This document shows, piece after piece, positions 1-64,000 of a DNA stretch of 64,000 nt. The translations under genes were made by a program, and so were the position numbers. Source of the DNA: Cupriavidus sp. AU9028 (GTDB lineage Bacteria > Pseudomonadota > Gammaproteobacteria > Burkholderiales > Burkholderiaceae); the NCBI RefSeq assembly GCF_019795295.1, contig NZ_JAIMCG010000012.1, positions 100,916 through 164,915 of the forward strand, in the 5' to 3' direction. The notes below the pieces were generated by a model. That model had not been told where the DNA came from. It did no database searches and saw nothing but the letters and a program-made list of their open reading frames with translations. Numbering within the stretch: the first letter of the stretch is position 1; each line of letters starts with the position of its first letter.

Positions 1-8
1 ATCGTCAT
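1..8 (-). CDS. Possible first codons of the next kyn-operon gene (partial)
   Basis: On the minus strand, 49 bases after the kynB stop, an ATG followed by ACG runs off the window edge. Only eight bases are visible, so the product cannot be read. Kynurenine operons of related bacteria place kynU (kynureninase) or kynA (tryptophan 2,3-dioxygenase) after kynB, which makes a kyn gene the likely identity. This is inferred from context only. Confidence 0.3.
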
Positions 9-56
9 GGTGTCCGGTTCGATTTGCAGTGGAAGGGCGGGGAAATTGGCCGCGGT

Positions 57-728
57 TCAGCGCAGGCTGCGCAGCACGGCGCGCACGGGGCTGGCGTCCA
101 GGGTGGCGAAGCGCAGCGGCAAGGCGATCAGCTCGTAGTCGCCGGGCGGGACCGCATCGAGCACCAGTCCTTCGAGAATCGCCATGCGGTGCCGGTGCAC
201 GGTGTGATGCGCGTCCATGGTTTTCGACTGCTGCGGGTCGAGCGACGGCGTGTCGATGCCGACCAGCCGCACGCCATGCGCGGCCAGCCGATCGAGCGTG
301 GCCGGGGCGACCGCGCAGAAGTTGGCGTCCCAGCTCGCCAGCGGTGCGTTGGCGTAGGTCCGCAGCAACACGCGCGGCGGCACGCCATCGAGCTGGCCCT
401 CCAGGTGCGCCGGCTCGACCAGCGGCGACGCGCCGATGCAATGGATGACACGGCAAGGGCCGAGGTAGGCGGTCAGGTCGACTTCGCCGATCGGTACGCC
501 GGCGGCGTCGTAATGCAGCGGGGCGTCGGCGTGCGCGCCGGTGTGCGGCGACAGCGTGATGCGTCCGACGTTGACGGGGCAATGCTGGTCAAGCTGCCAG
601 GCGACCTCCTGCCGGAAGGGCGTGTCGCCCGGCCAGACCGGCGTGGCCGGCGACAGCGGCGGACTGATGTCCCACAGCCGGCGCTGTTCCGAGTGGTGCA
701 AGGCTTCCGAGGCGATGGCGTGGTCCAT
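57..728 (-). CDS. kynB: Kynurenine formamidase (arylformamidase)
   Basis: KynB hydrolyses N-formyl-L-kynurenine to kynurenine and formate, the second step of tryptophan breakdown, in the cytoplasm. The 223-residue product has normal length for the KynB cyclase-like family. It carries the metal-binding pattern HTGAHAD at residues 62-68 (His62, His66, Asp68 as zinc ligands) and the family's active-site histidine in LHY at 71-73. The N-terminal WDISPPL and the WPGDTPF stretch are also typical. It is the first visible gene of a minus-strand operon whose next gene begins about 50 bases downstream at the window edge. A divergent Lrp-type regulator lies 143 bases upstream and probably controls it. 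Confidence 0.95.
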
Positions 729-871
729 GGTCAGGCGCGCGCGGCGGCGACGGTCGGGATGGGGGCATGATAGTCAATCTCGCCTCGAATGAGCTTGCTA
801 TCTGGTGGGGCGAAACGCGGAATAGTCGAATATCATGCGAGGAATTCAAGAAATCAGGCAAGAATTTTCGA
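729..871. promoter_or_regulatory. Divergent promoter region between kynB and the Lrp-type regulator
   Basis: This 143-base gap separates two outward-facing genes and is AT-richer than its surroundings, especially positions 820-871, which hold GAATAGTCGAATATC and GGAATTC. Both promoters and the regulator's binding sites should lie here. I could not pick a convincing -35/-10 pair or a clear operator by eye. The function is inferred from gene orientation. Confidence 0.5.
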
Positions 872-1369
872 ATGAACCTCGACGCCACCGACCTGCGCAT
901 CCTCGAGTGCCTGCAAAGGAATGGGCGCATCAGCAACCAGGAACTGGCCGAGCGCGTGGCGCTGTCGCCATCGGCTTGCCTGCGGCGCGTTCGCCTGCTG
1001 GAAGAGAGCGGCATCATTGGCGGCTATCACGCCTGGTTCGACGCCGAGCGGCTGGGGCTGGAGCTGGAAGCCATCGTGCAGGTGTCGATGCGGCATGACG
1101 TGGAGGGCTGGCACGACACCTTCAACGCCGCGGTGCAGGGCTGGCCGGAGGTGCTGTCCGCCTATGTGATCACCGGCGATAGCAATTACATCCTGCGCGT
1201 GCAGGCGCGCAATCTGAAGCACTACTCGGACTTCATCGTGAACCGGCTGTATCGGACGCCGGGCGTGATGGATATCCGCTCCAACATCGTGCTGCAGCGG
1301 ATCAAGACCGGGGGATCGCCGCTGGCGCTGCTGCAGCCCGGCGCCCCCCGCGACACGGTGCCGGGCTGA
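872..1369 (+). CDS. kynR: Lrp/AsnC-family regulator, probably KynR
   Basis: The 165-residue product begins MNLDATDLRILECLQ, a standard Lrp/AsnC start with the winged helix-turn-helix in the first 60 residues (ISNQELAERVALS, then SACLRRVRLLEE). The ligand-binding RAM domain follows. An upstream in-frame ATG at 767 would add 35 residues unlike the family, so 872 was chosen. Lrp-type KynR proteins divergent from kyn genes are known activators of kynurenine catabolism in Pseudomonas and related bacteria and respond to kynurenine. Position and family both fit that role here. A different amino-acid effector cannot be excluded. Confidence 0.85.
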   Translation: MNLDATDLRILECLQRNGRISNQELAERVALSPSACLRRVRLLEESGIIGGYHAWFDAERLGLELEAIVQVSMRHDVEGWHDTFNAAVQGWPEVLSAYVITGDSNYILRVQARNLKHYSDFIVNRLYRTPGVMDIRSNIVLQRIKTGGSPLALLQPGAPRDTVPG

Positions 1370-1393
1370 TGGCGGGATGCGGCGGGGAGGGAG

Positions 1394-1831
1394 CTAGCGC
1401 GTGGTGCCGGCGTGCAGTGCGATCAGCCGCCGCAGCGTCTGCTTGAGCCGTTCGCTGTCGCTGCCGCCGAAGGCGGCCAGCACCTGGGCTTCGTGCGCCG
1501 CCGCCTGCTGCAGCAGCGGCTGCGCGCGCTGGCGGCCACTGTCGGTGATCGACACCAGCGCATGGCGGCGATCCGGCGCGCTCCCGCGATGACGCACCAC
1601 CAGCCCGTCCGCCTGCATGCGGTCGATCAGCTTGGTCAGCGTCGGCTGCTTGGTCAGCGTGATGTCGGCCAGCGTGCCCACCGTGCAGGCCTCGCGGTCG
1701 GCCAGCGTGGCCAGTACCCGCCATTCCGGCACGCTCAGGCCCGCCGCCTCCACCTTGCGATGGAATTCGCCGGAGATCAGGTGGCTGGCTCGCGCAAGCA
1801 GATAGGGCAGGTAGCCGTCGACGAAGGTCAT
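1394..1831 (-). CDS. MarR-family transcriptional regulator
   Basis: This 145-residue protein has the MarR winged-helix layout. An N-terminal dimerisation helix (YLLARASHLISGEFHRKVEA) is followed by SVPEWRVLATLA and the recognition region TLADITLTKQPTLTKLIDRM near residues 55-75. The wing contains the classic DRRHALVSIT segment near 85-95. MarR proteins repress catabolic operons and release DNA on binding an aromatic ligand. NicR and PicR, regulators of nicotinate and picolinate degradation, belong to this family. It sits behind the flavin reductase on the minus strand, opposite the NicX-like operon, so it is the likely local regulator. Its ligand is unknown. Confidence 0.85.
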   Translation of the reverse strand: MTFVDGYLPYLLARASHLISGEFHRKVEAAGLSVPEWRVLATLADREACTVGTLADITLTKQPTLTKLIDRMQADGLVVRHRGSAPDRRHALVSITDSGRQRAQPLLQQAAAHEAQVLAAFGGSDSERLKQTLRRLIALHAGTTR

Positions 1832-1871
1832 GGTCGGTCCGTGCCCGCCCGCCGCTGTGCTGTCGCGCCGC

Positions 1872-2450
1872 TCAGTCGCGCAGCGGACAGATGGTGGAAA
1901 ACTCGCCGCTCTGGAAGATCAGCGGCAGCCCGCCGCCTTCGCGAATGCCGCAGCGCTCGACTTCGCCGACGAAGATCACGTGATCGCCTTCGTCATAGCG
2001 GCTGCGGTTGTGGCATTCGAACCAGGCCAGCGCATTGCCCAGGATCGGCAGGCCGGTCTCGGACAGCCGGTAGTCGACGCCGGCGAAGCGGTCTCCCTTG
2101 AGCGTCGCGAAGCGCTGGCACAGGTCCAGCTGCGTGGCGGCCAGCACGTTGACGATGTAGTGCGAACCGCCGCGGAACATCGGCAGGCTGTTGGCGCTGG
2201 TGGCCATGCTCCACAGCACCAGTGGCGGGTCCAGCGAGACCGAGTTGAACGAGCTGGCGGTGACGCCAACGAACGGCGGGTCGCCGGCCGTTTGCCGGAT
2301 CCCGCGTGTGGTGATCACGGTTACGCCGGTGGCGAACTGCGACAGCGCGCGGCGGAAGTGCCGGGCATCGAAGTCGGGCGCGGCGGCCTGACCCTGGCGG
2401 GACGGGTTGGTGTCAGGCAATCCCATAGCTGAGGCACCACTGAATTTCAT
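1872..2450 (-). CDS. Flavin reductase-like protein (FMN/FAD-binding split barrel)
   Basis: Flavin reductases of this family use NAD(P)H to make free FMNH2 or FADH2 for a partner monooxygenase. The product of up to 192 residues contains the signatures FRRALSQFATGVTVITT, TASSFNSVSLDPPLVLWSM, and HVIFVGEVERC near the C-terminus, as in HpaC-type small components. The start is uncertain: ATG at 2450 lies inside a 14-base palindrome, and an in-frame ATG at 2426 (MGLPDTN) is an alternative. It lies 40 bases from the MarR gene, probably in one transcript, and is divergent from the NicX-like operon. A dedicated oxygenase partner is not obvious unless it is the acyl-CoA-dehydrogenase-like protein at 4618. 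Confidence 0.88.
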   Translation of the reverse strand: MKFSGASAMGLPDTNPSRQGQAAAPDFDARHFRRALSQFATGVTVITTRGIRQTAGDPPFVGVTASSFNSVSLDPPLVLWSMATSANSLPMFRGGSHYIVNVLAATQLDLCQRFATLKGDRFAGVDYRLSETGLPILGNALAWFECHNRSRYDEGDHVIFVGEVERCGIREGGGLPLIFQSGEFSTICPLRD

Positions 2451-2456
2451 GAAATT
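2443..2456. promoter_or_regulatory. 14-bp palindrome with overlapping direct repeats, candidate MarR operator
   Basis: AATTTCATGAAATT at 2443-2456 is a perfect palindrome. The heptamer ATTTCAT occurs at 2444-2450 and again at 2454-2460, one helical turn apart, followed by the AT-rich TATATT at 2460-2465 that could be a -10 element for the plus-strand operon. It lies at the divergent junction between the flavin reductase and the NicX-like gene. Size and symmetry suit a MarR dimer site. Binding is inferred. Confidence 0.5.
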
Positions 2457-2606
2457 TCATATATTATTGGCGCCAGACGGGGGAATCACAAGCGCCGCGG
2501 CCATTGCGCTGGCGGCGGCGTCGGGCGCGCCGTTCTCTCTCGACTGCCCGAAACCCGCAACAGTCATGCCCGGTGTCCGGCGGGCCGCGCCGTCAGGAGG
2601 AGAGAC

Positions 2607-3683
2607 ATGCTGCTCGAGCAGATCGAACATCGCTGGCTGGCGGCCTTTCGCCGCACGCTGGAGCTTTGCGCGCTGGCGCCCGGCGATGTGGTAGGGATTG
2701 TAACGGAGTCGCAATCCCGACAAGTCCTTGTGGAGTTGGCCGACCTGGCGGTGCAGGCGATGGGAGCGACGCCCGTTCGCCTGCGCGTGCCGACGCCCGC
2801 GCTCGACGTGCCGGCGCCGGTGCGCTCGACCGGGGCCAGCGACGCGCTGCAGCAGCTGGAGCCGGTGATCGCGGCGCTGTCGCGCTGCCAGCTGGTACTC
2901 GACTGCACGGTGGAGGGCCTGCTGCATGCGCCAGAGCTGCCGCGCATTCTGGCGGGCGCCGACGGCGTGGTGCCCCGCCTGCTGATGATCAGCAACGAAC
3001 ATCCGGAAATCCTCGAACGCTGCCTGCCCGATGCCCAGCTGGAAAGCACGGTCCGGGCGGCAATGCGGCGGCTGCGCGGTGCGCGCCAGATGCAGGTGAG
3101 CTCCGCCGCCGGCACGTCGCTGCAGATCGGCCTGGACGGCGCCCGCGTCGGCGGGGTCTGGGGCTACTGCAACAAGCCAGGCCAGGTCGCCCACTGGCCG
3201 GGCGGCCTATGCCTGGCCTTCCCCGGCGCCGGTCAGGTCAGCGGCACGCTGGTGCTGGCGCCGGGCGACGTCAACCTGACCTTCAAGACCTATCTGCGCG
3301 ACCGCATCGTCTGCCAGATCGAGAACGACCATATCGTCGCCATCGAGGGCAGCGGCGTCGATGCGGAGATGATGCGCGGGTACTACGCGGCGTGGGCGGA
3401 TCGCGAGGGCAGCCAGGCCGCCTATGCGGTGTCGCATGTCGGCTGGGGGCTGAACCGGCGCGCGCGCTGGGATGCGCTGGCCTTCTACGACAAGCGCGAC
3501 TGCAACGGCACCGAGCTGCGCGCCTTCGCCGGCAACTTCCTCTATTCGACCGGCGCCAACGAGGTGGCGGGCCGGCACACGCTGGGCCACTTCGACCTGC
3601 CGCTGCGCAACTGCACGGTCGCGCTCGATGGCGTGAACGAGGTCGATCAGGGCCAGCTGGTGGAGCCGGGCGCCCAGGGGTAA
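2607..3683 (+). CDS. NicX-like 2,5-dihydroxypyridine 5,6-dioxygenase
   Basis: NicX is a mononuclear-iron ring-cleavage dioxygenase that opens 2,5-dihydroxypyridine between C5 and C6 to give N-formylmaleamate. The product has 358 residues, close to the roughly 350 of NicX. It has the C-terminal pattern SHVGWGLN (His277) followed about 50 residues later by GHFD (His328, Asp330), matching the His/His-x-Asp iron triad I recall for Pseudomonas putida NicX. A strong ribosome site AGGAGGAGAG precedes the ATG. The family resembles M29 aminopeptidases, which explains alternative database names. A deformylase gene follows after 37 bases. The exact hydroxypyridine used is unknown. Confidence 0.8.
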   Translation: MLLEQIEHRWLAAFRRTLELCALAPGDVVGIVTESQSRQVLVELADLAVQAMGATPVRLRVPTPALDVPAPVRSTGASDALQQLEPVIAALSRCQLVLDCTVEGLLHAPELPRILAGADGVVPRLLMISNEHPEILERCLPDAQLESTVRAAMRRLRGARQMQVSSAAGTSLQIGLDGARVGGVWGYCNKPGQVAHWPGGLCLAFPGAGQVSGTLVLAPGDVNLTFKTYLRDRIVCQIENDHIVAIEGSGVDAEMMRGYYAAWADREGSQAAYAVSHVGWGLNRRARWDALAFYDKRDCNGTELRAFAGNFLYSTGANEVAGRHTLGHFDLPLRNCTVALDGVNEVDQGQLVEPGAQG

Positions 3684-3720
3684 CGTCAACGCCTTCCCTT
3701 CCGTCACGAGACACGCTTCC

Positions 3721-4557
3721 ATGCCAACCGATCCGGACGCCTTGCCCTCTCCCCAACTGCAGCGCCATGCCAACGGCATCGCCACCCTGACCGCCGGCAC
3801 CGGGCCGGTGGCGCTCGTGCTGCTGCACGGGATCGGCGGCGGCAAGGCGGCCTGGCCCGGACAGCTCGCCGCACTGGCCGCGTGCGGCTACCGGGCGGTG
3901 GCGTGGGACATGCCCGGGTACGGCGACTCGCCGCTGATCGACCCCTACGACTTCGCCGCACTGGCGGCGGCGCTGGTGCCCGTGCTGGATGCCGAGCGGC
4001 AGCAGGGCCGCCGCGTGGTGCTGCTCGGGCACAGCATGGGCGGCATGGTGGCGCAGGAAGCCTGCGCGGCCACGCCGGAGCGGATCGACGGCATGGTGCT
4101 GTCGGGCACGTCGGCCGCCTTCGGCAAGCCGGATGGCGACTGGCAGCAGGAGTTCGTCGCCGCCCGCACCGCGCCGCTGGATGCGGGGCAGAGCATGGCG
4201 TCGCTGGCCGCCAGCCTGGTGCGCGGCATGGTGGCGCCCGATGCGCCGGCCGAGGGAGTGGCGCTGGCCACCTCGGTGATGGCGGCCGTGCCGCCGCAGA
4301 CCTATCGCGCCGCGCTCGGTGCGCTGGTGCGTTTCGACCGGCGCGAGGCGCTTGGCCGCATTGCCGTGCCGGTGCTGCTGCTGGCGGGCGAGCACGACCG
4401 CAATGCCGCGCCGGCGGTGATGGAGCGGATGGCGCCGCGCATCGCCGATGCCGAATACCGGTGCCTGCCAGGCGTCGGCCACCTGGCCAACATGGAACGG
4501 CCGGACCTGTTCAATGCCGCGCTGCTGGACTTCCTGCAGCGCCGCTTTCCGCTGTGA
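3721..4557 (+). CDS. Alpha/beta hydrolase, NicD-like N-formylmaleamate deformylase
   Basis: The 278-residue protein is a complete alpha/beta hydrolase. It has an oxyanion loop LLHGIGGGKAAW near residue 38, nucleophile elbow GHSMGG with Ser105, acid Asp226 in GEHD, and His254 in GVGHLANME. In nicotinate degradation NicD removes formate from N-formylmaleamate, the product of NicX, and the two genes are usually adjacent, as here. Function is therefore assigned mainly from context. The hydrolase fold alone would also allow another ester or amide substrate. The next gene starts 60 bases downstream on the same strand. Confidence 0.72.
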   Translation: MPTDPDALPSPQLQRHANGIATLTAGTGPVALVLLHGIGGGKAAWPGQLAALAACGYRAVAWDMPGYGDSPLIDPYDFAALAAALVPVLDAERQQGRRVVLLGHSMGGMVAQEACAATPERIDGMVLSGTSAAFGKPDGDWQQEFVAARTAPLDAGQSMASLAASLVRGMVAPDAPAEGVALATSVMAAVPPQTYRAALGALVRFDRREALGRIAVPVLLLAGEHDRNAAPAVMERMAPRIADAEYRCLPGVGHLANMERPDLFNAALLDFLQRRFPL

Positions 4558-4617
4558 TGACCACGCCGGCCTGACCGAACGCTCCGATCGGCACAGCCGC
4601 CCTTGCGAGGAACCCCG

Positions 4618-5862
4618 ATGCAGCTCGACTTCATTCCGGCCGTTGGCGAGGCCGATTTCACCGAGGCGCAGGCGCGCCTGCTGTCGTTGGCCAACCGGCT
4701 GGGCCGCGAGCGCTTCGCGCCGCGGGCGGCGCAGTGGGACCGCGAGGCCAGCTTCCCCTTCGCCAACTACGACGACCTGCGCGAGGCCGGCCTGCTGGCG
4801 CTGTGCGTGCCGCGCGAATTCGGCGGGCAGGGCGCGGATTTCGCCACCTATTGCATGATCGGCGCGGAGATCGGCCGCTTCTGCGGCGCCACCGCGCTGA
4901 CTTACAACATGCACATCTGCTCGACGATGTGGACAGGCGTGCTGGCCGACGGCATCCCGATGACGCCCGAGCAGCGCAAAGAGCATGCATCGCGCCGCGG
5001 CCTGCATTTCGAGCGGGTGGTGCGCGACGGCGCGGTCTACGCGCAGCCGTTTTCCGAAGGATCGGCCGCGGCCGCCGGCAAGGCGCCCTTCGGTACCGCG
5101 GCGCGCAAGGTCGAGGGCGGCTGGGTGCTCAATGGCCGCAAGATCTTCGCCTCGCTGTCGGGCGCGGCCGATTACTACGGCATCCTTTGCACCGAGGACC
5201 GCGGCGACCAGCATCCCGACATGCGCGACACGCTCTATATCGCGGTGCCCGCCAGCGCCGAGGGCGTGACGGTGACGGGCGACTGGGACCCGATGGGCAT
5301 GCGCGGCACGGTGTCGCGCACGCTGCTGCTCAAGGACGTGTTCGTCGCCGACCACGAGCAGCTGATGCCGCGCGGGGTCTACTACAAGGCCGCGCAGACG
5401 TGGCCGGCGATGTTCTTCACGCTGTCGCCGACCTACCTGGGCATCGCGCAGGCCGCATACGATTTCACGGTGCAGTACCTGCGCGGCGAGGTGCCGGGCC
5501 AGCCGCCAGTCAAGCGGCGGATGTACCCGACCAAGCAGATCGCGGTGGCGCAGATGCGCATCCAGCTCGAATCGATGCGCTCGCTGTTCTGGCGGGCGAT
5601 CCATGAAGCCGGCCCCAATCCGTCGCGCGACCAGCGTCTGCGCCTGTACGCCGCCCACTACAGCGTGATGGAGGGCGCCAACGATATCGCCCGGCTGGCG
5701 ATCCGCACCTGTGGCGGCCAGTCGATGCTCAAGGACCTGCCGCTGGAACGGCTGTATCGCGATTCGCGTTGCGGCGCGCTGATGCTGCCGTGGACGGCCG
5801 AGCTGATCCTCGACCGGATGGGGCGGGAAACGCTGTACGAGCCGGGCGAGCGCGACGAATGA
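4618..5862 (+). CDS. Acyl-CoA dehydrogenase-fold flavoprotein lacking the usual catalytic glutamates
   Basis: The 414-residue protein has the acyl-CoA dehydrogenase layout. A helical N-terminal domain (LLALCVPREFGGQGADF) precedes a flavin-binding middle (WVLNGRKIFASLSGAADYYG) and a C-terminal helical bundle. The usual catalytic base, the Glu of a C-terminal YEG motif, is replaced by GALMLPWTAE. The alternative Glu position used by isovaleryl- and long-chain enzymes appears to hold Trp (AAQTWPAMFF). It may be an atypical dehydrogenase or a group D flavin monooxygenase, which shares this fold and needs a reductase such as the one at 1872. ATG 4618 follows GAGGAA; the TTG at 4603 was rejected. 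It overlaps the next gene by four bases. Confidence 0.8.
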   Translation: MQLDFIPAVGEADFTEAQARLLSLANRLGRERFAPRAAQWDREASFPFANYDDLREAGLLALCVPREFGGQGADFATYCMIGAEIGRFCGATALTYNMHICSTMWTGVLADGIPMTPEQRKEHASRRGLHFERVVRDGAVYAQPFSEGSAAAAGKAPFGTAARKVEGGWVLNGRKIFASLSGAADYYGILCTEDRGDQHPDMRDTLYIAVPASAEGVTVTGDWDPMGMRGTVSRTLLLKDVFVADHEQLMPRGVYYKAAQTWPAMFFTLSPTYLGIAQAAYDFTVQYLRGEVPGQPPVKRRMYPTKQIAVAQMRIQLESMRSLFWRAIHEAGPNPSRDQRLRLYAAHYSVMEGANDIARLAIRTCGGQSMLKDLPLERLYRDSRCGALMLPWTAELILDRMGRETLYEPGERDE

Positions 5863-7559
5863 CGATGGCAGATCGACCCTCCGGCGATGCAGCGGGGCCG
5901 GCGCGCAAGCAGCGGGGCCGCGGCGCCGGGGGGCCGCCCCACATCGGAGCGGACCGTCTCGGCGCGCTGCTCAAGCCGCTGCATGCGCTGGCACTGGCCG
6001 AGCCGTTGCGCCCGGCGCTGGACTTCCAGGGCAGCACCATCGGCTACGGCAAGCTGTGGAGCCGCATCGAACGCGTCACTGCCCACCTTGCTGCGTCCTG
6101 GGACGTCGGCAAGGGCGACCGCGTGGCGACGCTATGCTTCAACCACGACCTGCAGCTGGCGATGCTGTTCGCCTGCGCTCGCCTCGGGGCGATCTTCCTG
6201 CCGCTGAACTACCGGCTCGCCGTGCCCGAACTGGCCACGATCGCCGCGCATGCTGGCGTGCGGGCGATCTTCCACGACGACGCGCACGCCGGGCTGGCCG
6301 ATGCGGTATGCATGCAACTGGGCGAGGCCGCCGCCGCCGGCGCCGCGCAGATCCTCGCCGATCCGATCGCCGGCACGATGGTGCCGGCCGCATTGCCGCA
6401 GGCACCGGCGCACGCGCATATCGACCGGCTGATCGACCGCGCCGCGCCAGCCGACCCGGACCCCGGGCCGATGCCGGACGATACACCGGTGCTGCTGGTG
6501 TACACCTCCGGCACCACCGGGCAGCCGAAGGGGGCGCTGCATACGCAGGCGGCGCTGCTGGCCAATGCCCGCGCCAGCTGGTGGGCGCACGGGATGACGG
6601 GCGACGACCATGTCCTGAGCACGTTGCCGCTATTCCATGTCGGGGGCCTGTGCATCCAGACGCTGCCCGCGCTGCTGGCCGGCGCCCGCGTCACGCTGCA
6701 CGAACGCTTTGCGCCGGCCGACTGGCTGGACGCGGTGGCGCACGCCAGGCCGACGCTGTCGCTGATGGTGCCCGCTACGCTGCGGGCGGTGCTGGAGCAC
6801 CCGGCGTGGCCGGGCACCGACCTGTCCTCGCTGCGCGGGGTGATGGCCGGCTCGTCGACCATACCGCTCGCCTATATCGACGCCTTTCATGCGCGCGGGG
6901 TGCCGCTGGGCCAGATCTATGGCGCCACCGAGACCGGTCCGGTGTCCGTGGTGCTGCGCCTCGATCAGGCGATGGCGCGGCCGGGGTATGCCGGCTGGCC
7001 GCAACCGGAGGCGCAGGTACGCCTGACCGCCGAGAACGGCAGCGAAGTGGCCGACGGCGAGGTCGGCGAGATCTGGCTGCGCGCGCCCAACCTGATGCGC
7101 GGGTACTGGCGCGACCCGGCGCATCCGGCCTTCGTGGACGGGTGGTTCCGTTCCGGTGACCTGGCGCACCGCGACGTCGATGGCTGCATCGAGGTGGTGG
7201 GGCGCAGCAAGGACATGATCATCTCCGGTGGCGAGAACATCTATCCGGCGGAGATCGAGAACGAACTGGTGGTGCTGCCCGAGGTCGGTGAATGCGCCGT
7301 GGTCGGGCTGCCGGATCCGCGCTGGGGCGAAGTGCCCGTCGCCGCGATCGTGCCGGCGAGCGGAGCCGATCCGGCGCGGCTGCAGCCCGAGGCGATACGC
7401 GAGGCGCTGTCGGCACGGATCGCCCGCTTCAAGCTGCCGCGCGAGGTGGTGCTGGTCGATGCGCTGCCCAAGAGTGCGCTGGGCAAGGTGGTCAAGCCGC
7501 GCCTGCGAGCCATGCTGGAGGCGGCGCGGCGCGACGGCGGTCCGGCGCCCGCTCCCTGA
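5859..7559 (+). CDS. AMP-dependent acyl-CoA synthetase/ligase
   Basis: This 566-residue enzyme should activate a carboxylic acid to its CoA thioester with ATP via an acyl-adenylate. The P-loop YTSGTTGQPKG starts at residue 215. Motifs IYGATETGP, GWFRSGDLAHRD and GRSKDMIISGGENIYP are present, and the catalytic lysine is Lys543 in SALGKV. Its ATG overlaps the stop of the preceding gene as ATGA, so translation is probably coupled. The in-frame ATG at 5865 is an alternative. The substrate is unknown. In this operon a pyridine or aromatic carboxylate, or a ring-opened dicarboxylate, is more likely than an ordinary fatty acid, but this is inference. Confidence 0.9.
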   Translation: MTMADRPSGDAAGPARKQRGRGAGGPPHIGADRLGALLKPLHALALAEPLRPALDFQGSTIGYGKLWSRIERVTAHLAASWDVGKGDRVATLCFNHDLQLAMLFACARLGAIFLPLNYRLAVPELATIAAHAGVRAIFHDDAHAGLADAVCMQLGEAAAAGAAQILADPIAGTMVPAALPQAPAHAHIDRLIDRAAPADPDPGPMPDDTPVLLVYTSGTTGQPKGALHTQAALLANARASWWAHGMTGDDHVLSTLPLFHVGGLCIQTLPALLAGARVTLHERFAPADWLDAVAHARPTLSLMVPATLRAVLEHPAWPGTDLSSLRGVMAGSSTIPLAYIDAFHARGVPLGQIYGATETGPVSVVLRLDQAMARPGYAGWPQPEAQVRLTAENGSEVADGEVGEIWLRAPNLMRGYWRDPAHPAFVDGWFRSGDLAHRDVDGCIEVVGRSKDMIISGGENIYPAEIENELVVLPEVGECAVVGLPDPRWGEVPVAAIVPASGADPARLQPEAIREALSARIARFKLPREVVLVDALPKSALGKVVKPRLRAMLEAARRDGGPAPAP

Positions 7560-7646
7560 CCCCGGGCCCTGCAAGGCGTCGGACGGGCGGGTATCATCGG
7601 TCGTCAGGCCGCCAGCCCGGCGGCATTCAGGCTTTCAGGAGCGGCG

Positions 7647-8219
7647 ATGACCGACGCAAGCGACAACAGGGCAGCACAAAGCGAGATCGCCACCCTCGGC
7701 GGCGGATGTTTCTGGTGCCTCGAAGCGGTGTACCAGCAGGTCGAGGGCGTGCTGGCGGTCGAATCCGGCTACACCGGCGGACATGTGGACGACCCGAGCT
7801 ACGAACAGGTCTGCAGCGGCGAGACCGGCCATGCGGAAGTGGTGCGGCTGCGCTTCGATCCCGCGGCGATCTCCTACCGCGAGATCCTGGAGATCTTCTT
7901 CGCGATCCACGATCCGACCACGCTGAACCGTCAGGGCAACGATGTCGGCACGCAGTACCGCTCGGTGATCTACACCCATTCGGACGCGCAGCGCCAGACC
8001 GCCGAGGCGGTGATGGCCGATATCGCCGCGCAGCAACTGTACGACGGACCGCTGGTGACACGAATCGAGCCCGAGCAGCCCTACTGGGCCGCCGAGCCTT
8101 ATCACCAGAACTACTGGCGCACCCACCCCGGACAGGGCTACTGCGCGTTCGTCATCACGCCCAAGGTGTCGAAGTTCCGCCAGCGTTTCGCTCACCGGCT
8201 GCGCGCCGAGGCGAGCTGA
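7647..8219 (+). CDS. msrA: Peptide methionine sulfoxide reductase A
   Basis: MsrA reduces methionine-S-sulfoxide in proteins and free methionine, using thioredoxin for turnover. The 190-residue product has the catalytic GGGCFWC motif with Cys21, followed by ESGYTGG and the HAEVV, IFFAIHDPT and GTQYRS segments of the family. The C-terminal GQGYC (Cys166) can act as the recycling cysteine. AGGAG sits just upstream of the ATG. It converges on the DUF72 gene with only 16 bases between stops. A monofunctional MsrA, with no MsrB domain. Confidence 0.96.
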   Translation: MTDASDNRAAQSEIATLGGGCFWCLEAVYQQVEGVLAVESGYTGGHVDDPSYEQVCSGETGHAEVVRLRFDPAAISYREILEIFFAIHDPTTLNRQGNDVGTQYRSVIYTHSDAQRQTAEAVMADIAAQQLYDGPLVTRIEPEQPYWAAEPYHQNYWRTHPGQGYCAFVITPKVSKFRQRFAHRLRAEAS

Positions 8220-8235
8220 CCGCGACGCGCGCGAG

Positions 8236-9276
8236 CTACAGCCGCTGCGCGATGGCCTGGGCCAGCCGCGCCAGTGTCAGCGGCGCGCAGCCCTCGGCGT
8301 TGTTGCTGACGATGACGTAGGCCGGCTGCTCGTTGCGCAGGGTGGCCGCGACGAGCTCGGCCGCTGCCTGCACGGTTTCGTCGTCCGGGGCCCGCAGCTT
8401 GTCGAAAGGCTGGAAGGCCAGCTCGGCCTGTTCGTAGCCATAGCCCTCGCGCAGCAGCCAGCGCAGCACCAGCGGACCGGGTGCGCCCTCGTCCAGCAGC
8501 GCCTGCGCCGACGCCTGGCGCGCCACCGGTGGCATCCGCTCCCGTACGCCGCAACCGAAGCGCACGCCGCGCGCCTTCAGCAGCTTGATGAAGCGCGGCG
8601 TCAGCAGCGCGGCATCGCGCAGCTCGACGGTATAGCAGGCGTGCGGATTGCGCTGCGGATCGAGCGGCGGCAACGCCGACAGGAAGGCGTCGAGCCGCGC
8701 CAGGAAGGCTCCGGCATCGGCAGCCATGGCGCCAAGCGGCGACAGCTGGAACAGCAGCGGCCCGCATTTGGCGCCGAGCCCCGCGGTGGCCGGCTCGATG
8801 AAGTCGCGCACGGCGATGGCCACGTCGAGGAAGGCCGCATTGGGCAGTCGCCCGGCGCCGTTCGACGCGCGCAGCCAGGCATCGCAGACGCTGGCCGGCG
8901 CCTTGACGACGAAGCGAAAGTCGCTGGGAACCTGCGCCCCGTAGGACAGGTAATCGGCCAGCGGAATCGGCGCGTAGAAGCCCCGGTCGATTCCTGCTGC
9001 CCGCAGCAGCGGGTGGCGCGAGTAGGCGGCCAGTCCCTTGCGCGACAACGTGCTTTCGCTGTGATCGCCGGCCCAGACCATGCCCTTCCAGCCGGGATAG
9101 GACCAGGTCGAGGTCCCGAGATACAGATGCCGCGGCAGACGCGCCGCCAGGGCCATCAGCGCCGGATCGGGCGGGGCCGGCATCACCGCGCCGGTGCGGC
9201 CCTTGCCGCCTGCGTCTGCCTGTTGCCTGTCCGGCTGCTGGTCAGCCGGCACGTCTGCGAACAAATCCTCGGTCAA
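8236..9276 (-). CDS. DUF72 (YecE-like) family protein
   Basis: The protein shows the DUF72 TIM-barrel signatures: LYLGTSTWSYPGWKGMVW near the start, FYAPIPLADYLSYGAQVP, FRFVVKAP, CGPLLFQLSP, and the C-terminal AYVIVSNNAEGCAPLTL. The molecular role of DUF72 is not firmly established. The start is uncertain. TTG at 9276 has AGGAC a few bases upstream and lies just after the cfa stop, giving 346 residues with an N-terminal EDLFADVP segment. ATG at 9183 would give 315 residues. Both exclude the longer frame that overlaps cfa. It probably shares a transcript with cfa. Confidence 0.85.
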   Translation of the reverse strand: MTEDLFADVPADQQPDRQQADAGGKGRTGAVMPAPPDPALMALAARLPRHLYLGTSTWSYPGWKGMVWAGDHSESTLSRKGLAAYSRHPLLRAAGIDRGFYAPIPLADYLSYGAQVPSDFRFVVKAPASVCDAWLRASNGAGRLPNAAFLDVAIAVRDFIEPATAGLGAKCGPLLFQLSPLGAMAADAGAFLARLDAFLSALPPLDPQRNPHACYTVELRDAALLTPRFIKLLKARGVRFGCGVRERMPPVARQASAQALLDEGAPGPLVLRWLLREGYGYEQAELAFQPFDKLRAPDDETVQAAAELVAATLRNEQPAYVIVSNNAEGCAPLTLARLAQAIAQRL

Positions 9277-9298
9277 TGTCCTCGTCCAGGTATCGATG

Positions 9299-10531
9299 TC
9301 AGTCCAGCGTCGTCTCGTAGATATAGCGGCGCGACCACGGCAAGGTGCTGGCGCGGCGGCTGGCCTTGTGGCAGACGACCTGATAGATCGACATTTTCTC
9401 GCCTTCGAAGGCCTGCGCACAACCGGCCAGGTAGACGCGCCAGATGCGGTACTTGCGCTCGCCGATCATCTCGCGGATGGTGTCGCCCCTGGCCTCGAAG
9501 TTGTCGGCCCAATGCCGCAACGTCGTCGCGTAGTGCCGGCGCAGCAGCTCGACATCGAAGGCCTCCAGCCCGCCCTTGCTGAGCGTATCGAGCACCAGGC
9601 CGATATGCGGCAGCTCCCCTTGCGGGAACACATAGCGATTCATGAACTCCGCGCCGTCCATCGGCTCCTTGCCGTTGTCGGCATCCGGGGTGGTGATGCC
9701 ATGGTTCATGGCCACCCCGTCGTCGGCCAGCAGCTCGCACATCCGGGAGAAATAGCGGACCAGATTGTCCTTGCCGACATGCTCGAACATGCCGACGCTG
9801 GTGATGCGGTCGAAGGTGCCGCCAACGTCGCGATAGTCCTGCAGGCGGATCTCGATGCGGTCCGACAGGCCCGCCTCCCGCACGCGTTCGGTCGCCAGGG
9901 CGAACTGGTTTTCCGACAGCGTGATGCCGACACAGCGCGCGCCGAATTTCTGCGCGGCGCGCAGCACCAGTGCACCCCAGCCGCAGCCGATATCGAGCAG
10001 GGTCTGGCCCGGCTGCAGGCGGATCTTGGTCAGGATATGGTCGATCTTCTTCAGCTGGGCGGTGGCCAGGTCTTCGTTGCCGTGCTCGAAGTAGGCGCAC
10101 GAATAGACCATGTTTGGGTCCAGCCACAGCCGGTAGAAGTCGTTCGAGACGTCGTAGTGGTACTCGATGGACTTCTTGTCTTCCTGCCGGGTGTGCGAGA
10201 AGTGCCTTGCCACGCGGGCGATGGCGCTGCCGGCCAGCTTGCTGGTCGCGCTGGACAGGCCGTAGGCCACCTCGATGATGTCCGAGAGCCTGCCGTCGAC
10301 GTCGATCTTTTCCTGGACATACGCCTCGCCCAGGTTGTCCAGGGTCGGGCTGAGCAGCAGCGGCAGCGCGGCCGCTTCGCGCACGGTCAGCGTGACCGCC
10401 GGCTGGGTGCTGCGCGCCAGCGAATACTCGTGCCCATCCCACAGACGCAGCTTGACCGGCAGGTCGGCCTGCTCGCGCATGCCCGCGATCCAGCGGTCCA
10501 GTTGCGTGTCCAGTGCTTGCTTGAAAAACAT
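9299..10531 (-). CDS. cfa: Cyclopropane-fatty-acyl-phospholipid synthase
   Basis: The enzyme methylenates double bonds of membrane phospholipid acyl chains using S-adenosylmethionine, a stationary-phase and acid-stress adaptation. The 410-residue product has the family's N-terminal lipid-binding domain and the catalytic methyltransferase core. YHYDVSNDFYRLWLD, MVYSCAYFEHG, the SAM loop LLDIGCGWGALV near residue 175, and SVGMFEHVG are all visible. The start at 10531 follows GGGAGGAAG; the frame extends 14 codons further but without support. It lies 23 bases upstream of the DUF72 gene on the same strand. Confidence 0.95.
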   Translation of the reverse strand: MFFKQALDTQLDRWIAGMREQADLPVKLRLWDGHEYSLARSTQPAVTLTVREAAALPLLLSPTLDNLGEAYVQEKIDVDGRLSDIIEVAYGLSSATSKLAGSAIARVARHFSHTRQEDKKSIEYHYDVSNDFYRLWLDPNMVYSCAYFEHGNEDLATAQLKKIDHILTKIRLQPGQTLLDIGCGWGALVLRAAQKFGARCVGITLSENQFALATERVREAGLSDRIEIRLQDYRDVGGTFDRITSVGMFEHVGKDNLVRYFSRMCELLADDGVAMNHGITTPDADNGKEPMDGAEFMNRYVFPQGELPHIGLVLDTLSKGGLEAFDVELLRRHYATTLRHWADNFEARGDTIREMIGERKYRIWRVYLAGCAQAFEGEKMSIYQVVCHKASRRASTLPWSRRYIYETTLD

Positions 10532-10691
10532 GCGGCTTCCTCCCGATGAATGGCGGCATACTTCTCGAAACAACGACTTGAACTGCTTTCGCGCCCCGTT
10601 GGTGCTTTATACGCCAAAGCGGTCGGCGATGCTGTGGCCTGTGCCGGGCAAACGACAGCCACCACTGCAATTGTGGCCGGCGGGCGACTCC

Positions 10692-11330
10692 TTACGGCGA
10701 CAGACGCGCGATCCGCCACGCGCCATTGGGCTCGCGCAGATAGACGATGCGGTCGTGCAGCCGCGACGGCCGGCCCTGCCAGAACTCGACGCGGGTCGGC
10801 ACCAGCAGGTAGCCGCCCCAGTGCGGTGGGCGCGGCGGATCGTCGCCGAAGCGCTCGCGAAAGGCCGCCTCCCGTTGCTCCAGGAAGGCGCGATCCGGCA
10901 CCTCCGCGCTCTGCTCCGACGCCCATGCACCGAGCCGCGAGCCCAGCGGGCGCGACAGAAAGTAAGCGTCGCTTTCCGCGTCGCTGACCTTCTGTACCCG
11001 GCCTTCGATGCGCACCTGGCGCTCCAGCTGCACCCAATGGAACAGCAGGGCCGCCAGCGGATTGGCGTCCAGGTCGAGGCCCTTGCGGCTCTGGTAGTTG
11101 GTGAAGAAGGTAAAGCCGCGGGCATCGAGACCCTTGAGCAGCACGATGCGCGCGGAGGGCTGGCCGTCGGCATTGACGGTTGCCAGCGTCATCGCGTTCG
11201 GCTCGGGCAACTTGGCGTTCAGCGCTTCGTCGAACCAGCGCTGGAATTGGTCGATCGGATCGGCGGCGACGTCGTTCTCCGTCAGGGAACCGAGAACATA
11301 GGAACGGCGCAGGTCGGCGAGTTGGGTCAT
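10692..11330 (-). CDS. pdxH: Pyridoxine/pyridoxamine 5'-phosphate oxidase
   Basis: PdxH makes pyridoxal 5'-phosphate from the 5'-phosphates of pyridoxine or pyridoxamine with FMN and oxygen. The 212-residue product matches the family from end to end. It has the N-terminal [11 protein letters not shown], the FMN-binding [39 protein letters not shown], and the C-terminal [11 protein letters not shown] substrate-binding segment. The start was placed at the ATG at 11330 because it begins the conserved sequence; the open frame continues upstream without family similarity. It stands alone on the minus strand, separated from cfa by 160 bases. Confidence 0.96.
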
Positions 11331-11464
11331 GGCACGGCGTGAGGGAGTCGTTCGGATTGGCTGGCGTCCACGCTGGCGGCGTTGTGCGCGGCACTGCCTT
11401 CGAGTATAGCGAACGCGATGCCGCTTTCCCTTGCGCTGGCGCAGTCGCGCCGCTTGCAGGTCGC

Positions 11465-12655
11465 TCAGCCCGGCGGCTGCAGCTTGCGCGCCTGGTGCCG
11501 GGAGTAGTAGCCCGCCATGCCCATCGCGCCGGCCATCGACAGGAAGATCGGCAGCATGCCGAGCGCCGTGCCCACCACGCCGAAGGTCAGCGGCCACACC
11601 ACCTGGCTGGTGTTCAACACCGCCGAGCGCAAGCCGAGGGCTTCGCCCGCGCGACCCGAGGGGGAGGCGCTATGCAGGATGTTCATCACGTTCGGCTGCG
11701 CGCTGCCCAGCGCGAGGCCGAGCAGGAACGCCAGGCAGCACATCAGCCAGAACTGGGAAACGAAGGGGTAGAGCAAGTAGGCGAAGCCGCCGACCATCAG
11801 CGCGGCGCGGATGATCTTCCATTCCGACAGCCGCCGCGCGATCAGCGGCATGGCGATGCGGATCGCCAGCGTGGCGATGGCAAACGACCCCAGCACCCAG
11901 CCGATCGAGGAGGGCGACAGGCCGACGCGCGTGCCCTGGATCGGAATCAGGAAGGCATGCAGGTCCCAGGCGGCCGACAGCACGGCACTGGCGACGAATA
12001 CCGCGCGCAGTTCCGGGTAGAAGAGCAGATCCAGCGCCGAGCGACGGCTGCCGTCCTCGGCGGCGCGCTGCGCCGCGCGGGCCCCGCTGGCCGGCAGCCG
12101 GTCGTGCACGAGCCGCAGCCCCACCTGGCCGATCAGCGCCACCGCCACCAGCACCAGGAACGCAGGCCGGAATCCGGCGTGCTCGATGACATAGCCGACC
12201 ACCACCGGACCGAGCGTGCCGGACACCGACAGGCCCAGCGCGTGCCAGGTGTAATTGCGCAAGCGGGTCTGGTCGGTGGAGATCTGCCCGATCAGCAGTT
12301 GCATCGCGACCTGGACCAGCATGAAGCCGACGCCGATCAGCGCGCACGACAGGTATAGCGCGCTGACGCTCTGCCACAGGGCCGGCAGCAGCGTGCCACC
12401 CACCACCATCAGCGAACCGGCGGTCATCGGCCGCCGCGGGCCGATTTCGTCGATGCGGCGGCCGGCGTGGATGGCCAGCACCATCGGCAACAGGGCGTAC
12501 AGCGACATCAACAGGCCCAGCGTCAGCGGGGAGGCCTTCAGGGACAGCGCGAACAGCGAGACGACGACCCGGCTGGCGTTGAACGCAACGTGGTTGCACA
12601 CCGTCAGCGCGATCAGCACGCTGATCGGCAGGGCGGCGGCGGGTGTCGGCGTCAT
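11465..12655 (-). CDS. Major facilitator superfamily transporter
   Basis: The 396-residue protein is highly hydrophobic with the MFS pattern of about twelve membrane helices. A first helix [21 protein letters not shown], the loop 2-3 region [15 protein letters not shown], and a hydrophilic central loop ([18 protein letters not shown]) are visible. The start MTPTPAAAL at 12655 was chosen because the frame upstream runs through the AsmA gene in the wrong reading frame. Substrate is unknown; drug or metabolite efflux is possible. An inverted repeat overlaps its likely promoter, suggesting repression by an unlinked regulator. Confidence 0.85.
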
Positions 12656-12770
12656 GCGCGGGTTCGGATTCGGAGGAGGGGCAAGAGGCCGGTTCGAGGG
12701 GGCGGGAACCGGGCAAGCGTCACATCGAGCGGCGCCTTCCGGTGCCGGCTTCAATGTAAATGGCCGTTTA

Positions 12771-12803
12771 ATTATGAAACCGTTGTGAACATTGCACAAC
12801 GGT
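12771..12803 (-). promoter_or_regulatory. Promoter with overlapping 9-bp inverted repeat, upstream of the MFS gene
   Basis: On the minus strand, -35 TTGTGC (12794-12799) and -10 CATAAT (12771-12776) are separated by 17 bases. The perfect inverted repeat ACCGTTGTG (12779-12787) and CACAACGGT (12795-12803), with a 7-base gap, covers the -35 and most of the spacer. That placement is typical of a repressor site. It lies about 115 bases before the MFS start codon. The cognate regulator is not identifiable from the window. Confidence 0.55.
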
Positions 12804-12912
12804 CCAGGGCAAAGGCGGCGCAAAGTTGGTGCAGCGGCGCACCAAGTGTTGCGTTGCCGCACCAGACGCGCCGGCCACCGTCGGAAGGGAGGGCCGGTGT
12901 TGCGCGGGAGCC

Positions 12913-15225
12913 TCAACCGCCGCCGAACATGGAGTTGCGGTCCGAGGTGCGTCCTTGCCCGCCTGCGGGCGCATTGTCGGGCACGGGGGCGGTCTTCCCG
13001 GCCGTGCCCTGCTGCCCTTGCCCGCCCTGAGCTCCCGGCTCGGTCTTGCCCGCCGCGGCCGGCGCGCTGGCGTCGGCGGGGCGGCCGCGATAGGTCTTGC
13101 CCGGCGGCGGCGCGGTGGGACGCTTGCGCAGCTCTGCCAGCAGCTTGCTGCACTGGCTGTCTTCCTCCGGCGTCAGGTCGATCAGCGGCACGACGGTGGC
13201 CACCGGTGCAAGCAGCGCCAGCGCGACCGCGCCGCCGGCCCGCAGGGCCAGCACGCCGATATCGGGACTGACGCGCGGGTTCTTCAGCGTGCCGCCCACG
13301 TACAGCGGCGAGCGCAGCGAGAACAGCCGCAGGCCCTTGGAGTCCGGGTTGATGGTCAGGCCCAGTTGCTCGTTGGCAAGGTTGACCACCCCGGTGGCAT
13401 TGATCACCGCGTCCTGCGTGTCCACGACGAAGGTACGGGCGCGCGCCATGCCGTCGGTGAAGGTGAAATCGGCCACGCCGCAGTTGATCTGCACCGGCTT
13501 GTCGCCGAACAGCTTGGCGATGATGACGCTGCCTACGTTCAGCCCCATCGCTTCGAGCAGGAACTTGCTGATGGTGCCGTTCTCGATCAGCAGCCGTCCC
13601 TCGCCATTGGACGAGCCGAGCAGCGCGGCCACCGAATTGCCGGTCGCGGACAGCTTGGCCGCGCCGTTGACCTCGCCGACGCTGGCCTGCATCGACTCCA
13701 GGTCCGGGAACAGCTGCTTGAGCTTCAGGCGCCGCGCGGTCATGTCGATGGTCGCGGCCATCGGCTCCCGCTTGCCGTTCAGTTGCAGCGTCGATACCAG
13801 GTTGCCGCCCGCCACGCCAAAGTTGAGCGGGTCCAGCCGCAGCACGCCGTCCTGCAGCTTGATATGGGTGCGCAGGTCGGTGATCGGCAGGTCCTCGTCG
13901 CGCACGATGCGCTGGCCGGTGAAGCGCACGTCGGCGTCGATGCTGTCCCACCGGTCGGTGCGGAACGGCGCCACCGGCAGCGCCTTGTTGGCCGGCTGCT
14001 TGACCACCGGGGAGGAGGGATCGGCGCGGTCGCGCTTGGACTCCGTGCCGACCACCGGCGCGAGGTCGGCGAACCGCAGCTGCCTGGACACCAGTTCTCC
14101 GGACAGCAGCGGCCTCGGCTCGCGCTGGGTATAGCCGAGCGTGCCCGACAGATCGCTGCTGCCGACGCGGCCGGTGAACTTCTCGTAGCGGAAGACGGAC
14201 GCGCCTTTCTCCAGATTGGCCACCAGCCGGCCTTCCGTACGGTAGGGCGGGGTTTCCGGCAGCACGATGCCGGTCAGCGCATACAGGTGAGACATGCTTT
14301 CGCCCGACAGTTGCAGCCGCAGGTCCAGCGCGGCCAGCCGTGCGGGGTCGGTCAGCGTCCCCTCGATCTGCGCGCGCGTGGTGCCGACCCGCACGTCCGC
14401 CTGCAGGGGGAAGGGGCGGCTGGCATCGCGCAGGCTCAGCACCGCGCCGGCCTTGCCGCTGGCGTTGATGGTGGCCTGGTTGTAGCGGCCGGTGGCGCGC
14501 CAGCGAATGCCGTACGGCGCGTCGCCGCCGGCCTTGCCGGTGGCGCCTGGCGTGCTGGCGGCATCGGCTGCCGGCGGCGGTGCGCTCGCGGCGGCCGGGG
14601 CGCTGCTGCTGCCGGTCAGCGGGCCGTCACGCTCGCGGTCGTACAGCGCGGCGTGGTCGATGGTGTCGATGCTGGCGCGCAGCTGGATCTTGCTGGCGGC
14701 ATCGTCGAGCGACAGGTTGCCGCGCGTCAGCACGATCTCGCCCAGGTCCAGTTGCCAGCGCGATGGCTCTTCGTCTTCCTTCTTCGGGAAGGTCCAGTTG
14801 TTGCGCTTGTCGGCCAGCCGTTCCAGCCAGACGGCCGGCCCGTCGACAGTGACGGATGGCAGCGAAATCGTGCGGGTGATCAGGGGAAGGGGCCGCAGCA
14901 CGAAGATCAGTTCGCGCGCTGTCGCCATGTTGGGCTGCTCGGCCCATTCCGGGTTGCCCACGGTGATGTCCCGCGCCGACAGTCGGGGCCAGGGCACCCA
15001 GCTGCGCCAGCCGGCCTCGTTCTCGGGCCGGCGGAATGTGAGCACCAGGTCGCCGTTGACCGCGAAGGGGCGGCCAATGGCATCGCTGACTTTCTGGTTC
15101 AGCCACGGCTTGAGCCGGTTCCAGTCGAAGACGAGGATAAAGATCACCACTGCCGCAATCAGCACGACGGGTGTCAGTGCGCTGATGAGCAGTACCTTGC
15201 GGCGCAGGGACATGCGCAGGGACAT
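12913..15225 (-). CDS. AsmA family protein
   Basis: AsmA-like proteins are inner-membrane-anchored periplasmic proteins linked to outer-membrane assembly and lipid transport. This 770-residue member has an N-terminal membrane helix (residues about 11-33, VLLISALTPVVLIAAVVIFIL) followed by FDWNRLKPWLNQKV. The long beta-rich periplasmic body contains the conserved C-terminal FTFTDGMA and NPRVSPDIG segments. The last 70 residues are rich in Pro, Ala and Gly and look disordered. The start could be 15225 or the in-frame ATG at 15213. The gene is divergent from tcdA. Confidence 0.9.
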   Translation of the reverse strand: MSLRMSLRRKVLLISALTPVVLIAAVVIFILVFDWNRLKPWLNQKVSDAIGRPFAVNGDLVLTFRRPENEAGWRSWVPWPRLSARDITVGNPEWAEQPNMATARELIFVLRPLPLITRTISLPSVTVDGPAVWLERLADKRNNWTFPKKEDEEPSRWQLDLGEIVLTRGNLSLDDAASKIQLRASIDTIDHAALYDRERDGPLTGSSSAPAAASAPPPAADAASTPGATGKAGGDAPYGIRWRATGRYNQATINASGKAGAVLSLRDASRPFPLQADVRVGTTRAQIEGTLTDPARLAALDLRLQLSGESMSHLYALTGIVLPETPPYRTEGRLVANLEKGASVFRYEKFTGRVGSSDLSGTLGYTQREPRPLLSGELVSRQLRFADLAPVVGTESKRDRADPSSPVVKQPANKALPVAPFRTDRWDSIDADVRFTGQRIVRDEDLPITDLRTHIKLQDGVLRLDPLNFGVAGGNLVSTLQLNGKREPMAATIDMTARRLKLKQLFPDLESMQASVGEVNGAAKLSATGNSVAALLGSSNGEGRLLIENGTISKFLLEAMGLNVGSVIIAKLFGDKPVQINCGVADFTFTDGMARARTFVVDTQDAVINATGVVNLANEQLGLTINPDSKGLRLFSLRSPLYVGGTLKNPRVSPDIGVLALRAGGAVALALLAPVATVVPLIDLTPEEDSQCSKLLAELRKRPTAPPPGKTYRGRPADASAPAAAGKTEPGAQGGQGQQGTAGKTAPVPDNAPAGGQGRTSDRNSMFGGG

Positions 15226-15425
15226 GAATTGGAACTCCTGGTCGCCGCGCTGACCTGCTGGTGCCGGCAGCCAGGCGACATGCGGACCATCGTGAGGCTA
15301 TTGTATATTTGGCACCTCCGGGCCTCCTGTCCGCCACTGGCTGACATCGATGCCAGCCGATTCTTCAATTCCCCACGCTGCGGCCATCCCCTTGCGGGCC
15401 GGCCGCTGTCCCGAGTACCCGCTGC

Positions 15426-16325
15426 ATGGCGCAAGACGACTTCCGCAACGATCGCCCCGGCGACGTTGCCGCTTTCTCCGCAATGACGCCGGCCGAACCG
15501 CTGCCGGCGCCGCCGACCCCAGTCGATGACGACTACGACCGCCGCTTCGGTGGCGTGGCGCGGTTGTATGGCGCCGCGGGCCTGGCGCGGCTGGAGGCGG
15601 CCAACATCTGCGTGGTCGGCATCGGCGGGGTCGGCAGCTGGGCCGCCGAGGCGCTGGCGCGGAATGCGGTGGGGCGGGTCACGCTGATCGACCTGGACCA
15701 CATCGCCGCCTCGAACACCAACCGGCAGATTCATGCGCTCGGGGACCAGTACGGCCGCGCCAAGGTCGAGGCGATGGCCGAGCGGATGATGCAGATCAAT
15801 CCCCGTATTCGCGTGCGCACCATCGACGATTTCGTCACAGCGGAGAATGTCGAAGCCTTGCTGGCCGGGCACGACTACGTGATCGACGCGATCGACTCGG
15901 TACGCGTGAAGATCGGGATGCTCGGTTGGGCCCGCCGGCAGGCAGCGCGCATCATCACCTGCGGCGGCGCCGGCGGTCAGCTCGATCCCACCCGCGTGCG
16001 GATTGCCGACCTGTCGCGCACGGTACAGGACCCGCTGCTGGCCAAGGTGCGCTCCGGCCTGCGCAAGCACTGGGGCTGGCCGCGCGATCCGAAAAAGCCG
16101 TTCGGCGTGCCGGCCGTGTATTCCGACGAGCCGTTGCGTTACCCCGAGCCGGAGCAGCAGGCCTGCGGCCTCGACGAGGCGCCCTTCACCGATGCCGCGC
16201 ACCCGCCACGCAGCGGGCCCCAGGGGCTGGCGTGCGCGGGGTTTGGCTCCTCGGTCGGCGTGACGGCGGTGTTTGGCTTTGTTGCCGCTTCGGCGGCGTT
16301 GACCGCGATCGCGGCATCCCGATGA
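15426..16325 (+). CDS. tcdA: tRNA threonylcarbamoyladenosine dehydratase
   Basis: TcdA (CsdL) is an E1-like ATP-dependent enzyme that cyclises t6A37 to ct6A in ANN-decoding tRNAs. The 299-residue product has RRFGGVARLYG, the Rossmann nucleotide loop VVGIGGVGSWAAEAL near residues 63-77, and LIDLDHIAASNTNRQIHAL. YVIDAIDSVRVK and the C-terminal GSSVGVTAVFGFVAA are also typical. The start is uncertain because the first 35 residues are not conserved; ATG at 15483 is an alternative. It overlaps the hemerythrin gene by four bases (ATGA), so the two are probably translationally coupled. Confidence 0.93.
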   Translation: MAQDDFRNDRPGDVAAFSAMTPAEPLPAPPTPVDDDYDRRFGGVARLYGAAGLARLEAANICVVGIGGVGSWAAEALARNAVGRVTLIDLDHIAASNTNRQIHALGDQYGRAKVEAMAERMMQINPRIRVRTIDDFVTAENVEALLAGHDYVIDAIDSVRVKIGMLGWARRQAARIITCGGAGGQLDPTRVRIADLSRTVQDPLLAKVRSGLRKHWGWPRDPKKPFGVPAVYSDEPLRYPEPEQQACGLDEAPFTDAAHPPRSGPQGLACAGFGSSVGVTAVFGFVAASAALTAIAASR

Positions 16326-16801
16326 GCGAGTTCATGCGCGAACCCTGCAACCCGCCTGCTGGCGATCCCGACCTCGATTGCAGTGCCCTGCCGCCGGCAC
16401 TGCGGCTGGGCGAGCCGGTCACCGACCATCTGCACGCCGAATTCCTGCTACTGCTCGAACAGGCGGCGCAGGCGCCCGATGGGGCGCTGCTCGCCGCGCT
16501 GGACGAGTGGCTGGACCATACCCGCTACCACTTCGGCCAGGAGGAGGCGTGGATGGAAGCGATGGGCTACGGCCCGCGCGACTGCCATCGCACCGAGCAC
16601 GAGCAGATGCTGGCGATTGCCGCGCGGGCGCGCGGCTGCGTCGAGCAGGGGGATGCCGAAACCGGACGCCGCCTGATCGCGGAACTGCCGGGCTGGCTGG
16701 CCCAGCACATTGGCCAGCGCGATGCGCCGATGGTCGCGCATATGCGCGAGAACGGCTTCACGCTGGTGGAAGGGCCGGTGCAAGGGCAGGCCGCGCCGTA
16801 A
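16322..16801 (+). CDS. Bacteriohemerythrin domain protein
   Basis: Hemerythrins bind O2 at a di-iron site in a four-helix bundle and serve as oxygen carriers or sensors. The 159-residue protein has the full ligand set: His36 or His38 in DHLHAE, His66 and His70 with Glu74 in HTRYHFGQEE, His89 and His93 in HRTEH, and His129 with Asp134 in HIGQRD. There is no signal peptide, membrane segment or fused signalling domain, so it is a stand-alone cytoplasmic protein. The start ATG overlaps the tcdA stop, the only cue to its expression. The biological reason for this pairing is not known to me. Confidence 0.92.
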   Translation: MSEFMREPCNPPAGDPDLDCSALPPALRLGEPVTDHLHAEFLLLLEQAAQAPDGALLAALDEWLDHTRYHFGQEEAWMEAMGYGPRDCHRTEHEQMLAIAARARGCVEQGDAETGRRLIAELPGWLAQHIGQRDAPMVAHMRENGFTLVEGPVQGQAAP

Positions 16802-16843
16802 CGCCGGGCCTGCCTGGCGCCTTTGACTGCGGCCGCCCCGCCG

Positions 16844-17686
16844 TCAGTTCAGCACGGCGCTCAACTGGCGTCGCCAGCTGGCGACGCTCTGCGGGTCGGG
16901 CATCATGCCGAACACCGACAGCATGGTCTTGCGGCCGATATCGTCGCCGAAGGCGCGGTTCTGCCGCACGATCTCCAGCAGTTGTGCCAGCGCGGGCTCG
17001 TACTGGCGCCGCGCGATCAGCAGCTGGGCGAGATCCAGCCGGGCCTGCAGATCGCTCGGGTCCGCCTGCACGCGGCCGGCCAGCGTGGCCTCGTCGGGCA
17101 GGCCGGCCAGGCCGCGCAATGCCTCCAGCCGCGTGACCAGCGCCGCATGGCCTTCCTCCTGGGCGGCGCGCTCGGTCAGCATGCCGAACTCGGTCTCGGC
17201 CGCCTGCATCGCGTTCTCGTCCAGCAGGAAGCCGATGTACTCGATGCGGGCCTCGTCGAAGCCGGGATCGAACGCCACCGCGGCCTGGAACGCGGCGCGG
17301 GCCGCTTCCCGGTCGCCCTGCGCCAGCGCTGCGCGGGCCTGCCGCAGCGACACCTGGCCGGGGTTCGGGGTCACCCGCTCGATGAACTGGCGCAGCCCCG
17401 ATTCGGGCAGCACGCCGACAAACTGGTCCACTGGCCGGCCGTCGACGAAGGCGATCACGTGCGGAATGCTGCGGACGGCGAAATGCGCCGCCAGCGGCTG
17501 ATTTTCGTCGACGTTGACCTTCGCCAGCTTCCAGCGCCCGCCGGCCTCGCGCTCCAGCTTCTCCAGCAACGGGCCCAGGGTCTGGCAGGGACCGCACCAG
17601 GGGGCCCAGAAGTCGACCAGCACCGGCACGCGGCGCGACAGCTCGACCACGTCGTTTTCGAAGTTCTGCAGGGTTACGTCGCTCAT
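16844..17686 (-). CDS. ybbN: Thioredoxin-TPR protein (YbbN/CnoX family)
   Basis: CnoX/YbbN proteins are holdases that protect clients from oxidative aggregation and pass them to GroEL. The 280-residue product has an N-terminal thioredoxin domain with an intact WCGPC site (Cys31, Cys34). A C-terminal TPR-like helical region follows (residues about 115-280, with ARAALAQGDREAARAAF, FLLDENAMQAAE, DLAQLLIARRQYEPAL). E. coli CnoX lacks the first active-site cysteine, so this protein could be redox-active. The start at 17686 follows GAGG and begins the conserved MSDVTLQNFE. It is divergent from the acyl-CoA synthetase gene. Confidence 0.92.
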   Translation of the reverse strand: MSDVTLQNFENDVVELSRRVPVLVDFWAPWCGPCQTLGPLLEKLEREAGGRWKLAKVNVDENQPLAAHFAVRSIPHVIAFVDGRPVDQFVGVLPESGLRQFIERVTPNPGQVSLRQARAALAQGDREAARAAFQAAVAFDPGFDEARIEYIGFLLDENAMQAAETEFGMLTERAAQEEGHAALVTRLEALRGLAGLPDEATLAGRVQADPSDLQARLDLAQLLIARRQYEPALAQLLEIVRQNRAFGDDIGRKTMLSVFGMMPDPQSVASWRRQLSAVLN

Positions 17687-17839
17687 CGGTTGCCTCGATA
17701 GTTCGCTGTCCGGCACATTCCGGACACTCGGTTCCGTGGAACAGGTAAGGTCGGACCGCAGCGAATCAAGCATGTTCAGTGCAGCCCGCCGCGCGGACAT
17801 CGCAAGCCGTCCGGGCGGGCCTTGGGGATTGTCCCCCAT

Positions 17840-17868
17840 TGGAAATAGAACGATCGTTCAGTTATATT
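17840..17868 (+). promoter_or_regulatory. Promoter with 12-bp palindromic operator, upstream of the acyl-CoA synthetase
   Basis: GAACGATCGTTC at 17848-17859 is a perfect palindrome. It lies inside the 17-base spacer between a weak -35 TGGAAA (17840-17845) and -10 TATATT (17863-17868). Such placement suits a TetR-type repressor. TetR proteins (FadR, PsrA and FadP types) commonly control fatty-acid activation genes through similar sites. The regulator itself is not adjacent, and the assignment is inferred. Confidence 0.55.
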
Positions 17869-17953
17869 GACTGACGATCCGAAAACCGGCACGTCGCCCG
17901 CGCCCGCCAGTGCCTGGCGACAGCCAAGACGGCCAAGACAGCCAGGAGACACC

Positions 17954-19651
17954 ATGCCCGACCAGCAGCCTCGCCCTCATTTCCAGTTCTGGCCCAAGCG
18001 CCTTCCCACGGCGATCGTGCTGCCCGAAACCTCGCTCTGGTACAACCTGGAGGTGTCCGCACGGCGCTACGCCGACAAGGCGGCGATCCGCTATTTTGGC
18101 AAGGCGATCACCTTCCGGGAACTGGAGGAGCAGGCCACGGCGCTGGCCGGCTGGCTGCAGCAGAAGGCCGGCGTTGCCAAGGGCGACCGCGTGCTGCTGT
18201 ACATGCAGAACTGCCCGCAGTTCATCCTGTCCTACTACGCCATCCTGCGCGCCGATGCGGTGGTGGTGCCGGTCAACCCGATGAACCGGGCCGAGGAGTT
18301 CAAGCACTATGTGACCGACGCCGGCGCCACCGTGGCGATCTGCAGCGCCGACCTGGCCGGCGGTGTCGCCGCCGCCAACGCCGAACTGCCGGCGGAGCAG
18401 CAGCTGCAACATTTGCTGGTCACCCACTATGCCGACGCGCTGCCGTCGTCCCATGTCCATCCCGAGGACGAGCCGCCGGCCTGGCTCACCGCCGAGCATC
18501 CGCTGCCGGAAGGAGCGACGCCATGGACCGAGGCGATGCAGGCGGGGCTGCAGCCCGGTCCGCATACCGCCGGGCCGGACGACATGGCGGTGATGCCGTA
18601 CACCTCGGGCACCACCGGCTTTCCCAAGGGCTGCATCCATACGCACCGCTCGGTGATGCACAACGTCGTCGGCGGCGCGACCTGGTCCGGCGGGGGCGCG
18701 GAGTCGGTGATCCTGTCGGTGCTGCCGCTGTTCCATGTCACCGGCATGCAGTACGGCATGAACGGGCCGATCTACAGCGGTGCCACGGTGGTGATGCTGC
18801 CGCGCTGGGACCGGGAGGTGGCCGGGCGGCTGATCTCGCGGTATCAGGTCACGCACTGGACCAATATCCCGACCATGGTGATCGATTTCCTCGCCAGCCC
18901 GAACCTGGAGAGCTTCGACCTGTCGAGCCTGCGCTATATCGGCGGGGGCGGCGCGGCGATGCCGCAGGCCGTCGCCGAGCGGCTGCGCGAACAGTTCGGG
19001 CTGAACTATCTGGAGGGCTACGGCCTGTCGGAAACGATGGCGCCGACCCACAGCAATCCCTACGACCGTCCCAAGCTGCAGTGCCTGGGCGTGCCGACCT
19101 TCAACACCGATGCGCGCGTGGTCGATCCCGCCACGCTGCAGGAGCTGCCGCCGGGCGAGGTGGGCGAGATCATCGTGTCGGGCCCGCAGGTATTCAAGGG
19201 CTACTGGGGCAAGCCCGACGCGACGCGCGAGGCCTTCATCGAGTTCGAGGGCAAGACCTTCTTCCGCACCGGCGATCTGGGGCGGATGGACGAGGACGGG
19301 TATTACTTCATCACCGACCGGCTCAAGCGGATGATCAACGCGTCGGGTTTCAAGGTCTGGCCCGCCGAGGTGGAAAACCTGCTGTATCGCCATCCGGACG
19401 TGCAGGAGGCCTGCATCATCGGCACGCGCGATCCGTATCGCGGCGAGACCGTCAAGGCGGTGGTCGTGCTGAAGGCCCACGCCCGCGGCAAGACCACGCC
19501 GGAGCAGATCATCGACTGGGCCAAGGAGAACATGGCGGCCTACAAGTACCCGCGAGTGGTCGAGTTCGTCGATGCGCTGCCCAAGTCGGGTACCGGCAAG
19601 GTGATGTGGCGGCAGTTGCAGGAGGCGGAGAACGCGGCCCGGCGCGGCTGA
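17954..19651 (+). CDS. Long/medium-chain fatty acid-CoA ligase
   Basis: This 565-residue AMP-forming ligase converts a fatty acid to acyl-CoA for beta-oxidation or lipid use. Motifs include the P-loop YTSGTTGFPKG from residue 216, YLEGYGLSETM, FFRTGDLGRMDEDGY, RLKRMINASGFKVWP, and the catalytic lysine Lys549 in SGTGKV. ATG 17954 is preceded by CAGGAGA; an upstream in-frame ATG at 17867 overlaps the operator region and was rejected. It is a single-gene unit with its own operator, divergent from the thioredoxin/TPR gene. Chain-length preference cannot be read from sequence. Confidence 0.92.
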   Translation: MPDQQPRPHFQFWPKRLPTAIVLPETSLWYNLEVSARRYADKAAIRYFGKAITFRELEEQATALAGWLQQKAGVAKGDRVLLYMQNCPQFILSYYAILRADAVVVPVNPMNRAEEFKHYVTDAGATVAICSADLAGGVAAANAELPAEQQLQHLLVTHYADALPSSHVHPEDEPPAWLTAEHPLPEGATPWTEAMQAGLQPGPHTAGPDDMAVMPYTSGTTGFPKGCIHTHRSVMHNVVGGATWSGGGAESVILSVLPLFHVTGMQYGMNGPIYSGATVVMLPRWDREVAGRLISRYQVTHWTNIPTMVIDFLASPNLESFDLSSLRYIGGGGAAMPQAVAERLREQFGLNYLEGYGLSETMAPTHSNPYDRPKLQCLGVPTFNTDARVVDPATLQELPPGEVGEIIVSGPQVFKGYWGKPDATREAFIEFEGKTFFRTGDLGRMDEDGYYFITDRLKRMINASGFKVWPAEVENLLYRHPDVQEACIIGTRDPYRGETVKAVVVLKAHARGKTTPEQIIDWAKENMAAYKYPRVVEFVDALPKSGTGKVMWRQLQEAENAARRG

Positions 19652-19683
19652 TCCTGTGCCGGGGCGGGGGCGGCGCGCGGGTC

Positions 19684-20487
19684 TCAGTGGCCTCGCGCCC
19701 GCATCAGCATCTTCACCATGGTCTTGTAGCCGCGCTGGCGGGCATGGCGCGTCGGCGTGTTGCCGTCCCGATCGGCCAGGTTGGCGTCGGCGCCCGCATC
19801 GAGCAGCAGCTGCACCACCTGTTCATAGCGCGCACTGCCGTCGCCAAGCACGATTGCTTCCAGCAGGGCGGTCCAGCCCAGCCCGTTCACGTGGTCGACC
19901 TGCACGCCCGCCTGCAGCAGCAGCCGGACCACCTCCGGGTTGCCGCGTTGCGCGGCCACCGTCAACGCCGTGCCCCGGTAGCGGTCCATCGCGTTGGGGT
20001 CGCCGCCGTGCGCCAGCGCCAGCCGCACCAGCTCGACCTGGTTGGTCGCCGCCGCCAGCAGGATGGCGCTGTTCGATTCCCGGTCCTGATGGTTGACGTC
20101 CGCCCCCGCCTGCATCAGCGCCCGCGCAATGCGGGCGTGCCGCAGGTTGACGGCGACCAGCAGCGCGGTGCGGCCGCGCTCGTCCTGTGCATGGGCCGAG
20201 GCGCCGGCCGCGATCAACCGTTGCACCAGTTCCAGGTCTCCGGCGGCAGCGGCGACCAGCAGGTTGCGGTCCAGCGCGGTAACGCCGCCGGTGCGGCGCG
20301 CGGTCGAGCCCTGTGGCGGGGAAGGGCGCGGCTTGGCAGGCCCTGGCGAGGTGGCGATCGATGCGGGCCGCATGCCGGGCGGCATCGCGCCTGCGCTGGC
20401 CAGCAGGGCGCCTCCCAGCAGCAGCGTTCCCAGTCCCAGTGCCTCGGCGGCCTTCAGGCGGCGGGGATGGGCAGTGGGCGTGGACAT
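19684..20487 (-). CDS. Exported ankyrin-repeat protein
   Basis: The 267-residue protein starts with a basic stretch then a hydrophobic segment (ALGLGTLLLGGALLASAGAM), consistent with a signal peptide or membrane anchor. After a Pro-rich linker (residues 35-60) there are about five ankyrin repeats. Examples are NLLVAAAAGDLELVQRLIAAGAS, TALTVAAQRGNPEVVRLLLQAG and TALLEAIVLGDGSARYEQVV. Ankyrin repeats mediate protein contacts; periplasmic members have been linked to catalase or stress functions, but the role here is unknown. The stop of chaC lies 14 bases away and both genes are on the minus strand with chaC first, so they are probably co-transcribed. Confidence 0.82.
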   Translation of the reverse strand: MSTPTAHPRRLKAAEALGLGTLLLGGALLASAGAMPPGMRPASIATSPGPAKPRPSPPQGSTARRTGGVTALDRNLLVAAAAGDLELVQRLIAAGASAHAQDERGRTALLVAVNLRHARIARALMQAGADVNHQDRESNSAILLAAATNQVELVRLALAHGGDPNAMDRYRGTALTVAAQRGNPEVVRLLLQAGVQVDHVNGLGWTALLEAIVLGDGSARYEQVVQLLLDAGADANLADRDGNTPTRHARQRGYKTMVKMLMRARGH

Positions 20488-20501
20488 GGTCGGGTGTGCC
20501 G

Positions 20502-21308
20502 TCAGGCGGCGGCGCGGCGCGGGCCGGGGGCGGGATCGGCGGCAGGTTCGGTCACCGGGTCGCTGGGCGCCGGCCTTGCCGGGTCGGCGCTCCTCGCCTG
20601 CGCGGCCAGCGCATCCGCGGCCTGGATCTGCCGCCACAGCCGGCTCAGGTAGGGATCGTCCAGGCCGTGCGTGGCCAGTCCCAGCACGGTCTGGTGCAGG
20701 TAGTCCCGCGCCGGGCCGTACAGACCGCAGGCGTGTTGCAGGCATCCGACGATCTGCTCGTCCGGCAGCCGGCCGGCATAGGCTTCATGGGAGCGGTTCA
20801 TCACGAAAGCGAGCGCTCGCTGGGGGGTCGGCTCGCCCGCCAGTTTCACGCGCAGCCAGCGGGGGTGATAGGCCCCCGTCATCATCTCGCGGCGCCACAG
20901 TACGCGAAATTCCTGCTCAAGAACCGCCTCCGGTATCCGAAAGACCATGCCATGGCAGGAGCCGCCGCGGTCCAGCCCGAGCACGAGTCCGGGACGGTCC
21001 CAGGTGCCGCGATTGATGCGGGAATACAGATAGAAGCCGCGATGGTAGCCGTGCACGGTCGCCAGGCGCCGCTCGGTGTGCACCACCATCGGGTTCCAGA
21101 TCAGCGAGCCGTAGCCGAACAGCCAGACATCGCCGCCGTGCCTGTCATCGGCGCCTGCGCCGGCGGTGGCGATCCGGGGGCGGCTCTGCAGGGCGGCGCG
21201 CACGGACCGATCGAGTGCTTCGTCGGAAAGCAGCGTCGAGGCGACCGGGGTGCTGTTCAGGGATGCCCGCAGCCGGTCCGCCTCGAGATCTTGTCGGGTG
21301 ATGGCCAT
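20502..21308 (-). CDS. chaC: ChaC-like gamma-glutamylcyclotransferase
   Basis: ChaC enzymes degrade glutathione to 5-oxoproline and Cys-Gly in the cytoplasm. The 268-residue product has the signature VWLFGYGSLIWNP (GYGSL at residues 65-69), the conserved ATVHGYHRGFYLYSRINRGT, PGLVLGLDRGGSCHGMVFRI, and the family's C-terminal HGLDDPYLSRLW. It carries an extra 60-residue N-terminal helical part and a Pro/Ala-rich tail of about 30 residues. The gene heads a two-gene minus-strand unit with the ankyrin protein. Confidence 0.9.
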   Translation of the reverse strand: MAITRQDLEADRLRASLNSTPVASTLLSDEALDRSVRAALQSRPRIATAGAGADDRHGGDVWLFGYGSLIWNPMVVHTERRLATVHGYHRGFYLYSRINRGTWDRPGLVLGLDRGGSCHGMVFRIPEAVLEQEFRVLWRREMMTGAYHPRWLRVKLAGEPTPQRALAFVMNRSHEAYAGRLPDEQIVGCLQHACGLYGPARDYLHQTVLGLATHGLDDPYLSRLWRQIQAADALAAQARSADPARPAPSDPVTEPAADPAPGPRRAAA

Positions 21309-21484
21309 GAGTGCAAGGATAATGCAAAGGCCGGCAGCACAGTCGCATGGCCGTCGACCGCAAGGGGATGGACGCCGGTATGTCGGTTGACGGCAACGTC
21401 CGCCGGAAGGCCGGTGCGGCTGCTGTGGCGCATGCGCCGCCGGCAGTCGAATCTACGACGCATCACTGCAAGGAGAGAGGGGCA

Positions 21485-21805
21485 ATGGCGAGAACGCTTA
21501 CGGTGGCCTTCGGCACCGGCCGGGAGTTCGAATACACGATTGGCGACAGCGAACTGGCGGGCATCAGCGACGATGCCGGCTGGGCGTGGTTCGACCGCGA
21601 ATATGCCGAGCTGGACTGCAAGGCGTCGAGTCCGGTCGGCAAGGTGCTGGTGATCGACAAGATCCTGAGCGTGGCGCGCTTCTCGGGCGAGCAGCGCTTT
21701 GCCAACGACACGGATTGGGCGCGCGATTATGCGCGGCACGCGGCGCATCTGCTGGGACGCGACCGCGTGCGGGTGGACGTGGGGAACGCCTCGATCGGCT
21801 TCTGA
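21485..21805 (+). CDS. Conserved hypothetical protein, 106 residues
   Basis: I do not recognise the family. The protein begins MARTLTVAFGTGREFEYTIG and is acidic-to-neutral with no signal peptide or membrane segment. It has a Trp/Asp-rich middle (DAGWAWFDREYAEL) and ends in DVGNASIGF. A strong AAGGAGAGAGG precedes ATG 21485, which makes it a real gene; the longer in-frame start at 21347 has no support. It converges on the FKBP gene with 11 bases between stops. Confidence 0.7.
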   Translation: MARTLTVAFGTGREFEYTIGDSELAGISDDAGWAWFDREYAELDCKASSPVGKVLVIDKILSVARFSGEQRFANDTDWARDYARHAAHLLGRDRVRVDVGNASIGF

Positions 21806-21816
21806 CAGCCGGCCGG

Positions 21817-22164
21817 TCAGACCGACAGCAGTTCGACTTCGAACAGCAGCGTGGCGTTGGGCGGAATCACGCCGCCGGCGCCGCGCGCGCCGTAGCCCAG
21901 GTCCGCCGGAATGACGAGGCGACGGGTACCGCCCACCTTCATGCCCTGCACGCCTTCATCCCAGCCGCGGATCACATGGCCGGCGCCGAGGGGGAAGACG
22001 AAGGGGTCGTTGCGGTCCTTGCTCGAATCGAACTTGCGGCCCGGTTGGCCGTTCTCGTAGAGCCAGCCGGTGTAATGGACCGTGACGTGCTTGCCGGCGG
22101 TCGCTTCGGCGCCATTGCCGGGGACGGTGTCTTCGTATTGCAGGCCGGAGGGGGTGGTGATCAT
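21817..22164 (-). CDS. FKBP-type peptidyl-prolyl cis-trans isomerase
   Basis: This small cytoplasmic isomerase catalyses proline peptide-bond rotation in protein folding. The 115-residue product is a single FKBP domain: [45 protein letters not shown], and the closing [13 protein letters not shown]. The start at 22164 follows AAAGGAAA with good spacing; upstream codons in frame run through a terminator. Length and sequence match the stand-alone FkpB/Fbp-type proteins of betaproteobacteria. Confidence 0.95.
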
Positions 22165-22189
22165 GCCGTTTCCTTTCGTGACGGGCGGG

Positions 22190-22224
22190 AAAAAAACGGC
22201 GGGCGATGAGAGCCATCGCCCGCC
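22190..22224 (-). terminator. Rho-independent terminator after yaeQ
   Basis: A perfect 11-base stem (22198-22208 with 22214-22224, GGCGGGCGATG arm) has a five-base loop. On the minus strand it is followed by seven T residues (positions 22196-22190). It ends the yaeQ transcript just before the FKBP ribosome site. Confidence 0.9.
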
Positions 22225-22282
22225 CCGGATGCGCCAGTGTAGCGGTTTTGGCAGCGCCGGTGCGCGCGGCGCCGGCTGCCGT

Positions 22283-22828
22283 TCAGCCGGCCTGCTGCCA
22301 GGTGTCCAGCCGCAACTGCACGCTGCGCTCGTCATCGCTGACCCAGATCTCGCCGTCCTGGATCGTCACGGTCAGCCGCATCGCCCGGCGGGCCAGTTGC
22401 GCCAGCTCCTCGACCGCTTCGCCGGGAATGCTCCGCACGGTCAGGTTGCGCAGCTTGCCGGCCTTGCCGGAGACGGATTTCCACCATTCCCGCGCGCTGG
22501 CCGGCTGGTAGACGAAGACGGTGACCCGGTCGGCGCGCGAGGCGGCGCGCTTGAGACGGGCCTCGTCCGGCTGGCCGAGGTCGATCCAGTGGGCGATGTC
22601 GCCGGTCAGCGTCTTTTCCCAGAGATCCGGCTCGTCCGGCTCGTCCAGGCCGCGCGTCAGCGCCAGGTCCTCGCTCGCCTCGCAGGCGAAGGCGAGCAGG
22701 CGCACCATCATGCGCGCATCGTTCTCGGACGGGTGCTGGGCGATGGTCAGGGTGTGGCTGCCGTAGTACTGCCGGTCCATATCGGAGATCGACAGCTCGG
22801 CCTTGCAGATGGTCGACTTCAGTGCCAT
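22283..22828 (-). CDS. yaeQ: YaeQ family protein
   Basis: The 181-residue protein matches YaeQ throughout: [19 protein letters not shown] at the start, [23 protein letters not shown], the acidic [29 protein letters not shown], and the closing [10 protein letters not shown]. YaeQ has a nuclease-like (PD-(D/E)XK) fold. A firm cellular role is not established, although E. coli YaeQ was first noted as a suppressor of RfaH loss. It has its own strong terminator, so it is probably monocistronic or the last gene of a unit. Confidence 0.92.
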
Positions 22829-22926
22829 GCGGCGAGGGATCAGGGGTCAGGGGATGCGGTCACGAGGACCGGGACGCCTTGCGGGGCGAACGGAATGGGG
22901 CGCGGCCGACAGCGGCGCGCCCCACG

Positions 22927-22960
22927 GCTGAAGCCGACGACGCGGCGCGTCGGCTTCAGC
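22927..22960. repeat. Perfect 13-bp inverted repeat at the stop of the small membrane gene
   Basis: GCTGAAGCCGACG (22927-22939) is the exact reverse complement of 22948-22960, with an 8-base loop. The stop codon of the 107-residue membrane protein (22956-22958) lies inside the 3' arm. No T-run follows on either strand, so it is not a standard intrinsic terminator. It may still protect or end the transcript. Confidence 0.7.
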
Positions 22961-23279
22961 GGGACTTGCGGTAATCGCTGAGGTAGAAGCGCAGCAGCGC
23001 GGCGGCGGCGACCAGTGCCAGGAAGGCAGCGGCGATCACCATCGCCTGGCCGGCGGCACTGTCGATCTGGCCGTTGACGCCCAGTGCGATCAGGCGGCCG
23101 ATCACCAGCACGGTCAGGATCGGGGTGACCAGGGAGCGCTTGCCATAGGTGCGCAGCACCCATGCCGGGAAGTTGCGCAGGAAATGCGCGAGAAAATCGC
23201 GCGGAATACTGCAGACAAGACAGGCCCCTGCGGCAGCCAGTGACGCAGCCACCACATCCCCTACTCCAATGCCGAACAT
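22956..23279 (-). CDS. Small predicted inner-membrane protein, 107 residues
   Basis: The product has three hydrophobic stretches: near residues 8-24 (VVAASLAAAGACLVCSI), 50-65 (LVTPILTVLVIGRLIAL) and 76-95 (QAMVIAAAFLALVAAAALL). The tail FYLSDYRKSR is basic. It is probably an integral membrane protein. I do not recognise the family or a function. The frame lies between yaeQ and the MAPEG gene on the minus strand; codon pattern and length support a real gene, but its start has only a weak ribosome site. Confidence 0.6.
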   Translation of the reverse strand: MFGIGVGDVVAASLAAAGACLVCSIPRDFLAHFLRNFPAWVLRTYGKRSLVTPILTVLVIGRLIALGVNGQIDSAAGQAMVIAAAFLALVAAAALLRFYLSDYRKSR

Positions 23280-23418
23280 GCTATGCCCCGTTCCTCATGC
23301 CCCGGCTCTGCGGCAGGGGCCAAAATCAGCAAAGCGCTGATTCTACAGAAGATTCAAATGTGGTAGGGCGATGTGCCACACCTTCCGCTGCGGAAATTTC
23401 GGCGGTGAGGCACCGGCG

Positions 23419-23805
23419 TCACTGAGGCACCAGAACGGGCAACAGAAACAGCCCGACGATGCACAAAAACCCCAGCGTCCAGCACAGCGAGCGCAACGTG
23501 GCGCGGTCGGCGAGATAGCAGACCGTGTAAAGCACCCGCAGCACGATGAAAGCGATGGCCAGCTCGTCGATGCGCGCCTGCGGTGCCTGCAGATGGCTTG
23601 CGCACAGCACCGCGGCGGCGAACAGCGGGAACGCCTCGAAGTGGTTGCGATGGGCGAGGTCGGCGCGGCGGGCGCGGCCGGACTGGCGCTCCAGCCAGGC
23701 GCGTGGATCGTGATTGTCGAAACCGGGCGCTCCCCATTTGGCAATGCCCACCGTCGCGATGGGCAGGATACCGGCAATCAGCACGCACCAGAAAGCGATT
23801 GGCAT
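23419..23805 (-). CDS. MAPEG family membrane protein
   Basis: The 128-residue protein has the MAPEG four-helix layout: FWCVLIAGILPIATVGIAKW, then a loop with RQSGRARRADLAHRNHFEAFPLFAAAVL, LAIAFIVLRVLYTVCYLAD, and LGFLCIVGLFLLPVLV. The motif ENHFEAF-like (here RNHFEAF) and the LRVLY helix are family hallmarks. Eukaryotic MAPEG proteins act in glutathione and eicosanoid metabolism; bacterial members are mostly uncharacterised. It is followed on the minus strand by a gap of 139 bases. Confidence 0.88.
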   Translation of the reverse strand: MPIAFWCVLIAGILPIATVGIAKWGAPGFDNHDPRAWLERQSGRARRADLAHRNHFEAFPLFAAAVLCASHLQAPQARIDELAIAFIVLRVLYTVCYLADRATLRSLCWTLGFLCIVGLFLLPVLVPQ

Positions 23806-23859
23806 GGCGGTCCCGGAGGGTTGGGTCGGTTGAGGGGAGGCGTTGGAGCGGGCGCTGGC

Positions 23860-24078
23860 TCAGGCGGCGACGACGCGAATCGTCACGCCGGGCAGCCGGA
23901 CGACCTGGCCGGCGCGGATCTTGGCCGTCTTGCGCGCCTCGGGCACGCCGTCGACGGTGACGTCGCCGGCGGCGACCAGCGCCTTGCCGGCGCCACCGCT
24001 ATCGGCCACGCCGGTCAGCTTCAGCAGGTCGTTCAGCGCGATGAACTCGCGGTCCAGCGTAAAGGTAATGGTCTGCAT
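23860..24078 (-). CDS. S4-domain RNA-binding protein (YbcJ-like)
   Basis: The 72-residue product is a single S4 RNA-binding domain. It begins with FTLDREFIALNDLLKLTGVADSGG, followed by GKALVAAGDVTVDGVPEARKTAKIRAGQVV. E. coli YbcJ-type proteins are linked to ribosome or RNA metabolism without a defined reaction. The gene lies 68 bases downstream of glnS on the same strand and may be co-transcribed with it. Confidence 0.88.
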   Translation of the reverse strand: MQTITFTLDREFIALNDLLKLTGVADSGGAGKALVAAGDVTVDGVPEARKTAKIRAGQVVRLPGVTIRVVAA

Positions 24079-24146
24079 GGAAAGGTTCGGTGCGGCAGGA
24101 AGCGGACGATGCTCGTCCGCTTCCCGCCATTGGGCTGGCTGGCGGC

Positions 24147-25904
24147 TTATTTGCCCCAGCTGTCCTTCAGCCCGACGATGCGGTTGAAGACCGGTCGGCC
24201 CGGCTGGCTGTCCACGCGGTCGGCGACGAAGTAGCCGTGCCGCTCGAACTGGAAGCGGTCCTCCGCGGCCGCGTCGCGCAGGCCCGGCTCCAGATAGGCG
24301 GTGATCACCCGCTTGGAGTCCTCGTTCAGCGCCTCGAGGAAGTTCTTGCCGCCCGAATCCGGATGCGGGTCCTTGAACAGCCGGTCGTACAGGCGCACTT
24401 CCGCTTCATAGGCATGCGCCGCGCTGACCCAGTGGATATTGCCCTTGACCTTGACGCTGTCGGCGCCCGGCGTGCCGCTCTTGGTGTCCGGCAGGTAGTT
24501 CGCATGGACCGCGATGACGTTGCCCTCGGCGTCCTTGTCCACGCCCGTGCATTCGATTACATAGCCATAGCGCAGCCGGACCTTGTTGCCCGGGAACAGG
24601 CGGAAGTAGCCCTTCGGAGGATTCTCGTTGAAGTCCTCGCGCTCGATCCACAGTTCGCGCGACAGCGGGAACACGCGGCGGCCCAGTTCGGGACGCTTCG
24701 GGTGCACCGGCGCCGAGCATTCCTCTTCCTGCCCCTCGGGGTAGTTGTCCAGGATCAGCTTGAGCGGGTCCAGCACTGCCACGCCGCGGGCGGCGCGGCC
24801 ATCGAGATCGTCGCGGACCGCGCCTTCCAGCGTGCTCATGTCGATCCAGCTGTCGGACTTGGCCACGCCGACGCGATCGCAGAATAGCTGGATCGATTCC
24901 GGCGTGAAGCCGCGGCGCCGGATCCCGACGATGGTCGGCATGCGCGGGTCGTCCCAGCCGTCCACGCGGCCCTCGGTCACCAGCTGCAGCAGCTTGCGCT
25001 TGCTGGTGATGGCGTAGGTCAGGTTGAGCCGGGCGAACTCGTACTGGTGCGGCAGCGGTTCGGTGAACACGCCGCTATCGCGCAGCTGGGCCAGCACCCA
25101 GTCGTACAGCGGACGGTTGTTCTCGAACTCCAGCGTGCACAGCGAGTGGGAGATGTTCTCCAGCGCATCCGAGATGCAATGCGTGAAGTCGTACATCGGG
25201 TAGATGCACCACTTGTCGCCGGTGCGGTGGTGATGCGCGTGGCGGATGCGGTACAGCACCGGATCCCGCATCACGATGTTGGGCGCTGCCATGTCGATCT
25301 TCGCGCGCAGTACGTGCTGGCCGTCGGCGTACTTGCCGTCGCGCATGTCGCGGAACAGCTGCAGGTTCTCCTCGGCGCTGCGGTCGCGGTACGGCGAGGG
25401 CGTGCCCGGTTCGGAGAAGTTGCCGCGCGAGGCGGCGATCTGCTCCGCGCTCTGGCTGTCGACATAGGCCACGCCGCGCTGGATCAGCGTTTCCGCGAAG
25501 GCGTACAGCTGGTCGAAGTAGTCGCTGGCGTAGTACAGGTGGCTCTGGCCGTCGCTGCCTTCGCTGGCGTCGTCCCAGCTGAAGCCTAGCCAGCGGACCG
25601 CGTCGATGATCGAGTCGACGTACTCGGTGTCTTCCTTGACCGGGTTGGTGTCGTCGAAGCGCAGGTGGCAGCGGCCGCCATAGTCGCGGGCCAGCCCGAA
25701 GTTCAGGCAGATGCTCTTGGCATGGCCAATATGCAGGTAGCCGTTGGGCTCCGGCGGGAAGCGCGTGATGACCGGGGGAAGCGGGCGGCCCTGCTTGTCC
25801 TTGCGGCCGCTATAGGTGCCGGCGGCGAGGTCCTGGTCGATAATGCTCCGCAGGAAGTTCGATGCCGCGGGCGTGCTGTCTTGGGTATTGAGATCTTGGC
25901 TCAT
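24147..25904 (-). CDS. glnS: Glutaminyl-tRNA synthetase
   Basis: GlnRS charges tRNA-Gln with glutamine. The 585-residue product is full length and contains [17 protein letters not shown] (HIGH motif near residue 52), the tRNA-acceptor domain, the KMSKS-equivalent [10 protein letters not shown], and the two C-terminal anticodon-binding beta barrels ([13 protein letters not shown] at the end). The ATG at 25904 begins the family's N-terminus; the much longer upstream frame overlaps a plus-strand gene and was discarded. A genome with glnS normally decodes Gln directly rather than by amidation. Confidence 0.98.
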
Positions 25905-26053
25905 GGCTGGGCCGTGGTGGGCCGGATGGTTGGGCCGAACGTTCGGGGCGGCCGATGGTGCTGCGCGGGCGACGAACTTGCCGCCTGCGCCGGCTTTGGC
26001 CGGAACCGGGCATTTTACCGTGTGCCGGCACTTCCGGCTGACAGGAGAAGGCA

Positions 26054-27466
26054 ATGTCATCGTTGAAGGACCCCATCGATGCCGTCCGGGCGTTGTGGCG
26101 CCACTGCGCGCTGCCCGACGAGGCGCTCGCCCATCTGCGCTTGAGCGGGGCGGAGCCGGCGCTGCCATCGTCGTTCCCCATCGGCACCGCGGCGCAGGCG
26201 AGCCTGTCAGCCGCGGCGCTGGCCGCTGCGGCGCTCTGGCATCAACGCAGCGGACGCTGGCAGCAGGTGTCGGTCGAGATGGCGCATGCCGCCGCCGAGT
26301 TTCGCAGCGAGCGTTATCTGCGCGTGGACGGCGGGCCGGCACCGGAGCTGTGGGACGCCATCGCCGGCGCCTACCGCTGCGGCGACGGCCGCTGGGTCCG
26401 GCTGCATACCAACTTTCCCCATCACCGTGACGGCGTGCTGCGGCTGCTTGGCTGCGGGCACGATCGCCCGTCGGTGCAGGCCGCCTTGCAGAAATGGGAG
26501 GGGCTGGCGTTCGAGACGGCAGCGTCGGACGCCAACCTGGTGGTGGCCGCGATGCGCACCTTCGAGGAATGGGACCAGCATCCGCAGGCACTGGCCCTGC
26601 GCGAATTGCCGGTGCTGACGATCGAGCGCATCGGCGACGCGCCGCCCCGTCCGCTGCCGGCGCTGCCGCGGGTCGACGCCCGGCCGCTTTCCGGCGTACG
26701 TGTGCTGGACTTCACGCGGATCATCGCCGGGCCGGTGGCCGGCCGGACGCTGGCGGCGCACGGGGCCGAGGTGCTGCTGGTCACCGCGCCGCATCTGCCG
26801 TCGGTGGCGCCGCTGGTGATCGACACCGGCCGCGGCAAGCGTTCCTGCCAGCTGGACCTGCGCGATGCCGACGACAAGCGCTGTCTGCACAAGCTGCTGC
26901 ACCGCGCCGACGTGCTGGTGCAGGGCTACCGTCCCGGCGGGCTGGCCGATCTTGGCATCGGCCCGCAGGAGGTGGCGCGAGCGCGGCCAGGCATCGTCTA
27001 TGCCTCGCTGTCGGCGTACGGCCACCTCGGGCCGTGGGCCGGCAAGCGGGGTTTCGATTCGCTGGTGCAGACCGCCACCGGCTTCAACCATGCCGAGGCC
27101 CAGGCGGCGGGCAAGGACACGCCGCAGCCTTTGCCCGCACAGGTGCTGGACCACGCCGCCGGCTATCTGCTGGCACTGGGCACCATGGCGGCGCTGCACC
27201 GGCGTGCCAGCGAGGGCGGCAGCTGGCTGGTGCGCGTCTCGCTGGCCCAGACCGCCCAGTGGCTGCGCACGCTGGGACGGATCGATGACGGCTTCGGTGT
27301 GCCGGACCAGCGCATCGAGGACATCAGCGATCTGCTCGAAGCGGTGCCATCGGGCTTCGGCATGCTGACCACGGTGCGCCACGCCGCCCACCTGTCCGAG
27401 ACGCCGGCCCACTGGGACGCGCCCTCGGTGCCGCTGGGCCACGACGAGCCCGCGTGGCAGAGCTGA
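26054..27466 (+). CDS. CaiB/BaiF-type CoA-transferase with duplicated or permuted half-domain
   Basis: Class III CoA-transferases move CoA between carboxylic acids through an aspartyl-CoA intermediate. In this 470-residue protein the usual N-terminal segment ([20 protein letters not shown]) appears only at residue 214 and is followed by the likely catalytic Asp366 in QVLDHAAG. Residues 1-200 instead look like the second half of a CaiB domain ([19 protein letters not shown], then [16 protein letters not shown]). The helix-strand element at 55-80 is echoed at 375-403. The fold may be completed by permutation. ACAGGAGAAGG precedes the ATG. Substrate unknown. Confidence 0.82.
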
Positions 27467-27467
27467 T

Positions 27468-28085
27468 TCAGTAGAGGGTTTGCCGGATCCGCTGCGGCAG
27501 GTCGGCGTCGTAGGCCCGGCCGTCGATGCCGTCCTGGGTCAGCGCGGCGAGGATGGCGCCTGGAGTCGGTAGCGCCTTGCGCTCGACCTGCGCCTGTGGA
27601 TCCCACAGGCGCGAGCGCACCAGCGCGCGGGCGCACTGGAAGAACACCGAGCGCACCGCGATCACCAGTACCGTGGCGGGCGCCTTGCCGTCGACGGTGC
27701 ACCGGGCGATCAGCGCCGGATCGGTGGACACGATGGCGGTGCCGGCCACGCGCAGCGTCTCCTCCACCCCGGGAACCAGGAACAGCAGCCCGACCCGGGG
27801 GTCCTCGACGATATTGCGCAGGCTGTCGATGCGGTTGTTGCCGCGCCGGTCGGGCAGCAGCAGGGTCCGCTCGTCCAGCACCTTGACGAAGCCCGGTGCA
27901 TCGCCGCGCGGCGAGCATTCGGCCATGCCTTCGGCCACGGTGGACAGCAGGCAGAACGGCGAGGCTTCGACGAAGGCGCGGTACAGCGGGTGCAGGTAAT
28001 CGACCTCCTTGGCAAGCGACGCCTGGCCAGGCTCGCTGTAGCGGGCTTCGAGTTCGGCAACGGTGCGGATGGCGTGGTCGGTCAT
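27468..28085 (-). CDS. Pyridoxamine-phosphate-oxidase-like flavin/F420-type split-barrel protein
   Basis: The 205-residue protein belongs to the PPOX-like split-barrel group, recognised by FCLLSTVAEGMAECSPRGDAPGFVKVLD, LLLPDRRGNNRIDSLRNIV and VGLLFLVPGVEETLRVAGTA. Such proteins bind FMN, F420 or haem and carry out redox reactions on small molecules. This one lacks PdxH substrate residues, so it is not a second PdxH. The ATG at 28085 follows CAGGAC. It converges on the CoA-transferase gene with one base between stops. Its role is unknown. Confidence 0.82.
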   Translation of the reverse strand: MTDHAIRTVAELEARYSEPGQASLAKEVDYLHPLYRAFVEASPFCLLSTVAEGMAECSPRGDAPGFVKVLDERTLLLPDRRGNNRIDSLRNIVEDPRVGLLFLVPGVEETLRVAGTAIVSTDPALIARCTVDGKAPATVLVIAVRSVFFQCARALVRSRLWDPQAQVERKALPTPGAILAALTQDGIDGRAYDADLPQRIRQTLY

Positions 28086-28112
28086 GGGGATGTCCTGGAA
28101 AACCGTTGGTTT

Positions 28113-28154
28113 GCTCCCCTCGCCCGCTTGCGGGAGAGGGGCCGGGGAGAGGGC
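28113..28154. repeat. REP-like palindromic element
   Basis: The core CTCCCCTCGCCCGC-TT-GCGGGAGAGGGG forms a hairpin and is followed by CCGGGGAGAGGGC. A near-identical copy lies at 53778-53820 and an inverted one at 53704-53746. All lie in intergenic DNA. The element is of the kind dispersed in many betaproteobacterial genomes. Here it separates phzF from the split-barrel gene. Confidence 0.75.
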
Positions 28155-28198
28155 ATCGTGCACCAGCAACCCCGGCAACGTTCAAAGCACTCCCATCA

Positions 28199-29059
28199 TC
28201 ATAGCGTCAACGTCCCCCGTCCGATCTCCACCACCCGCCCGCCGACCTGGATCGCGCCGTCTTCGCTTACCTGCAGCCGCAGCCGGCAGGGCCGGTCCAC
28301 CGCTTCGCCCTGGTCGACCTCGAAGCGCGCCGGCAACGCGTGCCCGGTCGCCAGCAGCCAGCCGCCCAGATTGGCGCAGGCCGAGCCGGTGCCCGGGTCT
28401 TCGGCCACGCCGCCGCCCTGCTTGGTGAAGAAGTAGCGCGACAGCACGCGGCCGGGGTTCTGCGGGTCGAAGGCGAACACGTAGGCGGTCTTGCGGCCCA
28501 GACTGCTTTGCGGCCACTCGTGCAGCCGAGCGCTGTCGGGGCTCGCGCGCCGCACGGCATCCGGGCTGGCCAGCGGCACCAGCAGCTGGTCGGCGCCGGT
28601 GTCTACCCAGATCGGTGAGCCCGCCAGGTCCGCGGCGTCCAGGCCGAGCAGCGCGGCGATCTCGGCATCGGCAAGACCCGAGGGGGCCGTCTTCGGCTGA
28701 CCGCGATGGGGCGCGGTGAAGGTCCAGACGTTGCCCTGCGCGGACACCGGCACGACGCCAGCGGTGAACTCCAGTTGCAACCGGTCGCCGCTGCCGCGCA
28801 ACGCCCGCACGACCTGCGCGGTGCCGAGGGTCGGGTGCCCGGCGAAGGGCATCTCGTAGCCGGTGGTGAAGATCCGCACGCGCGCATCGGCACGCTCGGA
28901 GGGCAGGATGAAGGTGGTCTCGGAGAGGTTGAACTGTAGCGCGATGGCCTGCATCGTCGCGCTGTCCAGCCCGCGTCCGTCCTCGAAGACGCACAGCGGA
29001 TTGCCGCCGAAGGTCGATTCGGCGAAGACGTTGAGCAGGCGGAAGGCGTACTGGGTCAT
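28199..29059 (-). CDS. PhzF-family isomerase/epimerase
   Basis: PhzF folds as a pair of epimerase-like barrels and catalyses proton shifts; the phenazine enzyme isomerises a dihydroxyanthranilate. The 286-residue product carries NVFAESTFGGNPLCVF, the catalytic glutamate Glu47 in LSETTF, YEMPFAGHPTLGTA, and AEDPGTGSACANLG. All active-site motifs look intact. No phenazine genes are nearby, so the substrate is unknown. The start MTQYAFRLLNVF at 29059 is well aligned; the frame upstream is not conserved. Confidence 0.92.
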   Translation of the reverse strand: MTQYAFRLLNVFAESTFGGNPLCVFEDGRGLDSATMQAIALQFNLSETTFILPSERADARVRIFTTGYEMPFAGHPTLGTAQVVRALRGSGDRLQLEFTAGVVPVSAQGNVWTFTAPHRGQPKTAPSGLADAEIAALLGLDAADLAGSPIWVDTGADQLLVPLASPDAVRRASPDSARLHEWPQSSLGRKTAYVFAFDPQNPGRVLSRYFFTKQGGGVAEDPGTGSACANLGGWLLATGHALPARFEVDQGEAVDRPCRLRLQVSEDGAIQVGGRVVEIGRGTLTL

Positions 29060-29190
29060 GGCGATGGCGATGGCGCGGCGTTGGGAAGATATCGTCAGTG
29101 TAGGGAGCCGCGCCGGCCGCGCCATAGACAGTTGTGGCACCCGCGATCGGGCCAGTTGACCACGGCCCGGTCCACCGCATGGTGCGGAAA

Positions 29191-29219
29191 ACGAAAACGG
29201 CCCGCCGAGGGGCGGGCCG
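29191..29219 (-). terminator. Rho-independent terminator after the gamma-glutamyltransferase gene
   Basis: A 9-base stem (29198-29206 paired with 29211-29219, arm CGGCCCGCC) with a four-base loop is followed on the minus strand by TTTTCGTTTTCC. It lies 31 bases past the stop of the gene at 29250. Confidence 0.85.
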
Positions 29220-29249
29220 TGCAGCACAGGAGCGAACCGTCGCGCGGCG

Positions 29250-30875
29250 TCAGAAGCCGACGGCCTGGCCGTCGCGGCGGCTGTCGCTCGCCGCCACATA
29301 GCCGTGCTCGGGATCTTCCGACAGACGCCAGATGAACTGGCCGGAGCCAAAGTCCATATACGGGTCCTGCACCGACTTCAACTGATGGCCGCGCGCCTTC
29401 AGGCCCTCGACGGTGGCGGCATTCATGGTGCCCTCGATGTCGAGCGTGAAGTCGCGGTTGACCTTCCAGCGCGGCGCGCAGCAGGCCGCCTGCGGCTGCT
29501 GCTTGTAGTCCAGCATGCGCACCACCGTCTGCAGGTGGCCCTGCGGCTGCATGTCGCCGCCCATCACGCCGAAGCTCATCACCGGCTGGCCGCCCTTGGT
29601 CAGGAAGCCCGGAATGATGGTGTGGAAGGGGCGCTTGCCGCCGCCGACCACATTGGGCGACTTCGGATCCATCGAGAAGCCGACGCCGCGGTTCTGCAGG
29701 CTGATGCCGGTTTCCGGCACGACCACGCCGGAGCCGAAGCCCATGTAGTTCGACTGGATGAACGACACCATCATGCCGCTTTCGTCGGCGGCGGTCAGAT
29801 AGATCGTGCCGCCCGACTTCGGCATGCCGAACTTGAACTGGGTGGCGCGGCTCATGTCGATCAGTTTGGCGCGCGATTCCAGATAGGCGTCGTCGAGCAT
29901 CTGCTCGGGCGTGACTTCCATCGTGCGCGGGTCGGCGACGTAGCGGTACAGATCGGCGAAAGCCAGCTTCATCGCTTCGATCTGCAGATGCTGCGAATCG
30001 ACCGAATCGACCGGCATGCTGGCGACGTCGAACTTGTCCAGGATGCCCAGCGCGATCAGCGCCGCGATGCCCTGGCCGTTCGGCGGGATCTCGTGCAGCT
30101 CGAAGCCGCGGTACGACTTGCTGATCGGCTTGACCCATTCCGGGCGGAAGTTGCGCAGGTCCTCCAGCGTCATCGCGCCGCCGCACTGCTGGCTGAACGC
30201 GGCGATGCGTTCGGCGATCTGGCCCTCGTAATAGTCGCGGCCCTTGCTTTCGGCGATGCGGCGCAGCGTCTGCGCGGCGGCCTTCATCACGAAGCGCTCG
30301 CCCGTGGCCGGTGCGCGGCCATTGGGCATGAAGGTGTCGGCGTAGCCGGGCTGGTCCTTCAGATCCGGCACCGCGGCGGCCCACTTGTGGGCGACCACCG
30401 GCGGCACGGCGTAGCCGCGCTCGGCGATTTCGATCGCCGGTTCCATCAGGTCGGCGAAAGGCAGCTTGCCGAAGCGCTCGTGCATCGTCGCCCAGCCAGC
30501 GATCACGCCCGGCACGGTGACGGAATCCCAGCCGCGGGTGGGCCGCTTGGCGATGCCATTGGCGTCCTCGCCGTAGCGCGAGCGGAAGTATTCAGGGTTC
30601 CAGGCGGCCGGCGCCACGCCGGAGGAATTCAGGCCGTGCAGCTGCTTGCCGTCCCACAGGATGGCAAACGCGTCGCTGCCCAGGCCGCAGGAAACCGGCT
30701 CGACGATGGTGATGGCGGCCGCTGCGGCGATGGCCGCGTCGACGGCATTGCCACCCTTGAGCAGCATGCGCAGGCCGGCCTGCGCGGCCAGCGGGTGCGA
30801 CGTCGATACCACGTTGCGCGCGAACAGCGGAATGCGCACCGAGGGATAGGGATTGGTCCAGTCGAAGGTCTGCAT
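29250..30875 (-). CDS. Gamma-glutamyltransferase family Ntn-hydrolase
   Basis: Members cleave gamma-glutamyl bonds of glutathione and related conjugates and self-process to expose an N-terminal Thr. The 541-residue product has HPLAAQAGLRMLLKGGNAVDAA, PVSCGLGSDAF, VPGVIAGW, GFELHEIPPNGQGI and the processing region SGGTIYLTAADESG. Thr357 aligns with the nucleophile, although the common TTH sequence is TIY here. There is no signal peptide, unlike E. coli Ggt, so it should be cytoplasmic. The start at 30875 was preferred to 30935 by similarity. It follows the Bug receptor gene by 56 bases, suggesting uptake and cleavage of a gamma-glutamyl or acylamide compound. Confidence 0.88.
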   Translation of the reverse strand: MQTFDWTNPYPSVRIPLFARNVVSTSHPLAAQAGLRMLLKGGNAVDAAIAAAAAITIVEPVSCGLGSDAFAILWDGKQLHGLNSSGVAPAAWNPEYFRSRYGEDANGIAKRPTRGWDSVTVPGVIAGWATMHERFGKLPFADLMEPAIEIAERGYAVPPVVAHKWAAAVPDLKDQPGYADTFMPNGRAPATGERFVMKAAAQTLRRIAESKGRDYYEGQIAERIAAFSQQCGGAMTLEDLRNFRPEWVKPISKSYRGFELHEIPPNGQGIAALIALGILDKFDVASMPVDSVDSQHLQIEAMKLAFADLYRYVADPRTMEVTPEQMLDDAYLESRAKLIDMSRATQFKFGMPKSGGTIYLTAADESGMMVSFIQSNYMGFGSGVVVPETGISLQNRGVGFSMDPKSPNVVGGGKRPFHTIIPGFLTKGGQPVMSFGVMGGDMQPQGHLQTVVRMLDYKQQPQAACCAPRWKVNRDFTLDIEGTMNAATVEGLKARGHQLKSVQDPYMDFGSGQFIWRLSEDPEHGYVAASDSRRDGQAVGF

Positions 30876-30931
30876 GGTCGGTCTCTCTGGTTCTGTCGCC
30901 GCGGGGCCTATGGCCTCGCGGTCCGTCGCAT

Positions 30932-31909
30932 TCAATCCGCGGTGATGTTGCGGTCCTTGATCAGTTTGCCCCAGCGGGCGCTTTCCTTGCTGGCGATGGC
31001 GGCCAGCTGCGCCGGCGTGCCGCCCACCGGCTCGGCGCCCAGGCGGGCCAGTCGCTCGCGCACTTCCGGCGCCTGGATCGCCTTGTTGAACTCGGCGTTC
31101 AGACGCTTGACGATATCGTCAGGCAGCTGGCGCGGGCCATAGATGCCGAACCAGGTTTCGCTGACGTAGCCGGGCAGGCCGGTCTCGCTGACCGTCGGCA
31201 CGTCCGGTACCAGCGGCGAGCGCTTCGGGCTGGTCACCGCCAGCGCCTTCAGCTTGCCGTCCTTGACGTGCGGCAGGGCGGTCACGATGCTGTCGAACAG
31301 CACGTGGACCTTGCCGGAGATCAGGTCCGGTACCGCTAGCGCGGTGCCCTTGTAAGGGATGTGCGTCATCGTGATGCCGGCTTGCGTGTTGAACGCCTCG
31401 GTCATCAGGTGCACCACCGTCCCGTTGCCGCTGGAGGCGTAGTTCAGCTCGCCGGGGTGCTTCTTCGCGTAGTCGATCAGGTCCTTGGCGCTGCGCACCG
31501 GCAGCGAGTTGGACACCACCAGCAGGTTGGTGGCGGTGGCAACCTGCCCGACCGGGGTGAAGTCCTTCTCGGCGTCGTAGGGCAGCTTGCGGTGGATATG
31601 CGGCCCGATCGAGTGCGTGCTGCTGGTGGCGATCAGCAGCGTGTAGCCGTCGGCCGGCGCCTTGGCGGCGATGTCCGAGCCGATCGCGCCGCCGGCGCCT
31701 GGTCGGTTGTCCACGACGATCTGCTGGCCGATGTTCTCGCCGACCTTCTGTGCGATGGCGCGAGCCAGCAGGTCGGTGGCGCCGCTGGCCGGGAAGGGCA
31801 CCACCAGCCGGATCGGCTTGTTCGGATAGCCTTGCGCGAAGGCGGGGGTGGCGGCCAGCGCGAAGCTCGCGGCCAGGCTTGTGCCGACACGGCGCAGCCA
31901 GGGGGTCAT
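30932..31909 (-). CDS. Bug-type (TctC) periplasmic solute-binding protein
   Basis: Bug proteins are periplasmic receptors that bind carboxylates and amides for tripartite TctABC-type uptake or sensing. The 325-residue product has a signal peptide (residues 1-25, ending ATPAFAQ) and the family signatures YPNKPIRLVVPFPASGATD, VDNRPGAGGAIGSDIAAKAPADGYTLL and MTHIPYKGTALAVPDLISGKVHVLFD. It is the first gene of a unit with the gamma-glutamyltransferase and is divergent from a LysR gene. No membrane partners adjoin it; the closest tctBA pair lies at 33085-35059 beyond the LysR gene. Confidence 0.93.
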   Translation of the reverse strand: MTPWLRRVGTSLAASFALAATPAFAQGYPNKPIRLVVPFPASGATDLLARAIAQKVGENIGQQIVVDNRPGAGGAIGSDIAAKAPADGYTLLIATSSTHSIGPHIHRKLPYDAEKDFTPVGQVATATNLLVVSNSLPVRSAKDLIDYAKKHPGELNYASSGNGTVVHLMTEAFNTQAGITMTHIPYKGTALAVPDLISGKVHVLFDSIVTALPHVKDGKLKALAVTSPKRSPLVPDVPTVSETGLPGYVSETWFGIYGPRQLPDDIVKRLNAEFNKAIQAPEVRERLARLGAEPVGGTPAQLAAIASKESARWGKLIKDRNITAD

Positions 31910-32064
31910 CTCGGTCTCCAGTGAAACAAGTGCACGGACGCGGGTCCACCGGGAATTATTGACCCCAGGCGCGCATAATAAAAGCTAATATTTCTTTCCG
32001 ATTGCATAAGACCCGCTTGCGTATGGGCCGCCCCTTCCCGGTGCGGCCCGCCAGCGTCGCCTCC
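31910..32064. promoter_or_regulatory. Divergent bug/lysR promoter region
   Basis: This 155-base gap between outward-facing genes has an AT-rich centre at 31951-32000. An imperfect inverted pair ATTATT (31955-31960) and ATAATA (31975-31980) brackets it, followed by AAAGCTAATATTTC. LysR regulators usually bind such intergenic sites and control the divergent operon. The exact T-N11-A site is not certain. Confidence 0.5.
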
Positions 32065-32970
32065 ATGAGTACCATCCGATTTCTCCGAACCTTCGTAGCC
32101 GTGGCTGACCACGGCTCGTTCGCCGCGGCCGCCGGGCATGTCGCGCTGACACAGGCAGCGGTCAGCCTGCAAATGCGCGCGCTGGAGGATGAACTGCGCC
32201 GCGAGCTGTTCGACCGGTCGGGCCGCATGGTGGCGCTGAACGCCGAGGGGCGCGAGCTGCTGCCGCGCGCGCGCCGCCTGCTGGCACTGTACGACGAAAT
32301 GCGCGCCTCGCCCGAGCGTCCCGAGGCGATGTCCGGCTCGGTCGCGCTGGGCGCGGTGGTGTCGGTGATGGGCGGGCTGTCGCATGTGGTCGCCGGCATG
32401 AAGCGCACCTACCCGGCGCTGGACGTGCGGCTGGTCGGCGCGAAGTCGATCGACCTTGCCGCCCAGGTGGAGGCAGGGCAGCTGGACGCGGCCTTGCTGG
32501 TCGAGGGCCCGGGCCGGCTGCCGGGCACGCTGCGCTGGAGCGTGCTGTATCAGGAGCCGCTGGTCGCCATCGTCGCCGCCGGCAGCGACGGCGCCGATGC
32601 CGCCGATGCACGCACGGCGCTGGCGCGCCAGCCCTTCCTGCGTTTCGATCGCGCGCAGCGCACCGGCATGCTGGTCGAGCGGGCGCTGCGCCGGGCGCAT
32701 CTGCCGGTGCGGGAATTTCTCGAACTCAATTCCATCGAGGCGCTGGTGGAGCTGGTCCGGCAGCGAGTCGGCGTGACAGTCGTGCCGCAGCTGAACCGCG
32801 CGCGCTGGCATGAGGAGGAGGGCTTGCGGGTGCTGCCGCTGGACACCGGCGGACGCCCGCTGATGCGCACCGTCGGCATGCTGGAGCGGCGCGACCACGC
32901 GCGCCGCCATATCACCGAGGCGATCCGCACTGCTTGCGCGGAGCTGTTCGGTGCGCCGGGCCACGGCTGA
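32065..32970 (+). CDS. LysR-family transcriptional regulator
   Basis: The 301-residue protein has the LysR winged helix at the N-terminus (IRFLRTFVAVADHGSFAAAA, then TQAAVSLQMRALEDELRRELFDR) and a periplasmic-binding-type effector domain from about residue 90. The start at 32065 (MSTIRFL) fits the family; upstream ATGs at 32002 and 32023 lack similarity. It is divergent from the bug-ggt unit and ends before a bidirectional terminator, so control of that unit is the natural inference. The effector may be the compound bound by the Bug protein. Confidence 0.92.
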   Translation: MSTIRFLRTFVAVADHGSFAAAAGHVALTQAAVSLQMRALEDELRRELFDRSGRMVALNAEGRELLPRARRLLALYDEMRASPERPEAMSGSVALGAVVSVMGGLSHVVAGMKRTYPALDVRLVGAKSIDLAAQVEAGQLDAALLVEGPGRLPGTLRWSVLYQEPLVAIVAAGSDGADAADARTALARQPFLRFDRAQRTGMLVERALRRAHLPVREFLELNSIEALVELVRQRVGVTVVPQLNRARWHEEEGLRVLPLDTGGRPLMRTVGMLERRDHARRHITEAIRTACAELFGAPGHG

Positions 32971-32993
32971 CGCCAGGTCCTCGGACGCGCAGA

Positions 32994-33034
32994 CGAAAAA
33001 AAGGGGTGCCGAGCGGCACCCCTTTGTTCTTTCC
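32994..33034. terminator. Bidirectional terminator between lysR and tctA
   Basis: The stem AAGGGGTGCC (33001-33010) pairs exactly with 33015-33024 around loop GAGC. Seven A residues precede and TTTGTTCTTT follows, so U-tracts exist on both strands. It serves the convergent lysR and tctA transcripts. Confidence 0.92.
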
Positions 33035-33084
33035 GCTGCCGCCCGCCGCATGCACGGCAGCGGCGGCAGGGATCGATACCACGC

Positions 33085-34587
33085 TTACTCTTCCTGGAAC
33101 GCTTCCTCGCGCTTGGCCTTGATCGACGGCAGGGCGACGATCATCACCAGGATCGCGGCGGCGATCAGCAGGCTCAGCGACAGCGGGCGGGTGACGAACA
33201 CCGTGAACTCGCCGCGCGACAGCAGCAGGGTACGGCGGAAGTTCTCTTCCATCATCGGTCCCAGCACGAAGCCCAGCAGCAGCGGCGCCGGTTCGCACTT
33301 GAGCTTGAGGAACAGATAACCCACCACGCCGAAGGCCGCGGTCTGGAACACGTCGAACGTGGTGTTCTGGACCGAGTAGACGCCGATACAGCAGAACGTC
33401 AGGATGGCCGGGTACAGGAAGCGGTAGGGCACCTTCAGCAGCTTCACCCAGATACCGATCAGCGGCAGGTTCAGCACGATCAGCATCAGGTTGCCGATCC
33501 ACATCGAGGCGATCAGGCCCCAGAACAGCGTCGGGTTGCTGGTCATCACCTGCGGACCCGGCTGGATGTTGTGGATGGTCATCGCACCGACCATCAGCGC
33601 CATCACCGCGTTGGGCGGAATGCCCAGCGTCAGCAGCGGGATGAAGGAGGTCTGCGAAGCGGCGTTGTTGGCCGATTCCGGACCCGCCACGCCTTCGATG
33701 GCGCCCTTGCCGAATTCCTGCGGGTACTTGGACGACTTCTTTTCCAGCGTGTAGGCGGCGAACGAAGCCAGCGAGGCGCCGCCGCCCGGCAGGATACCCA
33801 GCGCCGAACCCAGCGCCGTGCCACGCAGCACGGCCGGGATCATCCGCTTGAAGTCTTCCTTGGTCGGGAACAGGTTGGTGATGTGGTCGGTGAAGGTCTC
33901 GCGCTTTTCGCGCTGCTCCAGGTTCGCGATGATTTCCGCGAAGCCGAAGATACCCATTGCCACCGCGACGAAGTTCAGGCCGTCGGTCAGTTCAGGCACG
34001 TCGAACGAATAACGCGCGACACCCGAGTTGACGTCGGTGCCGACCAGGCCCAGCAGCAGGCCCAGCACGATCATGCCGATCGCCTTGACCAGCGAGCCGG
34101 ACGCCAGCACCACGGCGCCGATCAGGCCCAGCACCATCAGCGAGAAGTACTCGGCGGGGCCGAACTTGAACGCCAGTTCCGACAGCGGCGCGGCAAAGCC
34201 GGCCAGGATCAGGGTAGCCACGCAGCCGGCGAAGAACGAGCCCAGGCCGGCGGTTGCCAGCGCGACACCGGCGCGTCCGCGACGAGCCATTTGGTAGCCG
34301 TCGATGGTGGTCACCACCGAGGACGACTCGCCTGGCAGGTTCACCAGAATCGCGGTGGTCGAGCCGCCGTACTGCGCGCCGTAGTAGATCCCGGCCAGCA
34401 TGATCAGCGCGGCCACCGGCGGCAGCGTGTAGGTGATCGGCAGCAGCATGGCGATGGTCGCCAGCGGGCCGAGGCCCGGCAGCACGCCGATCAGCGTGCC
34501 GAGCAGGCAGCCGAGGAAGGCGTAGGCCAGGTTCTGGAAGGTCAGGGCCGTGGCAAAGCCAAGGCCCAGGTTCTCGATCAATTCCAT
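33085..34587 (-). CDS. tctA: Tripartite tricarboxylate transporter large permease
   Basis: TctA is the 12-helix permease of TctABC-type secondary carriers for citrate and other carboxylates in the inner membrane. The 500-residue product has AFLGCLLGTLIGVLPGLGPLATIAMLLP, GIYYGAQYGGSTTAILVNLPGE, ILPGGGASLASF and TSFIPLLTLGIPPNAVMALMVGA, all family hallmarks. TAAGGAG overlapping the tctB stop supplies its ribosome site, so the two are translated from one message. The substrate depends on an unlinked receptor. Confidence 0.96.
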   Translation of the reverse strand: MELIENLGLGFATALTFQNLAYAFLGCLLGTLIGVLPGLGPLATIAMLLPITYTLPPVAALIMLAGIYYGAQYGGSTTAILVNLPGESSSVVTTIDGYQMARRGRAGVALATAGLGSFFAGCVATLILAGFAAPLSELAFKFGPAEYFSLMVLGLIGAVVLASGSLVKAIGMIVLGLLLGLVGTDVNSGVARYSFDVPELTDGLNFVAVAMGIFGFAEIIANLEQREKRETFTDHITNLFPTKEDFKRMIPAVLRGTALGSALGILPGGGASLASFAAYTLEKKSSKYPQEFGKGAIEGVAGPESANNAASQTSFIPLLTLGIPPNAVMALMVGAMTIHNIQPGPQVMTSNPTLFWGLIASMWIGNLMLIVLNLPLIGIWVKLLKVPYRFLYPAILTFCCIGVYSVQNTTFDVFQTAAFGVVGYLFLKLKCEPAPLLLGFVLGPMMEENFRRTLLLSRGEFTVFVTRPLSLSLLIAAAILVMIVALPSIKAKREEAFQEE

Positions 34588-34597
34588 GGGGCGCTCC

Positions 34598-35059
34598 TTA
34601 GCCGGTGATGAAGGCCGGCCACACCGGCATCTGCAGATTGATGCCGTAGACGAACGCGCCCATGCTGATGATCACCAGCACGATCGTGTTCAGGATGGCA
34701 CCGCGCCAGGTGAATTCGTGGCTCGCCATCGACGACACCAGTACCAGCACGATCACCGACAGCACCATGCCCAGCGGCTTGAGCAGCAGCCCGAACAGCA
34801 CCACCGAACCGAGGATCCACAGCAACAGCTTGATGTCCCAGCGGGCGAGCTTGTCGTCTTCGCCTTTGCTGGAAAGGGAGCCGACCAGCACCAGCGCGCC
34901 CAGCAGGGCGAGCACCATGCCCAGCCAGAACGGGAAATACCCGGGGCCCATCTTCGCGGCGGTTCCCATCGAATAGCCGCGCGCGACCCAGGAAAAGCCC
35001 AAGCCGACCAGAATGAACATCAGGCCGGAGGCAAAGTCCTTTTGGCTTCGTATGCGCAA
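34598..35059 (-). CDS. tctB: Tripartite tricarboxylate transporter small subunit
   Basis: TctB is the four-helix membrane subunit that pairs with TctA. The protein has four hydrophobic segments (GLMFILVGLGFSWVA, FPFWLGMVLALLGALVLVG, KLLLWILGSVVLFGLLL, TIVLVIISMGAFVYGI) and the conserved GTAAKMGPGYFP loop. The start was placed at TTG 35059 because GAGGAG lies six bases upstream and the family begins M(R/K)I(K/R)SQKDF; this gives 153 residues. The ATG at 35104 lacks support. No tctC gene is attached. Confidence 0.88.
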   Translation of the reverse strand: MRIRSQKDFASGLMFILVGLGFSWVARGYSMGTAAKMGPGYFPFWLGMVLALLGALVLVGSLSSKGEDDKLARWDIKLLLWILGSVVLFGLLLKPLGMVLSVIVLVLVSSMASHEFTWRGAILNTIVLVIISMGAFVYGINLQMPVWPAFITG

Positions 35060-35446
35060 AATGATTCTCCTCGATTTGACAAAACGGTACGGCAGTACTG
35101 CCATGCCGCGGCGCTGCCGCCAACGCCCTCCGATTCCGTTCCCGTCAGGCCATGATGGCGTGCGCGGCGACAGTTCCCGGATGGTGCAAGGCGACGGTTC
35201 GGAGCGTTGTGCAGTGCAGCGAAAATGCGCCCCTCACCCTCCCCGTCCGCAGGCAGGGGGAAGTTAAGGGCGGCACCTTTCAGCCACCTTTCAGATGTCT
35301 GCAAACTTGACCAATGTGAGGGTATCTCCCTAGCTTCGGTTTGCCCCCCGGTCAGGGGCGCAGCGCGCGGTCATATATCATCGGCCGCCTTGGCGTATTG
35401 CCCGGGCGCCGCAATGCCGCAGAAGCCGGGCTGCAAGGGAGATTTC
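35060..35446. promoter_or_regulatory. Intergenic region between tctB and the antiporter
   Basis: These 387 bases hold no convincing gene. They contain the palindrome listed at 35091 and a decayed GC-rich block near 35226-35262 resembling the CCCTC-type repeats. A weak promoter candidate for the antiporter has TTGACC (35307-35312) and TAGCTT (35331-35336). The decamer CACCTTTCAG is also nearly repeated around 35275-35295. Confidence 0.5.
35091..35102. promoter_or_regulatory. 12-bp palindrome upstream of tctB
   Basis: GGCAGTACTGCC is a perfect palindrome 32 bases upstream of the tctB start codon, within the expected promoter. It may be a repressor or activator site for tctBA. No cognate regulator is adjacent, and the role is inferred from position. 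Confidence 0.4.
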
Positions 35447-37183
35447 TTGGAAAGCATCGATCATGTCATCCTGATCGGCGCCGCGGTGATGTCGCTCGGC
35501 ATTGTCTTCGGCGCCATCTCGGCGCGCCTTGGCGTGCCGTTCCTGCTGGTGTTCCTGCTGGTCGGCATGCTGGCCGGCGTGGACGGCCCCGGCGGCATCC
35601 GCTTCGCCAATACCTGGCTGAGCTTCCTGGTCGGCAATGTGGCGCTGGCGGTCATCCTGCTGGACGGCGGCCTGCGCACCCGGCTGGCGACCTTCCGCGT
35701 CGCGCTGCGGCCGTCGCTGTCGCTGGCCACCGTCGGGGTGCTGATCACGACGGTGCTGGTCGGCCTGTTCGCCGCCTGGGTGTTGCAGATCGACTGGAAG
35801 CTGGGGCTGCTGCTGGGCGCCATCGTCGGCTCGACCGATGCCGCCGCGGTGTTCTCGCTGCTCAACAGCAGCGGGGTGCGGCTCAAGGAACGGGTGGCCA
35901 GCGTGCTGGAGATCGAGTCCGGCATCAACGATCCGATGGCGATCTTCCTGACCCTGACGCTGATCGAATGGATCAACGCGCCGCATGGGCTGAGCGCCGG
36001 GGCCCTGGCCACGCGCCTGCTGGTGCAGTTCGGCGTGGGCGGCGCGCTCGGTCTGGCGCTGGGTTACGTGCTGGCGCGGGTGCTCGAGCGCGTCCGCGTC
36101 GCCGAGGGGTTGCAGGCGATCCTGCTCTGTTCGGGCGGGGCGATGGTGTTCGCCATCGTGCAGACTGCCGGCGGCAGCGGCTTCCTGGCGGTGTACCTGA
36201 CCGGCATGCTGATCGGCAACCGGGAGCGCGCCGTCGGGGCCGACGCCATGCGGGCGATGGATGGCATGGCGTGGCTGGCCCAGTCGGTCATGTTCCTGCT
36301 GCTCGGGCTGCTGGTCACCCCCCACCGGATCTGGGAGGTGGCCTTGCCGGCGATGGCGGTCGCGCTGTTCCTGATGCTGGTGGCGCGCCCCATTGCCGTC
36401 TGGCTGGCCTTGCTGCCGTTTCGCTTCAATCTTCGCGAGAAGGGGTTCATCGGCTGGATGGGATTGCGCGGCGCGGTGCCGATCGTGCTGGCGCTGTTCC
36501 CGATGCTGCAAGGCATGCCGGACTCGAGTCTGTTGTTCCGCGTCGCCTTCGCCGTCGTGCTGGCCAGCCTGCTGTTGCAGGGCATGACGGTGCCGCTGGC
36601 CGCCCGCATTGCCCGGGTGCAGCGCCCGTCCTACCCGGAGCCGCTATCCAGGACGCGCATGCAGGGCACCCGCGAACCCGCGTTCGACCTGATGCAGTTC
36701 GAAGTCGAGCCCGAGTCCCCGGCGGCGGGCGAGCGGGTGGACCGGATCGAACTGCCGCCGCGCTGCCGCATCGTCACCATTGCCCGCAACGAACGGCTGC
36801 TGCCCGCGGAAGGCGCCGCGCTGGCCGCCGGCGACATGGTGTCGGTGCTGGGTCCGGCCAGCAGCGCGCCCGCGCTGGGGCAGCTGTTCCACCGGCCCAG
36901 CCGGCCTACCGCCTGGGCCGAGGTGCCGCACGACTTCGTGCTGGCTGGCGAGGCAATGCTGCGCGACGTGGCGGGCCTGTACGGCGTACGGCCATTGACG
37001 CCGGACGAGCAGCCGATGACGCTGGAGGACGCCATGCTGGCGGCGTTTCCCACGCCGCCGGTCGAGGGCGACAGTATCGAGCTGGCGGGACTGACGTTGA
37101 CAGCCGCGAGAATGGACCGCGGCCGCATCGTGCAGGTCGGGTTGCGGTTGCCTCGGCAGGGGCAGGGGCAGGGGCAGGGCTAG
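35447..37183 (+). CDS. nhaP2: K+/H+ antiporter with C-terminal RCK_C domain (NhaP2/CvrA type)
   Basis: This inner-membrane cation/proton exchanger should expel K+ and help volume and pH control. The 578-residue product has about 12-13 membrane helices starting with DHVILIGAAVMSLGIVFG. Ion-site segments GSTDAAAVFSLL and EIESGINDPMAIFLT and the late helix GWMGLRGAVPIVLALFP are present. A cytoplasmic TrkA-C-like domain follows (residues about 405-500) with a further small domain. The TTG at 35447 has AAGGGAG just upstream and matches the family length. Residues near the stop are a QG repeat. Confidence 0.9.
   Translation: MESIDHVILIGAAVMSLGIVFGAISARLGVPFLLVFLLVGMLAGVDGPGGIRFANTWLSFLVGNVALAVILLDGGLRTRLATFRVALRPSLSLATVGVLITTVLVGLFAAWVLQIDWKLGLLLGAIVGSTDAAAVFSLLNSSGVRLKERVASVLEIESGINDPMAIFLTLTLIEWINAPHGLSAGALATRLLVQFGVGGALGLALGYVLARVLERVRVAEGLQAILLCSGGAMVFAIVQTAGGSGFLAVYLTGMLIGNRERAVGADAMRAMDGMAWLAQSVMFLLLGLLVTPHRIWEVALPAMAVALFLMLVARPIAVWLALLPFRFNLREKGFIGWMGLRGAVPIVLALFPMLQGMPDSSLLFRVAFAVVLASLLLQGMTVPLAARIARVQRPSYPEPLSRTRMQGTREPAFDLMQFEVEPESPAAGERVDRIELPPRCRIVTIARNERLLPAEGAALAAGDMVSVLGPASSAPALGQLFHRPSRPTAWAEVPHDFVLAGEAMLRDVAGLYGVRPLTPDEQPMTLEDAMLAAFPTPPVEGDSIELAGLTLTAARMDRGRIVQVGLRLPRQGQGQGQG
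37155..37178 (+). repeat. Hexanucleotide tandem repeat at the 3' end of the antiporter gene
   Basis: GGCAGG occurs four times in a row, encoding Gln-Gly pairs before the stop at 37181. The unit is a multiple of three, so slippage would change only the length of the tail. Confidence 0.8.
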
Positions 37184-37204
37184 GCGCGCCTGGGCGCCCG
37201 AGCA

Positions 37205-39904
37205 TCATCGATAGGTTGAGGGGCCGGCGTTCCAGATTGTCGCCCGGCGTGTCCTCCCCCACTCGCGGAACCGACGCCGCAGCACCTCGATCGATTCGTT
37301 CACCCAGTTGGCCACCCGCTCGGGGAGCGGCGGGCGGCCGTCGCCGATCCTGGGGGGGCACCAGCCCTCGGGGGGAGCGGCCCAGCGTGGCCCAGCGGCG
37401 GCACCGTGCCGCGTCGCGCGCTCGTGCTGCAGGTGCGGGCTGATGCGAAGCACCGCTTCGATCCGTTTCAGCGCGGCAGCGAGGGCATCAATCCCGTCGC
37501 AGGCGATCCGCTGGTTGCCCTGGATCTCGCGCAAATCGGTCCCGACGACCGACGCCAGGGGTATCCGCCCCGTGACGTCGTCTTTCAGGCGACCGAGCGC
37601 CCCCGCCAGGTCCCTTGCCTGCTCGATCAGCGCCTGGGCTTCGCCCCGTTCGCGGTGGCTGGAGAAGACGACTTCGCCGATGTCATCGCGACGCGCGCTC
37701 CAGGATGGCCACAGCTCGGTAAAGGTTCCGATCGTGCTGCAGGCGAGGCCGAGCAGGCCGTCGCGGGTGCCGACGCCGTTCAACTGATCCAGAATGCCGT
37801 TGCGCAACCGCTCTCGCCGCCGGGCCTGCTCGCGGTCATCTTCGGGCAGGGCCAGCAGCGCCGCCATCGACCATCCCTGCGGCCCCAACGCGGCCGGCTC
37901 GCCCTGGCGGTCCATGCACAGGTCGGCAATCCGCAGCAGCGGGGCCGTGATCCGCGCGCCGGCAATGTCGAACAGGTTCCCGGCGACCGGACCTTCTTCG
38001 GTGCCGCCATGCCAGCTTGCCAGCGAAGGGAACAGCTTGCGATAGCGTGTCATGCGCCGGTCCGCCTCGCGGCGCTCGTCGTTCAACTCGCGCATCGACA
38101 TGTGGCGAGCCTCCAGATAGGGCCGCGTTGCCTCGAATACCAGTGGCGCAAGGTCCGCCGGCCGCAATTCACGCGTGCGGACGATATCGCGCAGGCCTTC
38201 CTTGCACGCTTGCCAGCGGTCCTCCAGCGCAGCGGTCTTGTCCGCGCGCAGCGCGCGCCAGCGTTCGCGCGTTTCGACGATGCGGTCGATGGCCTCCGCC
38301 ACCCTGTCGCAAACCTCGTCCACCGTCCATTGGCGCGCCGCATCGCCGAAAAATCGGCCGCGCGCGCCGCTGCGCAACGCCAGGGCGCCCAGCGCGGAGA
38401 CGGTATGGTCCCGCCGGCCGAGCTGGTCCGCCAGCCAGAACAGATCGTCGTTGCACACGTCCCCACGTTGATTCGATGGCACGGCGTCCGCGCAAGCGCG
38501 CACCGCCATCGCGATTTCGTATTGGCGACCCGGGCCTCGCGCGATCTGCGCCAGATATTCCAGGTTGCGCGCGGCAAGGAACTGACCGAGGTAGCGGCGC
38601 TCGCGCAGCAGTTCATCGGCCATCTCCAGCAGCAGCGGCGCGTCGATCCTGGCGCCCTGCATCAGCCGTTCACTGGCCAGTGTGCGCAGCATCCGGCAAA
38701 GCTTGAGGAGCTGTTCCAGCCGCACCGCATCGCGCACCCGCTCCGCCGGCACGGCCCCGCTGCGCAAGCACGTCTGCAACTCGCTGCGCCGTCGCCGTAT
38801 CGCTTCAAGCTGGGGGCCTGCCTCCAGTCGCAGCATTTCCACTTCGCCATGCCAGAGGCCCTCGAACCGCAGTCTCCTGTGGAGTTCGTCCAGCAGCGGG
38901 GCGCGAATGCTCAGCAAGTGCGCAAGCTGCGGGGATTCCTCCGCGCGTGCAACCAGTTCGCATTGCGCCTCCAGGTCGTGCAGCATCGTACCTGGCCCGT
39001 TCCCCGGTCGGGCATGCAACAACGGGGAATCGGGCAGCGTCAGTTCGGCCGCCATCAGCGCGTCGATTTCCTGCTGGTTGCGCATCAGGGCGGTCAGCAG
39101 CTCGGCGCGCCGCCACGCGGACAGCGCCAGACCGACGGACGCCAGCTGGCGGACCGCCCGCTGGCCCGCCGGATGAAGGCCGGGCCCCGGCATCGCGCCG
39201 TTCAGCGCACGGACTTCCAGCTTCTGCAGCAGCTGCTTGCGCAGCGCCGGCGACTCCAGCTGGACAGGGTCGAGTCCTTCCCGGACGAGTGCGGCCCGGG
39301 CCTCGTCCAGCGCAGGGCCGGCTGGCCATGCCGACGGCGGTCGTAGCGCCAGCATCAGCTGGTTGGCGACGTAACGACGGGTGTCCGGCAGCTCGCCTGC
39401 CGCGGCGACGGGGGGCTCGTTGGCGATGCGGGAAAAGAGCGCTTCAAGCGGGCATGGTGCCGTCCCTTCCTGTCCGCGGGACAGCAATGCGGCCCGTGCC
39501 TGTTCGCAGTCGCGCTCGAGCCCGCACGCAATACAGAACGCCTCGGCCACTTGCGTAAGCGCCCTGGGACCGATGTAGCTGCCGCGCTGCAGGCGATCGG
39601 CAAGGCTCAGTCCGGCGGCGGCATCGCCCGCGAGCCGTATTTCCATCCGGCACAGCCGCTGCCGCACCGTTGCCCCGCCGAGCCGCTCGATCGCGTCGAG
39701 CAGCGCTTGCCACGAGGCGCGGTTGACCGCGGTATCGGCGCGCGTCTTGCCGATGCCGAACACTCGGTGCAGGGCGCTGCGCCAGGCCATCCCAGGGGAG
39801 GGGCGGATCGCCAGCGAGCCGTCCGGCCCGGCGGACAGCACTGCGGCGAGGGGAAGAGAGGCGGGCAGAGGAATGCGAGGTGCTGCGACGGAGGAAATCG
39901 TCAT
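37205..39904 (-). CDS. Large protein of unknown family, 899 residues
   Basis: I do not recognise this family. ATG 39904 gives an N-terminus MTISSVAAPRIPLPASLP without a signal peptide or membrane helices. The remainder is alpha-helix-like, very rich in Arg, Leu, Ala and Glu. Segments include HRVFGIGKTRADTAVNRASWQ near residue 50, LRRLRFEGLWHGEVEMLRLEAG-type helices, a charged middle (DERREADRRMTRYRKLF) and a Pro-rich C-terminal part. The unbroken frame of 2.7 kb with strong codon bias argues for a real gene, although its ribosome site is weak. It is convergent with the antiporter gene. A secreted effector or structural role is possible but unproven. Confidence 0.7.
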   Translation of the reverse strand: MTISSVAAPRIPLPASLPLAAVLSAGPDGSLAIRPSPGMAWRSALHRVFGIGKTRADTAVNRASWQALLDAIERLGGATVRQRLCRMEIRLAGDAAAGLSLADRLQRGSYIGPRALTQVAEAFCIACGLERDCEQARAALLSRGQEGTAPCPLEALFSRIANEPPVAAAGELPDTRRYVANQLMLALRPPSAWPAGPALDEARAALVREGLDPVQLESPALRKQLLQKLEVRALNGAMPGPGLHPAGQRAVRQLASVGLALSAWRRAELLTALMRNQQEIDALMAAELTLPDSPLLHARPGNGPGTMLHDLEAQCELVARAEESPQLAHLLSIRAPLLDELHRRLRFEGLWHGEVEMLRLEAGPQLEAIRRRRSELQTCLRSGAVPAERVRDAVRLEQLLKLCRMLRTLASERLMQGARIDAPLLLEMADELLRERRYLGQFLAARNLEYLAQIARGPGRQYEIAMAVRACADAVPSNQRGDVCNDDLFWLADQLGRRDHTVSALGALALRSGARGRFFGDAARQWTVDEVCDRVAEAIDRIVETRERWRALRADKTAALEDRWQACKEGLRDIVRTRELRPADLAPLVFEATRPYLEARHMSMRELNDERREADRRMTRYRKLFPSLASWHGGTEEGPVAGNLFDIAGARITAPLLRIADLCMDRQGEPAALGPQGWSMAALLALPEDDREQARRRERLRNGILDQLNGVGTRDGLLGLACSTIGTFTELWPSWSARRDDIGEVVFSSHRERGEAQALIEQARDLAGALGRLKDDVTGRIPLASVVGTDLREIQGNQRIACDGIDALAAALKRIEAVLRISPHLQHERATRHGAAAGPRWAAPPEGWCPPRIGDGRPPLPERVANWVNESIEVLRRRFREWGRTRRATIWNAGPSTYR

Positions 39905-40061
39905 GGTCGGTTGCCCAGGGTAGCCGCGGCATCGCGGACGGTCTAGCCAACGGTAGGGACTGGCGTCAGCCGGGACTTGCGCAAATCTGGCAAACGACAC
40001 GCGCCGGCCCGCCGGTGCGCCCTTGTCTCACGTCGAAACCAGGCACAGGGACGGCAGCGGC

Positions 40062-40089
40062 GAAAAAAAGCCCGCGACGAACGCGGGCT
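40062..40089 (-). terminator. Rho-independent terminator after the second bug gene
   Basis: AGCCCGCG (40069-40076) pairs with CGCGGGCT (40082-40089) around a five-base loop. On the minus strand it is followed by seven T residues. It ends the caiB-DUF2214-bug transcript 20 bases after the bug stop. Confidence 0.88.
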
Positions 40090-40109
40090 GACGAGACGCA
40101 GGGGGCGGC

Positions 40110-41126
40110 TCAGTCCACCTTCGCCCCCGACGCCTTGACGATCTGCGCGTACTTCTTCAGTTCGCGCTGCACCAGCGCACCGAACTGCTCCGGCGTGGTG
40201 GGGGCCGGCTGCGCACCGATCCGGGCCATGCGCGCCTTCATGTCCTCGGTCTTGAGCACCGCGACGATCTCGCGGTTGAGCCGCTCGACGATCTCGCGCG
40301 GCGTGTTGGCCGGCGCAAATACGCCGAACCAGGTCGAGATGTCGAAGCTCTCCAGCCCCAGGCCCTTGCCGGCCTCGGCGATCGTCGGCAGCTCGGGCAG
40401 CGCGGCGGCGCGCGCCGGCGTGGTCACGGCGAAGGCTTTGAGCTTGCCGGCCTTGATGTTGGGGCTGGCGGAGGCCAGGTTGTCGAAGATCAGGTCGGTC
40501 TGTCCCGACAGCACCGACAGCTGGGCCGGCGCTGCGCCGTTGTAGGGGATATGGACCATGCTGACCTTGGCCAGGCTCTTGAACAGTTCGCCCGACAGAT
40601 GGCCGGCGCTGCCGTTGCCGCCCGAGGCGTAGTCGAGCCGTCCCGGGTTCTTGCGCGCGTATTCGACCAGGTCGCGCAGGTTGTGGATGTTCAGTTCGGC
40701 GGCCTTGCCTGGGTGCATCACCAGCACGTTGGGCACGTCGGCCACCAGCGTGATCGGCGCGAAGTCGCGGATCGGGTCATACGGCATGCGGGCGAACAGC
40801 GTCGGGTTGATCGCGTGCGTGGCCACCGCGCCCATCACGATGGTGTAGCCGTCGGCCGGTTGCCGGGCCACATAGTCGGCGCCCAGGTTGCCGCCGGCGC
40901 CGGGCCGGTTCTCGACGATCACCGGCTGGCCCAGGCTGTCCTTGAGCTTGTCGCCGATGGCGCGGGCCACCGTGTCCAGCGGGCCGCCGGCCGGGTAGGG
41001 CACGACGAAGCGCACCGGCTTCTGCGGCCAGGAGCCGTGGGTTTCCGCGGCGGCGGCAGGGCCGGCCGCGAGCGCGGCGGCGAAGGAGGCGGCGGACAGT
41101 GCCGCGGCTACGAGCGTCTTGAACAT
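40110..41126 (-). CDS. Bug-type (TctC) periplasmic solute-binding protein
   Basis: The 338-residue product has a signal peptide (MFKTLVAAALSAASFAAALA, cleavage near residue 27). The Bug signatures are WPQKPVRFVVPYPAGGPLDTVARAI, VENRPGAGGNLGADYVARQPADGY, MVHIPYNGAAPAQLSVLSGQTDLIFD, and ELPTIAEAGKGLGLESFD. ATG 41126 was chosen over the 34-codon longer frame because it starts the signal peptide. It is the last gene of a caiB-DUF2214-bug unit, an arrangement that suggests uptake of an acid that is then activated by the CoA-transferase. Ligand unknown. Confidence 0.92.
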   Translation of the reverse strand: MFKTLVAAALSAASFAAALAAGPAAAAETHGSWPQKPVRFVVPYPAGGPLDTVARAIGDKLKDSLGQPVIVENRPGAGGNLGADYVARQPADGYTIVMGAVATHAINPTLFARMPYDPIRDFAPITLVADVPNVLVMHPGKAAELNIHNLRDLVEYARKNPGRLDYASGGNGSAGHLSGELFKSLAKVSMVHIPYNGAAPAQLSVLSGQTDLIFDNLASASPNIKAGKLKAFAVTTPARAAALPELPTIAEAGKGLGLESFDISTWFGVFAPANTPREIVERLNREIVAVLKTEDMKARMARIGAQPAPTTPEQFGALVQRELKKYAQIVKASGAKVD

Positions 41127-41234
41127 GGGGTGGCAGAGGAAGGTTGGGAATCGGTGGGCGCGCCTCGTGGTGCGCGCCTCTTCATTCGATAGTCGGTTGT
41201 TGATGGCCGGTCCGCGCAGCTCGTCCATGAGCGC

Positions 41235-41693
41235 TCAACCGCGGATGCCGATGCCGCGCGCCATCAGCACGGCGCACAGCGGCAGCAGCACGATCAGGTG
41301 CGCCTGCAGCATGACCCAGCGGCGCGCCGACTTCAGCTCCGCGTCGGCCGGCACGAAGTCCGCGCGGCTGGCAAGCTGCCTGCGCCAGCGTCGGAAGCGG
41401 AAGGTCGGCGGCAGCGAGCACAGCGCGATCACGACGAACACCGTCATCTTGGCGTGGAACCACGGGTTCGGGGTATAGAACCCGGCGCCCTTGGCGCCGA
41501 GGAACAGGCGCAGCAGGCCGCTGGCGAGCGCCGCCATGGCCGACAGAAAGTAAAGCAGGTCGTAGATGCCCACCCGGCGCACTGTCGCCGGGGTGATGCC
41601 CGGGCGCAACACCACCGCCTCGGCGGTCAGGAACGTGATCAGCAGGAAGATCGCCAGGAAATGCAGGAAGGCCAGTGTCGCGTCGAGCAGCAT
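41235..41693 (-). CDS. DUF2214 family membrane protein
   Basis: The 152-residue product has four hydrophobic segments: LAFLHFLAIFLLITFLTAEAV, YDLLYFLSAMAALASGLLRLF, FHAKMTVFVVIALCSL and VMLQAHLIVLLPLCAVLMA. The polar GAKGAGFYTPNPWFHAK loop and the RPGITPATVRRVGIYD segment are typical of DUF2214. The family is predicted to be an inner-membrane protein, related in shape to cytochrome-like proteins, without a known reaction. It lies between the CoA-transferase and Bug genes with about 100-base gaps on each side. Confidence 0.88.
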   Translation of the reverse strand: MLLDATLAFLHFLAIFLLITFLTAEAVVLRPGITPATVRRVGIYDLLYFLSAMAALASGLLRLFLGAKGAGFYTPNPWFHAKMTVFVVIALCSLPPTFRFRRWRRQLASRADFVPADAELKSARRWVMLQAHLIVLLPLCAVLMARGIGIRG

Positions 41694-41792
41694 GGTGTCT
41701 CCGGGCTAGGAAGGGGTGGTGGGTGTTCCTGTCGTGTCACTGCGTGTGTGCAACCAGCCGGTAGCGGCCCGGCCGGCCAGGCGGCCTGCGAA

Positions 41793-43013
41793 TCAGATGA
41801 TGCCCTTGTCGCGCAGCGCCTGGATCTCGTCTGCCGAATACCCGAGCATGTCGCCGAGCACGTCCTCGGTGTGTTCGCCCAGCAGCGGCGGGTGCCGCAG
41901 CGCCTGTGGCGGCGTTGCGCTCATCCGGATCGGGCTGCCCACCAGCTTGACTTCGCCAGCGCTGGGGTGCGGCAGGTCCACGCGCAGGCCGCGCGCCTTG
42001 ACCTGCTCGTCCTCGAACACGTCGTCCAGCGTATTGATCGGCCCGCACGGCACGCCCGCCTTTTCCAGATCGGCGATCCATTGCGCGCGGGTGCGCGGGC
42101 GCACCATCTCGGCCAGGATCGGCACCAGGACATCGCGGTTGGCCACCCGCTGCGGATTGGTGGCAAAGCGCGGGTCGGCCGACAGCTCTGGGCGGCCGCC
42201 GGCATCGACGAACTTGCGGAACTGGCCGTCGTTGCCCACCGCGACGATGATCCAGCCGTCCGAGGCCTGGAAGGTCTGGTACGGCACGATGTTGGGATGG
42301 GCGTTGCCCCAGCGCCTGGGCGCGATGCCGCTGGCCAGGTAGTTGGTATTCATGTTGGCCAGCATGGCCACCTGCACATCCAGCAGCGCCATGTCGATGT
42401 ACTGGCCTTCGCCGGTGCGGTCGCGGTGGGCCAGCGCGGCCAGCACCGCGATGGTCGCGTACTGGCCGGTCATCAGGTCCGAGATGGCGACGCCGGCTTT
42501 CTGCGGTCCGCCGCCGGGCAGGTCGTCGCGCTCGCCGGTCAGGCTCATGAAGCCGCCCATGCCCTGGATGATGAAGTCGTAGCCGGGGCGGGCCGCATAC
42601 GGCCCGGTCTGGCCGAAGCCGGTGACCGAGCAGTAGATCAGGTCGGGCTTGACTGCCTTGAGCGACTCGTAGTCCAGCCCGTACTTCTTCAGCTGGCCGA
42701 CCTTGTAGTTCTCCAGCACCACGTCGCTCTGCGCGGCGAGCTCGCGCACCAGGCGCTGGCCTTCGGGGGTACTGATGTCGCAGGTGACCGAGCGCTTGTT
42801 GCGGTTGGCGGCAAGATAGTAGGCGGCTTCCGCGGTGTCGCGGCCTTGCTCGTCGCGCAGCCAGGGCGGGCCCCAGGTCCGGGTATCGTCGCCCGCGCCG
42901 GGGCGTTCGATCTTGATGACGTCCGCGCCGAAGTCGGCGAGATTCTGTGCGCACCACGGCCCGGCGAGCACGCGGGTCAGGTCGAGGACGCGGAGGTGGC
43001 TGAGAGCTCCCAT
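41793..43013 (-). CDS. CaiB/BaiF-family CoA-transferase
   Basis: This 406-residue class III CoA-transferase has the normal single-domain order. N-terminal LRVLDLTRVLAGPWCAQNLADFGADVIKIERPG is followed by NRNKRSVTCDI, VLENYKVGQLKKYGLDY and a likely catalytic Asp in GVAISDLMTGQYA. The C-terminal HPSAGEVKLVGSPIRMS and PPLLGEHTEDVL also fit. It probably moves CoA from succinyl- or acetyl-CoA to an organic acid. ATG 43013 was preferred over the frame's upstream start at 43094. It heads the operon with DUF2214 and the Bug receptor, so the acid is likely the Bug ligand. Confidence 0.93.
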   Translation of the reverse strand: MGALSHLRVLDLTRVLAGPWCAQNLADFGADVIKIERPGAGDDTRTWGPPWLRDEQGRDTAEAAYYLAANRNKRSVTCDISTPEGQRLVRELAAQSDVVLENYKVGQLKKYGLDYESLKAVKPDLIYCSVTGFGQTGPYAARPGYDFIIQGMGGFMSLTGERDDLPGGGPQKAGVAISDLMTGQYATIAVLAALAHRDRTGEGQYIDMALLDVQVAMLANMNTNYLASGIAPRRWGNAHPNIVPYQTFQASDGWIIVAVGNDGQFRKFVDAGGRPELSADPRFATNPQRVANRDVLVPILAEMVRPRTRAQWIADLEKAGVPCGPINTLDDVFEDEQVKARGLRVDLPHPSAGEVKLVGSPIRMSATPPQALRHPPLLGEHTEDVLGDMLGYSADEIQALRDKGII

Positions 43014-43149
43014 GCGGCGGTATAGAAGGCTGGCGCCGGGCCGGTCCCGTGCGCGACAGGCTGAACTGTACCACCTGCGGGAAGCGCGACGCACTTGGGA
43101 CTATCACCGCAAGCCGACGCCGACCGCGACGTGGCGGGATTGTTCCCCG

Positions 43150-43215
43150 TATAATCAACCGTTTGCATAATCCAATCTGTCCGCGTCCGGCAAGCCCCGC
43201 GCGGGACGCCTTGCC
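43150..43215 (+). promoter_or_regulatory. alaS -10 element and leader hairpin
   Basis: A consensus TATAAT stands at 43150-43155; no clear -35 is visible. Downstream, GGCAAG (43189-43194) and CTTGCC (43210-43215) can pair outside an inner CCCGC/GCGGG stem (43196-43205), ending six bases before the alaS ATG. No good ribosome site is visible between the hairpin and the ATG. Confidence 0.5.
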
Positions 43216-43221
43216 CTGAAC

Positions 43222-45846
<2,625 letters not shown>

Positions 45847-45864
45847 GGACCGGGCTGGCCTCTT

Positions 45865-45889
45865 CCCTCTCCCCTTGAAAGGGAGAGGG
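45865..45889. repeat. CCCTCTCCC palindrome downstream of alaS
   Basis: CCCTCTCCC (45865-45873) pairs with GGGAGAGGG (45881-45889) around a seven-base loop. It resembles the core of the REP-like elements at 28113 and 53704 but is shorter. Its position between convergent genes would also suit transcript termination or 3'-end protection. Confidence 0.6.
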
Positions 45890-45939
45890 CGGACACCGCG
45901 CCCCGGAAGCCCGGCGTCTCCGGCCTCGCCGCTACGGCT

Positions 45940-47460
45940 TCACCGCCACCGTTCCGCCACCCAGCGGCGCAGCGAAATCACCGGCCCCGCGGCGCTGCGG
46001 GGCTCGGCAATCCGTTCCACCATCCGTACCATCGCCGGCCCGCCTTGCGGCGCGGTTTGCGCGATCGCGTCGGTGACGGCGGGCGGCAGCGGCGTGAGCG
46101 GCTGCGGCAGGGGCGCCGGCGTGAGCCGCGCCATCATTGCCGCGAGCGGCACCGCGCAGGCATTGCGCACGACAGCCGAGCCGAGCATGCCGCGGCGGTC
46201 CATCTCCTCCAGTTCGGCCTGCGTCAGCCAGTGCCCGGCGTCCAGGAACGCCTGCACGCCGTCGGGCTTGCCCGACAGGCACGCTTCGACGATCGGCCGC
46301 TCCCCGGCCGCATTGCGGGCATCGGCATCCGCGCCGTTCGCAAGCATCCAGCGGATCAGGTGGCCGTGCCCGCCCGCCGCGGCCACATGCAGCGGGGTCC
46401 GCGCATGGCAGTCGCGCTCGTCCAGGCGCAGCCCGCGGCCGACCAGCCATTCCACCGCGATCTGATTGCCGAAGTAACAGGCTTCGTTCAACGCGCTGCG
46501 CCCGCTCGGGTCGCATGCGCCCACTTCGGCGCCCGACGCTTCCAGCCAGGCGAGAAAGGTCCGCGCGCGTTCCGGTCTGCCGTGATGCGCGCGGGCGGCG
46601 ATATGGATGGGCAACCGTCCCATGTCGTTTGCCGCCGTCAGGCTCGCTCCCGCTTGCAGCAGCTCTGCCGCGATCGCGATGTCGTGGCTCTGGCAGGCGA
46701 TATGCAGCGCATTCATCCCGTTCGGTCCGAGGCGGTCGATGAACTCGTGCAGCGCGTCGCGCCTGCCCAGGTGCCGCAGCACGTCCCACATCTGCGCGAT
46801 ATCCCCGCGCTCGCACGCGGCCAGCCAGCTCTGGTGAAACGCCGCGTCGCGCAGCGCATCGCGGCGCTCCTGGTGCAGCTGGCGCATCTGCTCGGCGATG
46901 CGGGCACCGGTTTCCACCAGGGGAAGGTTGATCGCGTTCTGCTTCTCCTTGATCTCCTCCCGCACCTGCTCCATCTGCTCCAGTTCGAGATGCCGGTCGG
47001 CTCGCATCGCCTGCCATCCCGAGGCCGGCCCGAAGGTGAAGTTGCCATGGACCTGCATCTCCTCGTCCAGCCGTTCACCGAAGCGCTGCACCCGCCGTTC
47101 CATTTCGGCGCGGTCGAGCAGCACGAAACTGCCGCCGTCCTCGGCGATGATGTAGCTTGGCTTGTCCGGCAAGATGCGCGCCTGCATGGTTTCCCGAAAG
47201 CTGGTGCGCAGATCCTGGTTTAGCCGACTCAGGCCGTCGCGATAGGCGCGCTGCAGCTGCGCCGGGGTGACCGAGCCGAGCAGCCCCTGGTTCAGCAGCG
47301 ACACCTGCAATTCCAGCACCTGCACGCGGCGGCAGATCCAGCGCTCGAGGTCTTCCAGAGGCGCGGCGCGGGGGTGATGCTCCAGCGCGCTGTTCGACAG
47401 ATTGTGGTGAAGCGCACCGGCGCGCGCGGAAAACGCGTTGTGATTGGCGATGGACAACAT
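45940..47460 (-). CDS. Coiled-coil and ankyrin-repeat protein, 506 residues
   Basis: No signal peptide is visible. The first 35 residues are polar and rich in Ser, Asn and His (MLSIANHNAFSARAGALHHN). A helical region follows, including a likely coiled coil near residues 155-205 (LELEQMEQVREEIKEKQN, then QMRQLHQERRDAL). Ankyrin repeats run from about 208 to 415 (SWLAACERGDIAQMWDVL, ALHIACQSHDIAIAAELLQAGAS, TPLHVAAAGGHGHLIRWMLANGAD). AAGGAG precedes ATG 47460. The function is unknown; the layout is reminiscent of host- or partner-directed ankyrin effectors, but no secretion genes lie in the window. Confidence 0.82.
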   Translation of the reverse strand: MLSIANHNAFSARAGALHHNLSNSALEHHPRAAPLEDLERWICRRVQVLELQVSLLNQGLLGSVTPAQLQRAYRDGLSRLNQDLRTSFRETMQARILPDKPSYIIAEDGGSFVLLDRAEMERRVQRFGERLDEEMQVHGNFTFGPASGWQAMRADRHLELEQMEQVREEIKEKQNAINLPLVETGARIAEQMRQLHQERRDALRDAAFHQSWLAACERGDIAQMWDVLRHLGRRDALHEFIDRLGPNGMNALHIACQSHDIAIAAELLQAGASLTAANDMGRLPIHIAARAHHGRPERARTFLAWLEASGAEVGACDPSGRSALNEACYFGNQIAVEWLVGRGLRLDERDCHARTPLHVAAAGGHGHLIRWMLANGADADARNAAGERPIVEACLSGKPDGVQAFLDAGHWLTQAELEEMDRRGMLGSAVVRNACAVPLAAMMARLTPAPLPQPLTPLPPAVTDAIAQTAPQGGPAMVRMVERIAEPRSAAGPVISLRRWVAERWR

Positions 47461-47657
47461 GCGGGCTCCTTGGCTGGATGGCGTGCGCGAGCGGGCGGCA
47501 CGCCGTTCGTTGCGGTGACGGGTATCGGCCGTGACGGCCATCGGAGTACTGTAGGAGGAGGCCCGGCGGCGGCTGTTGGAATGCCGACCGGGTTATCGCA
47601 ATCCGTGCTCGCCTGTAACTTGCGGCGAGAAGGCCTTGTCGCGCCGAGTCCCTGCGG

Positions 47658-48494
47658 TCAGCTGGCCGGGTCGTCGGGCCATGGCTCTGCGGCGGGCTCG
47701 CGCGCGTGCGAGGCTGCGGGCGCCGCGGCCGCGCCAGGACGGGATGCCGCATAGCCTTTGACCGCTTCCAGGATCTCCATCGGGACCGGGAACACGATGG
47801 TCGAGCTGCGGTCGCCCGCGACCTGGGTCAGCGTCTGCAGATAGCGCAGCTGCATCGCTTGCGGCTGCCGCGCGAGCATCTGCGCCGCCTCCAGCAGTTT
47901 CTCCGAGGCCTGCAGTTCGCCTTCGGCGTGGATGACCTTGGCGCGCCGCTCGCGCTCCGCTTCGGCCTGTCGCGCGATCGCCCGCACCATCGATTCGTTC
48001 AGGTCGACATGCTTGATCTCGACATTGGAGACCTTGATGCCCCAGGCGTCGGTCTGCGCGTCCAGCACCTTCTGGATATCGAGGTTCAGCTTTTCCCGCT
48101 CGGACAGCATTTCATCGAGGTCGTGCTTGCCCAGCACCGCCCGCAGCGTGGTCTGCGCCAGCTGGCTGGTCGCCTCGAGGAAATTGGCCACCTGGATGAT
48201 GGCGTTCTCGGGATCGACGACGCGGAAGTAGACCACGGCATTGACCTTGACCGAGACGTTGTCGCGCGAAATCACGTCCTGCGACGGCACGTCCATGACG
48301 ATGGTACGCAGGTCCACCCGCACCATCTGCTGGATGACCGGGATGACCAGGATCAGCCCGGGTCCCTTGACCCGCCAGAACCGCCCCAGCATGAACACCA
48401 CGCCGCGTTCGTACTCGCGCAGCACCCGGATCGCGGAGACGATCAGGATGACGAGCAGCAGGATCAGCGTACCCGCGCCGAAGCTGAAGATCAT
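47658..48494 (-). CDS. Slipin (SPFH/stomatin-like membrane protein)
   Basis: Slipins form membrane-bound ring assemblies and work with NfeD partners. The 278-residue product has one N-terminal membrane helix (residues about 4-22, [19 protein letters not shown]) followed by the SPFH domain: [43 protein letters not shown], and a charged coiled coil ([18 protein letters not shown]). The Ala/Pro-rich tail is low complexity. AAGGAG stands before the ATG, which overlaps the preceding nfeD stop by four bases. The pairing with nfeD is conserved in many bacteria and archaea. Confidence 0.93.
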
Positions 48495-49930
48495 GGTCGG
48501 TCTCTCCTTGTTGACGGTGTCGTTTCCAGCGGTTCGACCAGCAGCACCAGTCCCTGCCTTCCCGTGACATGGACCGGCTGCCCCGCAGCCAGCGGCGTAC
48601 TGGCGTGCACCCGCCAGCGTTCGCCCTGGAACTCGCCCCACTCGCCGTCCAGCATGGTGCCGGCCGCGCCCGTCAGCCGGGTGTCGTCGATCACCGCCGG
48701 GCGCTTGCGCGCCGTCAGCGCGGCCAGGGAAATGCCGAAACTGAGCGCGGCGGCGCAGACCGCGAGCGTGCCGACCAACCACAGGGGCACGCCATAGCCA
48801 GGCAGGTCCGTGTCGATCAGCATCACTGCCCCGAGCGCGAAGGCGGCAACCCCGCCCAGCCCCAGCACGCCGAAGCTGGGTAGCCACGCCTCCGCCACCA
48901 TGCAGCCGATCCCCAGCGCGATCAGCGCCAGGCCCGCATAGTTGATCGGCAGCATTTGCAGCGCAAACAGGCCGAGCAGCAGGCAGATGGCGCCCACCAC
49001 GCCGGGCACCACCATGCCGGGTGTCGAGAATTCGAACAGCAGGCCGTAGATGCCGATCATCATCAGGATCAGCGCCACGCTCGGCTCGGTCAGCACCGCC
49101 AGCAGACGGATGCGCCAGTCCGGTTCGAGCTCCACCACCGCGGCGCCGGCCGTGCGCAGCGTGCGCCGGGCGTCGGCCACCTGCACGCTGCGCCCGTCGG
49201 CCGCCTTGAGTAGCGCCGGCACGTCGGCGGCCACCAGGTCGATCACGCGTAGCGCTTCCGCTTCGGTCGCCGACAGGCTCACCGACTCGCGTACCGCGCG
49301 TTCGGCCCAGTCGGCGTTGCGCCCGCGCAGCTGCGCCAGGCCGCGCAGGTAGGCCGCCGCGTCGTGCATCTGCTTGCGCGCCATGGTGTCACCCGACGGC
49401 GCGGGCGATCCTTCGGCCCGGCTGGCGTCGCCGCTGCCACTGCCCCCTTCGCGGCCGCGCTCCGGCTGCGAACCGCCAATGCCGACCGCCACGGGCGTCG
49501 CGGCCCCAAGGTTGGTGCCCGGCGCCATCGCGGCCAGGTGACTGGCGTAGAGGATGTAGGTACCGGCGCTGGCCGCCCTTGCCCCACCCGGATACACGTA
49601 GGCGGCGACCGGCACCGCACTGGTGATGATCGCCCGCACGATGTCGCGCATGGCGGTGTCCAGCCCGCCCGGCGTGTCCAGCGTCAGCACGATCAGCTGG
49701 GCGCCGGCCTCCTGCCCGCGCTCCAGTCCGCGTTGCACGAAGGCGGCGGTGGCCGGGCCGATGGCGCCGCGCACCGGTATCACGTGCACAGGCGCGGCGG
49801 CCGCGGGCTGCGCGGCGCTGCCGACATCGGCCACTGCGCCGCTCGTGCTGCCCAGGGCAGCAAGCAGCAGCGCAACGACGATCGTCAGGATGGCCAGCGG
49901 CCATCGGAAGGGCGTAGCGGCAGTCGGCAT
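48491..49930 (-). CDS. nfeD: NfeD-family membrane serine protease
   Basis: Long-form NfeD proteins have an N-terminal ClpP-like protease domain, four membrane helices and a C-terminal OB-fold. This 479-residue protein shows a signal-like N-terminus ([16 protein letters not shown]) and [20 protein letters not shown]. The Ser of ARAASAGTY and Lys of [11 protein letters not shown] form the catalytic dyad known from the archaeal 1510-N protease. Helices follow at about 275-400, and an OB-like end ([29 protein letters not shown]). An inserted Gly/Ser-rich loop lies near residue 155. It is translated with the slipin gene, whose product archaeal homologues cleave. Confidence 0.93.
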
Positions 49931-50167
49931 GGCGGAGGACGTCGCCGGGATGCCCGGGCGCGTCAGGCGGGACGAGGCGCAGACGGCGCCAGCATGACCA
50001 TCGGTTCCATCCAGTGTAGGCGACGTGCCGGCGGTGGGCCAGGCTCCGATCAGCGAAGTGCGGCGAGGTTGGGTACGATAGCGCGACTGCCCGGAGGTGC
50101 TGCGCCGCCGCTACCGGGCGCCCGGACGGGCCAGTGCAGGCCGCCAAGCACAGCAGGGGAGCGCACC

Positions 50168-51394
50168 GTGCCGTATCGACAACTGCATACCATGGAAGCC
50201 GGCGCCGGACCCGCGGCCGGCCGTGCGATGGGGGCCTGGGCTGTTGCACTGGCCGGACTGGTCGCGCTGGCGGTGGCGATGGGCATTGGCCGCTTCGCCT
50301 TCACGCCGCTGTTGCCGCTGATGCTGCATGACGGCGCGGTGGATCTGCATCAGGGCGGCTGGCTGGCGACCTGGAACTACATCGGCTACTTTGCCGGGGC
50401 GGTCGCCTGCCTGTGGATGCGCCCGGACCCCGCGCGCATGGTCCGGCTCGGGCTTGCCGCCACGGTGCTGCTGACGCTTGCGATGGCACTGCCGCTGGGC
50501 ATGGCGGCGTGGGCGCTGTGGCGCACGGCAGCGGGGGTGGCCAGCGCGGTGGTGCTTGTCTACACCACCGCCTGGTGCATGCAGAGGCTGGCCGAGCTGG
50601 GCCGTCCCGCGCTCAGCGGCATGATCTTCTGCGGCCCCGGACTCGGTATCGCCGCCACCGGCCTGTCCGCCTTCGGCATGGTCGGGCTGCAATGGCGCGC
50701 CGCCTCCGGATGGATCGCGTTCGGCCTGCTGGCTCTGCTGCTGGTGGCGGTGGTCTGGCGGATCTTCGGGGCGCGCGCGGCGCCGGCGGCCGGCGCCCCT
50801 TCTTCCGCGCCGCCCGCGAGGGCGCATGGCCGGCTGTCCGCGCAGGAATGGATCCTGACGGCCGCCTATGGCCTCGCGGGATTCGGCTACATCATTACCG
50901 CGACCTTCCTGCCGGTGATCGCCCGCGAGGCAATGCCCGGCTCGCTGTGGGCGGACCTGTTCTGGCCGCTGTTCGGGCTTGCGGTGGCTGCGGGAGCGCT
51001 GCTGGCGATCCGGCTGGGCGTCGAGCACGACAACCGCATCCTGCTGGCAGCGGCATACACCATGCAGGCCGTTGGGGTCGGCATCGCGGCGCTATGGCCG
51101 ACGATGGCCGGATTTGCGCTGAGCAGCCTGCTGGCCGGCCTGCCGTTCACCGCGCTGGTGCTGTTTGCCATGCACGAGGCCAGGCGCCTGGCCGGCGCCG
51201 ACGCGCCGCGGCTGATCGGGCTGATGACCTCGGCCTACGCGCTCGGACAGATCGCCGGACCGCCGTTCGCCACCGCCCTGGTGACGCGCACGGGCGGCTT
51301 TGCCGCCTCGCTGGCCGGCGCGGCGCTGGCGCTGCTGATGGGCGCCGGTCTGTATCTGATGCTGCGCCGGCTGGCGCCGATGCGGCAGGCCTGA
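50168..51394 (+). CDS. MFS transporter, YbfB/YjiJ type
   Basis: The 408-residue protein has about twelve hydrophobic helices, starting with WAVALAGLVALAVAMGIGRFAFTPLLP. The MGIGRFAFTPLLP motif and NYIGYFAGAV segment are typical of the YbfB/YjiJ family. A hydrophilic middle loop (RAAPAAGAPSSAPPARAHG) divides two six-helix halves. The GTG at 50168 has GGGGAG six bases upstream and was preferred; ATG 50192 is possible and would remove eight residues. It is divergent from the nfeD-slipin operon. Substrate unknown. Confidence 0.87.
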   Translation: MPYRQLHTMEAGAGPAAGRAMGAWAVALAGLVALAVAMGIGRFAFTPLLPLMLHDGAVDLHQGGWLATWNYIGYFAGAVACLWMRPDPARMVRLGLAATVLLTLAMALPLGMAAWALWRTAAGVASAVVLVYTTAWCMQRLAELGRPALSGMIFCGPGLGIAATGLSAFGMVGLQWRAASGWIAFGLLALLLVAVVWRIFGARAAPAAGAPSSAPPARAHGRLSAQEWILTAAYGLAGFGYIITATFLPVIAREAMPGSLWADLFWPLFGLAVAAGALLAIRLGVEHDNRILLAAAYTMQAVGVGIAALWPTMAGFALSSLLAGLPFTALVLFAMHEARRLAGADAPRLIGLMTSAYALGQIAGPPFATALVTRTGGFAASLAGAALALLMGAGLYLMLRRLAPMRQA

Positions 51395-51508
51395 CGCGGC
51401 CCCGAATCCCGCAACCGCAGCGACGCCGGCCCGCGCTTCCGCTACAGTATCGGCTTCACCGCCGGCACGCGCCGGCGCCATGCCAATCAGGACACCAGGG
51501 AGCTACAG

Positions 51509-51697
51509 ATGCCGACATTCCACGTGGAGATGTTCGAGGGGCGCACTGCCGAGCAGAAGCGCAAGTTCGTCGAGGAAATCACCCGCGTCACCTGCGAGAC
51601 ACTGGGCTGCTCGGCTGGCGCCGTCGATATCATCATCACCGACGTCAAGCGCGAGAACTGGGCTACCGGCGGCGTACTGTGGTCCGACAAGCAATAG
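51509..51697 (+). CDS. 4-oxalocrotonate tautomerase family protein
   Basis: The 62-residue product has the size and start of 4-OT enzymes: Met is removed to leave Pro1 (PTFHVEMFEGRTAEQKRKFV), the catalytic base that moves protons in enol-keto tautomerisation. The GRTAEQKRKFVEEITR helix and the conserved IIITDVKRENWATGG segment fit the family. Its physiological substrate here is unknown. The gene is eight bases ahead of the threonine aldolase gene on the same strand, and GGAGC stands upstream of its ATG. Confidence 0.92.
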   Translation: MPTFHVEMFEGRTAEQKRKFVEEITRVTCETLGCSAGAVDIIITDVKRENWATGGVLWSDKQ

Positions 51698-51705
51698 GGC
51701 ATTCC

Positions 51706-52737
51706 ATGCAGCATTTCGCTTCCGACAACTATGCCGGGTTCTGCCCCGAGTCCCTGAAGTACTTCCTGGAAGCCAACGGCAGCGGCCACGAGCAGGCCTA
51801 CGGCGACGACTCGTGGACCCAGCGCGTCTGCGATCGCATCCGCGACCTGTTCCAGACCGACTGCGAGGTGTTCTTCGTCTTCAACGGCACCGCGGCCAAT
51901 TCGCTGGCGTTGTCGGCCCTGTGCCAGTCCTACCATTCGGTGATCTGCCACGAGCTGGCGCATATCGAGACCGACGAGTGCGGCGGCCCCGAATTCTTCT
52001 CGAACGGCTCCAAGCTGCTGACCGCCCCGGGCGCGAACGGCAAGCTGACGCCCGACGCGGTGGAGGCACTGGTCACGCGCCGCAACGACATCCACTACCC
52101 CAAGCCCAAGGTCGTGTCGCTGACGCAGTCGACCGAGGTCGGCACCGTCTACACCGTCGAGGAAGTGCGCGCGATTTCCGCCATCGCCAAGCGCCGCCAG
52201 CTGCGGGTGCATATGGACGGCGCCCGCTTCGCCAACGCGGTGGCCTCGCTCGGCGTCCACCCGTCGGAGATCACCTGGCGCGCGGGCGTCGACGTGCTGT
52301 GCTTCGGCGGCACCAAGAACGGCCTGCCGGTCGGGGAAGCCGTGGTGTTCTTCGACCGCAAGCTGGCCGAGGACTTCGCCTACCGCGTCAAGCAGGCCGG
52401 GCAACTGGCTTCGAAGATGCGCTTCATCTCCGCGCCCTGGCTGGGCCTGCTGGAGAACGACGTGTGGCTGTCCAACGCCCGCCACGCCAATGCGATGGCC
52501 CAGCTGCTGCACGAGCGCATCTCGACGATCCCGCAGGTACGCATCATGTTCCCGACCCAGGCCAACGCGGTCTTCGCCGAGCTGCCGCTGCAGGCCATCG
52601 AAGCGCTGCGGGCGAAGGGCTGGCGCTTCTATACCTTCATCGGCGCGGGCGGCTGCCGCTTCATGTGCTCGTGGGATCTGCAACCCGAGACGGTGGAGGC
52701 GCTGGCGGCCGACATGCGCGAGGTCTGCGCGCGCTGA
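51706..52737 (+). CDS. ltaE: Low-specificity L-threonine aldolase
   Basis: This PLP enzyme splits L-threonine and L-allo-threonine to glycine and acetaldehyde. The 343-residue product has the family signatures FNGTAANSLALSAL, HIETDECGG, QSTEVGTVYT, RVHMDGARFANA (Asp171 binds the PLP nitrogen) and CFGGTKNG, whose Lys204 forms the internal aldimine. The start at ATG 51706 was chosen because the longer frame runs through the MFS gene. It is tightly linked to the tautomerase gene, so the two may be co-expressed, although their link is unclear. Confidence 0.93.
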   Translation: MQHFASDNYAGFCPESLKYFLEANGSGHEQAYGDDSWTQRVCDRIRDLFQTDCEVFFVFNGTAANSLALSALCQSYHSVICHELAHIETDECGGPEFFSNGSKLLTAPGANGKLTPDAVEALVTRRNDIHYPKPKVVSLTQSTEVGTVYTVEEVRAISAIAKRRQLRVHMDGARFANAVASLGVHPSEITWRAGVDVLCFGGTKNGLPVGEAVVFFDRKLAEDFAYRVKQAGQLASKMRFISAPWLGLLENDVWLSNARHANAMAQLLHERISTIPQVRIMFPTQANAVFAELPLQAIEALRAKGWRFYTFIGAGGCRFMCSWDLQPETVEALAADMREVCAR

Positions 52738-52789
52738 CTGACCGCCACCGGCTGCCCCGGGCGGGGCAACACCATCACCAGGAGACACC

Positions 52790-53365
52790 ATGCCGACCTA
52801 TCGCTTCTGCCCGCAGTGCGGCGACGAGCTGATGACCCTGCCGCTGTCGGGCCGGGAGCGCCTGGCCTGTGCGGGGCACGACTGCGGCTTCGTGCACTGG
52901 GACAATCCGCTGCCGGTGCTCGCCGCCGTCGTGGAATACCAGGACAAGCTGCTGCTGGCCCGCAACGCTGCCTGGCGGGAAGGGATGTTCGCGCTGGTCA
53001 CCGGCTTTCTCGAACGTGACGAAACACCGGAGGCGGGTGTCGCGCGCGAGCTGAAGGAGGAGACCAATCTGGATGCGGAATCGGTCGCGCTGATCGGGGT
53101 CTACGAGTTCATGCGCAAGAACGAGCTGATCATCGCGTATCACGTGAAAGCCAGTGGCACCATCGCGCTGTCGGATGAGCTGGCCGAGTACCGGCTGGTG
53201 GCGCCCGAGAAGATGCGCATCTGGAACGCGGGAACCGGCTTCGCCGTCGCCGACTGGCTTGCGGCCCGCGGCTACCCGGTGCGTTTCTTCGATCGGCAGA
53301 CCGGCGCCGACATCCCTGATCCGCGTGCGGCACGGGCGGAAGCGGACGCCACGACGCTACAATGA
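52790..53365 (+). CDS. Nudix hydrolase with zinc ribbon
   Basis: The 191-residue protein starts with a zinc ribbon (Cys7, Cys10, Cys27, Cys32) and continues with a Nudix box at residues 72-94, from GFLERDE to RELKEETNL. The arrangement resembles NADH pyrophosphatase (NudC) but lacks its larger N-terminal domain, so the substrate may be NADH or another nucleotide diphosphate. ATG follows CAGGAGACACC closely. It lies 52 bases after ltaE and 73 before tusA on the same strand. Confidence 0.9.
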   Translation: MPTYRFCPQCGDELMTLPLSGRERLACAGHDCGFVHWDNPLPVLAAVVEYQDKLLLARNAAWREGMFALVTGFLERDETPEAGVARELKEETNLDAESVALIGVYEFMRKNELIIAYHVKASGTIALSDELAEYRLVAPEKMRIWNAGTGFAVADWLAARGYPVRFFDRQTGADIPDPRAARAEADATTLQ

Positions 53366-53438
53366 CGGCCTCGCACTGCACGGACGCGGCTTGAGTCAGC
53401 GGCCGGCGGCAACACGAGGCAACATCAGGGAAGACAAG

Positions 53439-53666
53439 ATGGAATTTCAGAAGGAAGTGGATGCGCGGGGCCTGAACTGCCCGCTGCCGATCCTGCGCAC
53501 CAAGAAGGCACTGGCCGACATGGCCAGCGGCGACGTGCTGAAGGTGCTGGCCACCGACCCGGGCGCGACGCGCGATTTCCAGGCGTTCGCCAAGCAGACC
53601 GGCAACGAGCTGCTGTCGCACGAGGAAGTGGACAAGGTGTTCGTGTTTTATATGAAGCGGCGGTAG
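53439..53666 (+). CDS. tusA: TusA family sulfur-carrier protein
   Basis: TusA-type proteins carry sulfur as a persulfide, for example in 2-thiouridine tRNA modification or sulfur trafficking. The 75-residue product has the core motif DARGLNCPLPILRTKKAL with the carrier Cys14 in CPLP, and the closing KVFVFYMKRR. CAGGGAAG lies upstream of ATG 53439. The longer frame from 53154 overlaps the Nudix gene and was rejected. Which sulfur pathway it serves cannot be read here. Confidence 0.93.
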   Translation: MEFQKEVDARGLNCPLPILRTKKALADMASGDVLKVLATDPGATRDFQAFAKQTGNELLSHEEVDKVFVFYMKRR

Positions 53667-53703
53667 GCTGGGCGGGCGAGTTCGCCTGTTCGTGCGCCCG
53701 TTT

Positions 53704-53820
53704 CCCTCTCCCCCGGCCCCTCTCCCGCACGGCGGGAGAGGGGAGCACACCACGGGCCATCGGTACGTTGGCGGTTTGCTCCCCTCGCCCGCTTGCGGGA
53801 GAGGGGCAGGGGGAGAGGGC
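53704..53820. repeat. Inverted pair of REP-like elements
   Basis: One copy (53704-53746, ending GCGGGAGAGGGGAGC) and a second in the opposite sense (53778-53820, starting GCTCCCCTCGCCCGC) flank a 31-base spacer. The second matches the element at 28113-28154 nearly base for base, including the preceding GGTTT. Paired inverted REP units are typical of bacterial interspersed mosaic elements. Confidence 0.78.
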
Positions 53821-53849
53821 AACAAGCCACCCACACCCCAGAATGAAAA

Positions 53850-53872
53850 AAAGCCGCCCAACGGGCGGCTTT
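53850..53872. terminator. Bidirectional terminator between tusA and galU
   Basis: AAAGCCGCCC (53850-53859) pairs with GGGCGGCTTT (53863-53872) around a three-base loop. It is flanked by an A-tract on the left and TTGTTCATT on the right. It serves the convergent tusA and galU transcripts. Confidence 0.9.
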
Positions 53873-53903
53873 GTTCATTGCAAGGAGCCTGACTGACGAC
53901 GGC

Positions 53904-54776
53904 TTACAACAGACGCTCGTGCAGATAGCTGCCGAACTCGTCCTTGACTTCCGGGTGCTTCAGCGCGAATTCGACGGTGGCCTTCAGATAGCCCAGCTTG
54001 CTGCCGCAGTCGTAGCGCACGCCCTGGTAGCGGTAGGCCAGCACCTGCTCGTTGCCCAGCAGCGACTGGATCGCGTCGGTCAGCTGCAGTTCGCCGCCCG
54101 CGCCTGGCTTCAGGTTGCGGATATGCTCGAAGATCCGCGGCGTCAGGATATAGCGGCCGACCACGCCCAGGTTCGACGGGGCGTTTTCCGGCGACGGCTT
54201 CTCGACGATGCCCGAGACCTTGATGACGTTCTCGTCCCACTCTCGGCCGTCGACCACGCCGTAAGATTTGCTCTGCTCCGGTGAAATTTCTTCCACGCCC
54301 AGGATGGAGTTATGGTAATGGTTATAAAGCTCGACCATCTGCTTCATCACGGGCGGCTCGCCGTCGAGCAGGTCATCGGCGAGCATCACGGCGAACGGGC
54401 TGTCGCCGACCAGCTTCTCGGCGCACAGCACGGCGTGGCCCAGGCCCAGGGCCTCGGGCTGACGCACATAGAAGCATTCGACGTGCGACGGCTTGATCGA
54501 GCGCACCACTTCCAGCAGCGCCTGCTTGTTCTTCGCTTCCAGTTCGACTTCCAGCTCATAGGCCTTGTCGAAGTGATCCTCGATCGCGCGCTTGGAACGC
54601 CCGGTGACGAAAATCATCTCGCTAATGCCGGCGGCCATCGCCTCTTCGACCGCATACTGGATCAGCGGCTTGTCCACCACGGGCAGCATCTCCTTGGGGC
54701 TCGCCTTGGTGGCAGGCAGGAAACGGGTGCCGAGCCCTGCGACGGGGAATACGGCCTTGGTGACGCGGGTTTCCAT
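53904..54776 (-). CDS. galU: UTP-glucose-1-phosphate uridylyltransferase
   Basis: GalU makes UDP-glucose for cell-surface polysaccharides and sugar interconversion. The 290-residue product matches throughout: [20 protein letters not shown] with the nucleotide-binding glycine loop, [41 protein letters not shown], and [16 protein letters not shown] 54776 starts the conserved sequence and has AAGGAG nine bases upstream; the frame's earlier start at 54833 is unsupported. It lies downstream of valS on the same strand, with a small hairpin between them. Confidence 0.96.
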
Positions 54777-54809
54777 ATTGAGAGGCTCCTTCTCAGTGTT
54801 ATGTCGTAA

Positions 54810-54829
54810 GCCTTGCCGTAAAGCAAGGC
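54810..54829. repeat. 7-bp inverted repeat between valS and galU
   Basis: GCCTTGC (54810-54816) and GCAAGGC (54823-54829) are perfectly complementary around a six-base loop, 34 bases upstream of the galU start. It may be a weak valS terminator or a galU leader element. It lacks a U-run. Confidence 0.45.
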
Positions 54830-54917
54830 CCATGCCCTTGGTCCACCTTGGCGCGTGGCCTCGGTGGGCGACCGCACGAAGGCGCCCGTCGGCGCCTGCG
54901 TGCGTGTTGCCGGCCGG

Positions 54918-57794
54918 TCAGGCCGGCAGTCGCTGCAACTGTTCCTGCAGCTTGGCAAGCGTCTGTTCGAAGTCAGCCAGGCGCTGGGTTTCCTGCTGGA
55001 CCACGGCCGGCGGCGCCTTGGCGACGAAGCTCTCGTTCGACAGCTTGCCGCGGCACTTGCCGATCTCGCCGCCGATGCGCTCGATCTCCTTGGACAGGCG
55101 CGCCCGTTCGGCGGCCACGTCGATCTCGATCTTCAGCAGCAGGCGGTTGCCGCCGACGATCGCGACCGGGGCCCCCGCGCCTTCGTGCATCAGCGCCTGC
55201 TCGTCCTCGAACACCTTCACTTCCGACAGCTTGGCCAGCGCCTGCACATAGGGTGCCGCAGCGCCGAGCAGCGCACTGTCGCCGTGCGCATAGAGCGGAA
55301 CCCGCTGCGCCGGAGAAATGTTCATTTCCCCACGCAGGTTGCGGCAGGCGTCCACCATGGCCTTGAGCTGCGCCATCCATGCCTCGGCGCTTTCGTCGAT
55401 CTTGGCGGCGGCGGGCAGCGGGTAGGCTTGCAGGGCGAGCGTTTCGCTGCCGTCGCCCTTGGCGCGGCCTGCCAGCGGCGCGACCTTCTGCCACAGCTCT
55501 TCGGTGATGAAGGGAATGATCGGGTGCGCCAGCCGCAGCACCGTCTCCAGCACGCGCAGCAGCGTGCGGCGGGTGGCGCGCTGCTGCGCCGGCGTGCCGT
55601 TCTGGATCTGCACCTTGGCCAGTTCCAGATACCAGTCGCAGTACTCGTCCCAGACGAACTTGTAGATGGCGTTGGCGATATTGTCGAAGCGGTACTCGGC
55701 AAAGCCCTTGTCGACCTCGGCCTCGACCCGCTGCAACAGCGAGACGATCCAGCGGTCGGCCTGCGAGAAGTCGAGGTGGCCGTCCGGACCGCAATCGTCC
55801 TGGCACGGACCCATGCCGCAATCGTGCCCTTCGGTGTTCATCAGCACGAAGCGGGTCGCGTTCCACAGCTTGTTGCAGAAGTTGCGGTAGCCCTCGCAGC
55901 GGCCGGTATCGAAGTTGATGTTGCGGCCCAGCGTCGCCAGCGAGGCGAAGGTGAAGCGCAGCGCGTCCGCGCCGAAAGCGGGAATGCCCTCGGGGAATTC
56001 CTTCCGGGTCTTCTTCTCGATCTTGGGCGCGTCCTGGGGGCGGCGCAGGCCGGTGGTGCGCTTCTTCAGCAGCGGGTCCAGCTCGATGCCGTCGATCAGG
56101 TCCACCGGGTCCAGCGTATTGCCCTCGGACTTGCTCATCTTCTTGCCTTCCGAGTCGCGCACCAGGCCGTGCACGTAGACGTCGCGGAACGGCACCTGTC
56201 CGGTGAAGTGCTTGGTCATCATGACCATGCGCGCCACCCAGAAGAAAATGATGTCGTAGCCGGTCACCAGCACCGAGGAAGGCAGGAAGTGCTTCAGTTC
56301 CGGCGTCTGCTCCGGCCATCCCAGCGAGGAGAAGGGCACCAGCGCCGACGAGAACCAGGTGTCCAGCACGTCCTCGTCCCGGCGCAGCGGGCCCTTGTCC
56401 TCGCTCCAGCCCGCTGCGCGCGCCTTGTCGCGCGCCTCGTCCTCGGTGCGGGCGACGTAGACGTTGCCGTCGGCGTCGTACCAGGCCGGAATCTGGTGGC
56501 CCCACCACAGCTGACGGGAGATGCACCAGTCCTGGATGTTGGCCAGCCACTGGTTGTAGGTGCTGATCCAGTTTTCCGGGACCAGCCGGATCTCGCCGCT
56601 CTGTACCGCGTCCAGCGCGACCTCGGCGATCGAGCGGCCCGGATTGAAGGTGCCTTCCGGCGCCGGCTTGGTCATGGCGACGAACCACTGGTCCGTCAGC
56701 ATCGGTTCGATCACGCTGCCGGTGCGCTCGCTCTTGGGCGTCATCAGCTTGTGCTTGCGCGTCTCGGCCAGCAGGCCCTGGGCGTCCAGGTCCGCCACGA
56801 TGCGGCGGCGGGCCTCGTAGCGGTCCAGTCCCACGTACTGGACCGGCGCGCCGGCCGCGATCTTCGCGTCCAGCGTCAGCACCGACAGCTGCGGCAGGCC
56901 ATGGCGCTGGCCGACCGCGTAGTCGTTGAAATCGTGGCCCGGGGTCACCTTGACCACGCCGGTGCCGAACTCGCGGTCGACATAGTCGTCGGCGATCACC
57001 GGGATGGTGCGGTCGGTCAGCGGCAGCTGCACCGACTTGCCGATCAGGTGGGCATAGCGCTCGTCTTCCGGATGCACCATCACGGCGACGTCGCCGAGCA
57101 TGGTTTCCGGCCGCGTGGTGGCCACCGTCAGATGCGTCATCCCGGTCTTCGCGTCGGCTTCGACCAGCGGATAGCGGATGTGCCAGAGCGAGCCCTCTTC
57201 CTCGACGCTGTCCACCTCCAGGTCCGACACCGCCGTGCCCAGCACCGGGTCCCAGTTGACCAGCCGCTTGCCGCGGTAGATCAGCCCCTGCTCATGCAGC
57301 CGCACGAAGACCTCGGTCACGATGCGCGACATCTTCGGATCCATCGTGAAGTACTCGCGGCTCCAGTCGATCGATGCGCCCATGCGGCGAATCTGCCGGG
57401 TGATGGTCGAGCCCGATTCTTCCTTCCACTCCCACACCTTGTCGATGAAGGCCGCACGTCCGAGGTCGTGGCGGGAGACACCCTTGGCGTCAAGCTGCCG
57501 CTCCACCACGATCTGCGTGGCGATGCCGGCATGGTCGGTACCGGGCACCCATAGCGTATTGGCGCCTGCCATGCGCGCGTGGCGCGCCAGGCCGTCCATG
57601 ATGGTCTGGTTGAACGCATGCCCCATGTGCAGCGTGCCGGTGACGTTCGGCGGCGGCAACTGGATGGCGAAGTCGGGTCGATCGGGATCGAAGGAAGGCT
57701 TCGCGATGCCGCGCTTCTCCCACTCGGGGCCCCACTTCGCCTCGATGGCGGCGGGTTCGAAGCTTTTGGCAAGGGACTGGTCTTGAGCGCTCAT
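54918..57794 (-). CDS. valS: Valyl-tRNA synthetase
   Basis: ValRS charges tRNA-Val and edits threonine. The 958-residue product has the HIGH motif as [10 protein letters not shown] near residue 50, the CP1 editing domain ([14 protein letters not shown]), the KMSKS loop KKMSKSEGN, an anticodon-binding domain, and the C-terminal coiled-coil arm ([21 protein letters not shown]). The ATG at 57794 fits the family; the longer frame to 59033 runs through the TetR gene. A consensus -10 TATAAT (57961-57966, minus) suggests a leader of roughly 160 bases. Confidence 0.97.
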
Positions 57795-58226
57795 GCTTGG
57801 GGTTGGATCGATGCTGGTCTTCGAGCGCCGGGGAAAGGCGGAAAGGCCTGTTCGGCCGCGTTGCCGGCCGCTTCCACGGGTTTCGCACGGGTTGGCATTC
57901 GTTTCCGCCCGTTCGTCCAGGGCTGCGCCCGAGAACGAGGAAAACGAAAGTAAGCCCCAAATTATAGGGGAGCCGCCTGCCTGCCGCCCAGTTTTCGCCG
58001 GAACCGGCATCCGCGCCCCTGGCCGGGAACCGCTCGTCCGCCGCTCGCGCCGACCGCGAGTATCGCGCGCCCTGGCGCGCCGGATTCGTTCGCTAGGGCA
58101 CGGTCGGGTGACGGCGCCGGCCCTATCGTTGCAATCGATCCACTGGGAAAAAACCGGTGGACACCAGGAACGGGACAAGGAGCGCCGCCGCGCGATCGGC
58201 GGAATAACAGCACCAGGGAGCGCGAA
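57795..58226. promoter_or_regulatory. Divergent valS/tetR intergenic region
   Basis: These 432 bases contain no convincing gene. Read on the minus strand, TATAAT at 57961-57966 is a good -10 for valS. Toward the TetR gene an imperfect inverted repeat CCACTGG/CCGGTGG surrounds an A-run near 58140-58160. The rest shows no clear feature. Confidence 0.45.
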
Positions 58227-58949
58227 TTGCAGGATATGAGCCATGACGAATCGCATCCGCACGGGGACCTGCCGCGCGAGCAGGGCGCGGCCGATGGACA
58301 GCCGCGCGAGAACGTACAGGGGATGGCACCGTTGCTGCTGCGGCTGCGGCGGGCGCCGGTGCGCGCCCGCGGCCGCATCACCTTCGAGCGGATTCTCGAC
58401 ACCACGGCCGCGCTGCTGGACGAGGTCGGCGTCGAGCGCCTGTCGACCAACCTGATCGCCAGCCGCGCCGGGGTCAATATCGCCACGGTCTACAAGTACT
58501 TCCCGAACAAGCTGTCGGTGGTCTGCGCGCTGTTCGACCACCAGATGCGCAAGCGGGCGGGCGACGCGCTGGCCATGCTGGCCGCGCCGGAGGTGGCGGC
58601 GGACTGGCGCGCGGTAGCGGATGCGCTGGTCGATGCGCTCTATGCCGCCCGCGGCGAGCAGCCGGGCAACACGGCACTGCGCCGGGCGATGCTGTCCTCG
58701 CCCGAGCTGCGGCGCATCCACGAGGACATGAGCCGCGATGCGGCGCAACTGGTGGCCCGCTGGATCGCCGCCCGCCAGCACGTCACCGGACAGGACGCCG
58801 AGGTCGTCGCGCGCTGCGCGATCGAGCTGCTGTCGGCGCTGCTGGACCTGGCGGAGAGCGAGTCGGTGCCGCAGCGGCCGCGCTATCGGGACGAGGCCCG
58901 GCGCGCGCTGAAGGCGTACCTGGAGCCGTGCTTCGAGCCGGCCGGCTGA
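58227..58949 (+). CDS. TetR-family transcriptional regulator
   Basis: The 240-residue protein has the TetR DNA-binding domain near residues 50-98 ([43 protein letters not shown]) preceded by an unusual 45-residue polar, Gly/Pro-rich extension. The rest is the helical ligand and dimerisation domain. TTG at 58227 is preceded by CAGGGAG and may be the start; ATG at 58236 is nearly as likely. Its targets are unknown. It stands alone between valS and uvrD, and it could be the unlinked partner of the palindromic operator at 17848, but nothing here proves that. Confidence 0.85.
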
Positions 58950-59051
58950 CGCCCCGGCACCCGCCCGCCAGGGCGCGGCAGGCCGGCAGGATGCAGGGGC
59001 CGCGGGGAAGCGGGCCGTTATAATGGCCGGCAATCCTCAAGGCCCCTCCCG

Positions 59052-61406
<2,355 letters not shown>

Positions 61407-61429
61407 GCGCCGGCGGGTCCGCTTCACGA

Positions 61430-62239
61430 TCACGGCGCGCCGTTTTCCGGCGCGGACGAGGCGGCCGCCGCCGGCGGCGCGATGTTGAAGCAACCGCGGT
61501 AGGTCGCGTAGAACGAGCAGTAGAGAATCGCCAGCATCAGCAGCGAGTAGGGCGTCACCAGGAACGACAGGATGCCCTCGGCGCCGAGCGCGGTGAACAG
61601 GGCTTCGAGGAAGAACGGCACCGCCACCAGCAGCAGGGCGAACAGCAGCGCATAGGTGAAGAACGCACCCCGGTTGCGCCAGCAGGCGGTCCAGCTGAAG
61701 AACAGTGCCTTGACCGGCGGTACCTCGTGCCAGGCGGCCAGCAGCGGCGCGAACCAGAACATCATCGCAATCGGCGTGTACAGCGCCGCGCCCACCAGCA
61801 GCGCGTAATACAGCTGCCGGATCGCCTCTTCCGTCGGCGCCTCCTCCTTCAGCAGCACGGGCAGCAGCGCGCGCATGTCGATCAGGCTGCCGGCGATCAG
61901 GCTCAGCACGAACACCAGGCCCGCATAGATGGCGCCGAGGATCAGCAGGTTGCGCGCGGCCTGCTTGCCGTTGTTGCGGAACCCGGCAAGCAGCACGGTC
62001 GGCATTACCCTGCGGTTCTGGATCACCTCCCGGCAGGCAGTCATGATGCCGACCGACAGGCCGGGTGTGAGCACCAGCAGCGCGATGATGCCCAGCAGCG
62101 GGATGAAGATCGCGATCTGCGCGGCGATCAGGTAGATGAACAGCAGCATCAGGAAGGTCAGCGGGTTCTTGCGGAACAGCCAGATGCCCTGGCGGAACCA
62201 GACGTAGCCTTCCTTGGCGGGGACTTCCAGTAATTGCAT
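61430..62239 (-). CDS. BPSS1780 family membrane protein
   Basis: The 269-residue protein begins MQLLEVPAKEGYVWFRQGIWLFRKNP and then has about six hydrophobic helices, such as FLMLLFIYLIAAQIAIFIPLL, LLILGAIYAGLVFVLSLIAG and AFFTYALLFALLLVAVPFF. This matches the betaproteobacterial BPSS1780-type family of unknown function. Its start is five bases from the thrB stop, so the two are probably translated together. ATG 62239 was chosen by family similarity; the upstream frame overlaps thrB. Confidence 0.88.
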   Translation of the reverse strand: MQLLEVPAKEGYVWFRQGIWLFRKNPLTFLMLLFIYLIAAQIAIFIPLLGIIALLVLTPGLSVGIMTACREVIQNRRVMPTVLLAGFRNNGKQAARNLLILGAIYAGLVFVLSLIAGSLIDMRALLPVLLKEEAPTEEAIRQLYYALLVGAALYTPIAMMFWFAPLLAAWHEVPPVKALFFSWTACWRNRGAFFTYALLFALLLVAVPFFLEALFTALGAEGILSFLVTPYSLLMLAILYCSFYATYRGCFNIAPPAAAASSAPENGAP

Positions 62240-62244
62240 GACGA

Positions 62245-63228
62245 TCAGGTCCAGGGAAGCGCCGTCGCGTCGATGCGCCGGCGCAGGATGCGCTCGAAGT
62301 GAGTGGGATCGTGCGGCTGCAGCATGTCGGCCTCGCGCGGCAGATGGTAGTCCCACAGCCGGGACACCCAGAAGCGCAGCGCGCCGGCACGCAGCATGTC
62401 CTGCCAGTGGCGCGCCTCGACGTCGCCAAGTGGCCGCACCGCATGATAGGCGCGCAGCATGGCGCGTGCCCGCTCGTCGTCGAGCGCGCCGCTATCCAGG
62501 TCGATGCACCAGTCGTTGACGGTCACCGCCAGATCGAACAGCCACTTGTCGTTGCCGGCGAAATAGAAGTCGAAGAAGCCGCCCAGCCGCGATCGGCCCT
62601 CGCCATCGTCCTCGAACAGCACGTTGTCGCGGAACAGGTCGCAATGGCAGGGGCCGCCCGGCAGCGCCGCGTAGTCGGCGCTGTCGAAGAACGCGCTCTG
62701 GTGCGCGAGCTCCGCGGCCAGCAGCTCGCGTTGTTCGGCGGCGAGGAACGGCCGGATCTCCGGCTCGGTCTGCCGCCACCACGGCAGGCTGCGCAGGTTC
62801 GGCTGCTGGCGGTCGTAGTCCTGGCCGGCCAGATGCATCCGCGCCAGCATGTCGCCCACTTCCGCGCAGTGCGCCGTGCCCGGTTGCAGCTGCGATCTGC
62901 CGGGCAGGCGCGTGACCAGCGTGGCCGGCTTGTCCTTGATGGCACGCAGGATTTCGCCGTTGCGCGCGGGGATCGGCGCGGGGACGCGAATGCCGCGCGC
63001 GGACAGGTGGGCCATCATGTGCAGGTAGTACGGCAGCTGGTCGAAGCGCAGCCGCTCGAAAATCGTCAGCACATATTCGGCCGCGCGTCCGTCGCGCTCC
63101 ACGGTGACGAAGAAGTTGCTGTTCTCGATGCCGGTCGGGATGCCGCGCAGGTCCCGCAGCGTACCGATGTCATAGTCAAGCAGCCATTGCGCGATCTCGT
63201 CCTGCGAGACCGTGGTGAAAACAGCCAT
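62245..63228 (-). CDS. thrB: Homoserine kinase (APH-fold type)
   Basis: This cytoplasmic enzyme phosphorylates homoserine for threonine synthesis. The 327-residue product is the APH-like type (not the GHMP type of E. coli). It has the N-terminal [32 protein letters not shown] and the catalytic loop HCDLFRDN (Asp197, Asn202). The metal-binding FFDFYFAG with Asp220, and [19 protein letters not shown] near the C-terminus, also fit. The family is widespread in proteobacteria with this arrangement. It lies between a DUF2782 gene and the BPSS1780-type gene in one minus-strand unit. Confidence 0.95.
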
Positions 63229-63302
63229 ACGGAGTCAGTTGAATGGCGCCGGCACAGGCCGGCAGGACGGACGCTGGCGCTTTCGCGGCTGGCGTCCGGC
63301 GC

Positions 63303-63323
63303 GCTCCCGGCAGCGCCGGGAGC
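63303..63323. terminator. Hairpin between the DUF2782 gene and thrB
   Basis: GCTCCCGGC (63303-63311) pairs perfectly with 63315-63323 around a three-base loop. No T-run follows on the minus strand, so it may attenuate or stabilise rather than fully stop transcription. Confidence 0.45.
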
Positions 63324-63379
63324 AGGGATGCGGGTGGTCGCGGCGCAGCCGCGCGTACGCACCGAGGTGCGGTGCTCGC

Positions 63380-63856
63380 TTAGAACTGCAGCACCCGCAC
63401 CGACGGTACCCGGTTGACCTCGCGATCGCGGATACGGGGCGAGCTGTCTTCGGGTCGGCTCATCTGGTATTGCGTACCGGCGCCGGAGCGGACCTCGATA
63501 TCGGCCTCCTGGCCGCGGCGGTCGCGATACTCGCGCACCTGCGTGCCATCCGCCTCGTTCAGCTGGAAGGTCGGCTGGCGCGGGGTGTTGATCTGGGTGC
63601 GCTGCGACGGGGCGATCGGCTGGTTGTTGATCTCGTTCAGCTCCTGCTGCGACAGCGCGCCGTTGTCCGGGCTCGCTTGCGCGTTAGTTTGCGCGTCAGT
63701 TTGCGCGTGCGCCAGCGGCGCTGCGCACGCCAGCGTCAGGGCGAACAGCGGCAGCGCGCGCCGCAATGCGAGCGGCAGCGGCTGGAACGGTGCGCGGCCA
63801 GCGGTCAGCGGCTCCGGCTCGTCCGCGCCGGCGGCCGGGAGGGAAGGGGCGATCAT
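63380..63856 (-). CDS. DUF2782 family exported protein
   Basis: The 158-residue protein has a hydrophobic stretch after 35 polar residues (LALRRALPLFALTLACAAPLAHAQ), consistent with a signal peptide ending near residue 51. The mature part is short and polar and carries the DUF2782 core (TQVREYRDRRGQEADIEVRSGAG, RPEDSSPRIRDREVNRVPSVRVLQF). Its function is unknown. ATG 63856 follows AGGAGCCG. It lies upstream of thrB in the same direction. Confidence 0.85.
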   Translation of the reverse strand: MIAPSLPAAGADEPEPLTAGRAPFQPLPLALRRALPLFALTLACAAPLAHAQTDAQTNAQASPDNGALSQQELNEINNQPIAPSQRTQINTPRQPTFQLNEADGTQVREYRDRRGQEADIEVRSGAGTQYQMSRPEDSSPRIRDREVNRVPSVRVLQF

Positions 63857-63980
63857 GTTCGGCTCCTGTGAGGCGCGCGGCCAGCAGCGGCGCACCCGGA
63901 TGGCGCCCCAGTTTATTGTTATACAGATATACGAGCCCACGAGACAGGCAGCTCTATGTCGGATTGCCGGGTGTGCGTTT

Positions 63981-64000
63981 AAAAAAAAAAGGGGGGGGGG
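63981..64000. other. Homopolymer tract A10-G10 at the window end
   Basis: Ten A residues are followed by ten G residues reaching the last base. Such perfect back-to-back runs are unlike the rest of the window. They may mark a contig end or read artefact; a real variable tract cannot be excluded. Confidence 0.6.

Follow-up and report, generated by a model that had tools for sequence, protein, structure and literature searches.

Gene organization of the operon

A four-gene operon in Cupriavidus sp. AU9028 combines a NicX-like dioxygenase with an alpha/beta hydrolase, an acyl-CoA-dehydrogenase-fold (ACAD-fold) protein and an acyl-CoA ligase, which raises the question of what kind of ring these enzymes open. 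The operon lies in a 64,000-nucleotide stretch, referred to here as the window, and was originally predicted to process a hydroxypyridine other than that of the nic pathway. All six genes named in the original prediction are open at the positions listed here, and Pfam, NCBIfam and structure matches agree with their assigned families.

57–728, minus strand: kynB, arylformamidase, neighbor (TIGR03035, 334.9 bits, cut-off 223)
872–1369, plus strand: Lrp/AsnC regulator beside the kyn genes, neighbor (PF01037, PF13412)
1394–1831, minus strand: MarR regulator of the module (PF12802, 52.3 bits; HpaR-like model below cut-off)
1872–2450, minus strand: flavin reductase, predicted flavoprotein partner (PF01613, 128.3 bits)
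2449–2460, no strand: palindrome ATGAAATTTCAT, predicted MarR operator, matching ATGAANNTTCAT
2607–3683, plus strand: NicXL, Fe(II) ring-cleavage dioxygenase of the NicX family, substrate pocket altered (7cn3 NicX, E 2.6e-49)
3721–4557, plus strand: alpha/beta hydrolase, predicted deformylase, thioesterase or C–C hydrolase (PF12697)
4603–5862, plus strand: ACAD-fold flavoprotein, predicted acyl-CoA oxygenase (PF02771/02770/00441)
5859–7559, plus strand: AMP-forming acyl-CoA ligase (PF00501, 261.7 bits)

The predicted four-base overlap at the operon end is ATGA (5859–5862), shared by the ACAD-fold and ligase genes. Just beyond the window, kynU and kynA follow kynB (locus L001), kynA being identified by TIGR03036 (453 bits over cut-off). 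A synteny comparison across relatives, with gene layouts taken from tblastn, recovered the order NicXL–hydrolase–ACAD-fold protein–ligase in 60 of the 80 named relatives, so the gene set is not a matter of chance. In our judgment the chances are about even that the operon is a MarR-controlled and CoA-dependent ring-cleavage module, dedicated to a tryptophan/anthranilate-type aromatic acid, and not a hydroxypyridine pathway.

Distribution and genomic neighborhood

The module is found again across many Burkholderiales and also in some bacteria outside this order, and one scan of named genomes at a loose threshold gave 571 related stretches. Genes of kyn, the route from tryptophan to anthranilate (21 loci), or of abm, the aerobic 2-aminobenzoyl-CoA (anthranilate) pathway (22 loci), were found in the fetched flanks of 42 of the 80 named relatives, one locus having both. 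While kynAUB adjoins the module in Cupriavidus and Pandoraea, a full abm operon stands beside it in many Limnohabitans-like loci; locus L128 combines kynAUB with an AbmA-type gene, and L034, L141 and L155 carry an AbmA-type gene. Shinella, an alphaproteobacterium, encodes KynA and an AbmG-type ligase 5–8 kb downstream and kynureninase about 16 kb away. This repeated linkage points to kynurenine-derived acids, which the original prediction had named among its suggested checks only, and the partners of the module thereby provide a short list of testable substrates.

The association also holds within a sample of 80 from the genus of L100, where AbmA was found in 51 of 60 carriers versus 6 of 20 non-carriers and all 38 pairs on the same contig lie within 25 kb. 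An obligate link was rejected, AbmA being absent in 11 of 45 carriers searched. Replacement of abm by NicXL within the genus was discarded as well, as AbmA-type genes are present in the genome of the window and in nearly all 60 genus genomes, whether or not these carry NicXL. A transporter clue in L077 was dropped, since a reading of the ORF starts makes these genes look part of a sulfonate cluster.

Regulator, palindrome and flavin reductase

The motif ATGAANNTTCAT has a single match in the available genome sequence, at the conserved palindrome of the operon promoter, and none at the kyn genes. Among 24 operon-less kyn loci, the palindrome is kept solely in the one that kept MarR, the two being co-present or co-absent in all 24. 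We predict the palindrome to be the operator to which MarR would bind, and a regulator with only one such site would be a natural sensor of the acid. All 24 operon-less genus loci keep the Lrp/AsnC regulator next to kynB. The flavin reductase is likewise retained beside kyn in all 24 genus genomes without the operon and may therefore have another partner; it is present in 64 of the 80 loci. As the palindrome reaches into its first codon, the true start may be a later Met.

Flavin reductase and MarR form one fused protein in L073 and L075. This arrangement resembles the reductase (C1) of p-hydroxyphenylacetate 3-hydroxylase, in which a MarR-like domain comes after the flavin reductase, whereas the window has two genes and its reductase scores 158.1 bits against the best NCBIfam model, HPAH reductase, whose family cut-off is 340.

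Proposed pathway

The AMP-forming ligase bears out the CoA-ligase chemistry that had been predicted for the operon; its closest solved structures, 8weu and 8wev, are named fatty-acyl and feruloyl-CoA synthetase. Loci with an abm operon already have an AbmG-type ligase, so the module ligase must act on something else. In the order of steps that we infer, this ligase would first make the acyl-CoA. Alphaproteobacterial operons lack such a ligase and carry genes for an amino acid permease and a glutamine-synthetase-like protein, which counts against the explanation we favor.

In the second step, the ACAD-fold flavoprotein would oxygenate the CoA-activated ring with reduced flavin from the flavin reductase. 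A joint alignment and hhalign set Leu395-Pro396 of this protein opposite the Glu of the GcdH-type TYEGT motif in 21 of 21 sequences, and what we take to be the isovaleryl-type catalytic position holds Met (Val in one). Another alignment placed the GcdH Glu opposite Glu400, a position that an acidic residue (Glu or Asp) occupies in all 21, and the idea of LMLP as a simple replacement of TYEGT was abandoned for that reason. The protein probably lacks the usual catalytic Glu, a reading that depends on the alignment chosen; several ordinary relatives included as controls also have no Glu at the SCAD/GcdH position. This apparent loss, together with the fusion of flavin reductase and MarR in some relatives, makes it a candidate flavin oxygenase. 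The first fold match of its model (pLDDT 80.7) by E-value is titled flavin-containing monooxygenase, many dehydrogenases fit the model equally well or with higher TM, and by profile score acyl-CoA dehydrogenases are a closer match for the protein than are class D monooxygenases. A Dolichospermum plasmid ACAD (58%) has no partner gene within the annotated stretch. TdaE, an ACAD-like flavoenzyme that acts on a CoA ester with O2 and was supplied by a separate flavin reductase in one assay, may serve as a precedent according to the accessible part of PMC8283759; the likeness to the module protein is one of description, and TdaE differs in being biosynthetic (tropone) and in its seven-membered ring.

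Thirdly, NicXL would use the NicX reaction to open a ring in a substrate other than 2,5-dihydroxypyridine, and the alpha/beta hydrolase would finish the product. The hydrolase has the predicted Ser-Asp-His triad, with Ser in GHSMGG and Asp and His at their canonical places; against NCBIfam it scores 151.8 bits with PcaDC and 128.9 bits with PcaD, both below cut-off. The NicX reaction turns HO-C=CH-N into a carboxylic acid and an N-formyl group. On a 3-hydroxyindole- or quinoline-type ring, for example one derived from indole-3-carboxylate, it would yield N-formylanthranilate, which the hydrolase would deformylate to anthranilate, feeding the adjacent kyn/abm node. This conversion of an indole- or quinoline-type acid via N-formylanthranilate to anthranilate, by ACAD-fold oxygenase and NicXL, is our leading chemistry, albeit one that taken by itself is less likely than not to be right. 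It would explain both the frequent anthranilate genes nearby and the fact that no amidase, isomerase, hydratase or aldolase was seen recurring with the operon. If true, it would put the NicX fold to a new use. A description of the operon or of such a ring-cleavage pathway was not found in the accessible parts of the literature searched, which included few subscription papers; a Cupriavidus indole study is cited in the available text of PMC6221969.

The same neighbors, with AbmA-, AbmG- and kyn-type genes being the frequent ones, would suit a module that opens the aminobenzoate ring itself, as an alternative or salvage route beside abm in which anthraniloyl-CoA or 5-hydroxyanthraniloyl-CoA is oxygenated and then cleaved by NicXL. 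The accessible part of PMC3534580 cites 5-hydroxyanthraniloyl-CoA as a compound that 2-aminobenzoyl-CoA monooxygenase/reductase is reported to form under NADH limitation; its OH group, para to NH2, is placed much like the para-oxygens in dihydroxypyridine, in keeping with the mostly conserved His189 position discussed below, and TdaE acts in the salvage of a shunt product from a different CoA pathway (available text of PMC8283759). We nevertheless regard aminobenzoate cleavage as a rather doubtful possibility, because AbmA is missing in four of eight quality-graded carriers, loci with an abm operon would hold two anthranilate ligases, and the C7 product of cleavage would depend on additional enzymes, none of which was seen recurring with the operon across genera.

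The neighborhood might also be accidental and the operon degrade an unrelated aromatic acid, for instance one giving a ring of the hydroquinone or 4-aminophenol type. In 38 of the 80 loci, some of which lie on short contigs, the flanks contain neither kyn nor abm genes, and two 100% complete genomes (G190 and G312) have NicXL, ACAD-fold protein and ligase and gave no match to AbmA (E 1e-100), AbmG-type ligase (E 1e-120) or kynureninase; the palindrome, used once in the genome and absent at the kyn genes, fits as well. We still consider this unlikely, since the same pair of pathways turns up beside the module in beta- and alphaproteobacteria despite their different gene orders, and the co-occurrence holds inside one genus sample.

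Substrate pocket of NicXL

The nearest described counterpart of NicXL is NicX, the 2,5-dihydroxypyridine 5,6-dioxygenase of Pseudomonas putida KT2440 (7cn3). According to the accessible part of the 2021 NicX paper, it was the only pyridine-ring-cleaving enzyme whose crystal structure was then known to the authors. NicXL matches NicX over sequence and fold (TMq 0.83) and gave no match to Pfam or NCBIfam models at E 0.001. The predicted iron ligands His277, His328 and Asp330 are confirmed, to which Ser314 is added, with Arg305 beside them; the corresponding NicX residues His265, Ser302, His318 and Asp320 as well as Arg293 are kept in 14 of 14 NicXL members, the window included. Because the model of NicXL is shallow (pLDDT 71.9, weak at 288–329), the pocket is read here from aligned residues.

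The difference lies at Glu177 of NicX, which is Val184 in the window protein and V, A, I, T or N, never Glu, in all 14 aligned members; the nic-type NicX of the same genome retains it. According to the available text of PMC7910607, Glu177 forms hydrogen bonds with both N1 and O1 of 2,5-dihydroxypyridine, and replacing it by Ala leaves 2.7% activity. NicXL further carries Glu103-Gly104, invariant in 13 of 13, within a two-residue insertion ahead of the His105 loop. As judged from these residues, the pocket suggests a target different from the usual pyridine and speaks against an assignment as 2,5-dihydroxypyridine 5,6-dioxygenase. The His189 position, which contacts O1 of dihydroxypyridine in NicX, is kept in 13 of 14 members and counts against the explanation we favor. 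This widespread sister group shares the NicX iron site yet lacks the residue that holds the pyridine, which implies another ring-opening chemistry.

Activation of a hydroxypyridine carboxylate to its CoA ester, followed by opening as in the nic or pic pathways, is accordingly quite unlikely. NicXL and the nic-type NicX of its own genome are 37% identical over 355 aligned positions with the iron site intact, and the latter has Phe at the His105 position, conserved in 14 of 14 NicXL members, so single pocket residues do vary. Yet Glu177 is lost throughout, the neighbors of the module are kyn and abm genes, and a separate nic cluster on another contig (L033) already fills the nic role, with NicC, NicE, candidates for NicX, NicD and NicF, and a Mo-hydroxylase subunit. 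Of the scenario raised at the outset, a full nic cluster elsewhere with the operon belonging to a known unrelated pathway, the separate nic cluster was found. A substrate distinct from that of the nic pathway, as originally predicted, is supported; its proposed nature as a hydroxypyridine is not.

Both gene groups pair a NicX-family dioxygenase with an alpha/beta hydrolase, but the module lacks NicC, NicF, NicE and the Mo-hydroxylase and adds the CoA ligase and ACAD-fold protein. As had been noted, the operon has no maleamate amidase or maleate isomerase; NicE and the NicF candidate sit in L033. The hydrolase, first taken to be NicD-like, is unrelated to NicD at the sequence level: compared with NicD candidates named by position, it gave E 0.019 in its own genome and E 0.002 over 123 aa in L050, and tblastn returned no match at 1e-3 across seven loci. 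From abm the module differs in turn, although both would use CoA-activated aerobic aromatic chemistry: abm relies on AbmA (an FAD monooxygenase with an OYE domain) and beta-oxidation-type enzymes and has no ring-cleavage dioxygenase.

Relatives of NicXL on Ensifer and Aminobacter plasmids bear an M29 aminopeptidase annotation, and NicXL has a distant fold likeness to PepS and AmpT. Such an identity can practically be dismissed at both sequence and fold level, since NicXL matches NicX at E 2.6e-49, has no PF02073 match and fits M29 peptidases at TM 0.51–0.58 only, and the M29 model found zero matches in the genome. Because public plasmid entries list such proteins under peptidase M29, the pathway is partly hidden.

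Results and Discussion

The six genes proposed at 1394..7559 all proved to be open reading frames of the families first proposed, as profile matches show, and the operon directly adjoins genes of the route from tryptophan via kynurenine to anthranilate in this 4.68 Mb genome:

just beyond the window edge, kynA, match over cut-off
just beyond the window edge, kynU
57-728, kynB, NCBIfam match over cut-off
1394..1831 (-), MarR gene
1872..2450 (-), flavin reductase gene
2607..3683 (+), NicX-family dioxygenase (NicXL)
3721..4557 (+), alpha/beta hydrolase (ABH)
4603..5862 (+), acyl-CoA-dehydrogenase-fold protein (ACAD)
5859..7559 (+), AMP-forming ligase (LIG)

The original prediction compared the operon with nic genes but suggested a different hydroxypyridine as its substrate; elsewhere in the genome, a separate nic cluster (locus L033) has its own NicX, NicC and NicE:

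L033:8619-9644 (C14), second NicX-family protein, 415 bits to KT2440 NicX
L033, NicC, 533 bits to 5eow
L033, NicE, 389 bits to a maleate isomerase
L033:9680-10519, NicD candidate, presumed from position
L033, NicF position, NicF candidate of 216 residues, presumed from position; no NCBIfam model matched
L033, Mo-hydroxylase subunit

NicXL itself reaches only 171 bits to KT2440 NicX, against 415 for this paralogue. Among the nic functions sought outside the window, maleate isomerase and a Mo-hydroxylase subunit were thus located, while maleamate amidase (NicF) is a candidate by position. The hydrolase has the expected canonical triad, but comparison with the NicD candidates revealed no meaningful likeness, its kinship being PcaD-type only and below NCBIfam cut-offs. 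In one branch (L076:6638-7918 and L163:14389-15678) the hydrolase has an additional N-terminal polyketide-cyclase-type domain (PF10604).

NicXL matched NicX (7cn3) at E 2.6e-49 in phmmer, the remaining three matches having E > 0.1. The anticipated iron triad His277, His328 and Asp330 aligns with the NicX iron site, on whose residues Ser314 and Arg305 also fall, and His107 and His196 align with NicX His105 and His189. An M29 aminopeptidase can be dismissed, as profile PF02073 has no match anywhere in the genome and the AlphaFold model (mean pLDDT 71.9, weak stretch 288-329) is far closer to NicX (TM 0.83) than to M29 peptidases (0.51-0.58). The relatives in L162 and L163 are annotated peptidase M29. 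While the iron site is common to both proteins, the pocket differs. According to an excerpt of PMC7910607, NicX Glu177 bonds N1 and O1 of 2,5-dihydroxypyridine, E177A retains 2.7% activity, and His105 has a strong role. The Glu177 column holds V, A, I, T or N in all 14 aligned NicXL members including that of the window, compared with Glu in three fetched nic-type sequences and Gln in two other paralogues, and an invariant Glu103-Gly104 (13/13) is inserted relative to NicX. Phe at the His105 position in three nic-type sequences, namely the NicX of L033 and two relatives, cautions against over-reading single pocket residues.

For ACAD, eight ordinary superfamily proteins encoded in the loci served as controls in a joint alignment. 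Both this and a profile-profile alignment put Leu395/Pro396 opposite the GcdH-type catalytic Glu in 21/21 members, although Glu is likewise absent there from several controls; a smaller, earlier alignment placed Glu400 at this position instead. At the isovaleryl-type base position, members have Met, or Val in one. The catalytic base is therefore probably missing, a result that varies with the alignment. The best fold match by E-value of the ACAD model (pLDDT 80.7) is 5z8t, titled flavin-containing monooxygenase (TM 0.73), with acyl-CoA dehydrogenases close behind, several at higher TM. TdaE is described in part of PMC8283759 as an ACAD-like protein capable of oxygen chemistry on a CoA ester. 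The best NCBIfam model for the flavin reductase is hydroxyphenylacetate hydroxylase reductase (158 bits, below cut-off), whose arrangement is resembled by the fusion of reductase and MarR domain into a single protein in L073 and L075. We read ACAD as a predicted CoA-ester flavin oxygenase partnered by this reductase.

Within the genus, the NicXL gene was found in 36 of 60 genomes (the 35 others at 76-85% identity), in other families of the order in 1/40 and among 368 other sampled genomes of the class in seven (E 1e-72). A scan of named genomes at E 1e-3 gave at least 571 stretches encoding a relative, looser relatives included, and the best 80 were retained for locus comparison. Among these best 80 of at least 571, the order NicXL-ABH-ACAD-LIG is kept in 60, with flavin reductase in 64 and MarR in 61. 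On plasmids of Ensifer, Sinorhizobium and Aminobacter, NicXL-ACAD-hydrolase is accompanied by TetR, an amino acid permease gene and one resembling glutamine synthetase (the latter two in alphaproteobacterial versions L162, L163 and L165), and no LIG-type ligase adjoins the module there. In Shinella, NicXL, ACAD and hydrolase alone were resolved.

The 24 operon-less genus genomes (L167-L190) all keep gcdH-like, IclR, kynA, kynU, kynB, Lrp and flavin reductase genes together; MarR persists at a single one of these kyn loci, and NicXL, hydrolase, ACAD and ligase are absent from all of them. A kynureninase match is present in 60/60 genus genomes, in pieces in two. Since the operon also occupies this position in Pandoraea, loss rather than gain is the simpler account. 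Because the reductase persists where the operon is missing, it may work with a further partner besides ACAD. The palindrome ATGAANNTTCAT, occurring once in the window's genome (2449-2460), precedes NicXL in 26/26 Cupriavidus loci (20 distinct genes), 26/32 Limnohabitans-like, 8/9 Pandoraea, 8/28 other and 0/9 Rubrivivax and Polaromonas loci, by locus groups that we assigned. Altogether 68 of 75 matches in 1.81 Mb lie within 300 bp before NicXL, and the only operon-less locus having it (1/24) is the sole one keeping MarR, which fits a predicted MarR operator.

Genes of kyn or of the aerobic 2-aminobenzoyl-CoA (abm) pathway lie in the fetched flanks of 42 of the best 80 of at least 571 relatives (21 kyn, 22 abm, one both). 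Cupriavidus and Pandoraea loci neighbour kynAUB, many Limnohabitans-like loci an entire abm operon; L128 has kynAUB and an AbmA-type gene, and L034, L141 and L155 have AbmA-type genes. The Shinella hydrolase gene is followed, at a distance of 5-8 kb downstream, by genes for KynA and for a benzoate-CoA-ligase-family protein (51% to the abm ligase), each with a match over cut-off. AbmA-type genes match NF006101 (salicylyl-CoA 5-hydroxylase/oxidoreductase); the names AbmA and AbmG (ligase) follow the surrounding abm-like operon and papers on Cupriavidus abm genes. Excerpts of PMC8879955 and PMC2842291 report such genes in Cupriavidus, and that of PMC8879955 no growth of C. metallidurans CH34 on anthranilate.

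In taxonomically biased comparisons, AbmA homologues occur in 34/45 selected carriers (37 from the best 80 named genomes plus 8 that were quality-graded) and full-length in 3/40 other-family genomes of the order, one itself a carrier, and kynureninase over cut-off in 35/49 carrier genomes or plasmid records versus 4/40 other-family genomes. Within one genus (n=80), 51/60 carriers and 6/20 non-carriers have AbmA (Fisher p 9e-6), an association that incomplete assemblies could inflate; all 38 same-contig AbmA-NicXL pairs lie 6.6-24.5 kb apart, and 13 of the 51 double carriers have them on different contigs. Against the link count the 38 loci among the best 80 of at least 571 with neither pathway, and G190 and G312, two genomes in which AbmA, AbmG-type ligase and kynureninase all gave no match. 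A gene that we read as a GcdH-like acyl-CoA dehydrogenase (L001:10472-11737; NCBIfam matches below cut-off) recurs in several lineages (also L034, L128, L155) as a neighbour of AbmA-type genes or kyn genes, which may indicate passage of anthranilate catabolism through glutaryl-CoA.

NicX cleaves dihydroxypyridine at C5-C6 to N-formylmaleamate (PMC7910607, in excerpt). The leading proposal, though itself less likely than not, is that the operon acts on a 3-hydroxyindole-type ring, whose HO-C=CH-N unit would by analogous cleavage yield N-formylanthranilate, to be converted to anthranilate by a deformylase. Such a route would explain the ligase, oxygenase, hydrolase and hydrophobic residue for Glu177, as well as the abm/kyn neighbours and the absence of recurrent downstream enzymes across the loci compared. 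The main rival is cleavage of an aminobenzoate or 5-hydroxyanthraniloyl-CoA. Immediately upstream of the module on Aminobacter plasmid pAA02 (L163:8263-11248) lie a gentisate/5-aminosalicylate-dioxygenase-like cupin, a fumarylacetoacetate-hydrolase-family and a nitrilase-like gene; the first and last, with profile scores all below cut-offs, fit this rival and the N-formylanthranilate route alike.

Topical searches of an open-licence library found no description of the operon. The NicX family itself is known, and NicXL would be a new form of it, differing in its pocket and in its CoA-dependent context. A Dolichospermum plasmid (L166:11989-13236) encodes a solitary ACAD relative at 58% identity, with no partner genes in the annotated stretch. 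In G190 (L074:4507-15673), NicXL-ACAD-LIG lie on the same strand amid a glycolytic gene run, between what we take to be pgk- and pyk-like genes.
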